NCBI RefSeq assembly: GCF_000802305.1 | Contig: NZ_JTDK01000001.1 | Span: 310,001-374,000, forward strand | Direction: 5' to 3' | From: Microbacterium mangrovi | GTDB lineage: Bacteria; Actinomycetota; Actinomycetes; Actinomycetales; Microbacteriaceae | Length of the DNA stretch: 64,000 bases | Part shown: one piece after another, positions 1 through 64,000 of the stretch | How the letters are laid out: the number at the start of each line of letters is the position of its first letter | How positions within the stretch are numbered: position 1 is the stretch's first letter | Made by a program: the position numbers and the translations under genes | Notes under the pieces: generated by a model | The model's input: only the letters and a program-made list of their open reading frames with translations | The model's database searches: none | What the model was told of the DNA's origin: nothing

Positions 1-495
1 AAGCAGATCAGCCTCGTCGTGCCGAACCAGTCCGAGACCCAGCAGCTGGGCCTTGCCGTGCAGTCCGCGGCGGAGAAGATCGGCCTGAACTTCAAGCTGA
101 TCATCGCGCCCGCGACCGGGTACTCGAACTACCTGTACGACCCGAAGACCCGCGGAAACATCGACCTGCTGTACACGCAGTTCTGGGGCGGCATCCCGAA
201 CCCGCTCGACTGGTTGCAGACCACGGCCGTCACGTACGGCTCGTTCAACCAGGGCAACTACTCCGCCATCGACGACACGTACTACCAGGCGGTGTCGACG
301 AAGGATCCGACCCGCCGTGCCGAACTCGCAGCGCAGATGGAGAAGCAGCTCTACGACGAGATGAACCCGATGATCGGCGGGGTGGAACTGACCAACGACG
401 TGTGGATGAACAAGCGGATCTCCGGCGCCCCGGCGACATTCGACTACGTTTACTACCCGTGGGCGGCACATCTGGGGGGAACGGGCGAGAAATGA
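1..495 (+). CDS. Peptide ABC transporter substrate-binding protein, C-terminal part
   Basis: The frame is open from the first base, so the gene begins upstream; about 164 C-terminal residues are visible. The sequence (WGGIPNPLDWLQ, then a helix ending EKQLYDEMNP and a closing FDYVYYPWAAH) resembles the C-terminal lobe of family 5 solute-binding proteins (SBP_bac_5), which capture peptides or related substrates outside the membrane for an ABC importer. No permease or ATPase gene follows; they would have to lie upstream, outside the window. The stop overlaps the next gene's ATG (ATGA), implying co-transcription with the TetR regulator. The substrate cannot be inferred. Confidence 0.8.
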   Translation, partial: KQISLVVPNQSETQQLGLAVQSAAEKIGLNFKLIIAPATGYSNYLYDPKTRGNIDLLYTQFWGGIPNPLDWLQTTAVTYGSFNQGNYSAIDDTYYQAVSTKDPTRRAELAAQMEKQLYDEMNPMIGGVELTNDVWMNKRISGAPATFDYVYYPWAAHLGGTGEK

Positions 496-1184
496 CCGAT
501 CGCGCCGGTCGCCCGGGACCGAAGCCGCGCCTGAGCTCCGAGCTCATCGTGCAGGCGGCGTTCCGGGTGACCGAGCGCGGCGGCGTCTCGGCCCTCACGT
601 TCACCGCGCTCGGGCGGGAGCTGAACGCCCACCCCACCGCGGTCTACCGGCACTTCCGCGACCGTGACGACCTGATGCGCTCCCTCGTGGACGCCCTGCA
701 GGGCGAGGTGCTCGCCGAGGCCCCCGACGAGCACCCCGACGACTGGATCGAGCAGCTGCGAGTGCGGGCCATGGCCACCCACCGCGTCTTCATGCGGCAT
801 CCCCAGATCGCGCAGGAGGCGAGCGTCCGCTCGGCTCGCCTGCCGAACGAGTTCCGCATCATCGACGAGACCATCGGGGTGTTCCGCCGGGCGGGACTGA
901 GCGAGCAGGATGCTGCCCGCTGCTACCGCGTGTACAGCGACTTCGTGCTGGCGTACTCCGCTCAGGATGCCGCGTTGCTCGCGCTGAACCCGGAGACCCT
1001 GGCCGGAGACCTGGCCGCCTGGGACCACGAATACCGCACGCTCGGGGCGGAGTATCCGAACGCCGCCGCCGTGGCGCACGCGCTTCCGGCCCTGGACGAC
1101 CCGGCGAACTTCGCCTTCGCCCTCGACCTGGTGCTCGAGGGCCTCCGGGCCTACCACGCGAGGGCGACCGCACCCGGTCGTTGA
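492..1184 (+). CDS. TetR family transcriptional regulator
   Basis: A 230-residue one-domain repressor of the usual TetR length. Residues about 17-63 form the DNA-binding helix-turn-helix, with the typical recognition stretch AVYRHFRDRDDLMRSL; the rest is a helical ligand-binding and dimerisation domain that I cannot assign to a ligand. I chose the ATG at 492 because it overlaps the stop of the upstream binding-protein gene (ATGA) and is followed immediately by a normal TetR N-terminus. The last residues (APGR and the stop) are encoded by a dispersed repeat at 1175-1216. Its target may be the upstream transporter operon, which is inference from position only. Confidence 0.88.
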   Translation: MTDRAGRPGPKPRLSSELIVQAAFRVTERGGVSALTFTALGRELNAHPTAVYRHFRDRDDLMRSLVDALQGEVLAEAPDEHPDDWIEQLRVRAMATHRVFMRHPQIAQEASVRSARLPNEFRIIDETIGVFRRAGLSEQDAARCYRVYSDFVLAYSAQDAALLALNPETLAGDLAAWDHEYRTLGAEYPNAAAVAHALPALDDPANFAFALDLVLEGLRAYHARATAPGR

Positions 1185-1216
1185 GCGAGGACGCCGCAGG
1201 CGACCGAGTCGAAACG
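1175..1216 (+). repeat. Dispersed intergenic repeat, copy 1
   Basis: The segment begins CCGGTCGTTGAGCGAG and ends CGACCGAGTCGAAACG. The same ends recur on the minus strand at 63897-63941, and a shorter variant occurs at 48477-48510. All three copies sit at the 3' end of a gene and point in the sense direction. Here the TTGA inside the element provides the stop codon of the tetR gene. Confidence 0.75.
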
Positions 1217-1265
1217 CGTCGACCCGTACGGATGGCAGCCGGTGGATGCCGGGTACCGTGGAACG

Positions 1266-2069
1266 GTGAACCCCGACCTGCGGCTGGTGGCCGCCGACAT
1301 GGACGGCACCCTGCTGGATGCCGAGGGCCGTGTGCCCGACCGCCTGTGGCCGCTGCTGGAGATCATGCGCGAGCGCGGCATCCTGTTCGTGCCGGCCAGC
1401 GGCCGCCAGTACGCGACGCTTCGGACCCTGTTCGCCCGAGCCGCCGCCGGGATGCCTTTCATCGCCGAGAACGGCACCTACGTGGTGCGCGACGACGTCG
1501 AGATCAGCTCCGCACCGCTCGACGCGGACACGGTGCGCGCGGTGATCGCGGCTCTCGCCGGCACGCCCGCCGACTACGGGATCGTGATCTGCGGACGCGA
1601 TCGCGCGTGGGTGTCGCGCACCGACGACGCGTTCCTCGGCGAGGTCGACAAGTACTACGTCGTGCACGAGGTCATCGCCGACCTCGACGCCGTCGCGGAC
1701 CAGGCGATCAAGATCGCGGTGTTCTGCTTCGGGGATGCCGAGACCGAGATCGCCCCGGCTCTCGCCGGCTTCCGCGCCACCCACCAGGTCGTGGTGTCGG
1801 GCGCGGCCTGGGTGGACGTGATGGATGCCCGGGTGAACAAGGGCGAGGCTCTGCGCGCCCTGCAGGATGCCCTCGGCATCGGCCCCGAGCACAGCGCCGC
1901 GTTCGGCGACTACCTCAACGACCTCGAGATGCTGCAGGCAGTGGAGTGGTCGTACGCCATGGACAACGCGCACCCCGACGTGAAGGCCGTCGCCCGCAGC
2001 CTCGCCCCGCACCACCACGACGAGGGCGTCATCGAGGTGCTCGGCGAGCTCCTCGGCGTGGAGGTCTGA
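1266..2069 (+). CDS. HAD superfamily hydrolase, Cof type
   Basis: A 267-residue Cof/YidA-type phosphatase of the haloacid dehalogenase superfamily, probably acting on sugar or nucleotide phosphates in the cytoplasm. Motif I is DMDGT at residues 11-15 (nucleophile Asp11), the conserved Lys lies in NKGEALRAL near residue 192, and motif IV is FGDYLND near residues 213-219; the C2-type cap lies between. An upstream in-frame ATG at 1242 exists, but GTG 1266 is preferred because a TACCGT hexamer ends exactly six bases before it, the leaderless-promoter pattern seen at many genes here. The substrate is unknown. Confidence 0.85.
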   Translation: MNPDLRLVAADMDGTLLDAEGRVPDRLWPLLEIMRERGILFVPASGRQYATLRTLFARAAAGMPFIAENGTYVVRDDVEISSAPLDADTVRAVIAALAGTPADYGIVICGRDRAWVSRTDDAFLGEVDKYYVVHEVIADLDAVADQAIKIAVFCFGDAETEIAPALAGFRATHQVVVSGAAWVDVMDARVNKGEALRALQDALGIGPEHSAAFGDYLNDLEMLQAVEWSYAMDNAHPDVKAVARSLAPHHHDEGVIEVLGELLGVEV

Positions 2070-2107
2070 GACCGAGCGAACGCCTGCCCCGCTCGTATCA
2101 CCGACGC

Positions 2108-2122
2108 GGGGAGCCGCTCCCC
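2108..2122 (+). terminator. Short hairpin between HAD gene and protease
   Basis: GGGGAG-CCG-CTCCCC forms a perfect six-pair stem about 40 bases after the HAD stop codon. There is no T tract, so termination here is only possible. Confidence 0.35.
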
Positions 2123-2201
2123 ACAAGTAGGCATCCGAGGGGGCGGACATCGACGCGCCGACGACGCCGCGATGAGACATCAACCGAATAGGGAGAAGAC
2201 G

Positions 2202-4019
2202 ATGTCCGAGCACGAAGCGATCCAATGCATCATCCCGCCGTACATGGTGGACTCCATCCAGCAGAACGGCACGGAGGAGCAGCGAGCCTTCGTCGAGTCG
2301 ACGGCGCAGCTCAGCGAGCGCATCCGCGCCGAGCGCGCTGCGGCACCGGCCAAGCAGGTCGAGGCGACCCCGGGGGAGGGCCTGGCTTCGACTGCGACGA
2401 CGAGGATCTTCGATGCGCGCAACGGGACGAATCTTCCTGGGACGCTCGTGCGGAGCGACGGCGACCAGGCCAGCGGCGACGTCTCCGTGAACGAGGCCTT
2501 CGACGGCCTGAGAGCGACACTCGTCCTGTACGGCGATCAGTTCAACCGGGACTCGGTGGACGGGAACGGCGAGGGGCTGATCGGCAGCGTCCACTACGGC
2601 CGCAACTACGACAACGCGCAGTGGAACGGTACGCAGATGCTGTTCGGCGACGGCGACGGGCGGATCTTCGTGCGATTCACGATCGCCATCGACGTGATGG
2701 GCCACGAGCTCACCCACGGGGTGACCCAGGCCAGCGGTGGGATGGACTACAACGGTCAGAGCGGTGCGCTGAACGAGTCGATGTCGGACGTCTTCGGATC
2801 GATGGTCAAGCAGTACCACGCCTCTCCGCCGCAGACGGCGGCGGATGCCGACTGGCTGATCGGGGCGGGCCTGCTTGCGCCCGGGATCAACGGCGTCGCG
2901 CTGCGGTCGATGAAGGCGCCCGGGACGGCGTACGACGACCCTCTGCTCGGAAAGGACCCGCAGCCCGCGAACATGAGCGGTTACGTCAACACGTCCGACG
3001 ACAACGGCGGGGTGCACACCAATTCCGGCATCCCGAACCATGCCTTCTACCTCGCCGCCGTCGCGCTCGGAGGTCACGCCTGGGAGCGTGCCGGGCAGAT
3101 CTGGTACAACGTGCTGACCGACCCCGGCCGCCCCTCGAACCTGAACTTCCAGGACTTCGCCCAGCGCACGGTGAACACGGCGTTCGCGATGTATCAGGCG
3201 GAAGAGGCGAAGAAGGTCGTGGACGCGTGGGCACAGGTCGGAATCACGGTGAGCCCGCAGTTCGTCAAGGGCCAGCTGCTCTCGTACGGCGATGCGGGGA
3301 CTCCGGGCAACGTGTCGGATCCGGATGTGGTCGGGTTCGGCGGCTGGCAGGCGTTCACATTCCTGTTCGGCGGCCGCAATGCGGCCGGTCGGGATCGGAT
3401 CTACGCCGTCGACGGTCAAGGTCGTCTGCTCTCGTACGGAGATGCGGGGACACCGGGCAACGTGTCGGCCCCCGATGTGGTGGGGTTCGGGGGCTGGCAG
3501 GACTTCCGGTTCCTGTTCTCGGGCCGCAATGCGGCCGGTCAGGACCGGATCTACGCCGTTGACGGTCAGGGCCGGCTTCTCTCGTACGGCGACTCCGGGA
3601 CGCCGGGAAACGTGTCCTCCCCGGATGTGGTCGGGTTCGGCGGCTGGCAGGACTTCCGGTTCCTGTTCGCCGGCCGGAACGCGGCGGGTCAGGATCGGAT
3701 CTACGCCGTCGACGGTCAGGGTCAGCTGCTTTCGTACGGCGACTCCGGGACGCCAGGCAATGTCTCGGATCCGGTCGTCGTCGGGTTCGGCGGCTGGCAG
3801 GACTTCCGGTTCCTGTTCGCCGGCCGGAATGCGGCCGGTCAGGACCGGATCTACGCCGTCGACGGTCAGGGTCAGCTGCTTTCGTACGGCGACTCCGGGA
3901 CGCCGGGCAATGTGTCGAACCCGGATGTCGTCGGGTTCGGCGGCTGGCAGGCGTTCCAGTTCCTGTTCGCGGGCCGCAACGCCTCCGGGCAAGACCGGAT
4001 CTACGCGGTTCCCTCCTGA
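2202..4019 (+). CDS. Protealysin-like M4 metallopeptidase with C-terminal tachylectin-like repeats
   Basis: A 605-residue zinc metalloprotease of the thermolysin family. HELTH at residues 168-172 gives two zinc ligands and the catalytic Glu169; Glu192 in NESMSD is the third ligand; His272 in GVHTNSG matches the transition-state histidine. There is no signal peptide. Instead the N-terminus carries a PPYM motif (residues 12-15), as in the short propeptide of protealysin-type enzymes. Residues about 357-605 are five near-identical 50-residue repeats (LLSYGD, VVGFGGWQ, GRNAAGQDRIYAVDGQG) resembling tachylectin-2-type beta-propeller blades, which bind sugars in known relatives. Start at 2202: GGGAGAAG lies just upstream. 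No emfourin-type inhibitor gene follows, although protealysin genes often have one. Confidence 0.9.
   Translation: MSEHEAIQCIIPPYMVDSIQQNGTEEQRAFVESTAQLSERIRAERAAAPAKQVEATPGEGLASTATTRIFDARNGTNLPGTLVRSDGDQASGDVSVNEAFDGLRATLVLYGDQFNRDSVDGNGEGLIGSVHYGRNYDNAQWNGTQMLFGDGDGRIFVRFTIAIDVMGHELTHGVTQASGGMDYNGQSGALNESMSDVFGSMVKQYHASPPQTAADADWLIGAGLLAPGINGVALRSMKAPGTAYDDPLLGKDPQPANMSGYVNTSDDNGGVHTNSGIPNHAFYLAAVALGGHAWERAGQIWYNVLTDPGRPSNLNFQDFAQRTVNTAFAMYQAEEAKKVVDAWAQVGITVSPQFVKGQLLSYGDAGTPGNVSDPDVVGFGGWQAFTFLFGGRNAAGRDRIYAVDGQGRLLSYGDAGTPGNVSAPDVVGFGGWQDFRFLFSGRNAAGQDRIYAVDGQGRLLSYGDSGTPGNVSSPDVVGFGGWQDFRFLFAGRNAAGQDRIYAVDGQGQLLSYGDSGTPGNVSDPVVVGFGGWQDFRFLFAGRNAAGQDRIYAVDGQGQLLSYGDSGTPGNVSNPDVVGFGGWQAFQFLFAGRNASGQDRIYAVPS
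3270..4019 (+). repeat. Five tandem 150-bp repeats encoding the propeller blades
   Basis: The CTCTCGTACGG (or CTTTCGTACGG) landmark recurs at 3279, 3429, 3579, 3729 and 3879, an exact 150-bp period. Units 3-5 are nearly identical at the DNA level, suggesting recent expansion or gene conversion. A sixth partial, non-coding copy of the last unit lies at 4643-4755. Confidence 0.95.
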
Positions 4020-4067
4020 GCCCCCACGCCGGTCGAGCCGCGCTCGGGGGTCGGACGGCGCGTGCGC

Positions 4068-4436
4068 TCAGCGCGCGGGACGGCTCCGGTACCGGCCGGT
4101 GGTCCACCGGCCACCGCGCCAGCGACCTGGCTCCCAGATCCGTCCGGTGTCCGGCCGCACGACGGAGGTGCGACCCTGGAATCGAGGGAGTGCGCGGAGG
4201 CCGAGATGCTCGCTGTCCCAGCGCTTCATGAACTCATCAGCGAATCGCTCGAGTCGGGCAGGCATAGCGCGGAGCAGGTCGGTCACCATTCCCTCGGGCA
4301 CCTCGGCGATCGCCGCCGTGAATGCGTCAGGTAGCTGCTCGGCCATCTCCCGGAGGAATACGGAGAAGGCACCTCTGGACATACCGAGGACATCGGCTGC
4401 GTGCGCAAGGGTCGCCGTTTGGGAAGTATTCTGCGC
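4068..4436 (-). pseudogene. Helix-turn-helix protein remnant
   Basis: The minus-strand frame is open from just after a TAA at 4437-4439 and reads TATLAHAADVLGMSRGAF, which looks like a helix-turn-helix, followed by about 90 further residues. The only start codon (ATG at 4380-4382) lies inside the helix-turn-helix and would remove its first helix, and no other ATG, GTG or TTG exists in frame. I therefore read it as a decayed or 5'-truncated regulator or antitoxin. The family is not recognised. An intact 104-residue protein starting at 4382 cannot be excluded. Confidence 0.4.
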
Positions 4437-4467
4437 TTACTGCCGGTGGGGAAGTATCCTGCACTTT
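4421..4467. repeat. Pair of direct repeats, 28-bp spacing
   Basis: GGGAAGTATTCTGCGCTT at 4421 and GGGAAGTATCCTGCACTT at 4449 differ at two positions and stand just upstream of the helix-turn-helix remnant. They could be operator half-sites of the lost regulator or the trace of a mobile-element end; I recognise neither. Confidence 0.5.
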
Positions 4468-4482
4468 GTGTTTGATCGCACA

Positions 4483-4644
4483 GGGAGATCATCACCGCAG
4501 GTACGATCGTCGTCATCATCCCGACCAACACCACCGACACATCCGTCCTCCGTGGTGAGCTGCACGATGGCTGGACCGTCCGCGCCGCGGGCGGTCCCGC
4601 TCCGGAGGCGATCGCCGGTCGCCGGGTCGCGGCATCCGTCCCCG
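4483..4644 (+). repeat. Displaced chimeric copy of permease end and mannosidase start
   Basis: Bases 4483-4525 match 8827-8869 (inside the second mannoside permease) exactly or nearly so. From about 4529 the sequence matches 8941-9058, the beginning of the beta-mannosidase gene, with scattered differences. About 70 bp between the two matched blocks are missing, so the permease 3' end and the mannosidase start codon are deleted. The copy is not translatable as either protein. It lies about 4.3 kb from its source. Confidence 0.85.
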
Positions 4645-4755
4645 GCGGCTGGCAGGCGTTCTAGTTCCTGTTCGCGGGCCGCAACGCCTCCGGGCAAGAC
4701 CGGATCTACGCGGTTCCCTCTTGAGCCGGCACGCCCGTCGAGCCGCGCTCGGTGA
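4643..4755 (+). repeat. Displaced copy of the protease 3' end
   Basis: The segment repeats the last part of the protease gene and its downstream flank (3939-4048) with few changes. One change converts CAG to TAG early in the copied frame. It abuts the mannosidase fragment at a shared CGGC. The 3' end of the convergent lacI gene runs into this copy, so the last lacI codons and its TAG stop are made of protease-derived sequence. Confidence 0.85.
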
Positions 4756-5761
4756 GGGTCGCGGTCGAGTCGAGGAAGGCATCCGGCTCGGCCCCGTCGA
4801 GCACGGCGAACAGTCGCCGGATCGCGTGCGCGCCGGTGGCGGCGACGTCGTGGCTGAGTGCCGTGAGCGGGGGGAAGGTGTGCTCGCACAGCACCGAGTC
4901 GTCCCACGCGATGATCGACACGTCCCCGGGCACGTCCAGCCCGAGCTCGTGGGCGACGCCGAGGCCGGCGACGGCCATCAGGTCGTTGTCGTAGATCAGC
5001 GCGGTGGGGCGCCCGTCCTCCTGCAGGATGGAGCGGGTCGCTCCGGTGCCGGATTCCAGCGTGTAGTCGGTGCGCAGGATGCGGGGCGTCAGTCCGCGCC
5101 GGGTCATCTCGTCGGAGAACGCCTCATCACGGATGCGGGTGTGCGCGAACTCGGCGACGCCGGCGACGCGGGTGATGCGCCGGTGTCCGAGTTCGGCCAG
5201 CCGGGCCACCGCGGCGCGCATGGAGGCGGCGTCATCCGTCCACACGCTCGTCGCTGCGCCGGCGACGCTCGGGTCCCCGACGACGACCGCCGGCAGAGCC
5301 CGGTCGCCTGCGATGAGATCGAGACGCGGATCGTCGACGAGCAGATCGACGAGCAGGATGCCGTCCACCCGCCGCGTGCTGCGCCACTTCGTGAGCGTGG
5401 CGATCTCGTCGTCCATGGAGGCGGCGACCTGAAGGAGGAGACCGTAGCCCCGGCTGGACATCTCCGACTCCATTCCGGCGATGAAGCGCATGAAGAACGA
5501 CTCCAGCCCGAGCGTGCGCAGGTCGCGACGCAGCACGAGCCCGATCGTCTCGGTGCGAGCCTCCGCCAGAGACCGGGCCGCCGTCGAGGGTGCCCAGCCG
5601 AGCTCGTCGGCGACCTTCAGCACCCGCGCCCGCGTTTTCTCGGACACCCCCTTGCGGCCGTTCAGCGCGAACGAGACCGCGCCGATCGACACCCCCGCCC
5701 GTGCAGCGATGTCGTTGATCGTGACACGGACGGCGGGGGAGGGGCGTTGCTGCTCGGTCAC
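4706..5761 (-). CDS. LacI family transcriptional regulator of the mannoside operon
   Basis: A 351-residue repressor with a LacI-type DNA-binding head (residues about 13-60: TINDIAARAGVSIGAVSFAL) and a periplasmic-binding-protein-like effector domain. It is divergent from the sugar importer and mannosidase operon, and two LacI-type palindromes (AAGCGCTT cores) lie in the shared intergenic region, so it probably represses that operon and responds to a mannoside or its breakdown product. The start is GTG at 5761, with TAGGGT ending six bases upstream, suggesting a leaderless message. The final residues (about STGVPAQEGTA) come from the duplicated protease fragment and are probably not ancestral. 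Confidence 0.9.
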   Translation of the reverse strand: MTEQQRPSPAVRVTINDIAARAGVSIGAVSFALNGRKGVSEKTRARVLKVADELGWAPSTAARSLAEARTETIGLVLRRDLRTLGLESFFMRFIAGMESEMSSRGYGLLLQVAASMDDEIATLTKWRSTRRVDGILLVDLLVDDPRLDLIAGDRALPAVVVGDPSVAGAATSVWTDDAASMRAAVARLAELGHRRITRVAGVAEFAHTRIRDEAFSDEMTRRGLTPRILRTDYTLESGTGATRSILQEDGRPTALIYDNDLMAVAGLGVAHELGLDVPGDVSIIAWDDSVLCEHTFPPLTALSHDVAATGAHAIRRLFAVLDGAEPDAFLDSTATLTERGSTGVPAQEGTA

Positions 5762-5805
5762 CTCTGAACCCTAGCGCGCGCAATCACAGTCATCCACAAC
5801 CTCAC

Positions 5806-5833
5806 TAAAGCGCTTTACAACTTAAGCGCTTTA
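5806..5833. promoter_or_regulatory. Twin LacI-type operators
   Basis: TAAAGCGCTTTA (5806-5817) is a perfect 12-bp palindrome, and TTAAGCGCTTTA (5822-5833) differs from it at one base. Their centres are 16 bp apart, about 1.5 helical turns. Both contain the central CG step typical of LacI-family operators, and they sit between lacI and the transporter operon. Confidence 0.85.
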
Positions 5834-5899
5834 TCTATACAGTGTCTCCCAACCCGGAACGCGCTACGCACCCGACCGGGATCGACAAAGGAGTACGAC

Positions 5900-7216
5900 A
5901 TGGCAGAACACAGGGCGACGCTCGCCTTCGCCGCGATGGCCGCCGTCACCGCGCTGGCCCTCGCCGGATGCTCGAGCGCCGGCACCGCCTCGGGCGACGG
6001 CAAGCCGAGCGGAGACATCACGTTCCTCACCAACCGCACCGACCTGCAGACCGACGGCACCTGGGCGAAGTACATCGCGGAGTTCAACAAGGTGTATCCG
6101 GACGTCCATGTGAAGGTGCAGGGGCACACGAACTACGAGGACGACGTCAAGACGCTGCTGTCCAGCCCCCACGGCTACGGCGACGTGCTGATGATCCCCA
6201 ACGGCGTGCCCGCGAACCAGTTCCCGGACTTCTTCGAGCCGCTGGGCAAGACCGCCGACCTCGCCGCCACCGACCGCTTCCTCGGCCCGGGGTCGTACGA
6301 CGGGAAGCAGTACGGCATCGCCCTCGGCGGCAACGCGAACGGCATCCTCTACAACACCGAGGTCTGGAAGAAGGCGGGCATCGCCGCCTGGCCGACGAGC
6401 AGCGACCAGTTCCTCGCCGACCTGCAGCAGATCAAGCAGAAGACGGATGCCACGCCGTACTACACGAACTACAAGGACGGCTGGCCCCTCGGCAGTCAGT
6501 GGACCAACAACATCGGCGCCGTCACCGCAGATGCGAATGCCCAGAACGCGATGACCCATGACAAGGCGCCGTGGAAGGACGGCACCGACATCTACGCGAT
6601 CGACTCGCTGCTGTTCGATGTGGTGCATCAGAAGCTCAGCGAGTCCGACCCCCTCACCACCAACTGGGAGCAGTCCAAGAGCGACTTCGCCACGGGGAAG
6701 ATCGGCGCGATGGTGCTCGGCTCCTGGGCGATCTCGCAGTTCCAGGCCGCCGCGAAGACGGCCGGCGCATCGGCGGACACCGTCGGCTTCATGCCCTTCC
6801 CGGCCAGCGTGGACGGCGTGCAGAGCGCCGTCATCGGCGGCGACTACAAGCTCGCGATCAACAAGAACTCGCAGAACCAGGCGGCCGGCAGGGCGTGGCT
6901 TGACTGGCTGCTGCAGAAGTCGGGGTTCACCGCGGACCAGGGCATGATCTCGGCCATCAAGGCGCAGCCCCTGCCCGGCAATCTCGCCGCGCTCGCCGAG
7001 CACAAGGTCAAGCTGCTCGAGGTGGCCCCCGCGCCGAAGGGCGAGGAGGGCCTGCTCGACGACCTCGCCGCGGCTTCGAAGATCGACCTGCAGGGCAACA
7101 TCTACCGGCAGAAGCTGGTCGACATCGCCCGGGGTCAGGCTCCCGGCACGAAGGAGTCCGCCTTCGCCCAGCTGAAGGCGCAGTGGGGGCACGCCGTCAC
7201 CGAGTCGGCGAAATGA
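5900..7216 (+). CDS. Carbohydrate ABC transporter substrate-binding lipoprotein
   Basis: A 438-residue extracellular solute-binding protein of family 1. A signal sequence ends in the lipobox LALAGC, with Cys24 as the predicted lipidation site, followed by a Ser/Gly-rich linker. The body carries typical features of sugar-binding proteins (ITFLTNRTDLQTDGTW, GKIGAMVLGSWAI). AAGGAG lies upstream of the ATG. It is the first gene of a tightly packed operon with two permeases, a beta-mannosidase, a sugar kinase and ManA, so the ligand is probably a beta-mannoside. No ATPase is encoded nearby, so a shared MsiK-type ATPase elsewhere presumably energises the importer. Confidence 0.9.
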   Translation: MAEHRATLAFAAMAAVTALALAGCSSAGTASGDGKPSGDITFLTNRTDLQTDGTWAKYIAEFNKVYPDVHVKVQGHTNYEDDVKTLLSSPHGYGDVLMIPNGVPANQFPDFFEPLGKTADLAATDRFLGPGSYDGKQYGIALGGNANGILYNTEVWKKAGIAAWPTSSDQFLADLQQIKQKTDATPYYTNYKDGWPLGSQWTNNIGAVTADANAQNAMTHDKAPWKDGTDIYAIDSLLFDVVHQKLSESDPLTTNWEQSKSDFATGKIGAMVLGSWAISQFQAAAKTAGASADTVGFMPFPASVDGVQSAVIGGDYKLAINKNSQNQAAGRAWLDWLLQKSGFTADQGMISAIKAQPLPGNLAALAEHKVKLLEVAPAPKGEEGLLDDLAAASKIDLQGNIYRQKLVDIARGQAPGTKESAFAQLKAQWGHAVTESAK

Positions 7217-8121
7217 CGACGACATCCGTCGCGACGGTCCCCGGTCCCGCCGGCCGGGGACTCGTCGCCAAGCTCACCCCGTACCTCTTCGTCGTCGGGG
7301 CGGTGGGCCTGCTCGTCCTGCTGACCTACCTTCCGGCGGTGAACATGCTCTGGTACAGCGTCACCGACTGGGACGGCCTCAGTCCTGACAAGACGGTCGT
7401 GGGCGCCCAGAACTACGTTGACGTGTTCACCGATCCGACCATCTTCGGTGTCTTCCTCGTGAGCCTCTACTACTTCGTGGGGTCGTTCGTGCAGATGGCC
7501 ATCGCGCTGTACTTCGCGGCACTGCTCAGCTTCAGCACGCGGTTCTCTGCGCTGTTCCGTGGCATCCTCTTCTTCCCGTACCTCATCAACGGCGTCGCGA
7601 TCGGGTTCGTGTTCCTGTACCTGTTCCAGCCGGGCGGCACCCTCGACGCGGTGCTGGGCTGGTTCGGCGTGACTGATCCGCCGCAGTGGCTCGGGGATGC
7701 CTCCATCGCCAACGTGTCACTCGCGGCGACATCGGTCTGGCGGTACACCGGCCTGAACTTCGTGCTCTTCCTCGGCGCGATCCAGTCGATCCCGCACGAC
7801 ATCTACGAGGCCGCCGACCTCGACGGCGCGAACCGCTGGCAGCAGTTCTGGGCACTGATCTTCCCCGGCATCCGGCGCATCATCGGGCTGTCGTTCATCC
7901 TCGCGGTCGCCGGCGCGCTCTCGGTGTACGAGATCCCGCTGATCATGACGGGCGGCGCCAACGGCACCGCGACGTTCGTCATCCAGACCCTGCAGACGGC
8001 CTTCCAGTTCCGCTCCGTCGGGCTGGCCTCGGCGATGGCGGTGGTGCTGCTCGCGATCGTGCTGGTGATCACCTGGATCCAGCGCCGCGTGTTCCCCGAC
8101 GAGAAGGTGGAGCTGTCGTGA
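7213..8121 (+). CDS. Sugar ABC transporter permease (MalF type)
   Basis: A 302-residue inner-membrane protein with six predicted transmembrane segments. The cytoplasmic EAA loop (EAADLDGANRWQQFW) would dock with the ATPase. I chose ATG 7213 because it overlaps the stop of the binding-protein gene (ATGA), the same coupling used through the whole operon. It pairs with the next gene to form the channel of the mannoside importer. Confidence 0.92.
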   Translation: MTTTSVATVPGPAGRGLVAKLTPYLFVVGAVGLLVLLTYLPAVNMLWYSVTDWDGLSPDKTVVGAQNYVDVFTDPTIFGVFLVSLYYFVGSFVQMAIALYFAALLSFSTRFSALFRGILFFPYLINGVAIGFVFLYLFQPGGTLDAVLGWFGVTDPPQWLGDASIANVSLAATSVWRYTGLNFVLFLGAIQSIPHDIYEAADLDGANRWQQFWALIFPGIRRIIGLSFILAVAGALSVYEIPLIMTGGANGTATFVIQTLQTAFQFRSVGLASAMAVVLLAIVLVITWIQRRVFPDEKVELS

Positions 8122-8936
8122 GGCGCGCCGTGTGGGGCACCGTCAAGTACGGATCGCTCGTCCTCGCCTCGCTGGTGGTGCTGGTTCCGCTGTCGGTGGT
8201 TCTGTTCGCGAGCTTCAAGACGCCGCAGGAGTACGCCGGCACGGGCCCTCTGGCCCCGCCGTCGGACTGGTTCAACCTGCAGAACTTCGCGATCGCCTGG
8301 CAGCAGGGCGGGATGCTGGAGGGCTTCGTCAACACGACCATCGTGCTCGTCATCTCGCTCGCGATCACGATCGCGGTCGGCACGATGGCCGCCTACGCGA
8401 TCGACCGGTTCCGCTTCCGCGGACGCCGCCTGGTGACGGGGATGTTCCTGCTGGCGACGCTCATCCCGAGCGTGACGAGCCAGGTCGCCACGTTCCAGAT
8501 CATCAACGGCCTCGGGCTGTTCGACACCAAGGCCGCCCTCGTGCTGCTGTTCTCGGGCACCGACATCGTCTCGATCTACATCTTCATCCAGTTCATGCAG
8601 TCGATCCCGGTCGCCCTCGACGAGGCGGCGATGATCGACGGCGCGAACCGCTGGACGATCTACTGGCGCGTGATCCTGCCGCTGCTGCGTCCGGCGATCG
8701 CCACCGTGATCATCATCAAGGGCATCGCCATCTACAACGAGTACTACCTTCCCGCGCTGTACCTGCCCTCGCAGGGGCTGATCTCCACATCGCTCTATCG
8801 GTTCAAAGGACCGTTCGGAGCGCACTGGGAGATCATCACCGCAGGTACGATCGTCGTCATCATCCCGACGCTCATCGTGTTCCTGCTGCTGCAGCGCTGG
8901 ATCTATCGCGGCATGGCCGCCGGAGCTGTGAAATGA
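8118..8936 (+). CDS. Sugar ABC transporter permease (MalG type)
   Basis: A 272-residue membrane protein, the second half of the channel, with the EAA loop DEAAMIDGANRWTIYW. The GTG at 8118 overlaps the preceding stop codon (GTGA) and is followed by a short cytoplasmic N-terminus and the first membrane helix. The stop in turn overlaps the ATG of the mannosidase. Part of its 3' end (8827-8869) is copied out of place at 4483-4525. Confidence 0.92.
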   Translation: MRRAVWGTVKYGSLVLASLVVLVPLSVVLFASFKTPQEYAGTGPLAPPSDWFNLQNFAIAWQQGGMLEGFVNTTIVLVISLAITIAVGTMAAYAIDRFRFRGRRLVTGMFLLATLIPSVTSQVATFQIINGLGLFDTKAALVLLFSGTDIVSIYIFIQFMQSIPVALDEAAMIDGANRWTIYWRVILPLLRPAIATVIIIKGIAIYNEYYLPALYLPSQGLISTSLYRFKGPFGAHWEIITAGTIVVIIPTLIVFLLLQRWIYRGMAAGAVK

Positions 8937-11413
8937 CCACCACCACCGACACATCCGTCCTCCGTCGCGAACTGCACGACGGCTGGACCGTCCGCGCCGC
9001 GGGCGGTCCCGTTCCGGAGGCGTTCGCCGGTCGCCGGGTCGCGGCATCCGTCCCCGGCGTCGTGCACCTCGACCTGCTCGCGGCCGGACTCATCCCCGAC
9101 CCGTATCTGGACGACAACGAGTCGGCGCTCGCGTGGATCGGGCGCTGCGACTGGACGTACGAGACCGCCTTCTCGGTGACCGCGGAGGAGCTCGCCTCCC
9201 GCGCGGTGCACGAGCTCGTGTTCGACGGGCTCGACACGGTGGCCGCCGTGATCCTGAACGGGACCCTGCTCGCGGAGGTCGCCAACCAGCACCGCACCTA
9301 CCGGCTGGATGCCTCGGCGGTGCTCGTGGCCGGCGAGAACCGGCTGACTGTCGCGTTTGGCAGCCCGGTGGCGTATGCCGACCGGCAGAGCGTGGCGCTC
9401 GGGGCCCGCCCGCGGCCGTACGCCGAGCCGTTCAACGCGATCCGCAAGTCGGCGTGCAGCTTCGGCTGGGACTGGGGGATCGCGACCCGCACCAGCGGGA
9501 TCTGGCGCCCGGTGCGCCTGGAGTCCTGGTCGCTCGCCCGGCTCGCCGACGTGCGGGTCGTCGCGACCCCGGTGGCGGACGGCGGCCGGGTGGACGCGAC
9601 CGTGCGCATCGTGCGCGCGCCGGGTGTGCACGCCGCGGTGCGGCTCGGCGTCGAGGTCGAGGTCGAGGGCGCGTCGGCGTCCGTCCTGGTGCCCGCCGAT
9701 GCATCCGAGGCGACGGCATCCGTCGACCTCGCCGCCGTCGACCTGTGGTGGCCCGCCGGCCACGGAGCCCAGCCGCTGTCGGACGTCGCCGTGACACTCG
9801 TCGCGGGCGACGACGTGCAGGATGCCGCGACGCGCCGCGTCGGGTTCCGCACCGTCCGCTGGAACACGGAGCCCGACACCGACGGCACCCCGTTCCAGCT
9901 GGTCGTCAACGACCGCCCCGTCTTCGTGAAGGGGGTCAACTGGATCCCCGACGACGCGTTCTTCCCGCGGGTGGACCGCGACCGCTATGCCCGGCGCCTG
10001 GGACAGGCGAAGGCCGCGAACGTCAACCTGGTCCGGGTCTGGGGCGGGGGCATCTACGAGGACGATGCGTTCTACGACGTGTGCGACGAGCTGGGGCTGC
10101 TCACCTGGCAGGACTTCCTGTTCGCCTGTGCCGCGTACTCCGAGGACGAGCCCGTGCACAGCGAAGTGGAAGCGGAGGCCCGCGACAACATCGTCCGGCT
10201 TGGCCACCACGCGAGCCTCGCCTTGCTCAACGGCAACAACGAGAACCTGTGGGGCTACGAGGACTGGGGCTGGAAGCCGGTGCTCGACGGCCGGTCGTGG
10301 GGCGCCGGCTACTACCACGAGCTGCTTCCCGCGCTGGTGGCCGAACTCGCCCCGCACGTGACGTACACCCCCGGCAGCCCGTTCAGTCCCGGCGGGCAGC
10401 ATCCGAACGACGAGCGCCACGGGTCGATGCACCTGTGGGAGCAGTGGAACCGGCTGGACTGGCCCACCTACCGCGACCAGGTGCCCCGGTTCGTGGCCGA
10501 GTTCGGCTGGCAGGCCCCGCCCACCCGCACGACCCTGCGCCGGGCGATCGGCGACGACCCGCTCACGCCCGATTCGCCGGGCATGATCGTGCACCAGAAG
10601 GCGATCGACGGCAACGCGAAGCTCGCGGCCGGGCTGGTGGCGCACGTGCGCGTGCCGGACGAGCTGGATGCCTGGGTCTGGGCGACCCAGTGGAACCAGG
10701 CGACCGCGGTGCGCACCGCCCTGGAGTGGTTCCGCGCCCACGCACCGCGGACGGCGGGAGCGGTCGTCTGGCAGCTGAACGACTGCTGGCCGGTGACCTC
10801 GTGGGCGGCGATCGACGGCGACGGGCGCGAGAAGCCGCAGCTGTTCGCCATGGCGCAGGCGTTCGCCCCGCGCGCCCTGCTCGTCAATCCGCACGGCGAC
10901 GGGGTGGCCGTGACGGTGGTGAACGAGACCGACCGGCCCTGGGAGGGCGCGCTCGCAGTGACGCGTCGCGCGTTCGACGGGCGGGGGCTCGCCGCCGAAG
11001 AGCTGCCGGTGGCGGTGCCGCCGTGGTCGGCCGTGACCGTCGCGACCGAGCAGGCCGTCGCCGCACCGGAGCATGCCGGCTCCGAACTGCTCGTCGCGCA
11101 ACTCGACCGGGTGCGAGCGCACTGGTTCTTCGCCGAGCCGCGGGCCAGTGCGCTCGCCTCCGCCGAGCTCGCGGTCGAGGTCGCCCCCGAAGGCGACGGG
11201 TTCGCCGTCACCGTCACGGCCGCGGGCCTGGTGCGCGACCTCACCCTCACCGTCGACCAGCTGCATCCCGACGCCTCCGTCGACAGCGGGATGGTCACGC
11301 TGCTCCCGGGCGCGACGCACACGTTCCGGGTGCGCGGCATCGACCGGCTGGATGCCGCGGCCGTGCGCGCGCCCGGCATCCTGCGCACCCTCAACGAACT
11401 GGTGGTCCCATGA
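8933..11413 (+). CDS. Beta-mannosidase, glycoside hydrolase family 2
   Basis: An 826-residue cytoplasmic exo-glycosidase that removes beta-linked mannose from the non-reducing end of imported oligosaccharides. It has the GH2 layout: N-terminal jelly-roll sugar-binding domain, Ig-like domain, TIM barrel, C-terminal beta domains. The acid/base is Glu437 in NGNNENLWG and the nucleophile is Glu523 in FVAEFGWQA; SFGWDWG and NWIPDD motifs are typical of bacterial mannosidases. No signal peptide is present, consistent with import of intact substrate by the upstream transporter. It is translationally coupled on both sides (ATGA overlaps). A rearranged copy of its first 120 bases lies at about 4529-4644. 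Confidence 0.93.
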   Translation: MTTTTDTSVLRRELHDGWTVRAAGGPVPEAFAGRRVAASVPGVVHLDLLAAGLIPDPYLDDNESALAWIGRCDWTYETAFSVTAEELASRAVHELVFDGLDTVAAVILNGTLLAEVANQHRTYRLDASAVLVAGENRLTVAFGSPVAYADRQSVALGARPRPYAEPFNAIRKSACSFGWDWGIATRTSGIWRPVRLESWSLARLADVRVVATPVADGGRVDATVRIVRAPGVHAAVRLGVEVEVEGASASVLVPADASEATASVDLAAVDLWWPAGHGAQPLSDVAVTLVAGDDVQDAATRRVGFRTVRWNTEPDTDGTPFQLVVNDRPVFVKGVNWIPDDAFFPRVDRDRYARRLGQAKAANVNLVRVWGGGIYEDDAFYDVCDELGLLTWQDFLFACAAYSEDEPVHSEVEAEARDNIVRLGHHASLALLNGNNENLWGYEDWGWKPVLDGRSWGAGYYHELLPALVAELAPHVTYTPGSPFSPGGQHPNDERHGSMHLWEQWNRLDWPTYRDQVPRFVAEFGWQAPPTRTTLRRAIGDDPLTPDSPGMIVHQKAIDGNAKLAAGLVAHVRVPDELDAWVWATQWNQATAVRTALEWFRAHAPRTAGAVVWQLNDCWPVTSWAAIDGDGREKPQLFAMAQAFAPRALLVNPHGDGVAVTVVNETDRPWEGALAVTRRAFDGRGLAAEELPVAVPPWSAVTVATEQAVAAPEHAGSELLVAQLDRVRAHWFFAEPRASALASAELAVEVAPEGDGFAVTVTAAGLVRDLTLTVDQLHPDASVDSGMVTLLPGATHTFRVRGIDRLDAAAVRAPGILRTLNELVVP

Positions 11414-12381
11414 CGGGCACGACTCTGGCCATGGACGCCGGGCAGACCGGCACGAAAGTGCGCGTCGGCACGCCGGGGGAGACGCCTGTCGAGCAGGTGC
11501 TCGATGGCGTCCGCACCAACGACGAGCTGTTCCCGCAGCTCGCCCGCCTCGCCGAGGAGGCCGCGCGCCTCGCGCACGGGCCGATCACGGTCGTCGCCGC
11601 CGGGGTCTCCGGCCTCACCGACGACACGCGCGACGCCCCGGCGCTGCAACGGCTGCTGACCGGGATCGGCGACGCAGGCACCCCGCCGCGCACCCTGCTC
11701 GCGCACGACTCGGTCACGTCGTTCCTCGGCGCGCTCGGCGACGCGCACGGTGCCGTGATCGCAGCCGGCACCGGGGTCGTCACCCTCGGCGTCGGCGCCG
11801 CGCGCGTGGCCCGGGTCGACGGGTGGGGCAACATCATGGGGGATGCCGGCAGCGGGTACTGGATCGGCCGCGAAGCGCTCGACGCCGCCATGCGCGACCA
11901 CGACGGCCGCGGCCCGGCGACCGCCCTCACCGCACTGGTGCGCGAACGCTGGCCGGACCTCGAACGCGCCTACATCGACCTGCAGCAGGACCCCGACCAC
12001 GTGCGGATCGTGGCATCCTTCGCCGAGCCGGCCGCGGCCGTGGCCGTGCACGATCCCGTCGCCGCCGCGATCTGCCTGCGCGCCGCGGCGGAACTCTCCC
12101 ACTCGGTCGCGACCGCCCTGGCGCGGGTGGCCGATCCCGGCGAAGACCTCGAGGTCGCCTCCCTCGGCGGCATCTTCCGCTCACCGCTCGTGCGCCGCCG
12201 TTTCGAAGCGCTCGTGCACGAGGCCGTCGCGCACGTGCGCTTCGTCGCCGCACGAGGCACGGGATTGGACGGTGCCGCCGCGCTGCCGGGGCTTTCGGCA
12301 TCCCACCCGCTGCGCACACTGGTCTCGGACACGGCGCAGACACCGAACGGACAGAACGACCCTGTAAGAGTGGAGTCATGA
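11410..12381 (+). CDS. BadF/BadG/BcrA-type sugar kinase (GlcNAc kinase-like)
   Basis: A 323-residue ASKHA-fold ATPase. The first phosphate loop is MDAGQTGTK, the second region AAGTGVVTLG, followed by GWGNIMGDAGSGYWIG, the pattern of N-acetylglucosamine kinase-like proteins. In this operon it would phosphorylate a hexose freed by the mannosidase: either mannose, giving mannose-6-phosphate for the next enzyme, ManA, or GlcNAc if the substrate is Man-beta-1,4-GlcNAc. The family assignment is firm; the sugar is inference. It overlaps both neighbours by four bases. Confidence 0.82.
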   Translation: MTGTTLAMDAGQTGTKVRVGTPGETPVEQVLDGVRTNDELFPQLARLAEEAARLAHGPITVVAAGVSGLTDDTRDAPALQRLLTGIGDAGTPPRTLLAHDSVTSFLGALGDAHGAVIAAGTGVVTLGVGAARVARVDGWGNIMGDAGSGYWIGREALDAAMRDHDGRGPATALTALVRERWPDLERAYIDLQQDPDHVRIVASFAEPAAAVAVHDPVAAAICLRAAAELSHSVATALARVADPGEDLEVASLGGIFRSPLVRRRFEALVHEAVAHVRFVAARGTGLDGAAALPGLSASHPLRTLVSDTAQTPNGQNDPVRVES

Positions 12382-13514
12382 CCGCATTCCTGCCGTTGAC
12401 CAACACGCCCATCCCGAACGCGTGGGGGCGGATCGACGGCGTCGCGGACGCCCTCGGCTGGGAGCCCACCGGCGCACCCGAGGCGGAGCTGTGGCTGGGG
12501 GCGCACCCGCTGTCGCCCGCGCGGTTCGACGACGCCGCCCCGTGGGACGACCTTCGCGAGTGGGAACGCGAGTCCGAGACCCGCCTGCCGTACCTGCTGA
12601 AGGTGCTCTCGGCCGCGTCGCCGCTGTCGCTGCAGGCGCACCCGACGCCCCTGCAGGCGCAGGCCGGGTTCGCCCGCGAAGAGGCGGCCGGGATCGAACT
12701 GACCGCCCGCGAGCGCAACTACAAGGACCCGAACGCGAAGCCCGAGCTCATCGTCGCGACCGAAGACGGCTTCGAGGCCCTGTGCGGGTTCCGCGACCCG
12801 GCCGAGACGATCGCGGCGCTCGCCGCGTTCGCCGGCGTCCCCGGCATCGAGCAGTGGATCGCCCAGCTGGATGCCGGAGTCGAGCCCGCGTTCACGTGGC
12901 TGCTGTCCGGCGACCCCGCGGTCGGGGAGCTCGTGGCATCCGTCGTCGCGCGCGCCGGGGAGGTCGTCTCACCCTCCGCCGAGCTCGTCACGCGGCTCGC
13001 CGCCCTGTACCCGGGCGACCCCGGCATCCTCACCGCACTCATGCTCAACCACGTCATTCTCGCGGCCGGCGAATCGCTGTGGCTGCCGGCGGGCAACATC
13101 CACGCGTACCTGCGCGGCACCGGCATGGAGCTCATGGGCCCGAGCGACAACGTGCTGCGCGGCGGACTCACGCCCAAGCACGTCGACCGGGACGAGCTCA
13201 CAGCCGTGCTCGATTTCACGCCCGGCCCGCCGCCCCGGCTCGTGCCGGTGCCGGTGGCGCCCGGGGTCTCCGCGTATCGCCCCGCCTCGGTGCCGACCGG
13301 GGCCGGCGTCGACTTCGAGCTGCTGCTGATCACCGCCGACGCGAGCATCCCGCTGGCGACGCCGGCGATCGCCGTGGGTATCGACGGCGCGTTCACCCTC
13401 GAGACCGACTCCGAGACTGCCGACCTCGCCCGCGGCGGCATCCTCTTCCTGCCCGAGCCCGGCGTGCTGACCGTCAGCGGCTCCGGTCGCCTTTTCGTCG
13501 CGACGGGCCTGTAA
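12378..13514 (+). CDS. manA: Mannose-6-phosphate isomerase, class I
   Basis: A 378-residue cupin-type zinc enzyme that interconverts mannose-6-phosphate and fructose-6-phosphate. Zinc and substrate motifs are visible: SLQAHPTP, the hallmark NYKDPNAKPEL, and WLPAGNIHAYLRG. It is the last gene of the mannoside operon (ATGA overlap with the kinase) and connects it to glycolysis. A strong hairpin follows. A second manA serving mannose activation may exist elsewhere in the chromosome. Confidence 0.93.
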   Translation: MTAFLPLTNTPIPNAWGRIDGVADALGWEPTGAPEAELWLGAHPLSPARFDDAAPWDDLREWERESETRLPYLLKVLSAASPLSLQAHPTPLQAQAGFAREEAAGIELTARERNYKDPNAKPELIVATEDGFEALCGFRDPAETIAALAAFAGVPGIEQWIAQLDAGVEPAFTWLLSGDPAVGELVASVVARAGEVVSPSAELVTRLAALYPGDPGILTALMLNHVILAAGESLWLPAGNIHAYLRGTGMELMGPSDNVLRGGLTPKHVDRDELTAVLDFTPGPPPRLVPVPVAPGVSAYRPASVPTGAGVDFELLLITADASIPLATPAIAVGIDGAFTLETDSETADLARGGILFLPEPGVLTVSGSGRLFVATGL

Positions 13515-13528
13515 GCCGCGCGCAGACG

Positions 13529-13572
13529 AAAGCGGCCGTCGGAGCATGCGCGATGCTCCGGACGGCCGCTTC
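13529..13572. terminator. Bidirectional terminator between manA and the aminotransferase
   Basis: A long hairpin pairs AAGCGGCCGTC with GACGGCCGCTT, enclosing a second stem GGAGCAT/ATGCTCC. It lies between two convergent genes and has As on one side and a short T run on the other, so it can serve both. Confidence 0.8.
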
Positions 13573-13579
13573 GTGCCGC

Positions 13580-14980
13580 TTACAGCAGGTTGCCCGCCTC
13601 GGTGAGGACGCTGCGCAGGATCTGCTCGATCTCGGTGAACTCACTCGGGCCGATGGTCAGCGGCGGCGACAGCTGGATGACGGGGTCGCCACGGTCGTCG
13701 GCGCGGCAGTAGAGGCCGGCGTCGAACAGCGCCTTCGACAGGAAGCCGCGCAGCAGGCGCTCGGCCTCGTCGTCGTTGAACGTCTCGCGCGTCTTCTGGT
13801 CCTTGACCAGCTCGATGCCGAAGAAGTACCCCTCGCCGCGCACGTCGCCGACGATCGGGATGTCCTTCAGCTGCTCGAGCGTCGACCGGAAGATCGGCGA
13901 GTTCTCGCGCACGTGCTGGTTGAGGCCCTCTTCTTCGAAGATGTCGAGGTTCTCGAGCGCGACGGCCGCCGAGACGGGGTGGCCGCCGAACGTGTAGCCG
14001 TGCGCGAACGACGTCGTGCCGTGCTTGAACGGCTCGTAGACCTTGTCGCTGACGACGGTGCCGCCCAGGGGCGCGTAGCCGCTGGTGACCGCCTTCGCGA
14101 ACGTGATCATGTCGGGCTGGTAGCCGAACGTGTCGCACGCGAAGAAGTTGCCGATGCGGCCGAAGGCGCAGATGACCTCGTCGCTGACCAGCAGCACGTC
14201 GTACTTGTCGCAGATCTCGCGCACGCGCTGGAAGTATCCGGGCGGCGGCGGGAAGCATCCGCCGGAGTTCTGCACCGGTTCGAGGAAGACCGCGGCGACG
14301 GTCTCAGGGCCCTCGAACTGGATCATCTCCTCGATGCGGTCGGCCGCCCAGATCCCGAAGGTCTCCGGGTCGCTGGTGGGCGCGCCCATCTCGGCGGCGC
14401 GGTAGAAGTTGGTGTTCGGCACGCGGAATCCGCCCGGGGTGACCGGCTCGAACTGGCCCTTGATGCCCGGCAGACCCGTGATCGCGAGCGCACCCTGCGT
14501 GGTGCCGTGGTAGGCGATCGCGCGTGAGATCACCTTGGTCTTCATGGGCTGGCCCTGAAGCTTCCAGTAGTTCTTCGCGAGCTTGAACGCGGTCTCGACG
14601 GCTTCGCCGCCGCCCGTGGAGAAGAAGACGTGGTTGAGGTCGCCCGGTGCGTAGGACGCCAGGCGGTCGGCCAGTTCGATCGCCGCGGGATGCGCGTACG
14701 ACCAGAGCGGGAAGAAGGCGAGTTCGGATGCCTGCTTGGCGCCGGCTTCGGCGAGGCGGCGACGGCCGTGGCCGGCGTTGACGACGAAGAGCCCGGCGAG
14801 CCCGTCGATGTACTCCTTGCCCTGTGCGTCGTAGATGTGGTGTCCGTCACCCCGCACGATGATGGGCACGCCGTCCTCCATGGTGGACTGGCGCGAGAAG
14901 TGCATCCACAGGTGCTCTTTGGCCTTGGCCTGCAGTGCCTTCACGTCGTATGAGGTGGTCAGTTCGGTCGTCGTCGACAT
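13580..14980 (-). CDS. Class III PLP-dependent aminotransferase
   Basis: A 466-residue omega-type transaminase. The pyridoxal phosphate lysine is Lys296 in TFAKAVTSG; VSDEVICAFGR supplies the cofactor-ring Asp, and GGGEAVETAFKLA binds the phosphate. The N-terminus (HLWMHFSRQSTM) resembles actinobacterial beta-alanine/putrescine:pyruvate aminotransferases, but the amine donor cannot be fixed from sequence. AGGAGGAT precedes the ATG. No catabolic partner is next to it, so its pathway is open. Confidence 0.88.
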   Translation of the reverse strand: MSTTTELTTSYDVKALQAKAKEHLWMHFSRQSTMEDGVPIIVRGDGHHIYDAQGKEYIDGLAGLFVVNAGHGRRRLAEAGAKQASELAFFPLWSYAHPAAIELADRLASYAPGDLNHVFFSTGGGEAVETAFKLAKNYWKLQGQPMKTKVISRAIAYHGTTQGALAITGLPGIKGQFEPVTPGGFRVPNTNFYRAAEMGAPTSDPETFGIWAADRIEEMIQFEGPETVAAVFLEPVQNSGGCFPPPPGYFQRVREICDKYDVLLVSDEVICAFGRIGNFFACDTFGYQPDMITFAKAVTSGYAPLGGTVVSDKVYEPFKHGTTSFAHGYTFGGHPVSAAVALENLDIFEEEGLNQHVRENSPIFRSTLEQLKDIPIVGDVRGEGYFFGIELVKDQKTRETFNDDEAERLLRGFLSKALFDAGLYCRADDRGDPVIQLSPPLTIGPSEFTEIEQILRSVLTEAGNLL

Positions 14981-15150
14981 TGGTTATCGATCCTCCTGAT
15001 CCGAGGCTACCCCGCCCCCTTCGGATCGCGATATGGGCGGCGACGGACGCTTCGTGCGACAGGCGCGGGATGCCGGACACCTCGTCATCCTGGCCGTGCA
15101 CCCGGCATCCTCAAAGGTCATGCAGAGACCCGCGACGTAGGGTCGATGCC

Positions 15151-15861
15151 ATGGACGCCCCGACCCCCGTCGTCGACGAGGAACGCCTGGAAGTCACCCC
15201 CGAGTCTCTGCGCGCGATGCGCGACGAGTTCCAGCGGTTCCTGCTGGCTTACCAGTTCGGACTGCGGGAGGTCGAGACGAAGATCGGCATCCTCCGCGAC
15301 GAGTTCCTGCATCTGCACGACTACAACCCGATCGAGCACGTGTCCAGTCGCGTGAAGTCGCCGGACAGCCTCGTCGAGAAGGTGGCCCGCAAGGGCGTCG
15401 AGCCCGACTTCGCCTCGATCGCCGAGCACATCACCGACATCGCGGGACTGCGCGTCACGTGCAGCTTCATCGCCGACGCCTACCGCCTGTTCGACCTGCT
15501 CACCGCGCAGGACGACATCCGCGTGCGCACCGTCAAGGACTACATCGCCTCGCCGAAGTCCAACGGCTACAAGAGCCTGCACGCGATCATCGAAGTGCCG
15601 GTGTTCCTGTCGACGGGCCCGGTCACGGTGCCGGTGGAGGTGCAGTTCCGCACCATCGCCATGGACTTCTGGGCCAGCCTCGAGCACAAGATCTATTACA
15701 AATACGACCGTCAGGTGCCGGACGGGCTGCTCCTCGAACTGAAGGATGCCGCGGAGTCCGCGGCGCAGCTGGACGAGCGGATGCAGAGCCTCCACGGTGC
15801 TATCCATGGCAGTCCGGAGGACGCCGGGCAAATCCACGGTCCGCGCTCCATCGCCGTCTGA
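15151..15861 (+). CDS. Small alarmone synthetase (RelA/SpoT domain)
   Basis: A 236-residue single-domain (p)ppGpp synthetase. It transfers pyrophosphate from ATP to GDP or GTP to make the stringent-response alarmone. It has only the synthetase fold, without HD hydrolase or TGS domains: GLRVTCSF, SPKSNGYKSLH and VEVQFRTIAMDFW are the substrate-binding motifs, with helices at both ends as in RelQ-type enzymes. ATG 15151 is supported by TAGGGT ending seven bases upstream (leaderless pattern). The last 40 residues are variable. Confidence 0.9.
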   Translation: MDAPTPVVDEERLEVTPESLRAMRDEFQRFLLAYQFGLREVETKIGILRDEFLHLHDYNPIEHVSSRVKSPDSLVEKVARKGVEPDFASIAEHITDIAGLRVTCSFIADAYRLFDLLTAQDDIRVRTVKDYIASPKSNGYKSLHAIIEVPVFLSTGPVTVPVEVQFRTIAMDFWASLEHKIYYKYDRQVPDGLLLELKDAAESAAQLDERMQSLHGAIHGSPEDAGQIHGPRSIAV

Positions 15862-15885
15862 CGAGGGAGCGCTGACCGCGGACGC

Positions 15886-16638
15886 TCAGCGCGGGGTCGC
15901 GCCGCGGATGACGACGAAACCGGCGACGCCGAACACGGCCGCGAGCGCCAGGATGACGGTGAACAGACCCCCGACCCCGATGGCGGCCAGCCAGGCCCCG
16001 AAGGCGACCCACGACGAGGTCCAGGTGAGGATCGCCGCGGCGATCAGCAGGATCGCGACGACCGACCCGGCGAACACCAGCATCCCGGACATGCGCCACC
16101 GCATGAACACCGCGGTGGACCCGGCGCCGAGGAACAGCACGGCCAGCTGCAGGGCGAAGGTGGTGTAGAAGTCGAACGCCCAGCCGTTCTGGCCGTACCA
16201 GAGCGCGTCGAACATGCCCGCGCCGATGAACCAGCCGTGGGTGGCCTTCTCGATCTGCACCAGGGTGGCGATGGCGGCGGCCATCTCGGCGGAGACGAAC
16301 AGGAACATGGCGCTCATGCCGAGCCAGAAGTCGCGTCGTGTGGAGCCGAAGCCGAGAGCGAACGAGAACGTGTAGGCGACGGCCTGGACGCCCACGACGA
16401 CCAGATACCACTGCGGGGAGAGCACCGCCCAGCTGTACCGGAAGCCGGTCTGCGCCCCGCCCATCGGGACGCCCGAGGCGTGCAGCAGGAGGGCGATGAC
16501 CATGGTGACCGCCCAGGCGGCCCCCATGATGAGCCAGGGGATGCCGAAGAAGACGGCCGGCTTGACCGCGAGCAGGCGCACGATGCGCCACACCGGGCCC
16601 GGACGGCGGACGACGGGGGAGAGGGCTGCAGCGGTCAT
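15886..16638 (-). CDS. ABC transporter membrane protein
   Basis: A 250-residue integral membrane protein with six or so hydrophobic segments and no recognised catalytic motif. It follows the ATPase gene with a four-base overlap and belongs to the gntR-ATPase-permease operon, so it is most likely the channel partner. The substrate is unknown; in YtrA-type systems such transporters are linked to cell-envelope stress or antimicrobial peptides, which is family knowledge rather than evidence from this sequence. Confidence 0.75.
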   Translation of the reverse strand: MTAAALSPVVRRPGPVWRIVRLLAVKPAVFFGIPWLIMGAAWAVTMVIALLLHASGVPMGGAQTGFRYSWAVLSPQWYLVVVGVQAVAYTFSFALGFGSTRRDFWLGMSAMFLFVSAEMAAAIATLVQIEKATHGWFIGAGMFDALWYGQNGWAFDFYTTFALQLAVLFLGAGSTAVFMRWRMSGMLVFAGSVVAILLIAAAILTWTSSWVAFGAWLAAIGVGGLFTVILALAAVFGVAGFVVIRGATPR

Positions 16639-17540
16639 GCCGCGACCTCGCTTTCCTGCGGGGCGCCGATGTCGGTGCCGGTGAGATGGACGATGAGCTG
16701 CTGCAGCGAGACCGGGGCCAGTTCGAGTCCGAGCTCGGCGGCGCGCACCCGGTCCTGCTGGTCGAGGCGGCCGTCGACGGTGACCGAGGCCAGTCCGCCG
16801 AGGCGTTCGCGCGCGATCACCGGGCGTCCGGCGACGAACTCCTCGACGACGGCGCTGCGTCCGGCGATGGTGCTCGCCTGCCCGCGCACCTCCTCGGCAT
16901 CCCGATCGAGCAGAACGCGACCGCGATCGATGAGGATCACGTGCTCGAGGAGGTTGGCGACCTCGTCGATCAGGTGCGTGGAGAGCACGACGGTGCGCGG
17001 ATGCTCGGCGTAGTCCTCGAGGAGCCGGTCGTAGAAGATGTGGCGGGCGACGGCATCCAGGCCGAGGTACGGCTCGTCGAAGAACGTGAGCGGTGCGCGG
17101 GAAGCGAGGCCCACGATCACCCCGACCGCGCTGAGCTGCCCGCGCGACAGCTTCTTGATGCGGCGCTTGACCGGAAGACGGAAGTCGTCGATGAGGCGCT
17201 CCGCGAACTCGGCATCCCAGTTCTCGAAGAACCAGGGCGCCGATCGGAACACGTGCAGGGGTGCGAAGTCGTCGGGGTAGTGCTGCGACTCGGCGATGAA
17301 GCAGAGCCGGCGCAGACTGTCGGCGTGCTCGGCGGGCCGGTGCCCGAAGACCTGGACGTCGCCGGCGCTCGGGAACAGCTGACCGGTCATCAGCTGCATG
17401 AGCGTCGTCTTGCCGGCGCCGTTGCGACCGAGGAGGCCGTGGATGCGGTTCTCGTGCAGCGTCAGGTCGATGCCGTCGACGGCCGCGAACGATCCGTAGC
17501 GCTTGGTCAGGCCGCGGGCGGTGACGATGGGCGTGGTCAT
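16635..17540 (-). CDS. ABC transporter ATP-binding protein
   Basis: A 301-residue ATPase subunit with Walker A GRNGAGKTT near residue 38, signature LSRGQLSA, Walker B PLTFFDEPYLGLD and the switch region VLSTHLIDEV. It overlaps the GntR regulator upstream and the membrane protein downstream by four bases each. The C-terminal 80 residues may be regulatory. The transported substrate is not evident. Confidence 0.88.
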   Translation of the reverse strand: MTTPIVTARGLTKRYGSFAAVDGIDLTLHENRIHGLLGRNGAGKTTLMQLMTGQLFPSAGDVQVFGHRPAEHADSLRRLCFIAESQHYPDDFAPLHVFRSAPWFFENWDAEFAERLIDDFRLPVKRRIKKLSRGQLSAVGVIVGLASRAPLTFFDEPYLGLDAVARHIFYDRLLEDYAEHPRTVVLSTHLIDEVANLLEHVILIDRGRVLLDRDAEEVRGQASTIAGRSAVVEEFVAGRPVIARERLGGLASVTVDGRLDQQDRVRAAELGLELAPVSLQQLIVHLTGTDIGAPQESEVAA

Positions 17541-17896
17541 TTCTGGATCCCTTCGGCGCGCACGAGGCCCGCGAGGTCGTCGATGGAGATGCCGAGCTTG
17601 TCGGCTTCGTGGATGAGGGGCCGCACGTAGGCGGCGGTGAAGTCCGCCCGGCGGCGGGCGATGAGGCGGGCGCGTGCGCCGTCGGCCACGAACATGCCGA
17701 TGCCGCGACGCTTGACGAGGATGCCGTCGTCCACGAGCAGGCTCACCCCCTTCAGAGCTGTGGCGGGGTTGATGCGGTGGAACGCGGCGAACTCGTTCGT
17801 GGACGGGATCTGCGTGCCCTCGGGCAGCGTCCCGTCGAGGATGTCGTTCTCGATCTGCTCTGCGATCTGCAGGAAGATCGGCCGCGATTCGTCCAT
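17537..17896 (-). CDS. GntR family regulator, YtrA type
   Basis: A 119-residue regulator consisting of a winged helix-turn-helix (residues about 1-70: PIFLQIAEQIENDIL, INPATALKGVSLLVDDGIL) and a short dimerisation tail, the size of the YtrA subfamily. It is the first gene of an operon with an ABC ATPase and a membrane protein. A perfect 13-bp inverted repeat lies 17 bases before the ATG, so it is very likely autoregulatory. A further in-frame start upstream would place coding sequence across that operator and is rejected. Confidence 0.88.
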   Translation of the reverse strand: MDESRPIFLQIAEQIENDILDGTLPEGTQIPSTNEFAAFHRINPATALKGVSLLVDDGILVKRRGIGMFVADGARARLIARRRADFTAAYVRPLIHEADKLGISIDDLAGLVRAEGIQK

Positions 17897-17912
17897 CGAC
17901 CCTCGTTCGGTT

Positions 17913-17944
17913 GGTTGGTTAGTTACTTCAATAACTAACCAACC
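17913..17944. promoter_or_regulatory. GntR operator, 13-bp perfect inverted repeat
   Basis: GGTTGGTTAGTTA (17913-17925) and its exact reverse complement (17932-17944) flank six bases. The site is A/T-rich against a G/C-rich background and lies between the gntR operon and the divergent antiporter gene, whose predicted -10 element is about 45 bp away. Confidence 0.88.
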
Positions 17945-18000
17945 ATGTGGGCCCACGCTTGTCAACCGCGCTCGCGAACCGGGCTCGGTACGCTCGGAGG

Positions 18001-19185
18001 ATGCAGCCAGATTTCGTGCTGATCGCCCTCGTCGCGGTGCTCGCACCCCTCCTCGGCCGGATCCTGGCGCCCTGGGTGCGCATCCCGGTCGTGGTCTTCG
18101 AGCTGGTGCTGGGCATCATCGTCGGGCCCGCCGTGCTCGGCTGGGTGCACCCGGACGACTTCCTGCACACGCTGTCGCAGTTCGGTCTGGCCATGCTGTT
18201 CTTCGTCGCGGGCACCGAGATGTCGATCCAGTCCCTCGGCGGGCGTACCGGCAGCCGGGCGATCGTCGGCTGGATCATCAGCATCGTCGCGGGCGTCGCC
18301 CTCGGGTTCATCGTGGCGCCCGGCGAAGCCGCGATCATCATCGGCATCGCCCTGGCATCCACCGCGCTCGGCACCCTGCTGCCGATCCTGCGGGACGCAG
18401 GCGAACTCGACACCGCATTCGGCCGCACGATCGGGGCGCTCGGCGCGGTCGGCGAGTTCGGGCCGCTGATCGCGATCTCGATCTTCCTCGGCAGTCGCAG
18501 CCCCGGTGCGGCGACGATCGTGCTGCTGGTCTACCTGCTGATCGCGGCCGGCGCGGTGGTGTGGGCGTTCAAGGCGCCGCAGGGGAGGCTGCACCGGTTC
18601 GTCGCGGCGACCCTGCACACCTCCGGCCAGTTCGCGGTGCGCGTCGTCCTGCTCATTCTCATCGCGCTCGTCACGCTCAGCGTCGTGTTCGGGATCGACA
18701 TGCTGCTGGGCGCATTCACCGCCGGCCTCGTCTGGCGCATGATGATGCGGGATGCCGATCACGCCGACCACGAGGCGGTGGAGAGCAAGATCGAGGCGAT
18801 CGCCTTCGGGTTCCTGGTGCCGATCTTCTTCGTCTACACCGGCGTCACGTTCGACCTGCGGTCGCTGCTGGAGAACCCGCTGCTGCTCGCGATGGTTCCG
18901 GTCGCGCTTCTCGCGCTGTTCGTCGTGCGCGGGCTTCCGTCGATTCTCGCCGCACCGGCCGGGTCGCGGCCGCGCGAGCGGCTGTCGGTCGCGCTCATGG
19001 GGGCCACCGGCCTGCCGATCATCGTCGCGGTCACGAGCATCGGCACCGAGCACAAGCTGATCCCCGCCTCGGCGGCCTCGGTGCTGGTCGGGGCCGGAAT
19101 GCTGTCGGTGCTGCTGTTCCCCATCATCGCCATGGCGCTTCGCGGCGAGCGTGTGACGACGCTGTCGGCGGACGACGAGGTATGA
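18001..19185 (+). CDS. Cation:proton antiporter (CPA2/Kef type)
   Basis: A 394-residue membrane protein with about 12 hydrophobic segments and CPA2 features (FELVLGIIVGPAVLG, FFVAGTEMS, ALASTALGTLLPIL, FFVYTGVTFDL). It would exchange Na+ or K+ for protons across the cytoplasmic membrane. No RCK/TrkA regulatory domain is attached. TACGCT ends six bases before ATG 18001, matching the leaderless pattern; the purine-rich stretch directly touching the ATG would be badly spaced as a ribosome-binding site. The next gene overlaps its stop. Confidence 0.85.
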   Translation: MQPDFVLIALVAVLAPLLGRILAPWVRIPVVVFELVLGIIVGPAVLGWVHPDDFLHTLSQFGLAMLFFVAGTEMSIQSLGGRTGSRAIVGWIISIVAGVALGFIVAPGEAAIIIGIALASTALGTLLPILRDAGELDTAFGRTIGALGAVGEFGPLIAISIFLGSRSPGAATIVLLVYLLIAAGAVVWAFKAPQGRLHRFVAATLHTSGQFAVRVVLLILIALVTLSVVFGIDMLLGAFTAGLVWRMMMRDADHADHEAVESKIEAIAFGFLVPIFFVYTGVTFDLRSLLENPLLLAMVPVALLALFVVRGLPSILAAPAGSRPRERLSVALMGATGLPIIVAVTSIGTEHKLIPASAASVLVGAGMLSVLLFPIIAMALRGERVTTLSADDEV

Positions 19186-19730
19186 GCCCGGCGGCGTCGG
19201 AGGGGCCCGCCGCACCGGGGCCGTCCGCGCAGGTCGCGGCGATCGTCGACGACGTGCGGCGGGAGCTGGCCGGGTACCCGAGGCAACGGCTGGGCGCGAC
19301 GCGGCCGGCACGCCGGATTCTCGGGGTGCTGCGTTCCGAGCGGATCGTGCCAGCGGGCGACGTGTGGCATCTGGGCGCGATCCTGGTGCGCTGCGACGGC
19401 CCGGCGGCGGAGGGGCTGCTCGCCACGGGGGAGATCCTGCGGGCGCGGGCCGAGGTGCGCCGCGGCTTCGCCGCCGAGTCCCAGCGCGCCCGCGCCGCAC
19501 GCGCGGCGGCGGCGCGGAGGGGCGGGTTCGCGGAGGGCGAGACGGTGCACGTCGACGCCGTGCCGATCGATGCGGCCCGGCTCGCCGCCGAGGGGGCATC
19601 CGGCCCGGTGGGCGTGGCCGCCGACGGGTCGCTGACCGTGCGGTGGAGGCGCACCGGTGCGGCCGTGCCGCTGCGGCCGTACCTGACCGAGCGCATCGAC
19701 CTGCTGGAGCATCCCGCCCCGGGCGCGTGA
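19182..19730 (+). CDS. Conserved hypothetical protein coupled to the antiporter
   Basis: A 182-residue, Arg- and Ala-rich soluble protein that I cannot assign to a family. Its N-terminal half (WHLGAILVRCDGPAAEGLL, ATGEILRAR) and C-terminal half (GFAEGETVHVDAVPID, DGSLTVRWRRTGAAVPLRPYLTERIDLL) are separated by a helical Arg/Ala stretch. There is no signal peptide or membrane segment. The ATGA overlap with the antiporter gene suggests co-expression, and a role connected with it is possible but unproven. Confidence 0.7.
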   Translation: MSPAASEGPAAPGPSAQVAAIVDDVRRELAGYPRQRLGATRPARRILGVLRSERIVPAGDVWHLGAILVRCDGPAAEGLLATGEILRARAEVRRGFAAESQRARAARAAAARRGGFAEGETVHVDAVPIDAARLAAEGASGPVGVAADGSLTVRWRRTGAAVPLRPYLTERIDLLEHPAPGA

Positions 19731-19781
19731 GTCAGGGCCGCCCAGCCGGATGTCGGCGGCCCGAATTAGACTCGGAGGGCT

Positions 19782-22238
19782 ATGGCATCCACCCCGATCA
19801 TCGTGAGTCCCTCCGGTTCTGTGCCGCCCGCGCGCGGCGATTCCGCGCGCCCCGACGCCGACCTCCTCGAGGGGCTCAACCCCCAGCAGCGCGAGGCGGT
19901 CGTCTACCGCGGCCCGGCGCTGCTGATCGTCGCGGGCGCCGGATCCGGCAAGACCCGCGTCCTCACGCACCGGATCGCGTCGCTGCTGCGCGGGCGCGAG
20001 GCGTGGCCCAGCCAGATCCTCGCGATCACGTTCACCAACAAGGCAGCCGGCGAGATGCGTGAACGCGTGGCGCAGCTGGTCGGCAATGCGTCGCAGGGCA
20101 TGTGGATCTCCACCTTCCACTCCGCGTGCGTGCGCATCCTCCGGCGCGAGGCCGAGCAGTTCGGCTTCACCAAGTCGTTCACCATCTACGACTCGGGCGA
20201 TTCGCGTGCGCTCATCAAGCGGCTCGTCAAAGAGCACGAGGCGGATGCCTTCGGTCATTCGCCGGCGAGCGTGCAGAGCCGCATCTCCAAGCTCAAGAAC
20301 GAGCTCGAAGACGCCGAGTCGTTCGCGCGGCAGGCGAACATGTCCGACCCCGCCGAGCGGGTGTTCGTCGAGGTGTTCGGCGACTACCAGCGGGCGCTGC
20401 GCAAGGCCAACGCCTTCGACTTCGACGACCTGATCGGCCAGACGGTCTACCTCTTCCGGGCGTTCCCGCATGTCGCCGACGTCTACCGCCGTCGCTTCCG
20501 GCACATCCTCGTCGACGAGTACCAGGACACCAACGCGGCCCAGTACGCGCTCATCCACGAGCTCACCCGCCCGGTGCAGGGCCAGGCGCCCGAGCCGTTC
20601 GAGCAGGGCGGCATGATGATCTTCGAGCCGGAGCCGCAGGGCGGCGAGCAGCTGCCCGGGGCATCCCTCACCGTCGTCGGCGACTCCGACCAGTCGATCT
20701 ACGCGTTCCGCGGCGCCGACATCCGCAACATCTCGGAGTTCGAGCGCGACTTCCCCGGTGCCAAGGTGGTGCTGCTCGAGCAGAACTACCGGTCGACGCA
20801 GAACATCCTGGATGCCGCGAACGCCGTCATCCGCAACAACTTCGACCGCAAAGACAAGAAGCTGTGGACCGACGCGGGCGCCGGCGCGAAGATCGTCGGG
20901 TTCACCGGCTACTCGCAGCACGACGAGGCGCAGTTCGTCGCCGAGGAGGTCGAAGCGCTCCATCGCGCCGGCCTCGCGTACAGCGACATGGCGGTGTTCT
21001 ACCGCACCAATTCGCAGTCCCGTGCGCTCGAAGAGATCTTCATCCGGTCCGCCGTGCCGTACCGCATCATGGGCGGGACGCGCTTCTACGAGCGTGCCGA
21101 GATCAAGGACGCCCTGGCCTATCTGACTGCGGTCGCGAACCCCCTCGACGACATGGCGGTGCGTCGCATCCTCAATCGCCCGCGGCGCGGCATCGGGGAT
21201 GTCACCGAGTCCGCGATCGCCCGGTATGCCGACAGCGAGGGCATCTCGTTCCGCGATGCGCTGGCCAATGCGTCGGCGCTCGGCGTCGGCCCGAAGCTGC
21301 AGGCCGCGATCGCGCAGCTCGACGCGGTGCTGGCGGAGGCGTCCGAGGTGATGCTGCCGGCCACCGGAGAGCTGGCTTCGCCCACCGCGGTGGCCGACGG
21401 CCTCGCGATGCTGCTGGAGAAGAGCGGGTACCGCCAGGCGCTGCGTGCCAGCAAGGACCCGCAAGACGAGGCCCGTCTCGAGAACCTCGACGAGATGGTG
21501 GCGGTCGCCCGCGAGTTCGCGCGCAACAACCCCGAGGGCACGGTCGTCGACTTCCTCGCCGAGGTGGCCCTGGTCGCCGACAGCGACGACCTCGATGACG
21601 AAGCCGGCCAGGTGTCGCTCATGACCCTGCACACGGCGAAGGGTCTCGAGTACGAGGCCGTGTTCGTCACCGGTGTCGAAGAAGACCTGATCCCGCACCG
21701 GATCTCGGCGAACGAGCCGGGTGGTCCCGCCGAAGAGCGCCGGCTGTTCTACGTGGGGGTCACGCGTGCCCGCAAGCGGCTGCACCTGTCGCTCGCGATG
21801 ACCCGCGCCCAGTTCGGCGAGATCTCGGTGGCGATGCCGAGCCGGTTCCTGCAGGAGATCCCCGCCGAGCTCATCGACTGGCGGCAGTCGCCCGGTGACG
21901 TCAACGGGCGCGGCGGCACCCAGTCACGCGCGCTGAACGCCCGCGGTCAACGCAGCGGATCGGGCAACTGGAACTCGCGCCTGCGGCACGACGACCCGCC
22001 CGCCCTCAAGCCGCGCTCGACGTCGCTGGAGAAGTTCCCCAACCGCATCCCCGCGAAGGTCCGCGACAACGGCGACATGGTACTCGCCGCCGGCGACCGG
22101 ATCCGCCACGAGGACTTCGGCGAGGGCAGGGTGGATGCCGTCACCGGCGAGGGCGCCAAGCGCGTCGCACACGTGCGGTTCGACACCGCCGGCGCCAAGA
22201 AGCTGCTGATCAAGATCGCCCCCATCGAAAAGCTCTGA
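19782..22238 (+). CDS. pcrA: ATP-dependent DNA helicase, UvrD/PcrA family
   Basis: An 818-residue superfamily 1A 3'-5' helicase acting in nucleotide excision repair, replication restart and displacement of recombinase. Walker A is GAGSGKT near residues 52-58, motif II LVDEYQDTN, motif III GDSDQSIYAFRGAD, and the C-terminal motifs TLHTAKGLEYEAV and YVGVTRARKR are intact. A serine/proline-rich linker leads to a C-terminal Tudor-like domain (DRIRHEDFGEG) that contacts RNA polymerase in PcrA and UvrD1. A 30-residue disordered N-terminal extension precedes the helicase core. The symbol rests on the PcrA-type C-terminus. Confidence 0.92.
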   Translation: MASTPIIVSPSGSVPPARGDSARPDADLLEGLNPQQREAVVYRGPALLIVAGAGSGKTRVLTHRIASLLRGREAWPSQILAITFTNKAAGEMRERVAQLVGNASQGMWISTFHSACVRILRREAEQFGFTKSFTIYDSGDSRALIKRLVKEHEADAFGHSPASVQSRISKLKNELEDAESFARQANMSDPAERVFVEVFGDYQRALRKANAFDFDDLIGQTVYLFRAFPHVADVYRRRFRHILVDEYQDTNAAQYALIHELTRPVQGQAPEPFEQGGMMIFEPEPQGGEQLPGASLTVVGDSDQSIYAFRGADIRNISEFERDFPGAKVVLLEQNYRSTQNILDAANAVIRNNFDRKDKKLWTDAGAGAKIVGFTGYSQHDEAQFVAEEVEALHRAGLAYSDMAVFYRTNSQSRALEEIFIRSAVPYRIMGGTRFYERAEIKDALAYLTAVANPLDDMAVRRILNRPRRGIGDVTESAIARYADSEGISFRDALANASALGVGPKLQAAIAQLDAVLAEASEVMLPATGELASPTAVADGLAMLLEKSGYRQALRASKDPQDEARLENLDEMVAVAREFARNNPEGTVVDFLAEVALVADSDDLDDEAGQVSLMTLHTAKGLEYEAVFVTGVEEDLIPHRISANEPGGPAEERRLFYVGVTRARKRLHLSLAMTRAQFGEISVAMPSRFLQEIPAELIDWRQSPGDVNGRGGTQSRALNARGQRSGSGNWNSRLRHDDPPALKPRSTSLEKFPNRIPAKVRDNGDMVLAAGDRIRHEDFGEGRVDAVTGEGAKRVAHVRFDTAGAKKLLIKIAPIEKL

Positions 22239-22357
22239 GACGCGGCTCGACCAGCCTCCCTTTTGCTGATAGGAAGATCGCAGCGCACGATCCATCTCTC
22301 GTGCCGCGGCCCAGGTTCGGCGGACCTCGGCGCAGATCGTGATCGTGGAGGCGAAGC

Positions 22358-24457
22358 GTGGGGTCATCGGTGCGGCCGACGGTGGGGAAGATCTCCGTCT
22401 CGGCGGTCATGGTCGGTGTGCTGCTCCTGACCGGGATCGGGTCGGCGCAGGCCGCGGGGACGACGGGAACAGCGAGCATGTCCGGACGCGTCACCGACCA
22501 GGTCACAGGAGACCCGATCGCCGGTGAAACGGTGTCGGCGTCCTCGCCGTACTACCGCAACGGCTCCGCGGTCACCGACGCCGACGGAAGGTACACGATC
22601 TCCGGGTTGGATGCCGGGTCGTACACCGTCAAGTTCTCCGGGGATGCCACACACGCGGTCGAGTACTGGAAGAACCAGGTCGCCAGGACCACGGCGACCC
22701 CGGTTCAGACCACCTCGGGCGCCACAGTCGGCGGCATCGATGCCGCGCTGCCTCGGGCGGCGACGGTGGCGGGGCACGTCACACGATCGGATACCGGGGC
22801 CCCGGTGCAGGGCGTGTATGTGACCGTTTCCGATTCTGACGGCGTCGTCACCGGACGAGACACTGCAGCCGATGGCAGCTACAGCCTTCCGGGCATCCCG
22901 CCCGGGACATACACTGTGGAGTTCGAGGATGACTGGTACTCAGCACCGCCTGGTCAAGACCTCGTGCGACAGTACTGGCACGGCACGGACTCGACGGTCA
23001 AGATCGCCCCGCTCACTCTGGCTCCCGACGAGACGCGTTCTGACATCGATGCTGTTCTGGTGCCGGCGGCCCACATCAAGGGAACCGTTTCGGAGGCGGA
23101 CACAGGTGCACCGGTCCCGTACGCCGATCTCACTGTCTCCGGGCCCGACAGCGCATCCGGCGGCACGACCGACGCGAACGGTCACTACGACATCGGCGGG
23201 CTCCTGGCCGGTCCGTACACCGTCACTGTGCGGCCCCGACGCACGACGGGCGTCGCAAACGATGCGCTCCCAGGCTCCGGTGCAGTGTCGGTCGACACCG
23301 GGGAAGCATCCACCTTGGACATCCCGCTGGCGTCGGGCGGCCATATTTCGGGATCGTTCGCGATCGAGTACCCGACGATTCCGGGCGATTGGGCGCGCGT
23401 CACCGCGTTCCGGCTGGTCGGATCGAGCTGGCTCACACAGGAGGCGGATGCTGTTCCGCCCTCTTTCACGCTCGGTGACGGCTATGGAACCGGGGCGCTG
23501 CCGCCCGGGCAGTACATCGTCAAGTTCGAATACACGCAGCGTTGCAGCAAGTATTGGGACGGCGCGTTCACCCAGGCTACGGCGAAACGGATCACCGTGA
23601 CCGCGCACCATACGGTGAGCAATATCGCGGCGTACCTGACCCTCAGGTGCACCAATCCGGCCATTGGACCGGGCGCTGTCGGCATCTCGGGTGTTCCCGC
23701 GGCCGGAGCGAAGCTGACCGCCTGGACGACGAGTTGGAAACCGGACGCCGTCGCCTTCACATATCAGTGGTACTCGGTTTCCGGCACCACCTCCACCGCC
23801 ATCAGGGGCGCGACGGGCCGTACCTTCACGCCGACCTCCGCCCAGGTCGGCAGGGGGATCAAGGTCGTGGCCCGCGGAAAGCTGCCCGGGACTGCGTCGG
23901 TCTCTCGCACCTCTGCGGTCACCAAGAGAGTCGCCGCCGCCGCGGTTCCGACGATCAGCGGCATCCGTGCGGTCGGCTACCGGGTCACCGCCGTCCACGG
24001 CAGCTGGACAAGCGGGACGACGTTCTCCTACTCGTGGTACGCCGACGGCTCCTACATCCCGGGAAGCTCCGGCGCGACGCATGCCTCCCTGACTCTGACG
24101 ACGGCGCAGCGCGGCAGGCAGATCTCGGTTCGAGTGACGGGGTCGAAGCCCGGTTACGCGACGGTGTCGAAGACGAGTGCCCGCACGGCGAAGGTGGCCC
24201 AGACGGCGGCGCCGACGATCACCGGCACCCGCGCCGTCGACGACGTGCTCACCGCCCACCCGGGTGTGTGGACCGCTGGCACGAAATTCGCGTACCGCTG
24301 GTACGCGAACGGTGTCGTGATCCCGGGCGCCACGGTCTCCACGTTCAAGGTCACATCGGCGCAGCGGGGCAAGGCGATCAAGGTGGTCGTGACCGGCCTT
24401 CTGACCGGGTACGCGACGATCTCCCGCACCTCGGCCCCCACGGCGCGCATCACCTAA
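22358..24457 (+). CDS. Secreted multidomain protein: CarboxypepD-like and Ig-like modules (paralogue 1)
   Basis: A 699-residue exported protein with a signal peptide (residues about 1-33, cleavage after SAQA) and no visible sorting motif or membrane anchor. The first 430 or so residues hold several carboxypeptidase-regulatory-like beta-sandwich domains (SGRVTDQVTGDPIAGETV, DGRYTISGLDAGSYTVKF). The last 270 hold three roughly 80-residue Ig-like modules with the signature TFSYSWYADG, TSAQRGKAIKVVVTG, GYATISRTSAPTA. The GTG at 22358 follows GGAGGCGAAG. Two paralogues lie directly downstream. A cell-surface or adhesive role is plausible but not shown. Confidence 0.85.
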   Translation: MGSSVRPTVGKISVSAVMVGVLLLTGIGSAQAAGTTGTASMSGRVTDQVTGDPIAGETVSASSPYYRNGSAVTDADGRYTISGLDAGSYTVKFSGDATHAVEYWKNQVARTTATPVQTTSGATVGGIDAALPRAATVAGHVTRSDTGAPVQGVYVTVSDSDGVVTGRDTAADGSYSLPGIPPGTYTVEFEDDWYSAPPGQDLVRQYWHGTDSTVKIAPLTLAPDETRSDIDAVLVPAAHIKGTVSEADTGAPVPYADLTVSGPDSASGGTTDANGHYDIGGLLAGPYTVTVRPRRTTGVANDALPGSGAVSVDTGEASTLDIPLASGGHISGSFAIEYPTIPGDWARVTAFRLVGSSWLTQEADAVPPSFTLGDGYGTGALPPGQYIVKFEYTQRCSKYWDGAFTQATAKRITVTAHHTVSNIAAYLTLRCTNPAIGPGAVGISGVPAAGAKLTAWTTSWKPDAVAFTYQWYSVSGTTSTAIRGATGRTFTPTSAQVGRGIKVVARGKLPGTASVSRTSAVTKRVAAAAVPTISGIRAVGYRVTAVHGSWTSGTTFSYSWYADGSYIPGSSGATHASLTLTTAQRGRQISVRVTGSKPGYATVSKTSARTAKVAQTAAPTITGTRAVDDVLTAHPGVWTAGTKFAYRWYANGVVIPGATVSTFKVTSAQRGKAIKVVVTGLLTGYATISRTSAPTARIT

Positions 24458-25617
24458 CCCCTGCGTTCACCGTCACCGGCAAGATCTCGGTTCCGGCATC
24501 CGCGTCCGCCGCGCGTCCCGAGGTGCGCCTCATGGTGGCGGACCAGCCCACGGGATACTCCCGATGGAAGGATGCCGATCCCGAGCTGACCGCGGTCGCG
24601 AAGTCCGACGGCACGTATTCGATTGCCGGCGTTCCGGCGGGCACGTACACCGCCTACTTCGACGACAGCGCATGGTCGGGCGCGGTCGCGCCCCAGTACT
24701 ACGGAGGCACGCCCAACATCAGCCTCGCGAAGCCCTTCGTCGTCGGCTCGGCGGCGACGACCACGGTGAGCGCGACGCTCGCGCGCGGCGCGTCGGTGTC
24801 GGGGAAGATCACCGACTCATCCGGCAAGCTCGTTCCCGACTCGGCGGCTCGGGTGGCACTGAAGCTCACCGTCGACGGCAAGACCGTCTGGCAGTGGGGT
24901 GCGATCCCGACGGACCCGACGGGGACATTCTCCGAGAAGGGTCTGCCCGCGGGCACGTACGCCGTCGGGTACGCCGCAGACGTGGGTTTCGCCGACAGCT
25001 ACTACGGCGGCGGCCATTCGTTCGACACCGCGACGAACTTCGTGCTCACGGCGGGGTCCTCCAAGACCGGGGTGAACGGTGTCCTGCTCAGGCTGCTCAC
25101 GGCGCCCACCCCGACGATCACCGGTACGCGGTCGGTCGGCTCGACGCTGACGGCGCACGCCGGCGCCTGGACGACCGGGGCCGCGCTCACGTACCAGTGG
25201 TTCGCGAACGGCGTCTACATCACCGGCTCGACCTCCACGCATCCCACCCTCGCGCTGACGGGCGCGCAGAAGGGCAAGCAGATCTCGGTGAAGGTCACCG
25301 GAAAGAAGTCCGGCTATGCGGCGGCGTCGCGTACGAGCGCCCGCACGGCGAAGATCGCGCTCACCGCGGTCCCGACGATCACCGGGATCCGGACCGTCGG
25401 GTCGACGCTGACGGCGCACCCCGGCACCTGGACGGCCGGCACCGTCTTCACGTACCGCTGGTACGCGAGCGGGGTCGCGATCTCCGGGGCGACGCAGCCG
25501 ACCGTGACACTGACCTCCCTGCAACGCGGCAAGACGGTCAAGGTCGTGGTCACCGGGTCCGATCCCGGATACCAGACGATCTCGCGGGCCTCGGCATCCA
25601 CCGCCGCGATCGGCTGA
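24458..25617 (+). pseudogene. 5'-truncated paralogue 2 of the secreted multidomain protein
   Basis: Immediately after the stop of paralogue 1, in another frame, the sequence reads FTVTGKISVPASAS and continues through two CarboxypepD-like domains and two Ig-like modules to a normal stop. Aligned to paralogue 3 it begins at the equivalent of residue about 143, so the signal peptide, the first domain, the start codon and the promoter are all missing. The first in-frame ATG (24532) lies inside a domain. I infer a deletion that removed the intergenic region and the 5' end. A frameshifted extension of paralogue 1 is the alternative. Confidence 0.75.
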
Positions 25618-25739
25618 ACCGGACCGCTCCGTCTCGTTACCCCTTGCGGCCACGGGTCGCAGGGGTCTATACATATCCCAACATCAACAGAACGCCGCGC
25701 TGCTGGGGAGCGCACGGCACGAACAACCGGGGAGTCTTC

Positions 25740-27071
25740 ATGAGGATTCGTGCCATGCGCAAGACCGGGATCGGCGTCCTCGCCGTCGGAGCGCTCGCCG
25801 TCTCGCTGCTCGCGATCGGCGGATCGCAGGCGGCGGTCGCCGCGGACTACGCGACCATCTCCGGAACGGTGAGGGCGGATGACGGCGGCGGCACGCTGAC
25901 GTACCCGTACGTCGAGCTGTACAAGAAGTCCGGAACGACCTGGAACTTCTACGACTCGACCTCCGGCGGCACCAACGGGACGTACCACTTCCAGAACATC
26001 GCGACCGGAACCTACACCCTCGTCTTCGCGGCACAGCACGGCGACAACTACGTCAGCGAGTGGTGGGACAACAAGCCCAGCCAGGCGACGGCCACGACCA
26101 TCGCGGTCAGCAACACGATCGGCAGCGTCACCCACCTCACCGCGGACGCGAGCCTCGCCACCGGCGCGACGATCTCGGGTCACCTCACTGTTCCGGCATC
26201 GACGTTCACGGCCGACCCCTACATCTCCCTCCTCCAGCCGGACACGAGTCAGGGCTACAACGGATGGAAGTACGCGGGTCTCTGGGCGGACCCGGCGGAG
26301 GACGGCAGCGGGAACTTCACGATCGCCGGCATCCCGGCCGGCACCTATTCCCTGTACTTCGGTGATCAGGCGGCGCAGAGCGACTTCGCTCCGCTGTACT
26401 ACAAGTCGGGAGGCGCCGGGAACGGGACGCCGAACGACTGGCAGGCATCCTCTGTGGTGCTCACGGCCGGGCAGGCCGTGACGGGCATCAACGTCACGTT
26501 CACGCATGGCGCGACGGTCACCGGCAAAGTGACCGACTACGCCGGCACGGCGATCTCAGGCGTCAAAGCCACCTTCTGGCGCCAGACGAGCCTGGTCATC
26601 GGGGGAGCGCAGCAGTGGGAGCCGTGGGCGGCGACCACGGGCACGACCGGGACGTTCAAGGCGCTCGGACTGCCGGCCGGAACGTACGGCCTCGAATACA
26701 CGAAGACCGGATACACGACCGTCGAGTATCTCGGCGGCGCGACCTTCACGCTCGGCTCGGGCCAGGCGAAAGCCTTCCCGACCCTGAAGATGTACAAGAA
26801 GCTGACCTCGTCCGTGCCCACCATCTCTGGCACCAAGAAGGTCGGGTACAAGCTGACCGCGAACCACGGCACCTGGACGGCGGGCACGTCGTTCTCGTAC
26901 GCCTGGTACGCGAACGGGGTCTACATCTCGGGGACCTCCGGTCCGACGCATTCCACGTTCACCCTGACGTCGGCGCAGCGCGGAAAGAAGATCACGGTGA
27001 AGGTGACGGGCAAGAAGGCGGGTTACACGACGCTGACGCGCACCAGCGCGGCCACCGTCGCGATCCTCTGA
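25740..27071 (+). CDS. Secreted multidomain protein (paralogue 3)
   Basis: A 443-residue exported protein. The signal peptide ends near AVAAD (residues about 1-35). Three CarboxypepD-like domains follow (YATISGTVRADDGGG, GATISGHLTVPAS, GATVTGKVTDYAG) and a single Ig-like module closes the protein (VPTISGTKKVGYKLTANH to the end). GGGGAG stands about eight bases before the ATG. It shares all modules with its upstream neighbours but has only one Ig-like unit, so module number varies between the copies. There is no anchor motif, so it is either released or held non-covalently at the surface. Confidence 0.85.
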   Translation: MRIRAMRKTGIGVLAVGALAVSLLAIGGSQAAVAADYATISGTVRADDGGGTLTYPYVELYKKSGTTWNFYDSTSGGTNGTYHFQNIATGTYTLVFAAQHGDNYVSEWWDNKPSQATATTIAVSNTIGSVTHLTADASLATGATISGHLTVPASTFTADPYISLLQPDTSQGYNGWKYAGLWADPAEDGSGNFTIAGIPAGTYSLYFGDQAAQSDFAPLYYKSGGAGNGTPNDWQASSVVLTAGQAVTGINVTFTHGATVTGKVTDYAGTAISGVKATFWRQTSLVIGGAQQWEPWAATTGTTGTFKALGLPAGTYGLEYTKTGYTTVEYLGGATFTLGSGQAKAFPTLKMYKKLTSSVPTISGTKKVGYKLTANHGTWTAGTSFSYAWYANGVYISGTSGPTHSTFTLTSAQRGKKITVKVTGKKAGYTTLTRTSAATVAIL

Positions 27072-27116
27072 CCGCGCACGTTCGGCACACGGCCGAGACC
27101 GACGTAGGCTCGTGAC

Positions 27117-28181
27117 ATGGCTCTCTTCTCGAAGCGCTCGTCCGCGTCCGAAGACCCCCGCGACGTCACCGCCGACGCCGCCGAACCCGCGGCGGATGCC
27201 GCGCAGGCGTCCGAACCGCAGGCATCCGCACCCGAACCCACGCCTGAGGTCGGGATCTCGGTGTCGGCGTTCGACGGCTTCGGCTCCTCCGCCCCGGCGC
27301 CGTCGGCGGGCGACCCGCACGGCGACGAGGAACCCGCGGTCGCCGCCCCGACCGCCGCGGCACCGCTCGACGGCGCACCGCCGGCTCCGCGCGAGACCCT
27401 CGCCGGCCTTCCCGACAACGTGCTGCTCGAAGACGCGCTCGGCGCCCTCGACGAAGATCCCCAGCCGCACGAGCTGATCGGCGTGGCCCGCCAGCTGTTC
27501 CAGGGCATGGTCTACCTGCGCGTGCAGGGCAACGCCGAAGAGATCATGGGCCGCGGCGACAACCTGCCGCTCGCGATCGCGAGCCGCGACGACGGCGAGT
27601 TCCTGCTGGTCTTCTCCGGCGGCAAGGGCATCGCCACCGCCGTGCAGCAGGACGGCGAGCAGGAGTCCTCGGCGATGGGCCAGACCGGCCCCGCCGTGCT
27701 CGAGTACGTCCTCGCGAACCAGTTCGCCGGAATCATCCTCGACCACGGTTCGGCGCCGGCCTCCGTCGTGCTGCCGCGAGCACTGCTCGAACAGGCGTAC
27801 ACCGAGCGCGACCCGAACGGCACGATCAAGACGCTGCTCAGCGGCCCGCGCACCGCCGAGGTGCGGGTGGCGGTGGCCGAGGCGCTGGCCACGTCGCCGC
27901 TGTGGGTGGCCGCGAACCGCGAGTCGGAGGATGCCGAGTGGGGCATCGCCCAGTCGCACAGCCCCTCGGGCGAGCGCATCCTCGAGCTGTTCTCCCACCC
28001 GCTGGAGGTCGTGGCGGTCGGCCGCGGCGACCAGCCCGCGCAGATCCCGGGCCCGCAGCTGGCCGAGATCCTCGTCGGAGACGAAGACCTCGCCGGCGTC
28101 GTCGTCGATCCGGCCGGGCCGTGGATGCTCCTCACCCGCGCCGAGATCGCCCCGCTCCTGGCACTCGCGACGAGCGACTGA
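27117..28181 (+). CDS. SseB family protein
   Basis: A 354-residue soluble protein. Residues 1-85 are a low-complexity Ala/Pro/Asp-rich region; two tandem SseB N-terminal-type domains follow (about 95-230, with LPLAIASRDDGEFLLVFSGG and AIILDHGSAPASVVLP-like features, and about 240-354). The biochemical role of this family is not known. TAGGCT ends six bases before the ATG, the leaderless pattern. It stands alone, 13 bases before the next gene. Confidence 0.8.
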   Translation: MALFSKRSSASEDPRDVTADAAEPAADAAQASEPQASAPEPTPEVGISVSAFDGFGSSAPAPSAGDPHGDEEPAVAAPTAAAPLDGAPPAPRETLAGLPDNVLLEDALGALDEDPQPHELIGVARQLFQGMVYLRVQGNAEEIMGRGDNLPLAIASRDDGEFLLVFSGGKGIATAVQQDGEQESSAMGQTGPAVLEYVLANQFAGIILDHGSAPASVVLPRALLEQAYTERDPNGTIKTLLSGPRTAEVRVAVAEALATSPLWVAANRESEDAEWGIAQSHSPSGERILELFSHPLEVVAVGRGDQPAQIPGPQLAEILVGDEDLAGVVVDPAGPWMLLTRAEIAPLLALATSD

Positions 28182-28194
28182 CCCACGCACGCTC

Positions 28195-28818
28195 ATGACG
28201 AGGGTCATCGCCGACATCTCCGTCTCGCTCGACGGCTTCGTCACCGGGCCGGATGCCGGCCCGAGCAACGGCATGGGCACCGGCGGAGAGGCCCTGCACG
28301 CGTGGGCATTGTCCGGTGACCCCGACGACCAGCGCCTCCTCGCCGAAGGCACCGTGCGCACCGGGGCGGTCATCCTCGGCCGTCGCCTGTTCGACGTCGT
28401 GGACGGCCCCGACGGCTGGAGCGACGAGATGGGCTACGGTGCCCGCGAGGTCGGTCGCCCCGCGTTCATCGTGCTGACGCGGGAGCCGCCCGCCGAGGTG
28501 CGCCTCGCGCACCTCGACTGGGAGTTCGTCACCACCGGACTGGTGGATGCCGTCGCCCGGGCGCGCGAGCGCGCCGAGGCCGCCGAGGCCCTGGCCGGCG
28601 AGGAGCGCCACGTCGTGCTGATGGGCGGCGGCGCGACCGTCGGCTCGGCGATCGCGGCCGGTCTCGTCGACGAGCTCACCCTGCACGTCGCCCCGGTGCT
28701 GTTCGGCCACGGCACGAAGCTGTTCACCGGCGGCGAGCCGGCGCGCACCCTGCGGCAGCGCAGCGTCATCGCGACCTCGACGGCGACGCACCTGACGTAC
28801 GACATCCTGCCCGGCTAG
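28195..28818 (+). CDS. Dihydrofolate reductase family protein (RibD C-terminal domain)
   Basis: A 207-residue protein with the RibD C-terminal/DHFR-like fold: ISVSLDGFVTGPD at the N-terminus, VILGRRLFDV, VVLMGGGATVGSAI and LVDELTLHVAPVLFG. Such stand-alone proteins are presumed NADPH-dependent reductases of unknown substrate. It is not next to riboflavin genes. The start at 28195 lies shortly after the sseB-like stop, so co-transcription is likely. Its own stop codon (TAG) forms part of the -10 element of the next gene. Confidence 0.85.
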   Translation: MTRVIADISVSLDGFVTGPDAGPSNGMGTGGEALHAWALSGDPDDQRLLAEGTVRTGAVILGRRLFDVVDGPDGWSDEMGYGAREVGRPAFIVLTREPPAEVRLAHLDWEFVTTGLVDAVARARERAEAAEALAGEERHVVLMGGGATVGSAIAAGLVDELTLHVAPVLFGHGTKLFTGGEPARTLRQRSVIATSTATHLTYDILPG

Positions 28819-28827
28819 CCTCGGAGC

Positions 28828-29871
28828 ATGGCCTCCGAGCGCATCACTCTGACCATTCCCGGCCCCGACGGCGACCGCGAGCTGGGACTCTCCAGCCCGA
28901 ACCGGGTCATCTGGCCGGAACTCGGCATCACGAAGCACGAGTTCGTCGAGTATCTGCTCGCGGTGTCCGGTCCGTTCCTCGCTGCGAACGGCGACCGCCC
29001 GGTGTCCCTCGAACGGTTCGGCGAAGGCATCGACGGCGACAGCTTCTTCTCCAAGAACCCGCCCAAGGGCGCTCCCGACTACGTGCACGCCGTCAGCGTT
29101 CGCTACAACAGCGGGCGCCGGCATCCTCAGCTCGTCCTCACCGAGCCCGCCGCTGTGGCGTGGGCGGCGCAGATGAACACGATCGTGTTCCACCCGTGGG
29201 CGTCGCTCACCGCGAACACCGACAACCCGGTCGAGCTGCGCATCGACCTCGACCCGCAGCCCGGCACCGCGTTCGCCGAGGCCGCCGCGGTCGCCCCGGC
29301 CCTGCGCGACCTCCTCGCCGAGGCGGGGCTCACGGCCTTCCTCAAGACGAGCGGCAACCGCGGCATCCACGTCTTCTGTCCGATCGAGCCGACGCACGAG
29401 TTCCTCGACGTGCGGCACGCGGTGATCGCCGCGGGCCGTGAGCTCGCCCGCCGGATGCCGGACAAGGTGACGGTGAACTGGTGGAAGGAGGAGCGCGGCG
29501 AGCGCATCTTCATCGACTTCAACCAGGCCAACCGCGACCGCACGATGGCCGGGGCGTACAGTGCCCGTCCGCTGCCCACCGCGACGGTGTCGACGCCGAT
29601 CACCTGGGAGGAGCTGGATGCTGGCGTCGACCCGGCATCCTTCACCGTCCGATCCGTGCCGCAGCGCCTCGCCGACCAGGGCGACCCGTGGGCGGAGTTC
29701 GGCGCGAAGCCCGGCCGCATCGACACCCTGCTGGAGTGGTGGCAGCGCGACCTCGACGACGGACTCGGCGAACTGCCGTTCCCGCCGGAGTTTCCGAAGA
29801 TGCCGGGGGAGCCGCCGCGCGTGCAGCCGAGCCGCATCAACCCGGAGAACTGGCCGAAGTCCGAGGACTGA
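28828..29871 (+). CDS. LigD-type DNA polymerase/primase domain protein
   Basis: A 347-residue stand-alone version of the LigD polymerase domain, an archaeo-eukaryotic primase-fold enzyme that fills gaps, preferring ribonucleotides, during bacterial end joining and excision repair. Metal-binding Asp residues sit in LRIDLDPQ and RIFIDFNQANRDRT; LKTSGNRGIHVF carries the nucleotide-binding residues. No ligase or nuclease domain is fused; an ATP-dependent ligase is encoded 0.8 kb further on. TAGCCT, overlapping the previous stop, ends six bases before the ATG (leaderless). No Ku gene is in the window. Confidence 0.9.
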   Translation: MASERITLTIPGPDGDRELGLSSPNRVIWPELGITKHEFVEYLLAVSGPFLAANGDRPVSLERFGEGIDGDSFFSKNPPKGAPDYVHAVSVRYNSGRRHPQLVLTEPAAVAWAAQMNTIVFHPWASLTANTDNPVELRIDLDPQPGTAFAEAAAVAPALRDLLAEAGLTAFLKTSGNRGIHVFCPIEPTHEFLDVRHAVIAAGRELARRMPDKVTVNWWKEERGERIFIDFNQANRDRTMAGAYSARPLPTATVSTPITWEELDAGVDPASFTVRSVPQRLADQGDPWAEFGAKPGRIDTLLEWWQRDLDDGLGELPFPPEFPKMPGEPPRVQPSRINPENWPKSED

Positions 29872-29893
29872 ACCGCCGGCTGTCTGCGCGCAC

Positions 29894-29925
29894 GAGTGCA
29901 ACACCTGGATTCACGTGTTACACTC
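29894..29925. promoter_or_regulatory. Inverted-repeat operator over the vapBC-type promoter
   Basis: GAGTGCAACAC (29894-29904) and GTGTTACACTC (29915-29925) are inverted repeats with one mismatch, spaced by ten bases. The right arm contains TACACT, the predicted -10, which ends six bases before the antitoxin ATG. A repressor bound here would cover the promoter, the usual arrangement for toxin-antitoxin autoregulation. Confidence 0.8.
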
Positions 29926-29930
29926 GCGCC

Positions 29931-30200
29931 ATGCCCACGCTCCGCGCCCGACACATGATCACCGAAACGGACGAGATCCGGGCGGCGATCGACGAGGCGG
30001 CGGCGTTCTGGCCCGACGCCGCGGGCAACCGTGCCGAGCTGGTCCGTCGTCTCCTCCTGCAGGGCGCGCCCAGCGCGCTCGAGACCGAGACCCGGCGCCG
30101 GATCGCGTTCCTCGCGTCGGTCGACGACGCGGCAGGGAGCATGCGCGGGGTGTACCCGAATGATGCCGCACGAAGCCTGACCGAGGAATGGCCGGACTGA
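29931..30200 (+). CDS. Putative VapB-like antitoxin
   Basis: An 89-residue acidic, mostly helical protein (ITETDEIRAAIDEAAAFWPDAAGNRAELVRRL split by short turns) encoded directly before a PIN-domain protein and overlapping it by 13 bases. That order, size and overlap, and the inverted-repeat operator covering the promoter, identify it as the probable antitoxin; the sequence itself does not fit a DNA-binding family that I can name with certainty. The message is predicted to be leaderless. Confidence 0.7.
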   Translation: MPTLRARHMITETDEIRAAIDEAAAFWPDAAGNRAELVRRLLLQGAPSALETETRRRIAFLASVDDAAGSMRGVYPNDAARSLTEEWPD

Positions 30201-30631
30201 GCGTGGGGGGAGTCGTGCCCCGGTCGGCGGTCGTCGACGCGGGTGTCCTGATCGCATTCCTCGACCCCGACGACGCGCATCACGACTGGGCCGTGCGCGT
30301 GGTGCGGACGCTCGGACCGGGACAGGCGCGGATCACGGCCCTGACCCTCGCCGAGGCGATGGTGCACCCGGCGATGGCGGGGAGGGCCGAGGAGGCGCGG
30401 GCCGGTGTCCGGAGCCTGGGGGTCGACGTGCTCCCCCTCACCGACGACGACGTGCTGCCGCTCGCCGGGCTGCGGGCATCCTCGCGGCTGCGGATGCCGG
30501 ACGCGGTCGTGCTCCATGCGGCGATACGCGCGTCGGCGGCGGTCGCCACGACCGACCGCTCGCTTGCCCGGTCGGCCGTGGGTGCGGGTCTGCCGCTCTA
30601 TGCGCCGTTCCGCGTCCTCGCGCCCGGCTGA
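30188..30631 (+). CDS. PIN-domain protein, putative VapC-like toxin
   Basis: A 147-residue PIN-fold ribonuclease candidate. The conserved acidic residues are present: Asp in VVDAGVLIAFLDPDD, Glu in LTLAEAMVHP, Asp in RMPDAVVLHA and Asp in ATTDRSLA, the expected Mg-binding set. It overlaps the upstream antitoxin-like gene by 13 bases. VapC toxins cleave tRNA or rRNA when the antitoxin is degraded; the RNA target here is unknown. It sits between the LigD-type polymerase and the LigC-type ligase. Confidence 0.85.
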   Translation: MAGLSVGGVVPRSAVVDAGVLIAFLDPDDAHHDWAVRVVRTLGPGQARITALTLAEAMVHPAMAGRAEEARAGVRSLGVDVLPLTDDDVLPLAGLRASSRLRMPDAVVLHAAIRASAAVATTDRSLARSAVGAGLPLYAPFRVLAPG

Positions 30632-30642
30632 ACGCCGAGCCG

Positions 30643-31665
30643 CTACTCCAGCACGTCCGCCAGGTCGTACGCGTTCACGACCTCGAGCTGCGCGTACGTG
30701 CACGAGCGCGGCTCGCGGTCCGGCCGCCAGCGCAGCAGCTGCACGGTGTGCCGGAAGCGCCAGCCCTCCATCTGGTCGAACTTCACCTCGAGCACCCGCT
30801 CCGGCCGCAGCGGCACGAACGCGTTGTCACGGCCCGACTGGAACCGGGACGCCTCGCCCTGCGCGGTCACGATCTGCCCGTCGGCATCCCGCTCCACGAG
30901 CGGCTCCAGCTCGTCGATCAGCTCGAGCCGGCGCTTGTCGGTGAACGCGGAGACGCCGCCCACCGGCACCAGGGCTCCCTCGTCGGTGTACAGGCCGACG
31001 AGGATCGACCCGACGCCCTGCCCCGACTTGTGCACGCGGTACCCGAGCGCGACGACGTCGGCGGTGCGCGAGTGCTTGATCTTCAGCATGGTGCGCTTGC
31101 CGGGCGAGTACGGGGCATCCAGCGGCTTGGCGACGACCCCGTCGAGCCCCGCGCCCTCGAACTGCTCGAACCACTTCATCGCGGCATCCGGGTCCTGCGT
31201 GGTGCGCGTCACGTGCACCGGGTGCGGCACGTCGCCGAGCAGTTCCACGAGCCGTGCCCGGCGATCGGCGAAGGGCTGCGCCTGCACGTCCTCCTCGCCG
31301 ACCGCGAGCAGGTCGAAGGCGATGAACATCGCCGGAGTCTCGGCGGCGAGCTTGGCGACGCGGGATGCCGCCGGGTGGATGCGCTGCGACAGCGCCTCCC
31401 AGTCCAGGCGCTGCGGGTCGCCGGTCGGGACGACGATCTCCCCGTCGATCAGGCACGGTTCCGGGAGGAGCGTGCGGAAGGCCTCGACGAGTTCGGGGAA
31501 ATACCGGGTGAGCGGCTTCGCACCGCGGCTGCCGATCTCGACCGTCTCGCCGTCCCAGGCGACCAGCCCGCGGAAGCCGTCCCACTTGGGCTCGTAGCTG
31601 TAGCCGGGGCCGGCCGGCACCGCGGTGACGGCCTTCGCCAGCATCGGCGCGGGGATCTCGTACAT
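30643..31665 (-). CDS. ATP-dependent DNA ligase, LigC type
   Basis: A 340-residue ligase that seals nicks using ATP. Lys27 in YEPKWDGFRG is the adenylation residue (motif I, KxDG); IDGEIVV, EGAGLDGVVAK and MLKIKHSRTADVV are motifs III, IV and V. An OB-fold domain follows (about 215-330). There are no polymerase or nuclease domains, as in LigC-type repair ligases. The ATG at 31665 overlaps the stop of the P-type ATPase (ATGA), an unusual partner. With the polymerase-domain gene nearby it could form a split end-joining system. Confidence 0.9.
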   Translation of the reverse strand: MYEIPAPMLAKAVTAVPAGPGYSYEPKWDGFRGLVAWDGETVEIGSRGAKPLTRYFPELVEAFRTLLPEPCLIDGEIVVPTGDPQRLDWEALSQRIHPAASRVAKLAAETPAMFIAFDLLAVGEEDVQAQPFADRRARLVELLGDVPHPVHVTRTTQDPDAAMKWFEQFEGAGLDGVVAKPLDAPYSPGKRTMLKIKHSRTADVVALGYRVHKSGQGVGSILVGLYTDEGALVPVGGVSAFTDKRRLELIDELEPLVERDADGQIVTAQGEASRFQSGRDNAFVPLRPERVLEVKFDQMEGWRFRHTVQLLRWRPDREPRSCTYAQLEVVNAYDLADVLE

Positions 31666-34376
31666 CAGGATGCCCGTGCGAGTCGTGCGCGCCGGATCCA
31701 TTTGATCAGTTCGATGACCACCGGCACCACGAGGGCGAGGCCGAGGGCGGTCACCCACTCGCTCCCCGAGAGGGCGACGGTTCCGACGAGCTGCTGCATG
31801 AACCCGACCTCGACGGCGACGACCGTGAGCAGGGTGGGGATCGACAGCCACTTGACGGCGGAGAGGATCGGCGCCGAGAGCCCGGACTCGGGGTCGCGAC
31901 GCATCACCAAGCCGCCGAAGATCGAGCCGAGGGCGGCGACGACGAACGCCATGGTGACCGGCATGTTCGCCTGCGTGGAGCTGAGCTGGTCGGGGTGGAT
32001 CAGCAGCGGAACCAGGGTGACGATGAACAGCAGACCGCCGTAGACGAACCAGAGGATCACCGCGGCCCGGTTGGCGATCGTCTTCTTCGGGTCACGCGGC
32101 GGACGCTGCATGATGCCGTCCGGCACCGGGTCGAGGAGGATGACGATCACCGGGAAGATGGCGACGAAGAAGTTGAGGAACAGCACCATGATGGGGGTCA
32201 GCGGCACCCCGTGGTTGATGTTGAAGATGCTGGCCACGAGGAACAGCAGCACGAGGGAGAACAGCTGCGACATCTGGAAGCGGACGTAGCTGACGATCTT
32301 CTCGTAGATCGAGCGCCCCAGGCGCACCGCGGTGACGAGCGTGCCGAAGTTGTCGTCGACGAGGATCATCTTCCCCGCCTGCTTGGTCACGTCGCTGCCC
32401 GAGCCCATCGCCACGCCGATGTCGGCCTGCTTGAGGGCCGCCGCGTCGTTGACGGCGTCGCCGGTCATCGCGACCACAGCGCCCTGCTCCTGCATGAGCT
32501 TGGCCAGGCGCAGCTTGTCCTCCGGGGTCACCCGGCCGAACATGTGCAGCCGCGGGAGCGCCGCCTTGAGTTCGTCGTCGCTCATCGCCTGGATCTCGGC
32601 GCCGCTGGCGGCACCCTCGCCGAGGCCGAGCTTGGCGCCGATCGCGGCGGCCGTGATGGCGTGGTCGCCGGTGATCATGCGCACCTCGATGCCGGCTTCC
32701 CGGGCGATCCGCACCGCCTCCTTCGACGAGGGCCGCAGCGGGTCGATGATGCCGACCAGCCCCACGAAGGTGAGCTCCTGCACCGCCGCCATGGGGTCGT
32801 CGGTGATCGGCGCGCCGGGGGCGAATCGGCGCACCGCGAAGGCGAGCACGCGCAGACCCTGTTCGGACAGCGAGCGGTTGGCGGCGAGGATGTCTTCGCG
32901 CAGGCCCGCGATCGGCACCACGCCGTCGGTGGTCGCCACCGACGTGCACCGGTCGAGCACCACGTCCGGGCCGCCCTTGACGTAGCCGACCAGCGTGTCC
33001 GCGCCGTCGACGGGGATCTGGTGGAAGGTGGCCATGAACTTGTACGCGGAATCGAACGGCACCTCCGCCACCCGCGGGAACCGTCCGCGGGTGAGCTCGG
33101 CGTCGGCGCCGAGCTTGGCGGCCAGCACGACCAGCGCCGCCTCGGTCGGGTCACCGATCACGTCGCCCTCGTCGGACACCGTCGCATCGCTGCAGAGGGT
33201 CAGGCCCAGGGCGAGCTGGGCGAAGTCCGGAACGGGCAGACCCGCGGTGTGCCGCACTTCGCCGGTCTTCTCGTAGCCGCTGCCGGCGACGGTGAACCAC
33301 TCGCCGCGGTAGTAGAGGGTCTCGACCGTCATCTCGTTCATCGTGAGAGTGCCGGTCTTGTCGGAGTTGATCGCGCTCGTGGCGCCCAGCGTCTCGACGT
33401 CGGTGAGGTTCTTCACGACGGCCTTGTGCTCGGCGAGCTGCCGGGAGCCGTACGACAGCATCGCCTGCACGAACGAGGGCATGCCGGTGGGGATCGCCGA
33501 GATCGCCATCGAGATGCCGAGCAGGATGACGGATGCGATCTCCTGGCCGCGCAGCAGACCCGTCACGATGATGACCGCCACCGCGCCCCAGGCGATCCAG
33601 CCGAGGACGCCGGTGAGCGAGTCGAGCTCGCGCTGCAGCGGCGACTTCGCGGGCTTCACGGCGGAGAGCATCGACGCGATGCGGCCCATCTGGGTCTGCA
33701 TGCCGGTGTCGGTGACCACCACGGCCGCCGTGCCGCGCGTCACCTGCGTGTTCTGGAACACCATGTCGGTGCGGTCGCCGAGCGTGGTGTCGGGGTCGGG
33801 CAGCGTGCCCGGGTCCTTGGCGATCGGGGCGCTCTCGCCGGTGAGCGCCGCCTCCTGGGTCTCCAGGGTCGCCGAGCGGAGGATGCGCCCGTCGGCGGGC
33901 ACGATGTCGCCCGCCTCGAGCGAGATGACGTCGCCCGGCACGAGGGTGGTGGCATCCACCTGCACGAGCGAGCCGTCCCGGACGACCTTCGCCTGCGGGA
34001 TCTGCATCTTCGCGAGGGCATCCACCGACGCCTTCGCCTTCATCTCCTGCCGGGTGCCGAGCACCACGTTCAGGATGACGAGGGCGCCGACGAGGAGCCC
34101 GACGGAGACCTGGTTGATGAACAGGCTGATGATCGCGACCGCGACGAGCATGACGTTCATGGGGTCGGCGAGCTGGCGCAGGGCGACCTGCCAGACCGAC
34201 GGCGGCTTCTCGGCCGCGATGGCGTTGGGACCGTGGTCCGCGAGACGCTTGGCCGCCTCCGCCGCGGTGAGCCCGCGGTCGCGGTCGCTGGTCAGCGCGG
34301 CGACGACGGCATCCGCATCCTGGGCGTACCAGGGGGTGTCGGCGGGCTTGTCGGGGGAGGTCTCCACAGAGCTCAT
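31665..34376 (-). CDS. P-type cation-transporting ATPase (P2-like)
   Basis: A 903-residue integral membrane pump. It has an N-terminal cation-ATPase domain, the TGES loop (ALTGESAPIAKD), phosphorylation site Asp339 in DKTGTLT, nucleotide-domain motifs and the MTGDAVNDAAAL hinge, plus about ten membrane helices. In helix 4 the usual PEGLP ion-binding motif reads PTGMP (near residue 297), losing the glutamate that coordinates Ca2+ in SERCA-type pumps, so the ion cannot be assumed to be calcium. TATGTT ends six bases before the ATG (leaderless pattern). The ligase gene is translationally coupled behind it. Confidence 0.9.
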   Translation of the reverse strand: MSSVETSPDKPADTPWYAQDADAVVAALTSDRDRGLTAAEAAKRLADHGPNAIAAEKPPSVWQVALRQLADPMNVMLVAVAIISLFINQVSVGLLVGALVILNVVLGTRQEMKAKASVDALAKMQIPQAKVVRDGSLVQVDATTLVPGDVISLEAGDIVPADGRILRSATLETQEAALTGESAPIAKDPGTLPDPDTTLGDRTDMVFQNTQVTRGTAAVVVTDTGMQTQMGRIASMLSAVKPAKSPLQRELDSLTGVLGWIAWGAVAVIIVTGLLRGQEIASVILLGISMAISAIPTGMPSFVQAMLSYGSRQLAEHKAVVKNLTDVETLGATSAINSDKTGTLTMNEMTVETLYYRGEWFTVAGSGYEKTGEVRHTAGLPVPDFAQLALGLTLCSDATVSDEGDVIGDPTEAALVVLAAKLGADAELTRGRFPRVAEVPFDSAYKFMATFHQIPVDGADTLVGYVKGGPDVVLDRCTSVATTDGVVPIAGLREDILAANRSLSEQGLRVLAFAVRRFAPGAPITDDPMAAVQELTFVGLVGIIDPLRPSSKEAVRIAREAGIEVRMITGDHAITAAAIGAKLGLGEGAASGAEIQAMSDDELKAALPRLHMFGRVTPEDKLRLAKLMQEQGAVVAMTGDAVNDAAALKQADIGVAMGSGSDVTKQAGKMILVDDNFGTLVTAVRLGRSIYEKIVSYVRFQMSQLFSLVLLFLVASIFNINHGVPLTPIMVLFLNFFVAIFPVIVILLDPVPDGIMQRPPRDPKKTIANRAAVILWFVYGGLLFIVTLVPLLIHPDQLSSTQANMPVTMAFVVAALGSIFGGLVMRRDPESGLSAPILSAVKWLSIPTLLTVVAVEVGFMQQLVGTVALSGSEWVTALGLALVVPVVIELIKWIRRARLARAS

Positions 34377-34436
34377 GCGCTAAACATACAGGCGCCGGGA
34401 GCCCGCCAGGCGGCCGATCCGGGCCGCCTGCTCAGG

Positions 34437-35669
34437 TCAGGCGAACGCGCTCATCCCGGTGATGTCGCGGCCGAGCAGCAGAGCCTGCACGGACTCCGTC
34501 CCCTCGTAGGTGTGGATCGCCTCGATGTCCGCGAGATGCTGCATCACGCGGTTCTCGAGCAGGATGCCGTTGCCGCCCAGCAGGTCCCGCGCGACGGATG
34601 CCACACGCCGCGCCGCGCGCGTGTTGTGGTACTTGGCCAGCGACGCCTGGGTGGGGCGCAGGAGGCCCTGGAGCTCGAGGTCGGCGAGGCGCCGGCAGTA
34701 CAGCTGCATCGCGGTGAGCTCGTCGAGCATCTGGGCGAGGCGCTCCTGCACCATCTGGAACTTCGCGAGCGGCTTGCCGAACTGCACCCGCTGCGTCGCG
34801 TAGGCCAGTGCGGCCTCATAACAGGCCGTCGCGTGCCCGAGCGCCGACCAGGCGACGCCGGAGCGGGTCGAGTAGAGCACCGTCGAGGCGTCCTTGAACG
34901 AGTGCGTGCCGGGGAGCACGGCATCGGCGGGCAGCTCGACGTCGTCGAGCACGATGTGCGCCTGATGGATGCCGCGCAGGGCGACCTTGCCGGTGATGAT
35001 CGTGCCGCGGTAGCCGGGGGAGTCCTGCGGCACGAGGAAGCAGCGCACCTGCCCGTGGTCGGGGTCGCCCTCGTCGTCCACGCGCGCCCACACGAACGTC
35101 ACGCCGCCGGATGCCCCGTTGCCGATCCACTTCTTCGTCCCGCGCAGCGTCCACCCCGCGGTCCCCGAGCGCCGGGCCACCGTCTCCAGCGACACGGAGT
35201 CCGAGCCGTGGTCTGGCTCGGTGAGCGCGAACGCGGCGAGCACCTGCCCCGAGGCGATCGGCTGCAGCCAGCGCTCCTGCTGGTCGTCGCTGCCGAACAG
35301 GGCGAGGGTGCGCAGGGCGAGCCCGCCCTGGACGGCGAGCACGGTCCCCAGCGACCCGTCGCCGCGCGAGATCTCCATGCCCACGAGGCCGGCCGCGAGC
35401 GGCGACAGCGACGTCAGCGCGGGGTGCTGGATGCCGTCCACGACGAGATCCAGCTCGCCCATGCGCCGGGCGACGTCGAGCGGGTACTCCGCGGCATCCC
35501 ACGCCTGCAGCATCCGGTCGCCGACCTCGTCGACGAAGGCCTTCGCCCGATCCCACGCGGCACGGTCGGCGTCGGGGAGGTCGGTGAAGACGGCGTAGTA
35601 GTCGGTGTCGAGGCGCTGCGTGACGTCGTACGCGGGCACGCGCTCGCCGGGGAAGGCGGTGTCGGTCAT
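34437..35669 (-). CDS. Acyl-CoA dehydrogenase, glutaryl-CoA dehydrogenase-like
   Basis: A 410-residue FAD flavoprotein that oxidises an acyl-CoA to the 2-enoyl-CoA. FALTEPDHGSDS and KKWIGNGASGG bind FAD and substrate. The catalytic Glu lies in IHTYEGTESVQALLLG near the C-terminus, the glutaryl-CoA dehydrogenase-like position, and LLGGNGI is conserved. The ATG at 35669 has TACCCT ending seven bases upstream. Next to it lie a TetR regulator, transcribed in the same direction, and a second acyl-CoA dehydrogenase, so fatty- or amino-acid breakdown is likely. The exact substrate is not determined. Confidence 0.88.
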   Translation of the reverse strand: MTDTAFPGERVPAYDVTQRLDTDYYAVFTDLPDADRAAWDRAKAFVDEVGDRMLQAWDAAEYPLDVARRMGELDLVVDGIQHPALTSLSPLAAGLVGMEISRGDGSLGTVLAVQGGLALRTLALFGSDDQQERWLQPIASGQVLAAFALTEPDHGSDSVSLETVARRSGTAGWTLRGTKKWIGNGASGGVTFVWARVDDEGDPDHGQVRCFLVPQDSPGYRGTIITGKVALRGIHQAHIVLDDVELPADAVLPGTHSFKDASTVLYSTRSGVAWSALGHATACYEAALAYATQRVQFGKPLAKFQMVQERLAQMLDELTAMQLYCRRLADLELQGLLRPTQASLAKYHNTRAARRVASVARDLLGGNGILLENRVMQHLADIEAIHTYEGTESVQALLLGRDITGMSAFA

Positions 35670-35688
35670 GCCGACCAGGGTACGCCGA

Positions 35689-35722
35689 TGGGACTGAGTC
35701 TCGCGAATCGTGGGACTGGGTG
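35689..35722. promoter_or_regulatory. Putative TetR operator motifs between acyl-CoA dehydrogenase and tetR
   Basis: GGGACTGAGTC (35690-35700) contains the near-palindrome GACT-G-AGTC; a related GGGACTGGGTG follows at 35712. The same 11 bases recur at 36448 before the second acyl-CoA dehydrogenase gene. The site lies just upstream of the dehydrogenase start at 35669. Confidence 0.5.
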
Positions 35723-36391
35723 TCAGCTGGGCAGGTTGCCCCGCAGGCGCCTCGCGACCTCGGCGACCGGCATCCGGCGCGGGAACACGGCGACGACGAG
35801 GTCGTCCGGAGATGACTCCGCGCCCTCGGCGACGCCGAACCGCTGCAGCGCCTCGTCGAGCGCCGCGCGCAGCACGGAGGCCGGCACCCGCTTGGTGCCG
35901 CGGATGAGGCGGCGCAGCACGTGGTTGTGGATCGCCGTCACCTCCGCGGCGAACGACACCGCAACGAGCGGGTCGAGTCCCGGCAGCGCCTGGCGCAGGT
36001 ACTCGTCGAACAGACGCTCGTAGCGGAACACCGCGACGATCTCCCGGTCGCGCAGCGCCGGCACCTGCCGCACCACGGCGTAGCGCCGGCGGGCGAGCAC
36101 GGGATCGGCGGCGAAGTGGCGGTACACCTTCAGGGAGGCCTCGCACACCGCCTGCCAGGGGTCGCTGTGCTGGCGGGCGAGATCGTCGCGGATCATCTGC
36201 AGGATCGCCTCGTGATCGGCGAACACCACATCCTCCTTGCCGCCGAACTGGCGGAAGAAGGTCGATCGCGACACCCCGGCGGCCTTGGCGATCTGCTCCA
36301 CGGAGGTCTGCTCGAAGCCCTGCCGGTCGAACAGCTCCAGTGCCGCGACGACGACGGCGTCGTGCGCGGCCGACGATGCGGCGTCACTCAT
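35723..36391 (-). CDS. TetR family regulator of acyl-CoA dehydrogenase genes
   Basis: A 222-residue regulator with an N-terminal helix-turn-helix (residues about 12-58: FEQTSVEQIAKAAGVSRSTF) and a helical ligand-binding domain. It lies between two acyl-CoA dehydrogenase genes and is divergent from the larger one. A shared GGGACTGAGTC motif in front of both suggests that it controls them, probably releasing DNA when an acyl-CoA binds. TATCTT ends seven bases before the ATG, so the message is probably leaderless. Confidence 0.88.
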   Translation of the reverse strand: MSDAASSAAHDAVVVAALELFDRQGFEQTSVEQIAKAAGVSRSTFFRQFGGKEDVVFADHEAILQMIRDDLARQHSDPWQAVCEASLKVYRHFAADPVLARRRYAVVRQVPALRDREIVAVFRYERLFDEYLRQALPGLDPLVAVSFAAEVTAIHNHVLRRLIRGTKRVPASVLRAALDEALQRFGVAEGAESSPDDLVVAVFPRRMPVAEVARRLRGNLPS

Positions 36392-36447
36392 ACAAGGAAA
36401 GATAACCCGTGCGCACCCGGATCCGTGCGTCCGTGCATGCTTTGCCT

Positions 36448-36458
36448 GGGACTGAGTC
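36448..36458. promoter_or_regulatory. Second copy of the GGGACTGAGTC motif
   Basis: Identical to 35690-35700 and located between the divergent tetR and acyl-CoA dehydrogenase genes, 60 bases before the latter's start. A candidate operator for the TetR protein. Confidence 0.5.
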
Positions 36459-36517
36459 GCACCTACACTGAACCTCAGTTCCACGTGCCGATGATTCGGC
36501 ATCCCTGCGAGGAGTCG

Positions 36518-38245
36518 ATGATGACCACTGCACCCCCCTACCGCGCCCCCGTCGAGGACTACGCGTTCCTCTACGGGGAGGCTTTCGGACGCGACCTGCT
36601 CGAGCACTCCACCGGGGGTGCGCTGACCGCTTCCGACGCGGTCGACGTCATCGCCGCCGCGGGGGACTTCGCGGCATCCGTCCTCGCCCCTCTCGAGACG
36701 GTCGGCGACCGGGTGGGCGCGCAGCTGATCGACGGCGACGTCCGCCTTCCCGACGGCTTCGGGGACGCGTACCGCCGGTTCGTCGAGGCGGGCTGGGTGA
36801 CCGCGGAAGCGCCCGAGTCCGCGGGCGGAGACGGCCTGCCGCGCGTGGTGAGCGCCGCCCTCGGTGAGATCTGGAACGCCTCGAACGCCGCGTTCGCGCT
36901 GTGCTGGGGACTCACGCAGGGCCAGATCCTCGCGCTGGATGCCGCGGCATCCCCGGCCCTGCGCGAGACGTACCTGACCAAGCTCGTGTCCGGTGAGTGG
37001 ACCGGCACGATGAACCTCACCGAGCCCGACGCGGGCACCGACCTCGGTGCGATCCGCACCCTGGCCACCCCGCGCGGCGACGGGTCGTGGAGCATCCGCG
37101 GGCAGAAGATCTTCATCACCTGGGGCGACCACGACGCGGCCGAGAACATCGTGCACCTCGTGCTCGCACGCACCCCGGATGCCCCCGAGGGCGCGCGCGG
37201 CCTGTCCCTGTTCGTCGCACCGCGCGTCCTCGTGAACGCGGACGGAACGCTCGGCGAGCGCAACGCCATCACGACGGTGGCGATCGAGCACAAGCTCGGC
37301 ATCCACGGCAGTCCCACCTGCCAGCTCGCGTACGACGACGCCACCGGTTACCTCGTGGGGGAGCTGCACGGCGGCCTGGCGGGCATGTTCGTGATGATGA
37401 ACGCGGAGCGCTCGGCGATGGCGTTCCAGGCGACCGGCATCTCGGACCGCGCCCGCCAGCAGGCCGCCGCGTACGCCGCGGAACGCCGCCAGGGGCCGGT
37501 GCTCGGCCGGCCCGCCGGCACCCCGATCGCCGGTCACCCCGACGTGCAGCGGCTGCTGTCGTCGATGTCCAGCGACATCTTCGCGATGCGGGCGCTCGGC
37601 GTGCACGTCGCCGACCTCGCCGACCGGGCCGACGAGCCCGGTGCCGGCGCGCTCGCCGAGTTCTTCGTGCCGGTGCTCAAGGGGTGGGCCACGGAGGAGG
37701 CCCTGCGCATCACGAGCGATGCGATCCAGGTGCACGGCGGCATGGGCTTCATCGAGGAGACCGGTGTCGCGCAGCACTACCGCGACGCGCGCATCATGCC
37801 CATCTACGAGGGGACGACGGCGATCCAGTCGAACGACCTGGTGGGACGAAAGGTGCTGCGCGACGGCGGGGCGACCGCCGAGACGGTGTTCGCGCAGGTC
37901 TCGGCGACGGCCGGGCAGCTCGCCGCGACGGAGCACCCGACCGCGCACCGGATCGGCGTCCGGCTGCAGCGCGCCGTGGAGGCGTCCCGGCGCGCCACCG
38001 CGGACCTCGTCGCGTTCGCCGCGTCGCCGCGCGACGCGTTCGCGGTGAGCGTGCCGTACCTGATGCTGCTCGGCACGCTCGCCGGCGCGTGGATGCACGC
38101 CCTCGCGACCGTCGCGGTGCTCCGCCGCGGGGAGGCGTCCGAGCAGGATGCCGCCCGTCTCGCGTCGGCGGACTTCTACACCGCGCATCATCTGCCGCGC
38201 GTGCACGCGCTCGCCGAGACCGTGGCGGCCGGAGAGATCGCCTGA
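36518..38245 (+). CDS. Acyl-CoA dehydrogenase, long form with C-terminal extension
   Basis: A 575-residue acyl-CoA dehydrogenase of the larger class, with an N-terminal helical extension (about 1-60) and a C-terminal extra domain (about 460-575). MNLTEPDAGTDLG and KIFITWGDHD bind FAD and substrate; the catalytic Glu lies in IMPIYEGTTAIQ; VHGGMGFIEETGV is conserved. GCGAGGAG precedes the ATG; an adjacent ATG at 36521 could also serve. It is divergent from the TetR regulator. Relatives include enzymes acting on medium- to long-chain acyl-CoAs; the real chain length is unknown. Confidence 0.9.
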   Translation: MMTTAPPYRAPVEDYAFLYGEAFGRDLLEHSTGGALTASDAVDVIAAAGDFAASVLAPLETVGDRVGAQLIDGDVRLPDGFGDAYRRFVEAGWVTAEAPESAGGDGLPRVVSAALGEIWNASNAAFALCWGLTQGQILALDAAASPALRETYLTKLVSGEWTGTMNLTEPDAGTDLGAIRTLATPRGDGSWSIRGQKIFITWGDHDAAENIVHLVLARTPDAPEGARGLSLFVAPRVLVNADGTLGERNAITTVAIEHKLGIHGSPTCQLAYDDATGYLVGELHGGLAGMFVMMNAERSAMAFQATGISDRARQQAAAYAAERRQGPVLGRPAGTPIAGHPDVQRLLSSMSSDIFAMRALGVHVADLADRADEPGAGALAEFFVPVLKGWATEEALRITSDAIQVHGGMGFIEETGVAQHYRDARIMPIYEGTTAIQSNDLVGRKVLRDGGATAETVFAQVSATAGQLAATEHPTAHRIGVRLQRAVEASRRATADLVAFAASPRDAFAVSVPYLMLLGTLAGAWMHALATVAVLRRGEASEQDAARLASADFYTAHHLPRVHALAETVAAGEIA

Positions 38246-38329
38246 CCCGGCCCGTTCATGAGCGGAGCCTGAATGCCCGCGTGCAAGCCCGCAAAATCAC
38301 GGTAGTAGGCTGGGACCACGGCCGATTTG

Positions 38330-38345
38330 TCTTGATATCGAGATA
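38330..38345. promoter_or_regulatory. Palindromic site upstream of sucC
   Basis: TCTTGATATCGAGATA (38330-38345), preceded by TTTG, contains a 14-bp inverted repeat with one mismatched pair. An almost identical site (TCTCGACGTCGAGATA, also preceded by TTTG) lies upstream of isocitrate dehydrogenase at 63872-63887. It is 48 bases before the sucC start and probably binds a regulator of TCA-cycle genes. Confidence 0.75.
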
Positions 38346-38392
38346 ACTTCTGCGGCCGGAATCCTGACATTCGCCGAAGCGAAGGAATGCAC

Positions 38393-39556
38393 GTGGATCT
38401 CTACGAGTACCAGGCACGCGACCTTTTCGAGAAGTACGAGGTGCCGGTTCTCGCCGGCATCGTCGCCGACACTCCTGACGAGGTTCGCGCTGCCGCCGAG
38501 AAACTGGGCGGCGTCGTCGTCGTCAAGGCCCAGGTCAAGACGGGCGGTCGCGGCAAGGCCGGCGGCGTCAAGGTCGCCAAGAACCCCGATGAGGCCTACG
38601 AGGCCGCACAGGCCATCCTCGGCCTCGACATCAAGGGCCACATCGTCAAGCGCGTGATGGTCGCCGCAGGTGCCCGCATCGCCCGCGAGTTCTACTTCTC
38701 GGTGCTGCTGGACCGGGCCAACCGCTCGTACCTGTCGCTGTGCTCGGTCGAGGGCGGCATGGAGATCGAGCAGCTCGCCGTCGAGAAGCCCGAGGCCCTC
38801 GCCCGCGTCGAGGTCGACCCCGACCGGGGCATCGACGCCGCCAAGGCGCTCGAGATCGCCAAGGCCGCGAACTTCGACGACGAGACCGCCCCCAAGGTCG
38901 CCGACGTGTTCGTCAAGCTCTTCAACGTGTACAAGGGCGAGGATGCCACCCTCGTCGAGGTGAACCCGCTCGTGCAGACCGAGGACGGCGCCATCATCGC
39001 GCTCGACGGCAAGGTCTCGCTCGACGAGAACGCCGCGTTCCGTCACGCCGACCACGAGGCGCTCGAAGACAAGTCCGCGGCCGACCCGCTCGAGGCGAAG
39101 GCCAAGGAGCACGACCTCAACTACGTCAAGCTCGACGGCCAGGTCGGCATCATCGGCAACGGCGCGGGCCTGGTGATGTCCACCCTCGACGTGGTCGCGT
39201 ACGCGGGCGAGAAGCACGGCGGCGTGAAGCCGGCGAACTTCCTCGACATCGGCGGCGGGGCATCCGCGGCGGTCATGGCCGCCGGCCTGGACGTCATCCT
39301 GAACGACCCGCAGGTCGAGAGCGTGTTCGTGAACGTGTTCGGCGGCATCACCGCGTGCGACGCGGTCGCCAACGGCATCGTCGGTGCGCTGAACACGCTC
39401 GGCGACGAGGCGAACAAGCCGCTCGTCGTGCGCCTCGACGGCAACAACGTCGACGAGGGCCGCCGCATCCTCGCCGAGTACGCCCACCCGCTCGTCACCC
39501 TCGCCGCGACCATGGACGACGGCGCCGACAAGGCCGCCGAGCTGGCGAACGCATAA
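38393..39556 (+). CDS. sucC: Succinyl-CoA synthetase, beta subunit
   Basis: A 387-residue ADP-forming beta subunit of the TCA-cycle enzyme that converts succinyl-CoA to succinate with substrate-level phosphorylation. An ATP-grasp domain fills the first 230 residues ([24 protein letters not shown]); the C-terminal CoA-ligase domain has [10 protein letters not shown] and [11 protein letters not shown] chose GTG 38393 (protein [12 protein letters not shown]) because GAAGGA is well spaced for it; the ATG six bases upstream sits too close to that site. sucD follows after 12 bases. Confidence 0.95.
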
Positions 39557-40471
<915 letters not shown>

Positions 40472-40481
40472 GGCGCACCTC

Positions 40482-40524
40482 GAAGGCCCTGGGCCCCGGC
40501 ATCCATCCGGGGCCCAGGGCCTTC
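40482..40524 (+). terminator. Terminator after sucCD
   Basis: An 18-base-pair perfect stem (GAAGGCCCTGGGCCCCGG and its complement) closes a seven-base loop. There is no clear T run, but the stem is exceptionally stable and is followed by the next gene's promoter. Confidence 0.8.
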
Positions 40525-40585
40525 GCGTCTGCCGGCGCCGAGAGCGCGGTGCATTCGCATCACCGACGACGGTAGCGTGTACGGA

Positions 40586-41623
40586 ATGCGACTCGGGATC
40601 GACTTCGGAACCACGCGCACGGTCGTCGCCGGCGTCGACCGCGGCGTTCACCCCGTCCTGGAGTTCGAGGATCACGCGGGCGGCGCGCACGGGTTCTTCC
40701 CGACAGTGGTCGCGCTCGCGGCCGGGCGCCTTGTCTTCGGCTTCGAGGCCCTCGAGGCGGGTCGGCGCGGGGCGCCGGTGCTCCGCTCGTTCACGCACCT
40801 CCTCGGCGATCCGGTGCTGCAGGCCGACAGCACGGCATCCGTCGGCTCGCGCGAGGTGCCCCTCGTCGATCTCCTCGCCGCCTACCTCCGTGACGTCCGG
40901 GACCGGCTGCCGGTGGATCCCGGCGAAGTGGCCGTCTCGGTTCCCGCACACGCGCCCGACACCCGGCGTCACCTCACGCTCGAGGCTTTTCGCGCAGCGG
41001 ACTTCGCAGTCGTCGCCACGATCGACGAGCCGTCGGCCGCCGCCTTCGAGTACACGCATCGGCACGCGCGCAGCCTGACGGCGCGGCGCTCGCAGATCGG
41101 CGTCTTCGACCTCGGCGGCGACACCTTCGACGCATCGCTGCTGGACGCGAGAGGCGGGCAGCCCGCCGTGCTCGAGACCCGCCGGGTGCCCCGGCTCGGC
41201 AGCGACGACTTCGACCGGATCCTCGTCGATCTCGTGCTCGCGCGGGTCGGAGCCTGGCGGGAGGCTCTCGAACCGGCCGTGCTCGAGAACCTCGAAGGGC
41301 AGTGCCGCGCCGCCCTGGAGCGCCTGACGCCCCAGACCCGGCGCATCGCCGTCGATGTCCACGGCGATCAGGTCGTGGTGCCCGTCGACGAGCTCTGGGC
41401 GGCGATCGGCCCGCTCGTCGAGCGGTGCCTCGCCGAGATGGACCCGCTGGTCGGCGTTCTGGATCGCGATTCCTCCGTGGCCGGCATCTCGCTCGTCGGC
41501 AGCGGATCGCGCCTGCCGCTGGTGTCGCGCCTCGCCCGCGAGCGCTACGGCAGCCGCGTGCATCGCTCGCCCCACCCATCCGCCGCGACCGCGATCGGGC
41601 TCGCGATCTCCATCGATCGCTGA
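40586..41623 (+). CDS. Hsp70-like ATPase without substrate-binding domain
   Basis: A 345-residue actin/Hsp70-fold ATPase. Phosphate loop 1 is GIDFGTTRTVV (residues about 4-14), phosphate loop 2 GVFDLGGDTFDAS, and the adenosine motif SLVGSGSRLPLVSRL; VSVPAHAPDTRR and DEPSAAAFEY match DnaK. It ends where the nucleotide-binding domain of DnaK ends, so there is no peptide-binding domain or lid. TAGCGT ends seven bases before ATG 40586. It lies 117 bases before a ParR/ParM-like pair, another actin-fold system. A functional link is attractive but unproven. Confidence 0.82.
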   Translation: MRLGIDFGTTRTVVAGVDRGVHPVLEFEDHAGGAHGFFPTVVALAAGRLVFGFEALEAGRRGAPVLRSFTHLLGDPVLQADSTASVGSREVPLVDLLAAYLRDVRDRLPVDPGEVAVSVPAHAPDTRRHLTLEAFRAADFAVVATIDEPSAAAFEYTHRHARSLTARRSQIGVFDLGGDTFDASLLDARGGQPAVLETRRVPRLGSDDFDRILVDLVLARVGAWREALEPAVLENLEGQCRAALERLTPQTRRIAVDVHGDQVVVPVDELWAAIGPLVERCLAEMDPLVGVLDRDSSVAGISLVGSGSRLPLVSRLARERYGSRVHRSPHPSAATAIGLAISIDR

Positions 41624-41672
41624 TCCCGTCCACACGGACGAAGCGCGACGCCGAGCATTCACTCGGACGGGA
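41624..41672. promoter_or_regulatory. Nested inverted repeats upstream of the parR-like gene
   Basis: TCCCGTCC (41624-41631) pairs with GGACGGGA (41665-41672). Inside lie CGTCC-ACAC-GGACG (41627-41640) and CCGAG-CATTCA-CTCGG (41651-41666). Three CGTCC/GGACG half-sites thus cluster in 49 bases, directly before a possible -10 (GATAAT). It is a candidate operator or centromere-like site for the adaptor protein. Confidence 0.6.
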
Positions 41673-41740
41673 TAATGTACGTTGGCAGTGGCGTGTCGCG
41701 GTGATCCGGCGTGCTGACGAGCAAGGAATGGAGCGCGGTA

Positions 41741-42196
41741 GTGGCCCAGACGGCATCCGCCCGCAAGGTGCAGCTCACCATCCCGCCTGCCGACACCACC
41801 ATGAACGAGTGGCTGGATGTCCAGTACTCGGCGGCCGACTCCATCCGCAAGCTCATCCGCGAGTCCGTTGCGCGCGAAGGCTTCACCGACGTCGCCAACC
41901 GCCCGGTGCGCCCGCCGGCGAACCCCATCTACGTCGCGGAGGACTTCCCCGACGAGCCTCCCGCTCCGTCGGCCGAAGAGCCGGGCTCGGCGCGTGACGA
42001 GCCGGCCCCCGCCGCGAAGCCGGTGCGTGAGCCGTCTCCCGCCCCGAAACCGGTGCGCAAGCCGGCCCCCGCAGCCGAAGACGACGGGGCGGAGCCGCGT
42101 GCTGCCGCCCCCCGCACGGCAACGCCCAGGACTCGCCGAGTGCAGGCCGCCGACCGATCCGCGACCGACACCATCAACGACATCCTCGGTCTCTGA
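41741..42196 (+). CDS. Putative ParR-like adaptor protein
   Basis: A 151-residue protein. Residues about 6-52 (SARKVQLTIPPADTTMN, DSIRKLIRESVAREGFTDV) resemble the ribbon-helix-helix DNA-binding part of ParR proteins. The rest is a disordered Pro/Ala/Glu tail with repeated KPVR segments, ending in a short conserved-looking TDTINDILGL, a plausible filament-binding peptide. I chose GTG 41741, with GGAG eight bases upstream, over the earlier GTG at 41711. The next gene encodes a ParM-like actin. The family assignment rests on pattern and context and is not certain. Confidence 0.65.
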   Translation: MAQTASARKVQLTIPPADTTMNEWLDVQYSAADSIRKLIRESVAREGFTDVANRPVRPPANPIYVAEDFPDEPPAPSAEEPGSARDEPAPAAKPVREPSPAPKPVRKPAPAAEDDGAEPRAAAPRTATPRTRRVQAADRSATDTINDILGL

Positions 42197-42244
42197 CCCC
42201 TCCTTCCCTCTTCATCCGACTACGCGGAAAGAAAGGCTTCCCCT

Positions 42245-43555
42245 ATGAGCTCGGACATCATCCACCTCACCGGCGGCATCGACGTCGGCAACGGTTACGT
42301 CAAGGGCATGATCCTCAACACGGACACCGACGTGCGCGACCGGATCGACCTGCCCAGCGCCATCGTCGCCACGCCTCGCCAGTCGCCGAAGGTCCCGGTC
42401 GAGGACGATGAGGCGCTGCAGGTGATGGAGGATGCCGAGCAGGACTTCTACAACCGCCTCGACGCATCCATCTCGTCGCCGCTGGTCGCCGACAGCGACC
42501 GTCGCATCTTCGGTCGGGCGGCGCTCAGCGTGCGCGGCTCGGCGTTCAGCGAATTCGAGGTGCACGACGGCCACGCCAGCAAGGCCGACCAGCAGCTCAG
42601 CAAGATCCTGGTGCTCGGCGTGTACGCCGCCAAGGCGCTGCGAGACTACGTGCGCGAGAACGGCGAGCTGCCCGACCACGAGCTGCGCGTCGAGGTGCGC
42701 ACCGGCCTGGCCCTGCCGATCAGCGAGTTCGTCGCGCGCCGCTACGGCTACGCCGGCGAGTTCATCGGCTCGAAGGGCTCGGCCGTGCACCTGGTCACGA
42801 TCAAGAACTTCAACACCCCCGTCAGCCTGCGCCTCGAGTTCGTGGACGTCCAGGTCGTCGCCGAGGGCGCGTCCGCGCAGTTCGCCATCTCGGACAAGGG
42901 CGAACCGCTCGCCAACGCGCTGCTGGCCGACCTGCGCTCCCGCGAGGCGGACTTCCTGCCCGAGATCACCGGCGCCGACCTCGTCGCCGCGCAGCACACC
43001 ATCGGCATCGACGTCGGCGAGGGCACGGTCAACTTCCCCGTGTTCACGGCGGGCCGGTTCAACGCCGAAGCAGCCTCGACGCTGGACATGGGGTACGGCA
43101 CGATCCTCGAGAACGCGCTCGACCGCCAGGACGAGGCCGATCTGCGCTTCACGAGCCGCAAGCAGCTCGCCGACTTCCTGCAGACCGCTCCGACGGCGCT
43201 GCAGCGCGGTCGCCACCAGCGCGCCGAGCGCCTCGTCGAGCCCGACGTCAAGCACCTCGTCGAGCAGATCCGCCGTGCCTTCGACGAGACGCTCAGCCAG
43301 TCGGGCGAGTCGACCGAGGTCGTCTACGTCTACGGTGGCGGCTCCGGCCCGATCAAGGATGCCCTCTACCCCGAGCTCATCCGCACCGCCGGTGACGTCC
43401 CCGTCCTCTACCTCGACGCCCGCTACTCGCGCCACCTGAACCGCGAGGGCCTGTTCCTCGCCGCGCGTGCCGCCGAGGAGGAGGGCCGCGCGATCGACAG
43501 CGGCACCGAGCCCACCCGGCGCGCCTCTCGGAAGCACACGACGATCGCTTCCTGA
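42245..43555 (+). CDS. ParM/StbA-like actin homologue
   Basis: A 436-residue bacterial actin. Phosphate loop 1 is GIDVGNGYVKG (Asp13), phosphate loop 2 GIDVGEGTVNF (Asp256), and the adenosine motif VYVYGGGSGPIKDAL near residue 360, all as in ParM/StbA, which polymerise with ATP to push plasmids apart. It follows the ParR-like gene after 48 bases and is preceded by an Hsp70-like gene. Codon usage matches the surrounding chromosome and no plasmid or phage genes are near. The Lys/Arg-rich C-terminus may contact DNA or membrane. A strong terminator follows. Confidence 0.85.
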   Translation: MSSDIIHLTGGIDVGNGYVKGMILNTDTDVRDRIDLPSAIVATPRQSPKVPVEDDEALQVMEDAEQDFYNRLDASISSPLVADSDRRIFGRAALSVRGSAFSEFEVHDGHASKADQQLSKILVLGVYAAKALRDYVRENGELPDHELRVEVRTGLALPISEFVARRYGYAGEFIGSKGSAVHLVTIKNFNTPVSLRLEFVDVQVVAEGASAQFAISDKGEPLANALLADLRSREADFLPEITGADLVAAQHTIGIDVGEGTVNFPVFTAGRFNAEAASTLDMGYGTILENALDRQDEADLRFTSRKQLADFLQTAPTALQRGRHQRAERLVEPDVKHLVEQIRRAFDETLSQSGESTEVVYVYGGGSGPIKDALYPELIRTAGDVPVLYLDARYSRHLNREGLFLAARAAEEEGRAIDSGTEPTRRASRKHTTIAS

Positions 43556-43566
43556 CAGCCAGCGTC

Positions 43567-43602
43567 GAGAAGGGCTCCGGGCACCCGCCCGGGGCCCTTC
43601 TC
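43567..43602 (+). terminator. Terminator after the ParM-like gene
   Basis: GAGAAGGGC pairs with GCCCTTCTC around an inner CCGGGC/GCCCGG stem, followed by GTTCC. It closes the ParR/ParM unit. Confidence 0.8.
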
Positions 43603-43777
43603 GTTCCCCGGCGGGTCTTGACCGGCGCCCGCGAGACAGGTCTTTGCTGCCGAGACAGGGGCGCCGCGCACCCGCGTCGTCGGCGCGAGCATGTTTCGGT
43701 GACGGGTTCTGCGTGGACTCTACTGGCAAGCGCGCAGGAAACGGCCGGCCCCCGGAAACTCGCCCTACGCTGGAGGC

Positions 43778-44224
43778 ATGCCACTGAATGGGGAGTACCT
43801 CCCGTCCACCGCGGAGTGGGCGCGCACGCAGGCCGAGAAGTTCGAGGCGACCGAGGGAGCCGAGGCCAACGAGCTGCGCGGCCGGCCGATCATCGTCCTG
43901 ACCACGGTGGGCGCCAAGACGGGGGCGCTGCGCAAGACGGCGCTCATGCGCGTCGAGCACGACGGCCGGTACGTCGTCGTCGCGTCCAAGGGCGGCGCGC
44001 CCCACGAGCCCAAGTGGGCCGGCAACATCCGCCGGCATCCGCACGTCGAACTCCAGGACGGCGCGGTCAAGCGCGACTACGACGCCCGCGAGCTCGACGT
44101 CGACGGCGACGAGTACGCCACCTGGTGGAAGCGCGCCAACGAGACCTGGCCGTCGTACGACGACTACCAGACCAAGACCGACCGGCGCATCGCGCTCTTC
44201 CTCCTCGAGCCCCGCGAGGCGTGA
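43778..44224 (+). CDS. Deazaflavin (F420)-dependent nitroreductase family protein
   Basis: A 148-residue split-beta-barrel protein of the Ddn family. [27 protein letters not shown] residues (quoted in part: [13 protein letters not shown]) and [15 protein letters not shown] are characteristic; relatives use coenzyme F420 to reduce quinones or nitro compounds. Start at ATG 43778 with TACGCT ending six bases upstream (leaderless). The next gene begins inside its stop codon. Confidence 0.88.
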
Positions 44225-44964
44225 CGGACCTCGAGCTCGCGCGGATCGCCGCGGGCGCGGTCACGCTGCACGACGCCCGGCGCAAGGTCCGCCGCACCGT
44301 CGAGCTCGAGCCGTTCGAGATCGGCGTCTATCCGGTCACGCAGGCCCAGCTCGGCGATCTGCTCGGCATCGCGGCGGAGTCCCCGCGCCGCCCCGCGGTC
44401 GAGGTCACCTGGATGCGGGCCATCCGGTTCTGCAACGCCGCCTCCGAGTGGGAGGGCCTCGACCCGGCCTACCGGGTCGACGGCGACGAGGTCGCCTGGC
44501 AGGTGGATGCCGACGGCTTCCGCCTGCCCACCGAGGCCGAGTGGGAATTCGCCTGCCGCGCCGGTTCCACGGGTGCGCAGTACGGCCCGCTCGCCGAGGT
44601 CGCGTGGACGAGCGCCGACGGCCTCACCGCACCGGCCGAGGTGGGCGGGAGGATGCCGAACCTCAACGGTCTCTTCGACACCCTCGGGAACGTGTGGGAG
44701 TGGTGCTGGGACCTGCTCGATCCCGCCCGCTACCGGGACTACCGGGTGTTCCGCGGAGGCGGGTACGCCGACGACGCGCACAGCGTGCGGGCATCCACCC
44801 GCCGCGGCGGCGGCCCGACGATGGCGTACGAGGACGTCGGATTCCGCGTGGCGCGCGGCGGCTTCGACACGGCGGACGCCGCGCAGGGCTGGTCGGCGCA
44901 GCAGGATGCCGAACGGGCCGACATCGACGGCCCGCTCCCACCGGGCTGGACGCCGTTGCGGTGA
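44221..44964 (+). CDS. Formylglycine-generating-enzyme-like (SUMF1/EgtB/PvdO) protein
   Basis: A 247-residue protein with the FGE-sulfatase fold: ITAGAVTL-like start, [36 protein letters not shown], and a final GFRVARG. The two cysteines that bind copper and oxidise the sulfatase cysteine in true formylglycine-generating enzymes are absent: the segment from [13 protein letters not shown] through [17 protein letters not shown] has none. It is therefore probably not a sulfatase activator. GTG 44221 overlaps the stop of the F420-type gene, so the two proteins are made together. Function unknown. Confidence 0.8.
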
Positions 44965-44997
44965 TCCGGAGGGGGTGAACGGTAGGGTCGATCAGGC

Positions 44998-46227
44998 ATG
45001 AACCGCCTCCTCGTCACCCTGCTCTCCGCCCTGGACGCCGCCATCGCGGCCGTCATCGGGCTGGCTGCCGTCGTCGTGCCGCTCGTGCTGCTGTGGCTGT
45101 TCGGGATGCCGGGGGCGTCATGGATCGGGCTGTGGCCGACGGCGGCGTCCATCTGGCAGCTCGGGCACCTCGTGCCGGTCACCCTGCATCTGCCCGCGCA
45201 GTACCTCGCGGCCACCGGCATCCCGGAGTCGGCTGCGGCCTTCACCGTGTCGCTGGCCCCGCTCGCGTTCACGGCGTTCACGGCGATCTTCGCCGCCCGC
45301 TCGGGCGGCCGGGCGGTGCGCGCGGGGGACGGTCCCGCGGGCGTCGGCGCCGGGGCCGTCGTGTTCGCGATCGTCGCCGCCCTCGTGCTGGCGACCTCCC
45401 GCACCGACGTCGCGGTGGTGAACGGCTGGCTCGCCGTGTTCGTCCCCGCCCTGGTGTTCCTCGTCGGCGGCCTTCTCGGGTGGTTCGGCACCGCCTGGCG
45501 CGACGGCGACGGCGGCCGCATCGACGCGCTGCGCGACCGGATCGACGCGTTGCCGGACGGCTGGGGGATCGTGCCGGATGCCGCGCTGCGCGGGGCCGTG
45601 GCCGCCCTCACCGGCCTGATCTCGCTGGGCGCCGCGGCGGTCGCCGTGGACGTCCTATTCAATGGCAGCCGGATCATCGCCCTGTACGAGGCGGGCAACA
45701 TGAGCGTCATCGGCGTGGTCATCACGTCGCTCGGCCAGCTGGCCTACCTCCCGACGATGATCGTCTGGGCGGTGTCGTACATCTCCGGCCCCGGTTTCGT
45801 CTTCGGCACGGCGGGTGCCGTCTCGCCCGCCGGCACCCACCTCGGCGTGGTGCCCGGCATCCCCGTTCTCGGCGCCCTGCCCGCGCACAGCTCCCCGTGG
45901 ATGCTGATCGTCGTGCTGCTGCCGATCGCGATCGGCGCGGGTGCGGGCTACCTGGTGCGCGTTCGCCTCCTCGAGGACGGTGACGGCGAGGACGCCCCGT
46001 TCGGTCCGCGCGCGATCGCCGCGATCGGCATCGCGCTGCTGTCCGCTGCAGGCATGGCCGTGCTCGCGGCCGTGTCGTCGGGCTCCATCGGCCCGGGCGG
46101 CCTCGCCCACGTCGGCCCGATCTGGTGGGCGGCCGCCCTGGCTGTGGGCGTCGAGGTGCTCCTCGGCGCGGCCATCCTGCTGCTCGGCTCCCGCTCCCGG
46201 CGGGAGACCGGGATGACGCCGGTCTGA
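44998..46227 (+). CDS. PerM-like membrane protein (DUF6350)
   Basis: A 409-residue integral membrane protein with about ten hydrophobic segments. Its place directly before purN and purH matches mycobacterial perM (Rv0955), a DUF6350 protein linked to cell division and persistence. Motifs are few ([23 protein letters not shown], seen as [20 protein letters not shown]). TAGGGT lies nine bases before the ATG. Function in this organism is inferred from synteny. Confidence 0.78.
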
Positions 46228-46250
46228 GCGCTCTCCACTAAGCTGGGCGC

Positions 46251-46856
46251 GTGCTCACGGTCGCGGTCCTCATCTCCGGTACCGGGTCGAACCTTCGGGC
46301 ACTGCTCGAAGCGGCCGACGCCCCGGACTTCCCCGCTCGCATCATCGCCGTCGGCGCCGACCGGCAGGCCGACGGCCTCGAGCACGCCGAGAACTTCGGC
46401 ATCCCGAGCTTCACCGTGCCCTGGGAGCGATTCCCCTCGCGCGAGGAGTGGGGCGCCGAGCTCGGCGCTCAGCTGCGCGTCTGGAATCCGGACCTCGTCG
46501 TCCTCAGCGGGCTCATGCGGCTGCTGCCGGCCTCCCTCGTCGACGAGTGGGCGCCCCGCATCATCAACACGCATCCGGCGTACCTTCCCGAGTTCCCCGG
46601 CGCGCACGGCGTGCGGGACGCGCTCGCGGCCGGGGTCGCGCGCACCGGAGCATCCGTCATCGTGGTCGACAACGGGGTCGATTCCGGGCCGATCCTCGCC
46701 CAGGAGCGCGTGCCCGTGCTGCCCGACGACGACGAGCACACGCTGCACGAGCGCATCAAGCCCGTGGAGCGGCGTCTGCTCATCGACGTCGTGCGCCGCA
46801 TCGCGACCGGCGAGCTCGATCTCGCTGCAGCATCCCAACCCGACCCCCAGGAGTGA
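46251..46856 (+). CDS. purN: Phosphoribosylglycinamide formyltransferase
   Basis: A 201-residue GART enzyme that transfers a formyl group from 10-formyltetrahydrofolate to GAR in purine synthesis. [12 protein letters not shown] is the phosphate loop; [16 protein letters not shown] carries catalytic Asn and His, and [13 protein letters not shown] the catalytic Asp. GTG start at 46251 with TAAGCT ending six bases upstream (leaderless pattern). purH follows after two bases. Confidence 0.95.
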
Positions 46857-46858
46857 TC

Positions 46859-48466
46859 ATGGCCGGCCCCACCCACGACCCTTCCCTGTACCGTGAGCGC
46901 GACCTCGTGCCGGTGCGCCGCGCGCTGATCTCGGTCAGCGACAAGTCCGGGCTGCTGCCCCTGGCCCAGGCGCTCGCCGCCGCCGGAGCCGAGATCGTGT
47001 CGACCGGCTCCACCGCCGCGACGATCCGGGATGCCGGACTCGCCGTCACGGACGTGTCGGAGGTCACCGGCTTCCCGGAGTCGCTCGACGGACGCGTCAA
47101 GACCCTGCATCCCGCCGTGCACGCGGGCCTGCTCGCCGACCTGCGTCTCGCGTCGCACGAGCAGCAGCTGGCCGACCTCGGCATCGCGCCGTTCGAGCTC
47201 GTCGTGGTGAACCTGTACCCCTTCGTCGAGACCGTCGCATCGGGTGCCGAGGGCGACGCCGTCGTCGAGCAGATCGACATCGGCGGCCCGGCGATGGTGC
47301 GCGCGTCCGCGAAGAACTTCGCGAACGTCGCGATCGTCGTCTCCCCGGAGTCGTACGGGTCGATCGTCGAGGCCCTGGGCGCCGGCGGCACCACGCTGTC
47401 GCAGCGTCGCGAGCTCGCCGCCCGCGCGTTCGCGCACACCGCCGACTACGACCGGGCCGTGTCGACCTGGTTCTCGGACGGCATGCTCGCCGAGGGCGAG
47501 GACCTGCCGCAGCACCTCACCATCAAGGCGGAGCGCCTGGCGACCCTGCGCTACGGCGAGAACTCGCACCAGCGCGCGGCGATCTACACCCGTACCGACG
47601 GGCACGGCATCGCCCAGGCCACGCAGCTGCAGGGCAAGGAGATGTCGTACAACAACTACGTCGACGCGGATGCCGCCCTGCGCGCCGCGTTCGACATGGT
47701 GCAGCCGGCGGTCGCGATCATCAAGCACGCCAACCCGTGCGGCATCGCCACCGCCGCCCCGAAGGCGCCGGACCCCATCGCGTCCGCGCACCTGCGTGCG
47801 CACGAGTGCGACCCGGTGTCGGCGTTCGGCGGCGTCATCGCCGCCAACCGCACCGTGACGCTGAAGATGGCCGAGAACCTGCGTGACATCTTCACCGAGG
47901 TGATCATCGCTCCCGACTTCGAGCCGGACGCGCTGGAGCTGTTCCGTCTCAAGAAGAACCTGCGCGTGCTGCAGCTGCCCGACGACTGGAAGCAGGAGCG
48001 CATGGACGTGCGCCTCGTCTCCGGCGGCCTGCTGCTGCAGGACTCGGACCGCTTCCCCGACGACGTCCTCTCGGTCGCCGACAACTGGGAGCTGGTGTCG
48101 GGCGAGCGTCCGGACCCCGCCGAGATGGAGCACTTCGTCTTCGCGTGGAAGGCGTGCCGCGCGGTGAAGTCCAACGCCATCGTGCTGGCGAAGGGATCCG
48201 CGACGGTCGGCATCGGCATGGGTCAGGTCAACCGCGTCGACTCGTGCCGCCTGGCCGTCGAGCGCGCCGGCAACCGCGCCGCCGGGTCGATCGCGGCGTC
48301 CGACGCGTTCTTCCCGTTCTCGGACGGCCCGCAGGTGCTGATGGATGCCGGTGTCTCGGCGATCATCCAGCCCGGCGGGTCAGTGCGCGACCAGGAGACC
48401 ATCGATCTGGCGCGCGAGCGCGGCATCCCGATGTTCTTCACGCACGAGCGGCACTTCTTCCACTGA
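46859..48466 (+). CDS. purH: Bifunctional AICAR transformylase/IMP cyclohydrolase
   Basis: A 535-residue enzyme for the last two steps of IMP synthesis. The N-terminal cyclohydrolase domain (about 18-215) has [25 protein letters not shown] and DGRVKTLHP; the C-terminal transformylase domain has [13 protein letters not shown], the catalytic KHANPCGIA, and [13 protein letters not shown] near the end. CAGGAG precedes the ATG. It forms an operon with purN. Confidence 0.96.
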
Positions 48467-48476
48467 CCTGCGCCGC

Positions 48477-48510
48477 GTTTCGTCTCGCTGGCGCTCGCTC
48501 AACGACCGGG
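48477..48510 (-). repeat. Dispersed intergenic repeat, copy 2 (short variant)
   Basis: Read on the minus strand it begins CCCGGTCGTTGAGCGAG and ends GACGAAAC, with a shorter middle than copies 1 and 3. The oxidoreductase gene ends inside it with the same PGR-stop seen at the tetR copy. It lies in the short gap between convergent genes. Confidence 0.7.
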
Positions 48511-49929
48511 AGCGGTCGGGCGCCCGTCGGCCTCGAGGAGGCGCAGCCACACCTCGCTGACCGTCGGGTAGGCCGGCACGGCGTGCCACAGGCGCGCGAT
48601 CGGCACCTCGCCGACGATCGCGATGGTGGCGGCGTGCAGCAGCTCGGCGACGTCGGGTCCGGCGAACGTGGCCCCGACGACCACGTTGCGAGCGTCGTCG
48701 ATCACCAGCCGCGCCTGGCCGCGGTAGTGGTCGGCGGCCTCGTAGGCGCCGGACACCGCGGACATGTCGTAGTCGCGCACCCGCACGGCGATGCCGGCGC
48801 GTTCGGCGGCGGCAGCGGTGAGTCCGACGGATGCCACCGCCGGATCGCTGAACACGACCTGCGGCACCGCGGAGTGGTCGGCGGTGGCGACGTGCGCGCC
48901 CCAGGGGGCGTCGTCGACCCGGCGGTCCGCGGCCCGCGCCGCGATGACGTCGCCCGCCGCCCGGCCCTGGTACTTGCCCTGGTGGGTCATGAGAGCCCGG
49001 TGGTTCACGTCGCCGGTGGCGTACAGCCAGTCGGTGCCGGTCACGCGCAGCGTGTCGTCGACATCCAGCCAGCTCCCCGGCTTCAGCCCGACCGACTCCA
49101 AGCCGATGTCGGTCGTGCGCGGCACGCGCCCGGTCGCGACGAGCACTTCCGCGGCGGCGACCTCGCGGCCGTCGGCGAGCACGAGGGATGCCGTGCCCTC
49201 CGGCGTGCGCGAGGCTTCGGCCACGGAGGCGCCCTCGAGGATCGTCACCCCGCGCTCGGCGAGGGCATCATGGACGAGTTGCGCGGCGAACGGCTCCTGG
49301 TTCGCGAGCAGGCGGCTGCGCACGATCATCGTCACCCGGGAGCCGAGGTCGGTGAACGCCGACGCCATCTCGCAGGCGACGACCCCTCCGCCGATGATCG
49401 CGAGTGACTCGGGGACGTCCTTGACGCTCGTCGCGTCGCGGCTGGTCCAGGGACGGATGCCGGCGAGTCCCGGAGTGTCCGGGACGAGCCCCGCCGATCC
49501 CGTGCTCACCACGACCGCGTGGCGGGCGGTGAGTTCGGTGATCTCGCCGTCGGTGCCCGTCACCGCGACACGCTTGGGTCCGGTGAGTCGGCCGTGCCCG
49601 CGCACCAGGTCGATGTGCGTCTCCTCGAGCCACTTCACCTGGCCCTCGTCGTTCCAGTCGCTCACCATGTAGTCGCGCCGGCGCAGAATGCCGGCGACGT
49701 CCAGCTCGCCCGTCACGGCCTGCTTCGCGCCGTCGACGTCGGCAGCGGCCCGCAGCGCTGCCCCGGGGCGCAGCAGCGCCTTCGACGGGACGCACGCCCA
49801 GTAGGAGCACTCGCCCCCCACCAGTTCGCTCTCCACGACCACGGTGGAGAGGCCGCCCTGCGCGGTGCGATCGGCGACGTTCTCGCCCACCGGTCCCGCG
49901 CCGATCACGATCACGTCGTACTCGGTCAT
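48499..49929 (-). CDS. Pyridine nucleotide-disulfide oxidoreductase
   Basis: A 476-residue FAD- and NAD(P)H-dependent class I oxidoreductase. GAGPVG near residues 10-15 binds FAD; the redox-active disulfide is Cys41-Cys46 in GGECSYWACVPSK, a variant of the usual GGTCxxxGCxPSK; IIGGGVVACEMA binds NAD(P)H; GDVNHRAL is the second FAD motif. The C-terminal His-Glu pair of lipoamide dehydrogenase or mercuric reductase reads HAVPAYPTVSE. The substrate is unknown. ATG 49929 is supported by TAGCGT ending seven bases upstream. The C-terminal PGR and stop come from a dispersed repeat. Confidence 0.88.
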   Translation of the reverse strand: MTEYDVIVIGAGPVGENVADRTAQGGLSTVVVESELVGGECSYWACVPSKALLRPGAALRAAADVDGAKQAVTGELDVAGILRRRDYMVSDWNDEGQVKWLEETHIDLVRGHGRLTGPKRVAVTGTDGEITELTARHAVVVSTGSAGLVPDTPGLAGIRPWTSRDATSVKDVPESLAIIGGGVVACEMASAFTDLGSRVTMIVRSRLLANQEPFAAQLVHDALAERGVTILEGASVAEASRTPEGTASLVLADGREVAAAEVLVATGRVPRTTDIGLESVGLKPGSWLDVDDTLRVTGTDWLYATGDVNHRALMTHQGKYQGRAAGDVIAARAADRRVDDAPWGAHVATADHSAVPQVVFSDPAVASVGLTAAAAERAGIAVRVRDYDMSAVSGAYEAADHYRGQARLVIDDARNVVVGATFAGPDVAELLHAATIAIVGEVPIARLWHAVPAYPTVSEVWLRLLEADGRPTAPGR

Positions 49930-50136
49930 GGGTCCCACGCTACGGGGTAGGTGACAATGGGAGGGTGATCACGTTGGATGCCGCACAGACCTCGACGGGA
50001 TGGATCGCGACATCCAGACGCTCATGAACCGGGAGTTCGGTACCGGGCACGCCTGACGATCGGGCCAGCCCCGTGGCGTCACCGCGATGTCCGATTTCCG
50101 CCAGTCGGAGCATCCGTCCGGTGTCAGACTGGTCGC

Positions 50137-51633
50137 ATGCCCACCACGTTCGACGACCGCTACCGGGCCATCGCGGCGCGGGACTCCCGCTTCGACGGGC
50201 AGTTCGTCACGGCTGTCCGGTCCACCGGGATCTACTGCCGGCCCAGCTGCCCCGCCCGCACTCCGAAGCCCGCGAACGTCACCTTCTACGAGACATCCGC
50301 AGCCGCGCACGAGGCCGGGTACCGCGCGTGCAAGCGGTGCCTTCCCGAGGCGACGCCGGGGTCCCCGGAATGGAACCTGCGCGGCGACACCACGGGCCGT
50401 GCCATGCGGCTCATCGCCGACGGGGTCGTCGAACGCGAGGGCGTCGGCGGCCTGGCATCCCGGCTCGGGTACTCCTCTCGCCAGGTGACGCGGCTGCTGA
50501 CGGCCGAGCTCGGCGCCGGACCGTTGGCGCTGGCCCGGGCGCAGCGCGCGCAGACCGCGCGGATGCTGCTCGTCGGCACCGACCTGCCCGTCGCGGACGT
50601 GGCCTTCAGCGCCGGATTCGCCAGCATCCGCCAGTTCAACGACACCGTGCGGGAGGTCTTCGGCCTCACCCCGACCGAGCTTCGTGCACGACGCCGCGGA
50701 CACGAGGCCGGCCTGGCGGCGCCCGGGGCCATCGAGCTCCTGCTGCCTCTGCGCGGCCCCTTCGACAGCGCAGGCCTGTTCGCGTGGATGGCCGCGCGAT
50801 CGGTCGCCGGGGCGGAGGTCGCAGCATCCGACGCGTACGCACGCACGGTGCTGCTTCCCGGCGGGCCGGCCTGGTTCCGGGTGACGCGGCACGACCCCGC
50901 CGACCGGATGCGCCTCGAGGCCCGGGTGAACCGGCTCAGTGACCTGCCCGCGCTCGTCGCGCGGGTGCGGCGGCTGTTCGACCTCGATGCCGACCCGCTC
51001 GCGATCGATGAGGCGCTCGGCGCCGTTCCCGAGCTCGGCGCGGCGGTCGCGGCGACGCCCGGCATCCGCGTCCCCGGCTGCATCGACCCGCACGAGATGC
51101 TGATCCGCGCCATGATCGGCCAGCAGATCAGCGTCGCCGCCGCCCGCACGGCGCTGTCCCGACTCACCGAGGAGCTGGGGGAGCGGGTCGAACCGCACGA
51201 GGGCACCGACCGCCTGCTGCCGACCATGACCGCGATCGCCGAGCACGGAGCCGAAGTGCTGCGCGGTCCCGCAGCACGCATCCGCGCGATCACCGGCGCC
51301 GCCCGGGCGCTCGCGGACGGGTCGCTCGAACTCGGCACCGGCGACGACGCGGCGACGCAGCGCGCGGCGCTGCTCGCGATGCCCGGCATCGGCCCCTGGA
51401 CCGCGGACTACGTGCGGATGCGCGTCACCGGCGACCCGGACGTACTGCTTCCCGGCGACGTGGCCGCCCGGGCCGGGGCGGCGAATCTCGGCATCCCGTC
51501 GGACGCGGCCGGCCTCGTCGCCTGGTCCGCCCGCACCGCGCCCTGGCGCAGCTACCTGACCGCGCACCTCTGGCGCGCGGTCCCGATCAAGATCCCCACG
51601 ACACTCTCCACGATCCGAGGAGTCCTCGCATGA
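50137..51633 (+). CDS. Ada-type regulator fused to AlkA 3-methyladenine glycosylase
   Basis: A 498-residue three-part protein. Residues 1-80 are an Ada zinc domain with Cys34, Cys38, Cys65 and Cys68; Cys34 would accept methyl groups from phosphotriesters. Residues about 85-190 are an AraC-type helix-turn-helix. Residues about 200-490 are an AlkA glycosylase with the helix-hairpin-helix [14 protein letters not shown] and catalytic Asp441 in LLPGDVAAR. It both senses methylation and excises alkylated bases. The stop overlaps the ATG of the methyltransferase gene, forming a self-contained adaptive-response operon. Confidence 0.93.
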
Positions 51634-52118
51634 GCGCCACCATCCAGACCATCGACACCCCCGACGGACTGTTCACGATCCTCGCCGACGACGCGGGCGC
51701 CGTGCTCGCCTCCGGCTGGACCGCCGACCGCGACCGGATCCTCGGGCGCCTGCGGGCCGCTCCGGCGGACGTCGCCGTCGGCGAGACGGATGCCGCAGCG
51801 GCGGTGCGCGCGTACTACGCCGGCGACCTCGAGGCGATCGCCGCCGTCCCGGTGCGTCAGTCCGGCACCGCGATGCAGACCGCCGGGTGGGCGGCGCTGC
51901 GCCGCATCGACCCGGGGCATCCGTTGACCTACACGGAGTTCGCCGCCGCCCTCGGCTCTCCCGGGGCGGTGCGGGCGGCGGCATCCATCTGCGCACGCAA
52001 TGCGCCGGCGCTGTTCGTGCCGTGCCACCGCGTGCTGCGCTCGGACGGCACCCTGGGCGGGTTCGCGTGGGGACTCGGGGTGAAGAACAGCCTGCTGCAG
52101 CGAGAGGCGACCGCCTGA
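51630..52118 (+). CDS. ogt: Methylated-DNA-protein-cysteine methyltransferase
   Basis: A 162-residue suicide repair protein that removes methyl groups from O6-methylguanine. The acceptor is Cys132 in [12 protein letters not shown]; the helix-turn-helix recognition segment ARNAPALF precedes it and [11 protein letters not shown] follows. It overlaps the Ada-AlkA gene by four bases, so methylation stress would induce both. Confidence 0.93.
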
Positions 52119-52237
52119 CTTCGAGCATTCGGGAATAGCCAGGCTTGCACCCAGCGTTCACCCAGGTATAGGCTGGAGGGCTGTCGCGTTCCATCGCTGG
52201 AACCGGCATCCGTGTCCCGCGAACCAAGGAGGAAGCC

Positions 52238-52306
52238 ATGATTCTGACCGCCGCAGCTCAGCCGGTCTCAGCACTCCCGATCGTTCGCGGGCGCGCCGGG
52301 GCTTAG
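52238..52306 (+). CDS. 22-residue leader peptide
   Basis: ATG at 52238, seven bases after the consensus AAGGAGG, opens a frame of 22 codons ([13 protein letters not shown], then PIVRGRAGA) ending in TAG. The peptide has no obvious repeat of one amino acid, so if it acts as an attenuator it is more likely by antibiotic-induced ribosome stalling than by amino acid starvation. It lies 136 bases before a two-gene multidrug-type exporter. Confidence 0.65.
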
Positions 52307-52320
52307 TTCTCCCGAGCCCC
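52298..52320 (+). promoter_or_regulatory. Hairpin spanning the leader-peptide stop codon
   Basis: GGGGCT (52298-52303) pairs with AGCCCC (52315-52320), with additional GCCGG/CCGGC pairing possible outside. The leader's TAG stop is the first triplet of the loop, so a ribosome finishing or stalling on the leader would prevent the stem from forming. Confidence 0.55.
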
Positions 52321-52442
52321 TCCGGCTGAGGCACCGCGCGCCGTCGATCGCGCCGGCCTTCTCTTGGCGTCCCCGCACGCCCGACTTCGTCGTCCTCGCG
52401 CTTGTCCACCGGCAGGCATCCGTCACCCACCCCACAAGGAAC

Positions 52443-54311
52443 ATGACTTCTTCGTCGTTGCAGAAACCACCTGATCGCCTGTCCACCCTGCGGGCGCTGA
52501 TGCGCCTCTACCCGTTCGTGAAGCCGAAGCTCGGCCGCTTCATCGGCGGGTTCCTCGTCGCGCTCGCCGCGGCCCTCATGTCGCTGATCATCCCCCTCGT
52601 GCTGCAGGCGACCGTCGACGGACCGATCGCCGACGGGAACATCCCGATGATCGTGTGGGCGTCCATCGGCGTGCTCGTGCTCGGCGTCCTCGAGGCCGTG
52701 TTCGTGTACCTCCGCCGCGCGTTCGTGCTGACGCCCGGAACGGCGGTCGAGTACGAGATCCGGCAGAAGTTCTACCGCCGGCTCCAGCGGCTGCCGGTCG
52801 CCTTCCACGACCGCTGGCAGTCCGGCCAGCTGCTCAGCCGCATGATGCAGGACATCAACCTGATCCGCCGGTGGATCGTGTTCGGCCTGCTGCTGCTCAT
52901 CGTCAACGTGCTGACGATCATCATCGGCTCCGCACTGCTGTTCCGGTGGCACTGGCTGCTCGGCGTGACCTTCCTGGCGGTGTCGATCCCGCTGTGGTGG
53001 TTCGGGTTCGACTTCGAGCGCAAGTACGGCGTGCTCGCCCGGCAGAGCCAGGACCAGGCCGGCGACCTCGCGACGGCCGTCGAGGAGAGCGTGCACGGCA
53101 TCCGCGTGCTGAAGGCCTTCGGCCGCGGCGGACACGCCCTCGCGAAGTTCCGCCGTCAGGCGGAGAGCCTGCGCGCCACCGAGCTCGGCAAGGCGAAGGA
53201 GGTCGGCATCCTCTGGTTCTGGCTCGAGGTCATGCCGATGATCGCCTTCGCCATCTGCCTGCTCGAGGGCATCTGGCTGGTCAGCACGGGCGCGCTCACC
53301 GTCGGCGACCTGTTCGCGTTCTTCGCCATGGCGACGGCGCTGCGGTGGCCGATGGAGTCGCTCGGGTTCCTCTTCTCGTTCCTGGTGGATGCCCGGACCG
53401 CGACCGACCGCGTGTTCGACGTGCTCAACGAGGAGAACGACATCGTCGACCCGGAGCACCCGAAGACGATCGCCGCGCCCCGCGGCGAGCTGGCGTTCCG
53501 CGACGTCCGCTTCCGCTACCAGGACGCCAAGCCGCAGGAGCGCGACCTGCTCGACGGGGTCGACCTGGTGCTGCGCCCGGGCGAGACGATGGCGCTGGTC
53601 GGTCTCACCGGCAGCGGCAAGACGACCCTGACCACCCTCCCGACCCGTCTCTACGACGTGACCGGGGGAGCGGTCGAGCTCGACGGCGTCGACGTGCGCG
53701 ACCTGCGCCTGGACGAGCTGCGCCGGCACATCTCGATGGCGTTCGAGGATGCCACGCTGTTCTCGGCGTCGGTGCGTGAGAACGTGCTGCTCGGCCGCGA
53801 CGACCTCGAACTCGGCAGTCCCGAAGCGGAGGCCGTGCTCGAGGAGGCGCTGCAGGTGGCCCAGGCGCACTTCGCCTACGACCTGCCCGACGGACTCGAC
53901 ACGACAGTGGGCGAGGAAGGCCTGTCACTGTCCGGCGGACAGCGGCAGCGTCTCGCGCTGGCCCGTGCCGTGGCCGCCAAGCCCGCCGTGCTGGTGCTCG
54001 ACGACCCCCTGTCGGCGCTCGACGTCGACACCGAGGCGCTCGTCGAAGCCGCGCTGCGGCGCGTGCTGGCCACCACCACGGCGCTGATCATCGCGCACCG
54101 TCCCTCGACGGTCGCGCTCGCCGACCGCGTGGCGGTGCTCCAGGACGGCCGAGTGGTCGCGGTGGGCACGCACAGCGAGCTGCTGGCATCCAGCGACCAC
54201 TACCGGCACGTGATCTCGAGCCTCGAGGCCGAGCAGGCGGACCGGCATCCGGCCCTTCGACAGGCTCAGGGACCGGAATCGGATGAGACAGAACTGGAGG
54301 TGACCCGATGA
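52443..54311 (+). CDS. Heterodimeric ABC exporter, subunit with degenerate ATPase site
   Basis: A 622-residue half-transporter: six membrane helices (about 30-320) and a nucleotide-binding domain with Walker [10 protein letters not shown] and signature LSGGQRQR. In Walker B ([12 protein letters not shown]) the catalytic glutamate is replaced by aspartate, the hallmark of the degenerate subunit of heterodimeric exporters such as TM287/288 or LmrCD. It overlaps its partner by four bases. The last 25 residues are encoded partly by a dispersed repeat (LRQAQGPE). Drug or lipid export is likely; the substrate is unknown. Confidence 0.9.
54253..54272 (-). repeat. Dispersed repeat inside the 3' end of the exporter gene
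   Basis: The minus strand reads TCCCTGAGCCTGTCGAAGGG, a short element I recognise as recurrent in Microbacteriaceae intergenic regions. Here it is within the coding frame and encodes LRQAQGP in the exporter's C-terminal tail. Confidence 0.6.
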
Positions 54312-56119
54312 GCGACATCCAGGGCACGGCGGGCGAAGACCGCCACATCTACACCAAGGCGGAGAGCCGCATCATCCGGCGCCGCTCCATGCGGCTGCTC
54401 GGCACGCTGCTGCACCCGCTCCGCCGGCTCATGGCGCTGTCGATCGTCGTGATCGTGGTCTCCACCGGCCTGCGGGTGCTGGGGCCGGCGCTGATCGCCT
54501 ACGGCATCAACACGGCGCTGCCGCAGGCCGTGAACGCCGCGGATTGGATGCCGGCCTTCGGCGTCACGGCGGTGTACCTCGTCTCAGGCATCGTCGGGGC
54601 GCTCCTCATCGGCTGGTTCGTGGTGCTGTCGGCGAAGCTGACCCAGGCGATCCTGATGGATCTGCGCACCCGGATCTTCCGGCACACGCAGCTGCTCAGC
54701 CTGCAGTTCCACGAGTCGTACACGTCGGGCCGCATCATCTCGCGGCAGACGAGCGACCTCGAGTCGATCCGAGAGCTGCTCGACGGCGGGCTGAACCAGC
54801 TCGTCCAGGGCGCCCTGTACGGCGTGTTCACGCTCGTCGCGCTGTTCCTGCTCGACTGGCAGTCCGGCCTGGTGCTGCTCGCGATGGGCATCCCGCTGGC
54901 GTTCCTGATGCGCTGGTTCTACCTGCAGTCGCAGAAGGGCTACCGGGAGTCCCGCGTGGTCTCGGCACGGCTCATCGTCCAGTTCGTCGAGACGATGACC
55001 GGCATCCGCGCGGTCAAGGCGTTCCGCAAGGAGAAGCGCAACGACGTCGAGTTCGGCGACATCTCGGCCGAGTACCGGCGGGTGAACCTGTGGCTGGTGA
55101 AGCTGTACGGCATCTTCGACCCGGGCCTCATCCTGCTCGCGAACATCACCATGTCGGTGGTGCTCGTGTGGGGCGCGATCCGCGTCGTGAACGGGGGCCT
55201 CCTCATCGGTACGCTGCTGGCCGCCGTGCTGTACGTGCGCAACTTCTTCAGTCCGCTGGAGGAGGTCGCGATGTTCCTCAACTCGTACCAGTCCGCCACG
55301 GCGGCGCTCGAGAAGGTGTCCGGCGTGCTCGAGGAGCAGCCGTCGGTGCCGGAGCCGGCCGAGCCGGTGGCGCTTCCGGACGCCCGCGGTCATCTGCTCT
55401 TCGACGATGTGCAGTTCGCGTACGGCAACGGGCGGGTCATCCTGCCCGACTTCACGCTCGACATGCCCGCGGGGCAGACGATCGCGCTCGTCGGCACGAC
55501 GGGTGCGGGCAAGTCGACCCTCGCCAAGCTGGTGTCGCGGTTCTACGACCCGACGCGCGGCTCGGTGCAGCTCGACGGCGTGGATCTGCGCGAGCTGTCG
55601 TCGTCGGACCTGCGCCGCGCGATCGTGATGGTCACGCAGGAGGCGTACCTGTTCTCCGGCACGGTCGCCGACAACATCGCGCTCGGCAAACCCGACGCCA
55701 CCCTGGACGAGATCCAGGCGGCCGCGCGCGCGGTCGGCGCCGACGGATTCATCCGGGCGCTGCCGGACGGGTACGACACCGACGTGAACAAGCGCGGCGG
55801 CCGCGTCTCGGCGGGGCAGCGTCAGCTGATCTCGTTCGCCCGCGCGTTCCTCGCCGATCCGGCGGTGCTCATCCTCGACGAGGCGACGGCATCCCTGGAC
55901 ATCCCGTCCGAGCGACAGATCCAGGAGGCGCTGCAGACCCTGCTCGCCGACCGCACCGCGATCATCATCGCGCACCGTCTGTCGACGGTCGCGATCGCCG
56001 ATCGCGTCCTGGTCATGGAGCACGGCCGCATCATCGAGGACGACGCCCCCGACGCCCTCATCGCGGGCACGGGCAAGTTCGCCCAGCTGCACAGCGCCTG
56101 GCGCCAGTCGCTGGTGTAA
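54308..56119 (+). CDS. Heterodimeric ABC exporter, catalytically complete subunit
   Basis: A 603-residue half-transporter with six membrane helices and an intact nucleotide-binding domain: Walker [10 protein letters not shown], Walker [13 protein letters not shown] with the catalytic Glu, and H-loop IIAHRLSTV. Its signature reads VSAGQRQL instead of LSGGQ. Because each ATP site combines one subunit's Walker motifs with the other's signature, this change falls in the same degenerate site as the Asp in the partner, consistent with one active and one inactive site. Confidence 0.92.
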
Positions 56120-56129
56120 CCGCGGGGTT

Positions 56130-56166
56130 GCTCAGCGCTCAGCTCACACCGAGCTGGGCGCTGAGC
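56130..56166. terminator. Bidirectional terminator between exporter and ROK gene
   Basis: GCTCAGCGC pairs with GCGCTGAGC around an inner CAGCTC/GAGCTG stem. The hairpin overlaps the last codons of the convergent ROK gene. Confidence 0.7.
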
Positions 56167-57275
56167 ACCATGACGGCGGCGCCGCGCAGCACGATGTCGG
56201 GGCCCTGACCGGTCATCCGCACACGGATGTCGTCGTGGAAGACGGGCAGGGTGCGGGCTCGCAGGGTCGCCCGGGTCTGGTCGGCGATGGTGCCCGCGAG
56301 GAGCTCGGGAGGACCGGCGAGCACCACCTCGGAGAGATCCAGCGCACCCACGACGGGAGCCAGGGCGATGCCGAGGCGCTCGCCGGCATCCCGCAGGACG
56401 CCCTCGCGGGATGCCTCGTCGACGCCCGCCAGCCGCGCGGTCAGCGCCGGCACCGACAGCCACGCTTCGAGGCAGCCGCTCTTGCCGCACGAGCACCGCG
56501 GCCCGCCGTCGGTGCCCACCGTGACGTGCCCGATCTCACCCGCGGTGTGCCGGGCCCCGACCAGCGGCTGCCCGCCGGCGAGAAGGCCCGAGCCGACGCC
56601 GAGGCCGACCTTCACCAGCATCACGTCGTCCCGGGCGCCGCCGAACGTGTATTCGGCGAGCACGGCGGCGTTGGCGTCGTTGGCGACGGTGACCGGCAGG
56701 TGCAGCGCCTCGGTGAGGATGCCGTCGAGGTCGATGTCGGTCCAGCCGAAGTTCGGCGCGGTCAGCACCACCCCGGCGTCGTCGACCACACCGGGGGTGC
56801 CGACGCCGACGCCGAGCACGGGGGTCTCGGACAGGGCGACCAGGTCGCGGGCCAGTTCGACGACCGCGTCGATGCGGTCTCCGGCCGAGTGCGGCTGCGG
56901 CACGGCTGCCCGGGCGACGATCTCGCCGCTCAGGGTCAGCACCGCGCCGGTGAACTCTCCCGCGCCGGACAGGTCGATCCCGACGATGCGGTGCGCATCG
57001 TGCGCGAGGTCGACGACCATCGCCGGTTTGCCCGGGCGCGGAGCGGTGCGCTCGCCGGTCTCGATGACGTATCCGTCGTCCATGAGCTCGGCGACGAGGT
57101 CGGAGATGGACACCCGGGTGAGTTCGGTGGCGCGGGCGAGGTCGGCCCGGCTCATGCCTCCGCCGTGGAAGAGCGTCTGCAGCACCAGGGACCGGTTGTG
57201 TGCACGGGCCTGCTCGGGCAGCACCTTCCCGCCCCGGCGCAGAGGTCTTCCGGCCTCGAACGGCGACTGATCCAT
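56139..57275 (-). CDS. ROK family transcriptional regulator
   Basis: A 378-residue repressor: an N-terminal winged helix-turn-helix (residues about 25-85, SRADLARATELTRVSISDLV) and a ROK sugar-kinase-like domain. GVGVGTPGVVD, the ATP-site DANAAVLAEY and the zinc motif CSCGKSGCLEAW (Cys-x-Cys-Gly-x2-Gly-Cys) are present. It probably responds to a sugar or sugar phosphate. No sugar genes are adjacent; the divergent gene encodes an L,D-transpeptidase, so the target is uncertain. Confidence 0.88.
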   Translation of the reverse strand: MDQSPFEAGRPLRRGGKVLPEQARAHNRSLVLQTLFHGGGMSRADLARATELTRVSISDLVAELMDDGYVIETGERTAPRPGKPAMVVDLAHDAHRIVGIDLSGAGEFTGAVLTLSGEIVARAAVPQPHSAGDRIDAVVELARDLVALSETPVLGVGVGTPGVVDDAGVVLTAPNFGWTDIDLDGILTEALHLPVTVANDANAAVLAEYTFGGARDDVMLVKVGLGVGSGLLAGGQPLVGARHTAGEIGHVTVGTDGGPRCSCGKSGCLEAWLSVPALTARLAGVDEASREGVLRDAGERLGIALAPVVGALDLSEVVLAGPPELLAGTIADQTRATLRARTLPVFHDDIRVRMTGQGPDIVLRGAAVMVLSAQLGVS

Positions 57276-57377
57276 TGACCGCCCATCTGTGACCGTACTG
57301 TTGTGCGGCCTGGTAGGAGAGAGGTCCGCGGATCCAATATCATAGTAGAACGCGCACTTTGGGGGAGTGACACACGC

Positions 57378-58805
57378 ATGACGCATGATTCGGGGAGCCA
57401 TACCGACGACACCACGCCGCTCGGTGGCGATGTGACCTATGCCTGGGCGCCGGCGACTCCGCCGAAGCGCAAGCGGCATCTGGGCTGGTGGATCGGCACG
57501 CCGGTGGCCGTTCTCCTGGTCGCGGCGATCACGTCCTCTCTCGTTCTCATCGCCCCCGGCACCGCCGTCGCCGGCGTTCCGGTCGGCGGCATGACCGCCG
57601 GCGCCGCCGCGCAGGCGATCCAGCAGAAGCTGTCGCAGACCACGATCGAGGTCGCCGGGCCCAACGGCAACGTGTCGCTCACCGGCGCCGATCTGGGTGC
57701 CACGGTCGACGCCGAGACGCTCGCGAAGTCCGCCTACGACGCCCACCCGATGTGGAAGGTCGGCTCCTGGTTCGCCGAGGTGAAGGATGCCACGGTGACC
57801 CTGAACCCGGCCACGGCCGAGGCGGCTTTGCACAAGGTCGCACCGTCGCTGTTCGCCGACCCGCGCAACGCCACCGTCGCCTACAACGCGGATGCCGCGA
57901 AGTACGTCGTCACTCCCGCGGTCGCCGGCAAGGGCGTCGAGCTGGCCTCGGTGGCCGCAGCGCTCAAGCAGTCCTTCGTCACCGGCAAGACGGCCAGCCC
58001 TGTCGCCATCACGGGCGTCACGGTGCCGGCCGCCACGTCGACGGCCACGGCCAAGCAGGTCGCGGTGAAGCTGAACGCCGTGCTCGACATGGGCGGCTTC
58101 TACGTCGGCTCCGAGCGCGTGGTCCCGGTCTCACCGGCGACGATGGCGTCATGGCTGACGATCACGACCGACGTCGACGGCAAGATCTCCGTCTCGGCGG
58201 ATGCCGCCAAGATCCAGAAGGCGGTGCCCACCGCCGCGCAGATCGATCAGACGGTGCGCAACGGCAGCGCGATCGCCGACAGCGAGGGCAGCATTCTTCG
58301 GGTCGAGACGCCCACGCAGGACGGCCGCACCCTCGGCGACACGTCGAAGGTGGCCGAACAGTTCGCCGCGCAGCTCGAGAAGGGCGACGGCGCGTACAAG
58401 CTGCCGGTGACCGTCGTGCCGGGCAAGACCACCAAGATCGTCCGTCAGCTCGAGGTGAACCTCACCGAGCAGCGCGTCTACCTGAAGCAGGACGGCAAGG
58501 TCGTCGATTCCTGGCTGGTCTCCTCGGGGCACGACATCACCCCGACCTTCACCGGGCACTACCGCGTCTACGTGCACCTGCCGGTGCAGACCATGCGCGG
58601 GCTGAACGTCGACGGCACCAAGTACACCACGCCGGACGTCCCGTGGATCATGTACTTCAACGGCGGCGAGGGCTTCCACGGCGTGTACTGGCACAACAAC
58701 TGGGGCCACAAGATGAGTCACGGCTGCGTCGGGATGCCGATCTCCCGCGCCAAGCAGCTCTACGACTGGTCGCCCGACAACATCGAGGTCTGGGTTCACA
58801 ACTGA
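57378..58805 (+). CDS. L,D-transpeptidase with peptidoglycan-binding domains
   Basis: A 475-residue membrane-anchored cell-wall enzyme. A cytoplasmic N-terminus of about 35 residues is followed by a transmembrane helix (about 36-58), two putative PG_binding_4-type domains (about 60-320), and a YkuD catalytic domain with nucleophile Cys450 in SHGCVGMP and the upstream His in GFHGVYWH. It would form 3-3 crosslinks in peptidoglycan outside the membrane. GGGGGAG precedes the ATG, and TATCAT (57338-57343) is a possible -10. Confidence 0.9.
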   Translation: MTHDSGSHTDDTTPLGGDVTYAWAPATPPKRKRHLGWWIGTPVAVLLVAAITSSLVLIAPGTAVAGVPVGGMTAGAAAQAIQQKLSQTTIEVAGPNGNVSLTGADLGATVDAETLAKSAYDAHPMWKVGSWFAEVKDATVTLNPATAEAALHKVAPSLFADPRNATVAYNADAAKYVVTPAVAGKGVELASVAAALKQSFVTGKTASPVAITGVTVPAATSTATAKQVAVKLNAVLDMGGFYVGSERVVPVSPATMASWLTITTDVDGKISVSADAAKIQKAVPTAAQIDQTVRNGSAIADSEGSILRVETPTQDGRTLGDTSKVAEQFAAQLEKGDGAYKLPVTVVPGKTTKIVRQLEVNLTEQRVYLKQDGKVVDSWLVSSGHDITPTFTGHYRVYVHLPVQTMRGLNVDGTKYTTPDVPWIMYFNGGEGFHGVYWHNNWGHKMSHGCVGMPISRAKQLYDWSPDNIEVWVHN

Positions 58806-58848
58806 ATCCGGCCCGCCGCGTGTCGGCGCTGAGCGCTAGCCTGGACGC

Positions 58849-59301
58849 ATGACTGAGCTTCGCCTGGAGGAACTGTCCGCCTCGACCATCGTGGCGGTCA
58901 ACAAGATGTCGCTGAAGCCCGGCCAGGAGGGGTTCCTCTCCCCGGTCAGCTACGGGGTCGCGGCGACGGTCGTGAACCCGGCGACGTCGTGGCAGCGGGT
59001 GGCGCTCGACGGAGACGACGTGGTCGGCTTCGTGAGCGCCAACTTCGACGGCGACGTGCTCGAGGAGCACTTCCAGTCGGTGCTCTGGCGCATCAACGTC
59101 GACGCCGACGAGCAGGGTCGCGGCGTCGGGCGCTTCCTCATCGACGGGCTGCTCGCCGAGGCGCGCGAGCGCGGCGTCGATCACGTGAACGTGATCTACG
59201 AGGCCGGCGAAGAGGGGCCCGAGGCGTTCTTCACCGCGGTCGGCTTCACGCCCGTCGGGGAGACCGAGTACGGCGAGGTCATCGCGCAGATCCGCCTGTG
59301 A
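58849..59301 (+). CDS. GNAT family N-acetyltransferase
   Basis: A 150-residue acetyltransferase with the acetyl-CoA motif DEQGRGVGRFLI near residues 83-94 and AVGFTPVGE at the end. The N-terminal part (VNKMSLKPGQEGFLSPV) resembles spermidine/spermine acetyltransferase-like proteins, but the acceptor is not certain. TAGCCT ends six bases before the ATG (leaderless). Its 3' end overlaps the convergent VOC gene by 23 bases. Confidence 0.85.
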   Translation: MTELRLEELSASTIVAVNKMSLKPGQEGFLSPVSYGVAATVVNPATSWQRVALDGDDVVGFVSANFDGDVLEEHFQSVLWRINVDADEQGRGVGRFLIDGLLAEARERGVDHVNVIYEAGEEGPEAFFTAVGFTPVGETEYGEVIAQIRL

Positions 59302-60175
59302 CCGACGCCTGAAGCAGGTTGTTCCACGGATCGTCGAAGCTCACCGTGCGTCCGTCGTCGCGCACCTGGAAGCCGTGGTGCCGCAGACGCTCCTGCAGGG
59401 CGCCGAGGGAGTCGGCATCCGGCAGGGCCAGGTCGACGCGGCCGAGGCCGAGGGCGGGCATCCGCGGCCCGGCGCCGCGGGACTCCCACACGTTCATCGC
59501 CATGTGATGGTGGTATCCGCCCGCGCTGACGAACAGGGCGGTGTTGCCGAGCGACGCCGTCGTGTCGAAGCCGAGCGCGTCGACGTAGAACGCCTTCGCC
59601 GTGGCGACGTCGCCCACGGACAGGTGCACGTGGCCGACGGTGGCCGCGTCGTGCGCGGTCGCCCCGTCGACGATCTCCTCGGTGAGGTGCTCGGTGAGGA
59701 ACGCGTTCGGGTCGAGGTACAGGGTCGCCATCTCGACCTGCCCGTGGGTCCACGACCACTCGGTGCGGGCGCGGTCCCAGTACAGTTCGACGCCGTTGCC
59801 CTCCGGGTCGGTGAAGTAGAACGCCTGGCTGACGAGGTGGTCGGCGCTGCCGGTGAAGGTGCCCGGCGCGTTCTTGGCGACGGAGTACAGCGCCGCGGCG
59901 AGGGCCGCCTGCGACTCGAACAGGATGGCCGTGTGGTAGAGCCCGGCCGACCCCGGTGCGGCGTGCCGCAGCGCGGGCTCGTGGCGCAGGACGACGATGG
60001 GGTGCCCGGCACGGCCGAGCGTGACGGTGTCGCCCGCGGCATCCAGCACCTGCAGCGTCACGACATCGCGGTAGTACCGCGTCATGAGGTCGAGGTCACC
60101 GACGAGCAGCGTGACCGCGCCCATGCGCGTGTCGGCCGCGAGGCGATCAGCGGATGCGGGGACGAGCTGGCTCAC
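59279..60175 (-). CDS. VOC family protein, CatE-like
   Basis: A 298-residue protein made of two vicinal-oxygen-chelate modules (about 15-130 and 165-290), as in extradiol dioxygenases such as CatE. Candidate metal ligands are His in LYHTAILF, His in VGHVHLSVG and Glu in GVELYWDR. It could cleave catechols or be a related lyase. GTG start at 60175 with TAGAAT ending six bases upstream. Its last 23 bases overlap the convergent acetyltransferase gene. Confidence 0.82.
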   Translation of the reverse strand: MSQLVPASADRLAADTRMGAVTLLVGDLDLMTRYYRDVVTLQVLDAAGDTVTLGRAGHPIVVLRHEPALRHAAPGSAGLYHTAILFESQAALAAALYSVAKNAPGTFTGSADHLVSQAFYFTDPEGNGVELYWDRARTEWSWTHGQVEMATLYLDPNAFLTEHLTEEIVDGATAHDAATVGHVHLSVGDVATAKAFYVDALGFDTTASLGNTALFVSAGGYHHHMAMNVWESRGAGPRMPALGLGRVDLALPDADSLGALQERLRHHGFQVRDDGRTVSFDDPWNNLLQASVTGGSAR

Positions 60176-60184
60176 GACCAGATT

Positions 60185-61510
60185 CTACGCGTCGACGGGG
60201 TCCCCGCCGAGGGCGCCGACCGCGGGGATCGGGCCGCCGTCGTCCGCCCCGGTCTTGCGCGCCCGGGCGACGGCGTTGCCCAGGTGGTAGATCAGCAGGG
60301 CCGCGCCCGCGCCGAGCACGATGCCGGTGAGCTGGAAGTTTCCCCACTGCATCGTGAAGTTCGCGATCGCGATGACCAGCGCCACCGCCGCGGTGTACTG
60401 GTTGACGGGCCGTGAGAAGTCCACGCGGTTGTCCACCCAGATCTTGATGCCGATGACACCGATGAGACCGTAGAGGGCCGTCGTGGCGCCACCGAGCACG
60501 CCGTGCGGAATGGTGTTGAAGACCGCTCCGATCTTGGGTGACATCGAGAGCAGGATGGCGACGGTGCCCGCGACCCAGTAGGCGGCCGTCGAGTAGACCC
60601 TGGTGGCCGCCATGACCCCGATGTTCTCGCCGTAGGTCGTCGTGCCCGAACCGCCGAAGGCACCCGCGACCGTCGTCGAGATGCCGTCGGCGAGGAGGGC
60701 GCGGCCGGTGAGCTTGTTGACCGCCGGGTCCGTCATGGTCGCGACGCCGCGCACGTGGCCGACGTTCTCAGCGATCAGAACCAGCACCACCGGGAGGAAC
60801 ATCGCGATGACGCTCCACGTCCCCGGCGTGGCGAAGTCGGGGAACTGAAATGTGGGCGGGCCGATCCACGCGGCGGCGTTCACCTTCGCAAAGTCCAGCT
60901 CGCCTTGGAGCGCTGCGGCGACATACCCGACGAGCACGCCGATGAAGATCGAGATGCGCCCGAGGAACCCGCGGAAAAGCACGCTGAACAGGATAATGGC
61001 GACCAGCGTGATCGATCCGGTGAGCGGGCCGTCTTTGAAGTTGCTCCACGCAGCGGGAGCGAGGTTCAAGCCGATGAGCGCGACGATCGCGCCGGCGACG
61101 ACCGGTGGCATCAGCTTGTCGACCCAGCCCGTGCCGAGCACCTGCACGATCACGCCGACGAGTGCCAGCAGGATGCCGACCGACACGATGCCCGCGAGCG
61201 CCGATCCGGTTCCGGCGATTGCTGTCGCAGCGGTGATGGGTGCGATGAACGCGAACGACGAACCCAGATAGCTGGGCAGGCGGTTCTTCGTGATCAGCAG
61301 GAACAGGATCGTGCCGAAGCCGGAGAACAGCAGCGTTGTCGAGACCGGGAACTTCGTGATGCTCGGCACCAGGAACGTCGCGCCGAACATGGCGACGACG
61401 TGCTGCGCGCCGATCGCGATGGTCAGCGGCCAGGTGAGGCGTTCGCGGGGGTGGACGGCATCGCCGGGGCCGACGTGGCGGCCGTCTCCGTGCAGGGACC
61501 AGACAGGCAT
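60185..61510 (-). CDS. uraA: Uracil/xanthine permease (NCS2 family)
   Basis: A 441-residue membrane carrier with about 14 helices. It matches UraA-type uracil:proton symporters along its length: [18 protein letters not shown] at the first helices, [26 protein letters not shown] carrying the key Glu, and [13 protein letters not shown]. Nucleobase specificity between uracil and xanthine is best guessed as uracil. TAGCAT ends six bases before the ATG, and a 10-bp palindrome (AGGCATGCCT, 61505-61514) covers the start codon. Confidence 0.88.
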
Positions 61511-61545
61511 GCCTGCATGCTAGCTGAAAGAAGCCTGTGAGCGCA

Positions 61546-61580
61546 GAAACGCGCCGCCCCGAAATGGGACGACGCGTTTC
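61546..61580. terminator. Hairpin after isocitrate dehydrogenase
   Basis: GAAACGCG pairs with CGCGTTTC, continuing inward through CG and CCC/GGG pairs with single mismatches to a GAAAT loop. It lies 16 bases downstream of the icd stop on the minus strand. Confidence 0.7.
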
Positions 61581-61595
61581 GCGGACGGCGGCGGG

Positions 61596-63812
<2,217 letters not shown>

Positions 63813-63871
63813 AGAGGTCTCCCGTCAGGGGTTTTTCGCGGTGTCTTCAGTCTACCGGGCGCCGGGATTTG

Positions 63872-63887
63872 TCTCGACGTCGAGATA
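63872..63887. promoter_or_regulatory. Palindromic site upstream of icd
   Basis: TCTCGACGTCGAGATA contains a perfect 14-bp palindrome (63872-63885) and is preceded by TTTG, exactly as at the sucC site (38330-38345). It lies between icd and the convergently placed end of the next gene. Confidence 0.75.
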
Positions 63888-63889
63888 TC

Positions 63890-64000
63890 TCATTGCGTTT
63901 CGACTCGGTCGCGCTGCGCGCGTCCTCGCTCAACGACCGGGGGTTCGAAGACCTTGCCCGGGTTCAGGATGCCGTCCGGGTCGAAGACCCGGGCGATGTC
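63890..64000 (-). CDS. FAD-linked oxidase, C-terminal end
   Basis: The minus-strand frame is open to the window edge; the last 36 residues begin DIARVFDPDGILNPGKVF, the typical end of FAD-linked oxidases such as GlcD or D-lactate dehydrogenase. The final 15 residues (VVERGRAQRDRVETQ) are encoded by a dispersed repeat that reads through in a different frame from the copies at 1175 and 48477, giving an added tail. Substrate unknown. Confidence 0.75.
   Translation of the reverse strand, partial: DIARVFDPDGILNPGKVFEPPVVERGRAQRDRVETQ
63897..63941 (-). repeat. Dispersed intergenic repeat, copy 3
   Basis: Read on the minus strand it begins CCCGGTCGTTGAGCGAGG and ends GACCGAGTCGAAACG, nearly identical to copy 1. 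Here it is translated as the C-terminal tail of the FAD-linked oxidase, with the stop just beyond. Confidence 0.75.

What the first reader, a model, noticed from the sequence alone, without database searches (positions are those of the whole stretch)
40586..43555. Chromosomal ParR/ParM-like actin module with a truncated Hsp70-like ATPase
An Hsp70-like ATPase lacking any substrate-binding domain is followed by a small putative ribbon-helix-helix protein with a long disordered tail and a full-length ParM/StbA-like actin. Plasmid ParMR systems are known, but here there is no plasmid, phage or integration gene nearby, and the module sits between sucCD and ordinary genes. Two actin-fold proteins side by side suggest a chromosomally fixed filament system, perhaps for positioning DNA or a cell-wall complex. 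The ParR assignment is by pattern and context.
Basis: partly seen in the sequence, partly recalled or inferred. Interest (0 to 1): 0.75.

Follow-up and report, generated by a model that had tools for sequence, protein, structure and literature searches.

The report
Chromosomal ParR–ParM actin cassette in Microbacterium
A Microbacterium genome carries, as a bare pair of genes among ordinary chromosomal genes, an actin-like protein predicted to form filaments and a small partner protein that likely ties those filaments to DNA, a kind of machine best known from plasmids; the Hsp70-like gene beside it is likely a local passenger and is not part of the conserved pair.

The parts
41741..42196 (+). 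ParR-like adaptor, 151 aa, GTG start with GGAG 7 bases upstream; residues ~8-60 conserved core, 61-142 low-confidence Pro/Ala-rich linker, 143-151 conserved C-terminal peptide (DTINDILGL here)
   Evidence: AlphaFold helices 19-46 and 141-149, mean pLDDT 60.8
42245..43555 (+). ParM/AlpC-type actin-like ATPase, 436 aa; phosphate-1 GGIDVGNGYVKG (10-21), phosphate-2 GIDVGEGTVN (254-263), adenosine loop YVYGGG (361-366); motif names recalled
41676..41687 (+). promoter-like element TGTACGTTGGCA: TAnnnT (extended -10 type) whose end lies 38-59 bases before the parR start in six representative loci
   Evidence: score 94.4, shuffled mean 76.8, maximum 81.6 in 25 runs (20 restarts each against 60; the method forces one site per sequence, and two of the six share a site by descent); the -10 reading is inference
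43566..43603 (+). inverted repeat after parM (17-nt arms, 94% complementary), likely terminator; comparable hairpins directly follow parM in three of the five other loci tested
   Evidence: in L033 the repeat lies inside the called next frame, in L037 the next gene overlaps parM
40586..41623 (+). truncated Hsp70-family protein (nucleotide-binding half only, phosphate-2 loop DLGGDT); neighbour, not part of the conserved pair

Best explanation
This is a two-gene partition-type actin module (ParR-ParM, with the adaptor-first gene order of AlpA-AlpC) sitting as a bare cassette in a Microbacterium chromosome; its actin-like protein is predicted to polymerise with ATP, and its small partner likely grips the filament with its conserved C-terminal peptide while its N-terminal domain likely holds DNA. 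Shown here: the gene pair and its conservation, intact nucleotide motifs, the three-part layout of the partner, five chromosomal sites, plasmid relatives with the same gene order. Predicted: the ParM-type fold, the promoter and the terminator. Inferred: polymerisation, DNA binding by an RHH-type dimer, coupling through the C-terminal peptide, and origin from a plasmid or integrated element. The most likely job is accessory DNA positioning (of a chromosomal region carrying an unrecognised ParR site, or of co-resident plasmids or phages in trans), because the core that would bind DNA is conserved; general chromosome segregation is unlikely since ParB is present and the pair is in under 3% of the genus genomes searched.
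For: ParM fold and motifs. ParR-like directly upstream in 11 of 11 Microbacterium loci (10 of 10 hits of the genus search plus L039), and also in Arthrobacter L036, in the three other order-level hits G586, G607, G730, in four plasmids and in one viral contig. Core entropy 0.81 bits and C-terminal peptide 0.89 against 1.98 for the linker over 23 sequences. Plasmid homologues with adaptor-first order: Streptomyces NBC_01454 (68.5%), Gordonia pGKT2 and two Rhodococcus plasmids (43-44%). Published: AlpA binds DNA with alpS repeats upstream of alpAC and co-sediments with AlpC filaments; pGKT2 carries homologues of both in the same order (PMC4446434, abstract, sections 16, 20, 25). Profile match of the adaptor core to the protein beside ParM of L. 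salivarius pMP118, probability 89.8, E 1.8e-6 for this one comparison. Purifying selection. One Microbacterium clade in the tree, SH-aLRT 100 (quick method). ParB found in 9 of 9 genomes.
Against: No centromere-like repeat array in the non-coding DNA of the seven Microbacterium loci tested. No family or structure library recognises the adaptor as RHH; the AlphaFold monomer shows one continuous helix 19-46 and no strand. AlpA itself was reported to have no homology to ParR or AlfB (PMC5539076, passages), so kinship of this adaptor with AlpA is untested. Position relative to dnaA is not constant: 51-60 kb in three genomes of one site, inferred 0.56-1.02 Mb for the window's site.
Confidence: 0.6

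Rival explanations
1. Repurposed cytoskeleton: the pair has lost its centromere and now forms host filaments that position the membrane, wall or division machinery, as FcmB-FcmC do in filamentous cyanobacteria.
For: Chromosomal, no mobility gene recognised, no repeat array found. Probably no MreB in the 13 genomes tested: the tool counts a PF06723 match over the cut-off in 13 of 13, but the best ones score only 57-68.5 bits in frames of 607-688 aa, in G000 at the place of an Hsp70/DnaK-sized match, so I read them as DnaK. FcmBC is a ParMR-derived chromosomal pair needed for rod shape (PMC12645912, abstract, section 6 and passages); CorM (9rmi) is among the best structural matches.
Against: Found in 10 of 366 genus genomes, so no general shape role; the adaptor core is conserved; gene order is the reverse of fcmB-fcmC; no membrane-binding feature was tested.
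Confidence: 0.22
2. Remnant or plasmid-interfering copy: a partition cassette captured from plasmids that persists because it titrates or displaces incoming plasmids with the same centromere, or as a slowly decaying relic.
For: Patchy distribution, five sites; plasmid relatives exist.
Against: ParM dN/dS 0.15-0.26 and conserved motifs speak against decay; no Microbacterium among the plasmid records listed (60 of 74 matching).
Confidence: 0.12
3. The three genes form one operon in which the Hsp70-like protein is a chaperone or second filament protein for ParM.
Against: Not beside the pair in the other 10 Microbacterium loci; a promoter-like element lies in the gap; phosphate-2 glycine replaced by Asp and C-terminal domain missing.
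Confidence: 0.06

Closest known systems
AlpA-AlpC/alpS of Corynebacterium glutamicum prophage CGP3 (PMC4446434, PMC5539076)
   Same: Actinomycetota; actin-like ATPase nearer to ParM than MreB; small adaptor encoded upstream of the actin; that paper lists a Gordonia KTR9 (pGKT2) and a L. salivarius UCC118 protein as AlpC homologues, and the same two plasmids were found here as relatives (that they are the same genes is inferred)
Chromosome-encoded ParMs (cParMR) of Desulfitobacterium and Clostridium (PMC12270681)
   Different: Bacillota; in Desulfitobacterium syntenic in five of six species, with cParR downstream; here adaptor upstream, patchy, five sites; four actinobacterial search terms gave no hit in its text
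FcmB-FcmC of Nostoc (PMC12645912); CorM/CorR of Anabaena (PDB 9rmi, title only)
   Different: FcmBC is conserved across heterocyst formers, has the actin gene first, membrane filaments and a shape phenotype; none of these is shown here
Alp7A / BtParM / R1 ParMRC plasmid partition systems
   Different: Plasmid-borne, with a centromere next to the genes (recalled)

Membership tests
Type II (ParMR/AlpAC) partition module | ParM-type actin with intact nucleotide-binding motifs | tested here: met
   (fold by prediction)
Type II (ParMR/AlpAC) partition module | adaptor gene adjacent to the actin gene | tested here: met
   11 of 11 Microbacterium loci; also Arthrobacter L036, G586, G607, G730, four actinobacterial plasmids and viral contig L111
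Type II (ParMR/AlpAC) partition module | adaptor has a ribbon-helix-helix DNA-binding domain | tested here: inconclusive
   no Pfam/PDB/AlphaFold support; sequence pattern and profile match to the L. salivarius protein; weak to the L. reuteri one (probability 20)
Type II (ParMR/AlpAC) partition module | adaptor ends in a filament-binding peptide | tested here: inconclusive
   conserved C-terminal nonapeptide after a variable linker; binding not tested
Type II (ParMR/AlpAC) partition module | centromere-like repeats (parC/alpS) by the genes | tested here: inconclusive
   none in non-coding DNA of seven Microbacterium loci; found at the Streptomyces plasmid (4 copies, 0 of 60 shuffles) but not at the Gordonia and Rhodococcus plasmids, so the test can miss them; repeats inside the parR linker coding region exist in several loci but differ between them
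Type II (ParMR/AlpAC) partition module | nucleotide-dependent polymerisation | not testable with these tools
   needs protein
Chromosome-encoded ParM (cParM) | gene on the chromosome | tested here: met
   between sucD and purN/purH; in G297 and G299 on single 3.6-3.7 Mb contigs that also hold dnaA
FcmBC/CorMR cytoskeletal pair | actin gene upstream of the adaptor gene | tested here: not met
   order is adaptor then actin; fcmC is downstream of fcmB
FcmBC/CorMR cytoskeletal pair | membrane filaments and shape phenotype | not testable with these tools
   needs cells
Hsp70 chaperone (the 40586-41623 protein) | C-terminal domain beyond the nucleotide-binding half | tested here: not met
   345 aa against about 480-555 aa in most listed relatives

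The most novel reading that the evidence does not exclude
An actinobacterial AlpAC/ParMR lineage has shed its centromere and its mobile element, travels as a naked two-gene cassette into unrelated chromosomal sites, and serves MreB-less hosts as an actin cytoskeleton: a second, independent conversion of a plasmid segregation motor into a cell-architecture system.
Probability: 0.15. Interest if true: 0.8.

Novelty: new member of a known kind. Interest (0 to 1): 0.48.

Why it matters
It places a ParMR/AlpAC-type actin on the chromosomes of an actinobacterial genus that probably lacks MreB, and ties it to plasmids of Streptomyces, Gordonia and Rhodococcus. [quoted passage not shown] actinobacterial plasmids with this lineage may have been overlooked, though two of the four seen here also carry a ParA gene and so may not fall in that class. 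What chromosomal ParMs do is an open question stated in PMC12270681; species with and without the cassette in one genus make it testable.

Tried and rejected
Trio as a unit: rejected, the Hsp70-like gene is not beside the pair in 10 of 11 Microbacterium loci. In one search, 97 of 99 genus genomes matched the Hsp70-like query at E <= 0.001, but the best match outside G000 was 33% identity over part of it; no close homologue.

The 41624-41672 inverted repeat as parC: rejected as a family feature. Its chance level: 13 of 500 shuffles reached 9 bp, while the gap itself holds 8.

The shared upstream motif as parC: rejected in favour of an extended -10, which is inference.

Repeats: weak two-copy pairs exist downstream of parM in the window (7 of 60 shuffles reach them) and upstream in L050 (6 of 60). 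Direct repeats inside the linker-coding part of parR were seen in the window (two 30-nt copies), L034, L039 and L050; they differ between loci and I take them for repetitive linker, but a site hidden there is not excluded.

Origin-proximal location as a hint of chromosome segregation: 51-60 kb from dnaA in G297, G299 and G120, all at one site; not general (contigs taken as circular).

RHH by structure: AlphaFold on 27 close sequences gave a low-confidence monomer and two meaningless PDB matches.

Phage origin: no match in 50,697 phage records; one viral contig (L111, 43%) has ParM with an adaptor-like frame upstream; a scan with the Microbacterium adaptors found none.

Wider distribution: 4 of 396 genomes drawn from the order (own included) and 1 of 394 from the class (own only); the protein search scored only 7998 candidates and listed 120 of 927. 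The tree used 42 chosen rows, not all homologues. My synteny tables rest on a simple home-made gene caller and tblastn, not on curated annotation; the names HAD hydrolase and cold-shock protein for flanking genes are recalled from the sequence, not from a call.

Literature: apart from the AlpAC prophage papers, no paper on an actinobacterial chromosomal ParM appeared in the rows listed by searches (20 of 22, 5 of 5, 20 of 2,431, 3 of 3 and 8 of 17 papers listed). CorM/CorR: no paper found; known here from the PDB title and recall.

Full report
What is there. The window is G000:C1:310001-374000 of a 4.4 Mb assembly. Gene order is sucC, sucD, Hsp70-like, ParR-like, ParM-like, F420H2-dependent reductase, FGE-sulfatase-like protein, DUF6350 protein, purN, purH.

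The partner. The 151-aa protein has no recognised domain. Over 23 sequences its core (residues 10-60, mean entropy 0.81 bits) and its last nine residues (0.89) are conserved while the 80-residue Pro/Ala-rich linker is not (1.98). In Microbacterium the end reads I(D/N)D(L/I)LGL; Arthrobacter L036 ends LKDMLGI, the Streptomyces plasmid copy has SIDEIM, Gordonia and Rhodococcus plasmids DDFEDLF, G607 VNDIFSMTR, G730 VNDIFSMLR, G586 MSDFLTGS. The proteins beside the L. salivarius and L. reuteri plasmid ParMs carry a similar short stretch near their ends, and the L. salivarius one matches the core by profile comparison (probability 89.8, E 1.8e-6 for one comparison; L. reuteri only 20). This is the layout of a ParR: DNA-binding domain, tether, filament-binding peptide. 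That R1 ParR binds ParM by its C-terminal peptide is recalled and is reflected in the title of PDB 4a62. The RHH fold itself is not shown: the AlphaFold monomer (pLDDT 60.8) shows helices 19-46 and 141-149 and no strand.

A pair, not a trio. ParM was found in 10 of 366 genus genomes, own included (8 of 340 of good quality). In those 10 and in one further named genome (L039) the adaptor lies directly upstream of ParM, 11 of 11 (in L048 the ParM frame is cut by the contig end). The Hsp70-like gene is beside the pair only in the window genome. Its nearest relatives are three metagenome proteins of the same short length (73-76%) and then proteins mostly of about 480-555 aa (up to 58%), largely from Actinomycetota where named, with about 150 more residues. 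In the window protein the phosphate-2 loop reads DLGGDT; 11 of the 12 relatives aligned have DLGGGT, the twelfth (P0152) is also altered. Contig lengths of 2115 and 1811 bp appear in both the Hsp70-like and the ParR-like hit lists with the same source labels, which suggests that sister lineages share the adjacency; the contigs could not be read.

Five chromosomal sites. Seven genomes share a site with a HAD-hydrolase-like gene upstream; a cold-shock-protein-like gene is downstream in six of them, the seventh (L048) being cut off (both names recalled). M. stercoris has the pair between an enoyl-CoA-hydratase-family gene and an AMP-binding gene, M. indicum just upstream of an M18 aminopeptidase, strain G2-8 after a ketopantoate-reductase gene, and the window genome between sucD and the F420 reductase. 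In three of 13 relatives (L091, L092, L097) sucD is followed within about 140 bp or less by the F420 reductase, i.e. an empty site, while others carry other DNA in that interval. A promoter-like TAnnnT element precedes parR in six representatives (a method that forces one site per sequence; the score exceeds all 25 shuffled runs), and a hairpin directly follows parM in four of six loci examined. No mobility gene was recognised in the 20 window proteins scanned.

Where it comes from. Microbacterium ParMs form one clade (SH-aLRT 100) next to Arthrobacter efr-133 and a Streptomyces/Amycolatopsis/Saccharothrix group (42 chosen rows, quick method). Plasmid relatives number 74 records; the four actinobacterial ones examined have the same adaptor-first order, the two Lactobacillus ones have the small gene downstream. 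Donovan et al. 2015 list a Gordonia KTR9 and a L. salivarius UCC118 protein as homologues of AlpC and note that pGKT2 has the gene order of alpA-alpC (PMC4446434). I conclude that this is an actinobacterial AlpAC/ParMR lineage. The AlpA and AlpC sequences themselves were not compared.

The missing centromere. The alpAC promoter region has 24 alpS repeats, bound by AlpA. No repeat family stands out in the non-coding parts of the seven Microbacterium loci tested (two-copy pairs at 6-7 of 60 shuffles in two of them). The same test finds four copies of an 18-nt repeat upstream of the Streptomyces plasmid parR (0 of 60 shuffles reach it) and three upstream of G586 (1 of 60), but nothing clear at the Gordonia and Rhodococcus plasmids, so absence is not proof. 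Repeats inside the linker-coding part of parR differ between loci.

What it does. All nine genomes tested have ParB and under 3% of the genus genomes have the pair, so it is not the general chromosome segregation system. dnaA lies 51-60 kb away in three genomes of one site; for the window's site I infer 0.56-1.02 Mb from the sucD-dnaA distance in six single-contig genomes taken as circular. The MreB family scored over its cut-off in 13 of 13 genomes, but the best matches are weak (57-68.5 bits) in DnaK-sized frames, so I think no true MreB is present. Two published precedents point two ways: AlpAC moves prophage DNA, FcmBC shapes cells. I favour accessory DNA positioning because the putative DNA-binding core is as conserved as the C-terminal peptide, with a repurposed cytoskeleton as the main rival.

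Novelty. Chromosomal ParMs (PMC12270681; abstract and sections 4, 5, 13 read) and ParMR-derived shape systems (PMC12645912; abstract, section 6 and passages) are in print. New here, as far as the rows listed by searches show, are the actinobacterial chromosomal cassette, its five sites and the adaptor architecture. [quoted passage not shown] the plasmids suggest that an actinobacterial branch was not recognised, although pGKT2 and pGS01 also carry ParA genes. I rate it a new member of a known kind.

Noticed in passing
L055 (Streptomyces sp. NBC_01454 plasmid), 2849-3146: Four copies of a 20-nt repeat (GGTGTCTCGCAGGTGCCCCG-like) in the DNA upstream of parR, a candidate centromere for this lineage.
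   Followed up: partly
L036, L052, L055 adaptor proteins: Arthrobacter, G586 and Streptomyces adaptors carry an AT-hook-like LPRRGRPP stretch after the core that the Microbacterium ones lack (the AT-hook label is recalled).
   Followed up: no
P0095, P0098, P0099, P0110, P0114, P0123 (Arthrobacter, Pseudarthrobacter, Paenarthrobacter): ParM homologues nearly identical across three genera, which suggests a recently spreading element.
   Followed up: no
window 40472-46250: The sucD-purN interval is a variable slot in Microbacterium: gene content and length differ among the 13 relatives looked at.
   Followed up: partly
plasmids NC_018580.1, NZ_CP133331.1, NZ_CP140265.1, NZ_CP109461.1: Actinobacterial plasmids with ParR-like/ParM-like pairs, a phylum in which a 2026 survey of single-system plasmids found no type II system.
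   Followed up: partly
L111:5584-7218 (viral contig IMGVR_UViG_3300021431_004083): A 251-kb viral contig encodes a 43% ParM relative with an adaptor-like frame (core pattern, linker, short end motif) directly upstream.
   Followed up: partly
window 22358-27071: Two large proteins with CarboxypepD_reg/SpaA-type domains (SdrD_B too in the first), perhaps surface proteins.
   Followed up: no
window 30188-30631: PIN-domain protein downstream of a LigD-type primase-polymerase gene; whether an antitoxin partner lies nearby was not checked.
   Followed up: no
L036:9818-10297 and L052:3652-4254 (reverse complement): A conserved protein without a Pfam match shortly downstream of ParM in both Arthrobacter efr-133 and G586, possibly part of a shared integrated element.
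   Followed up: no
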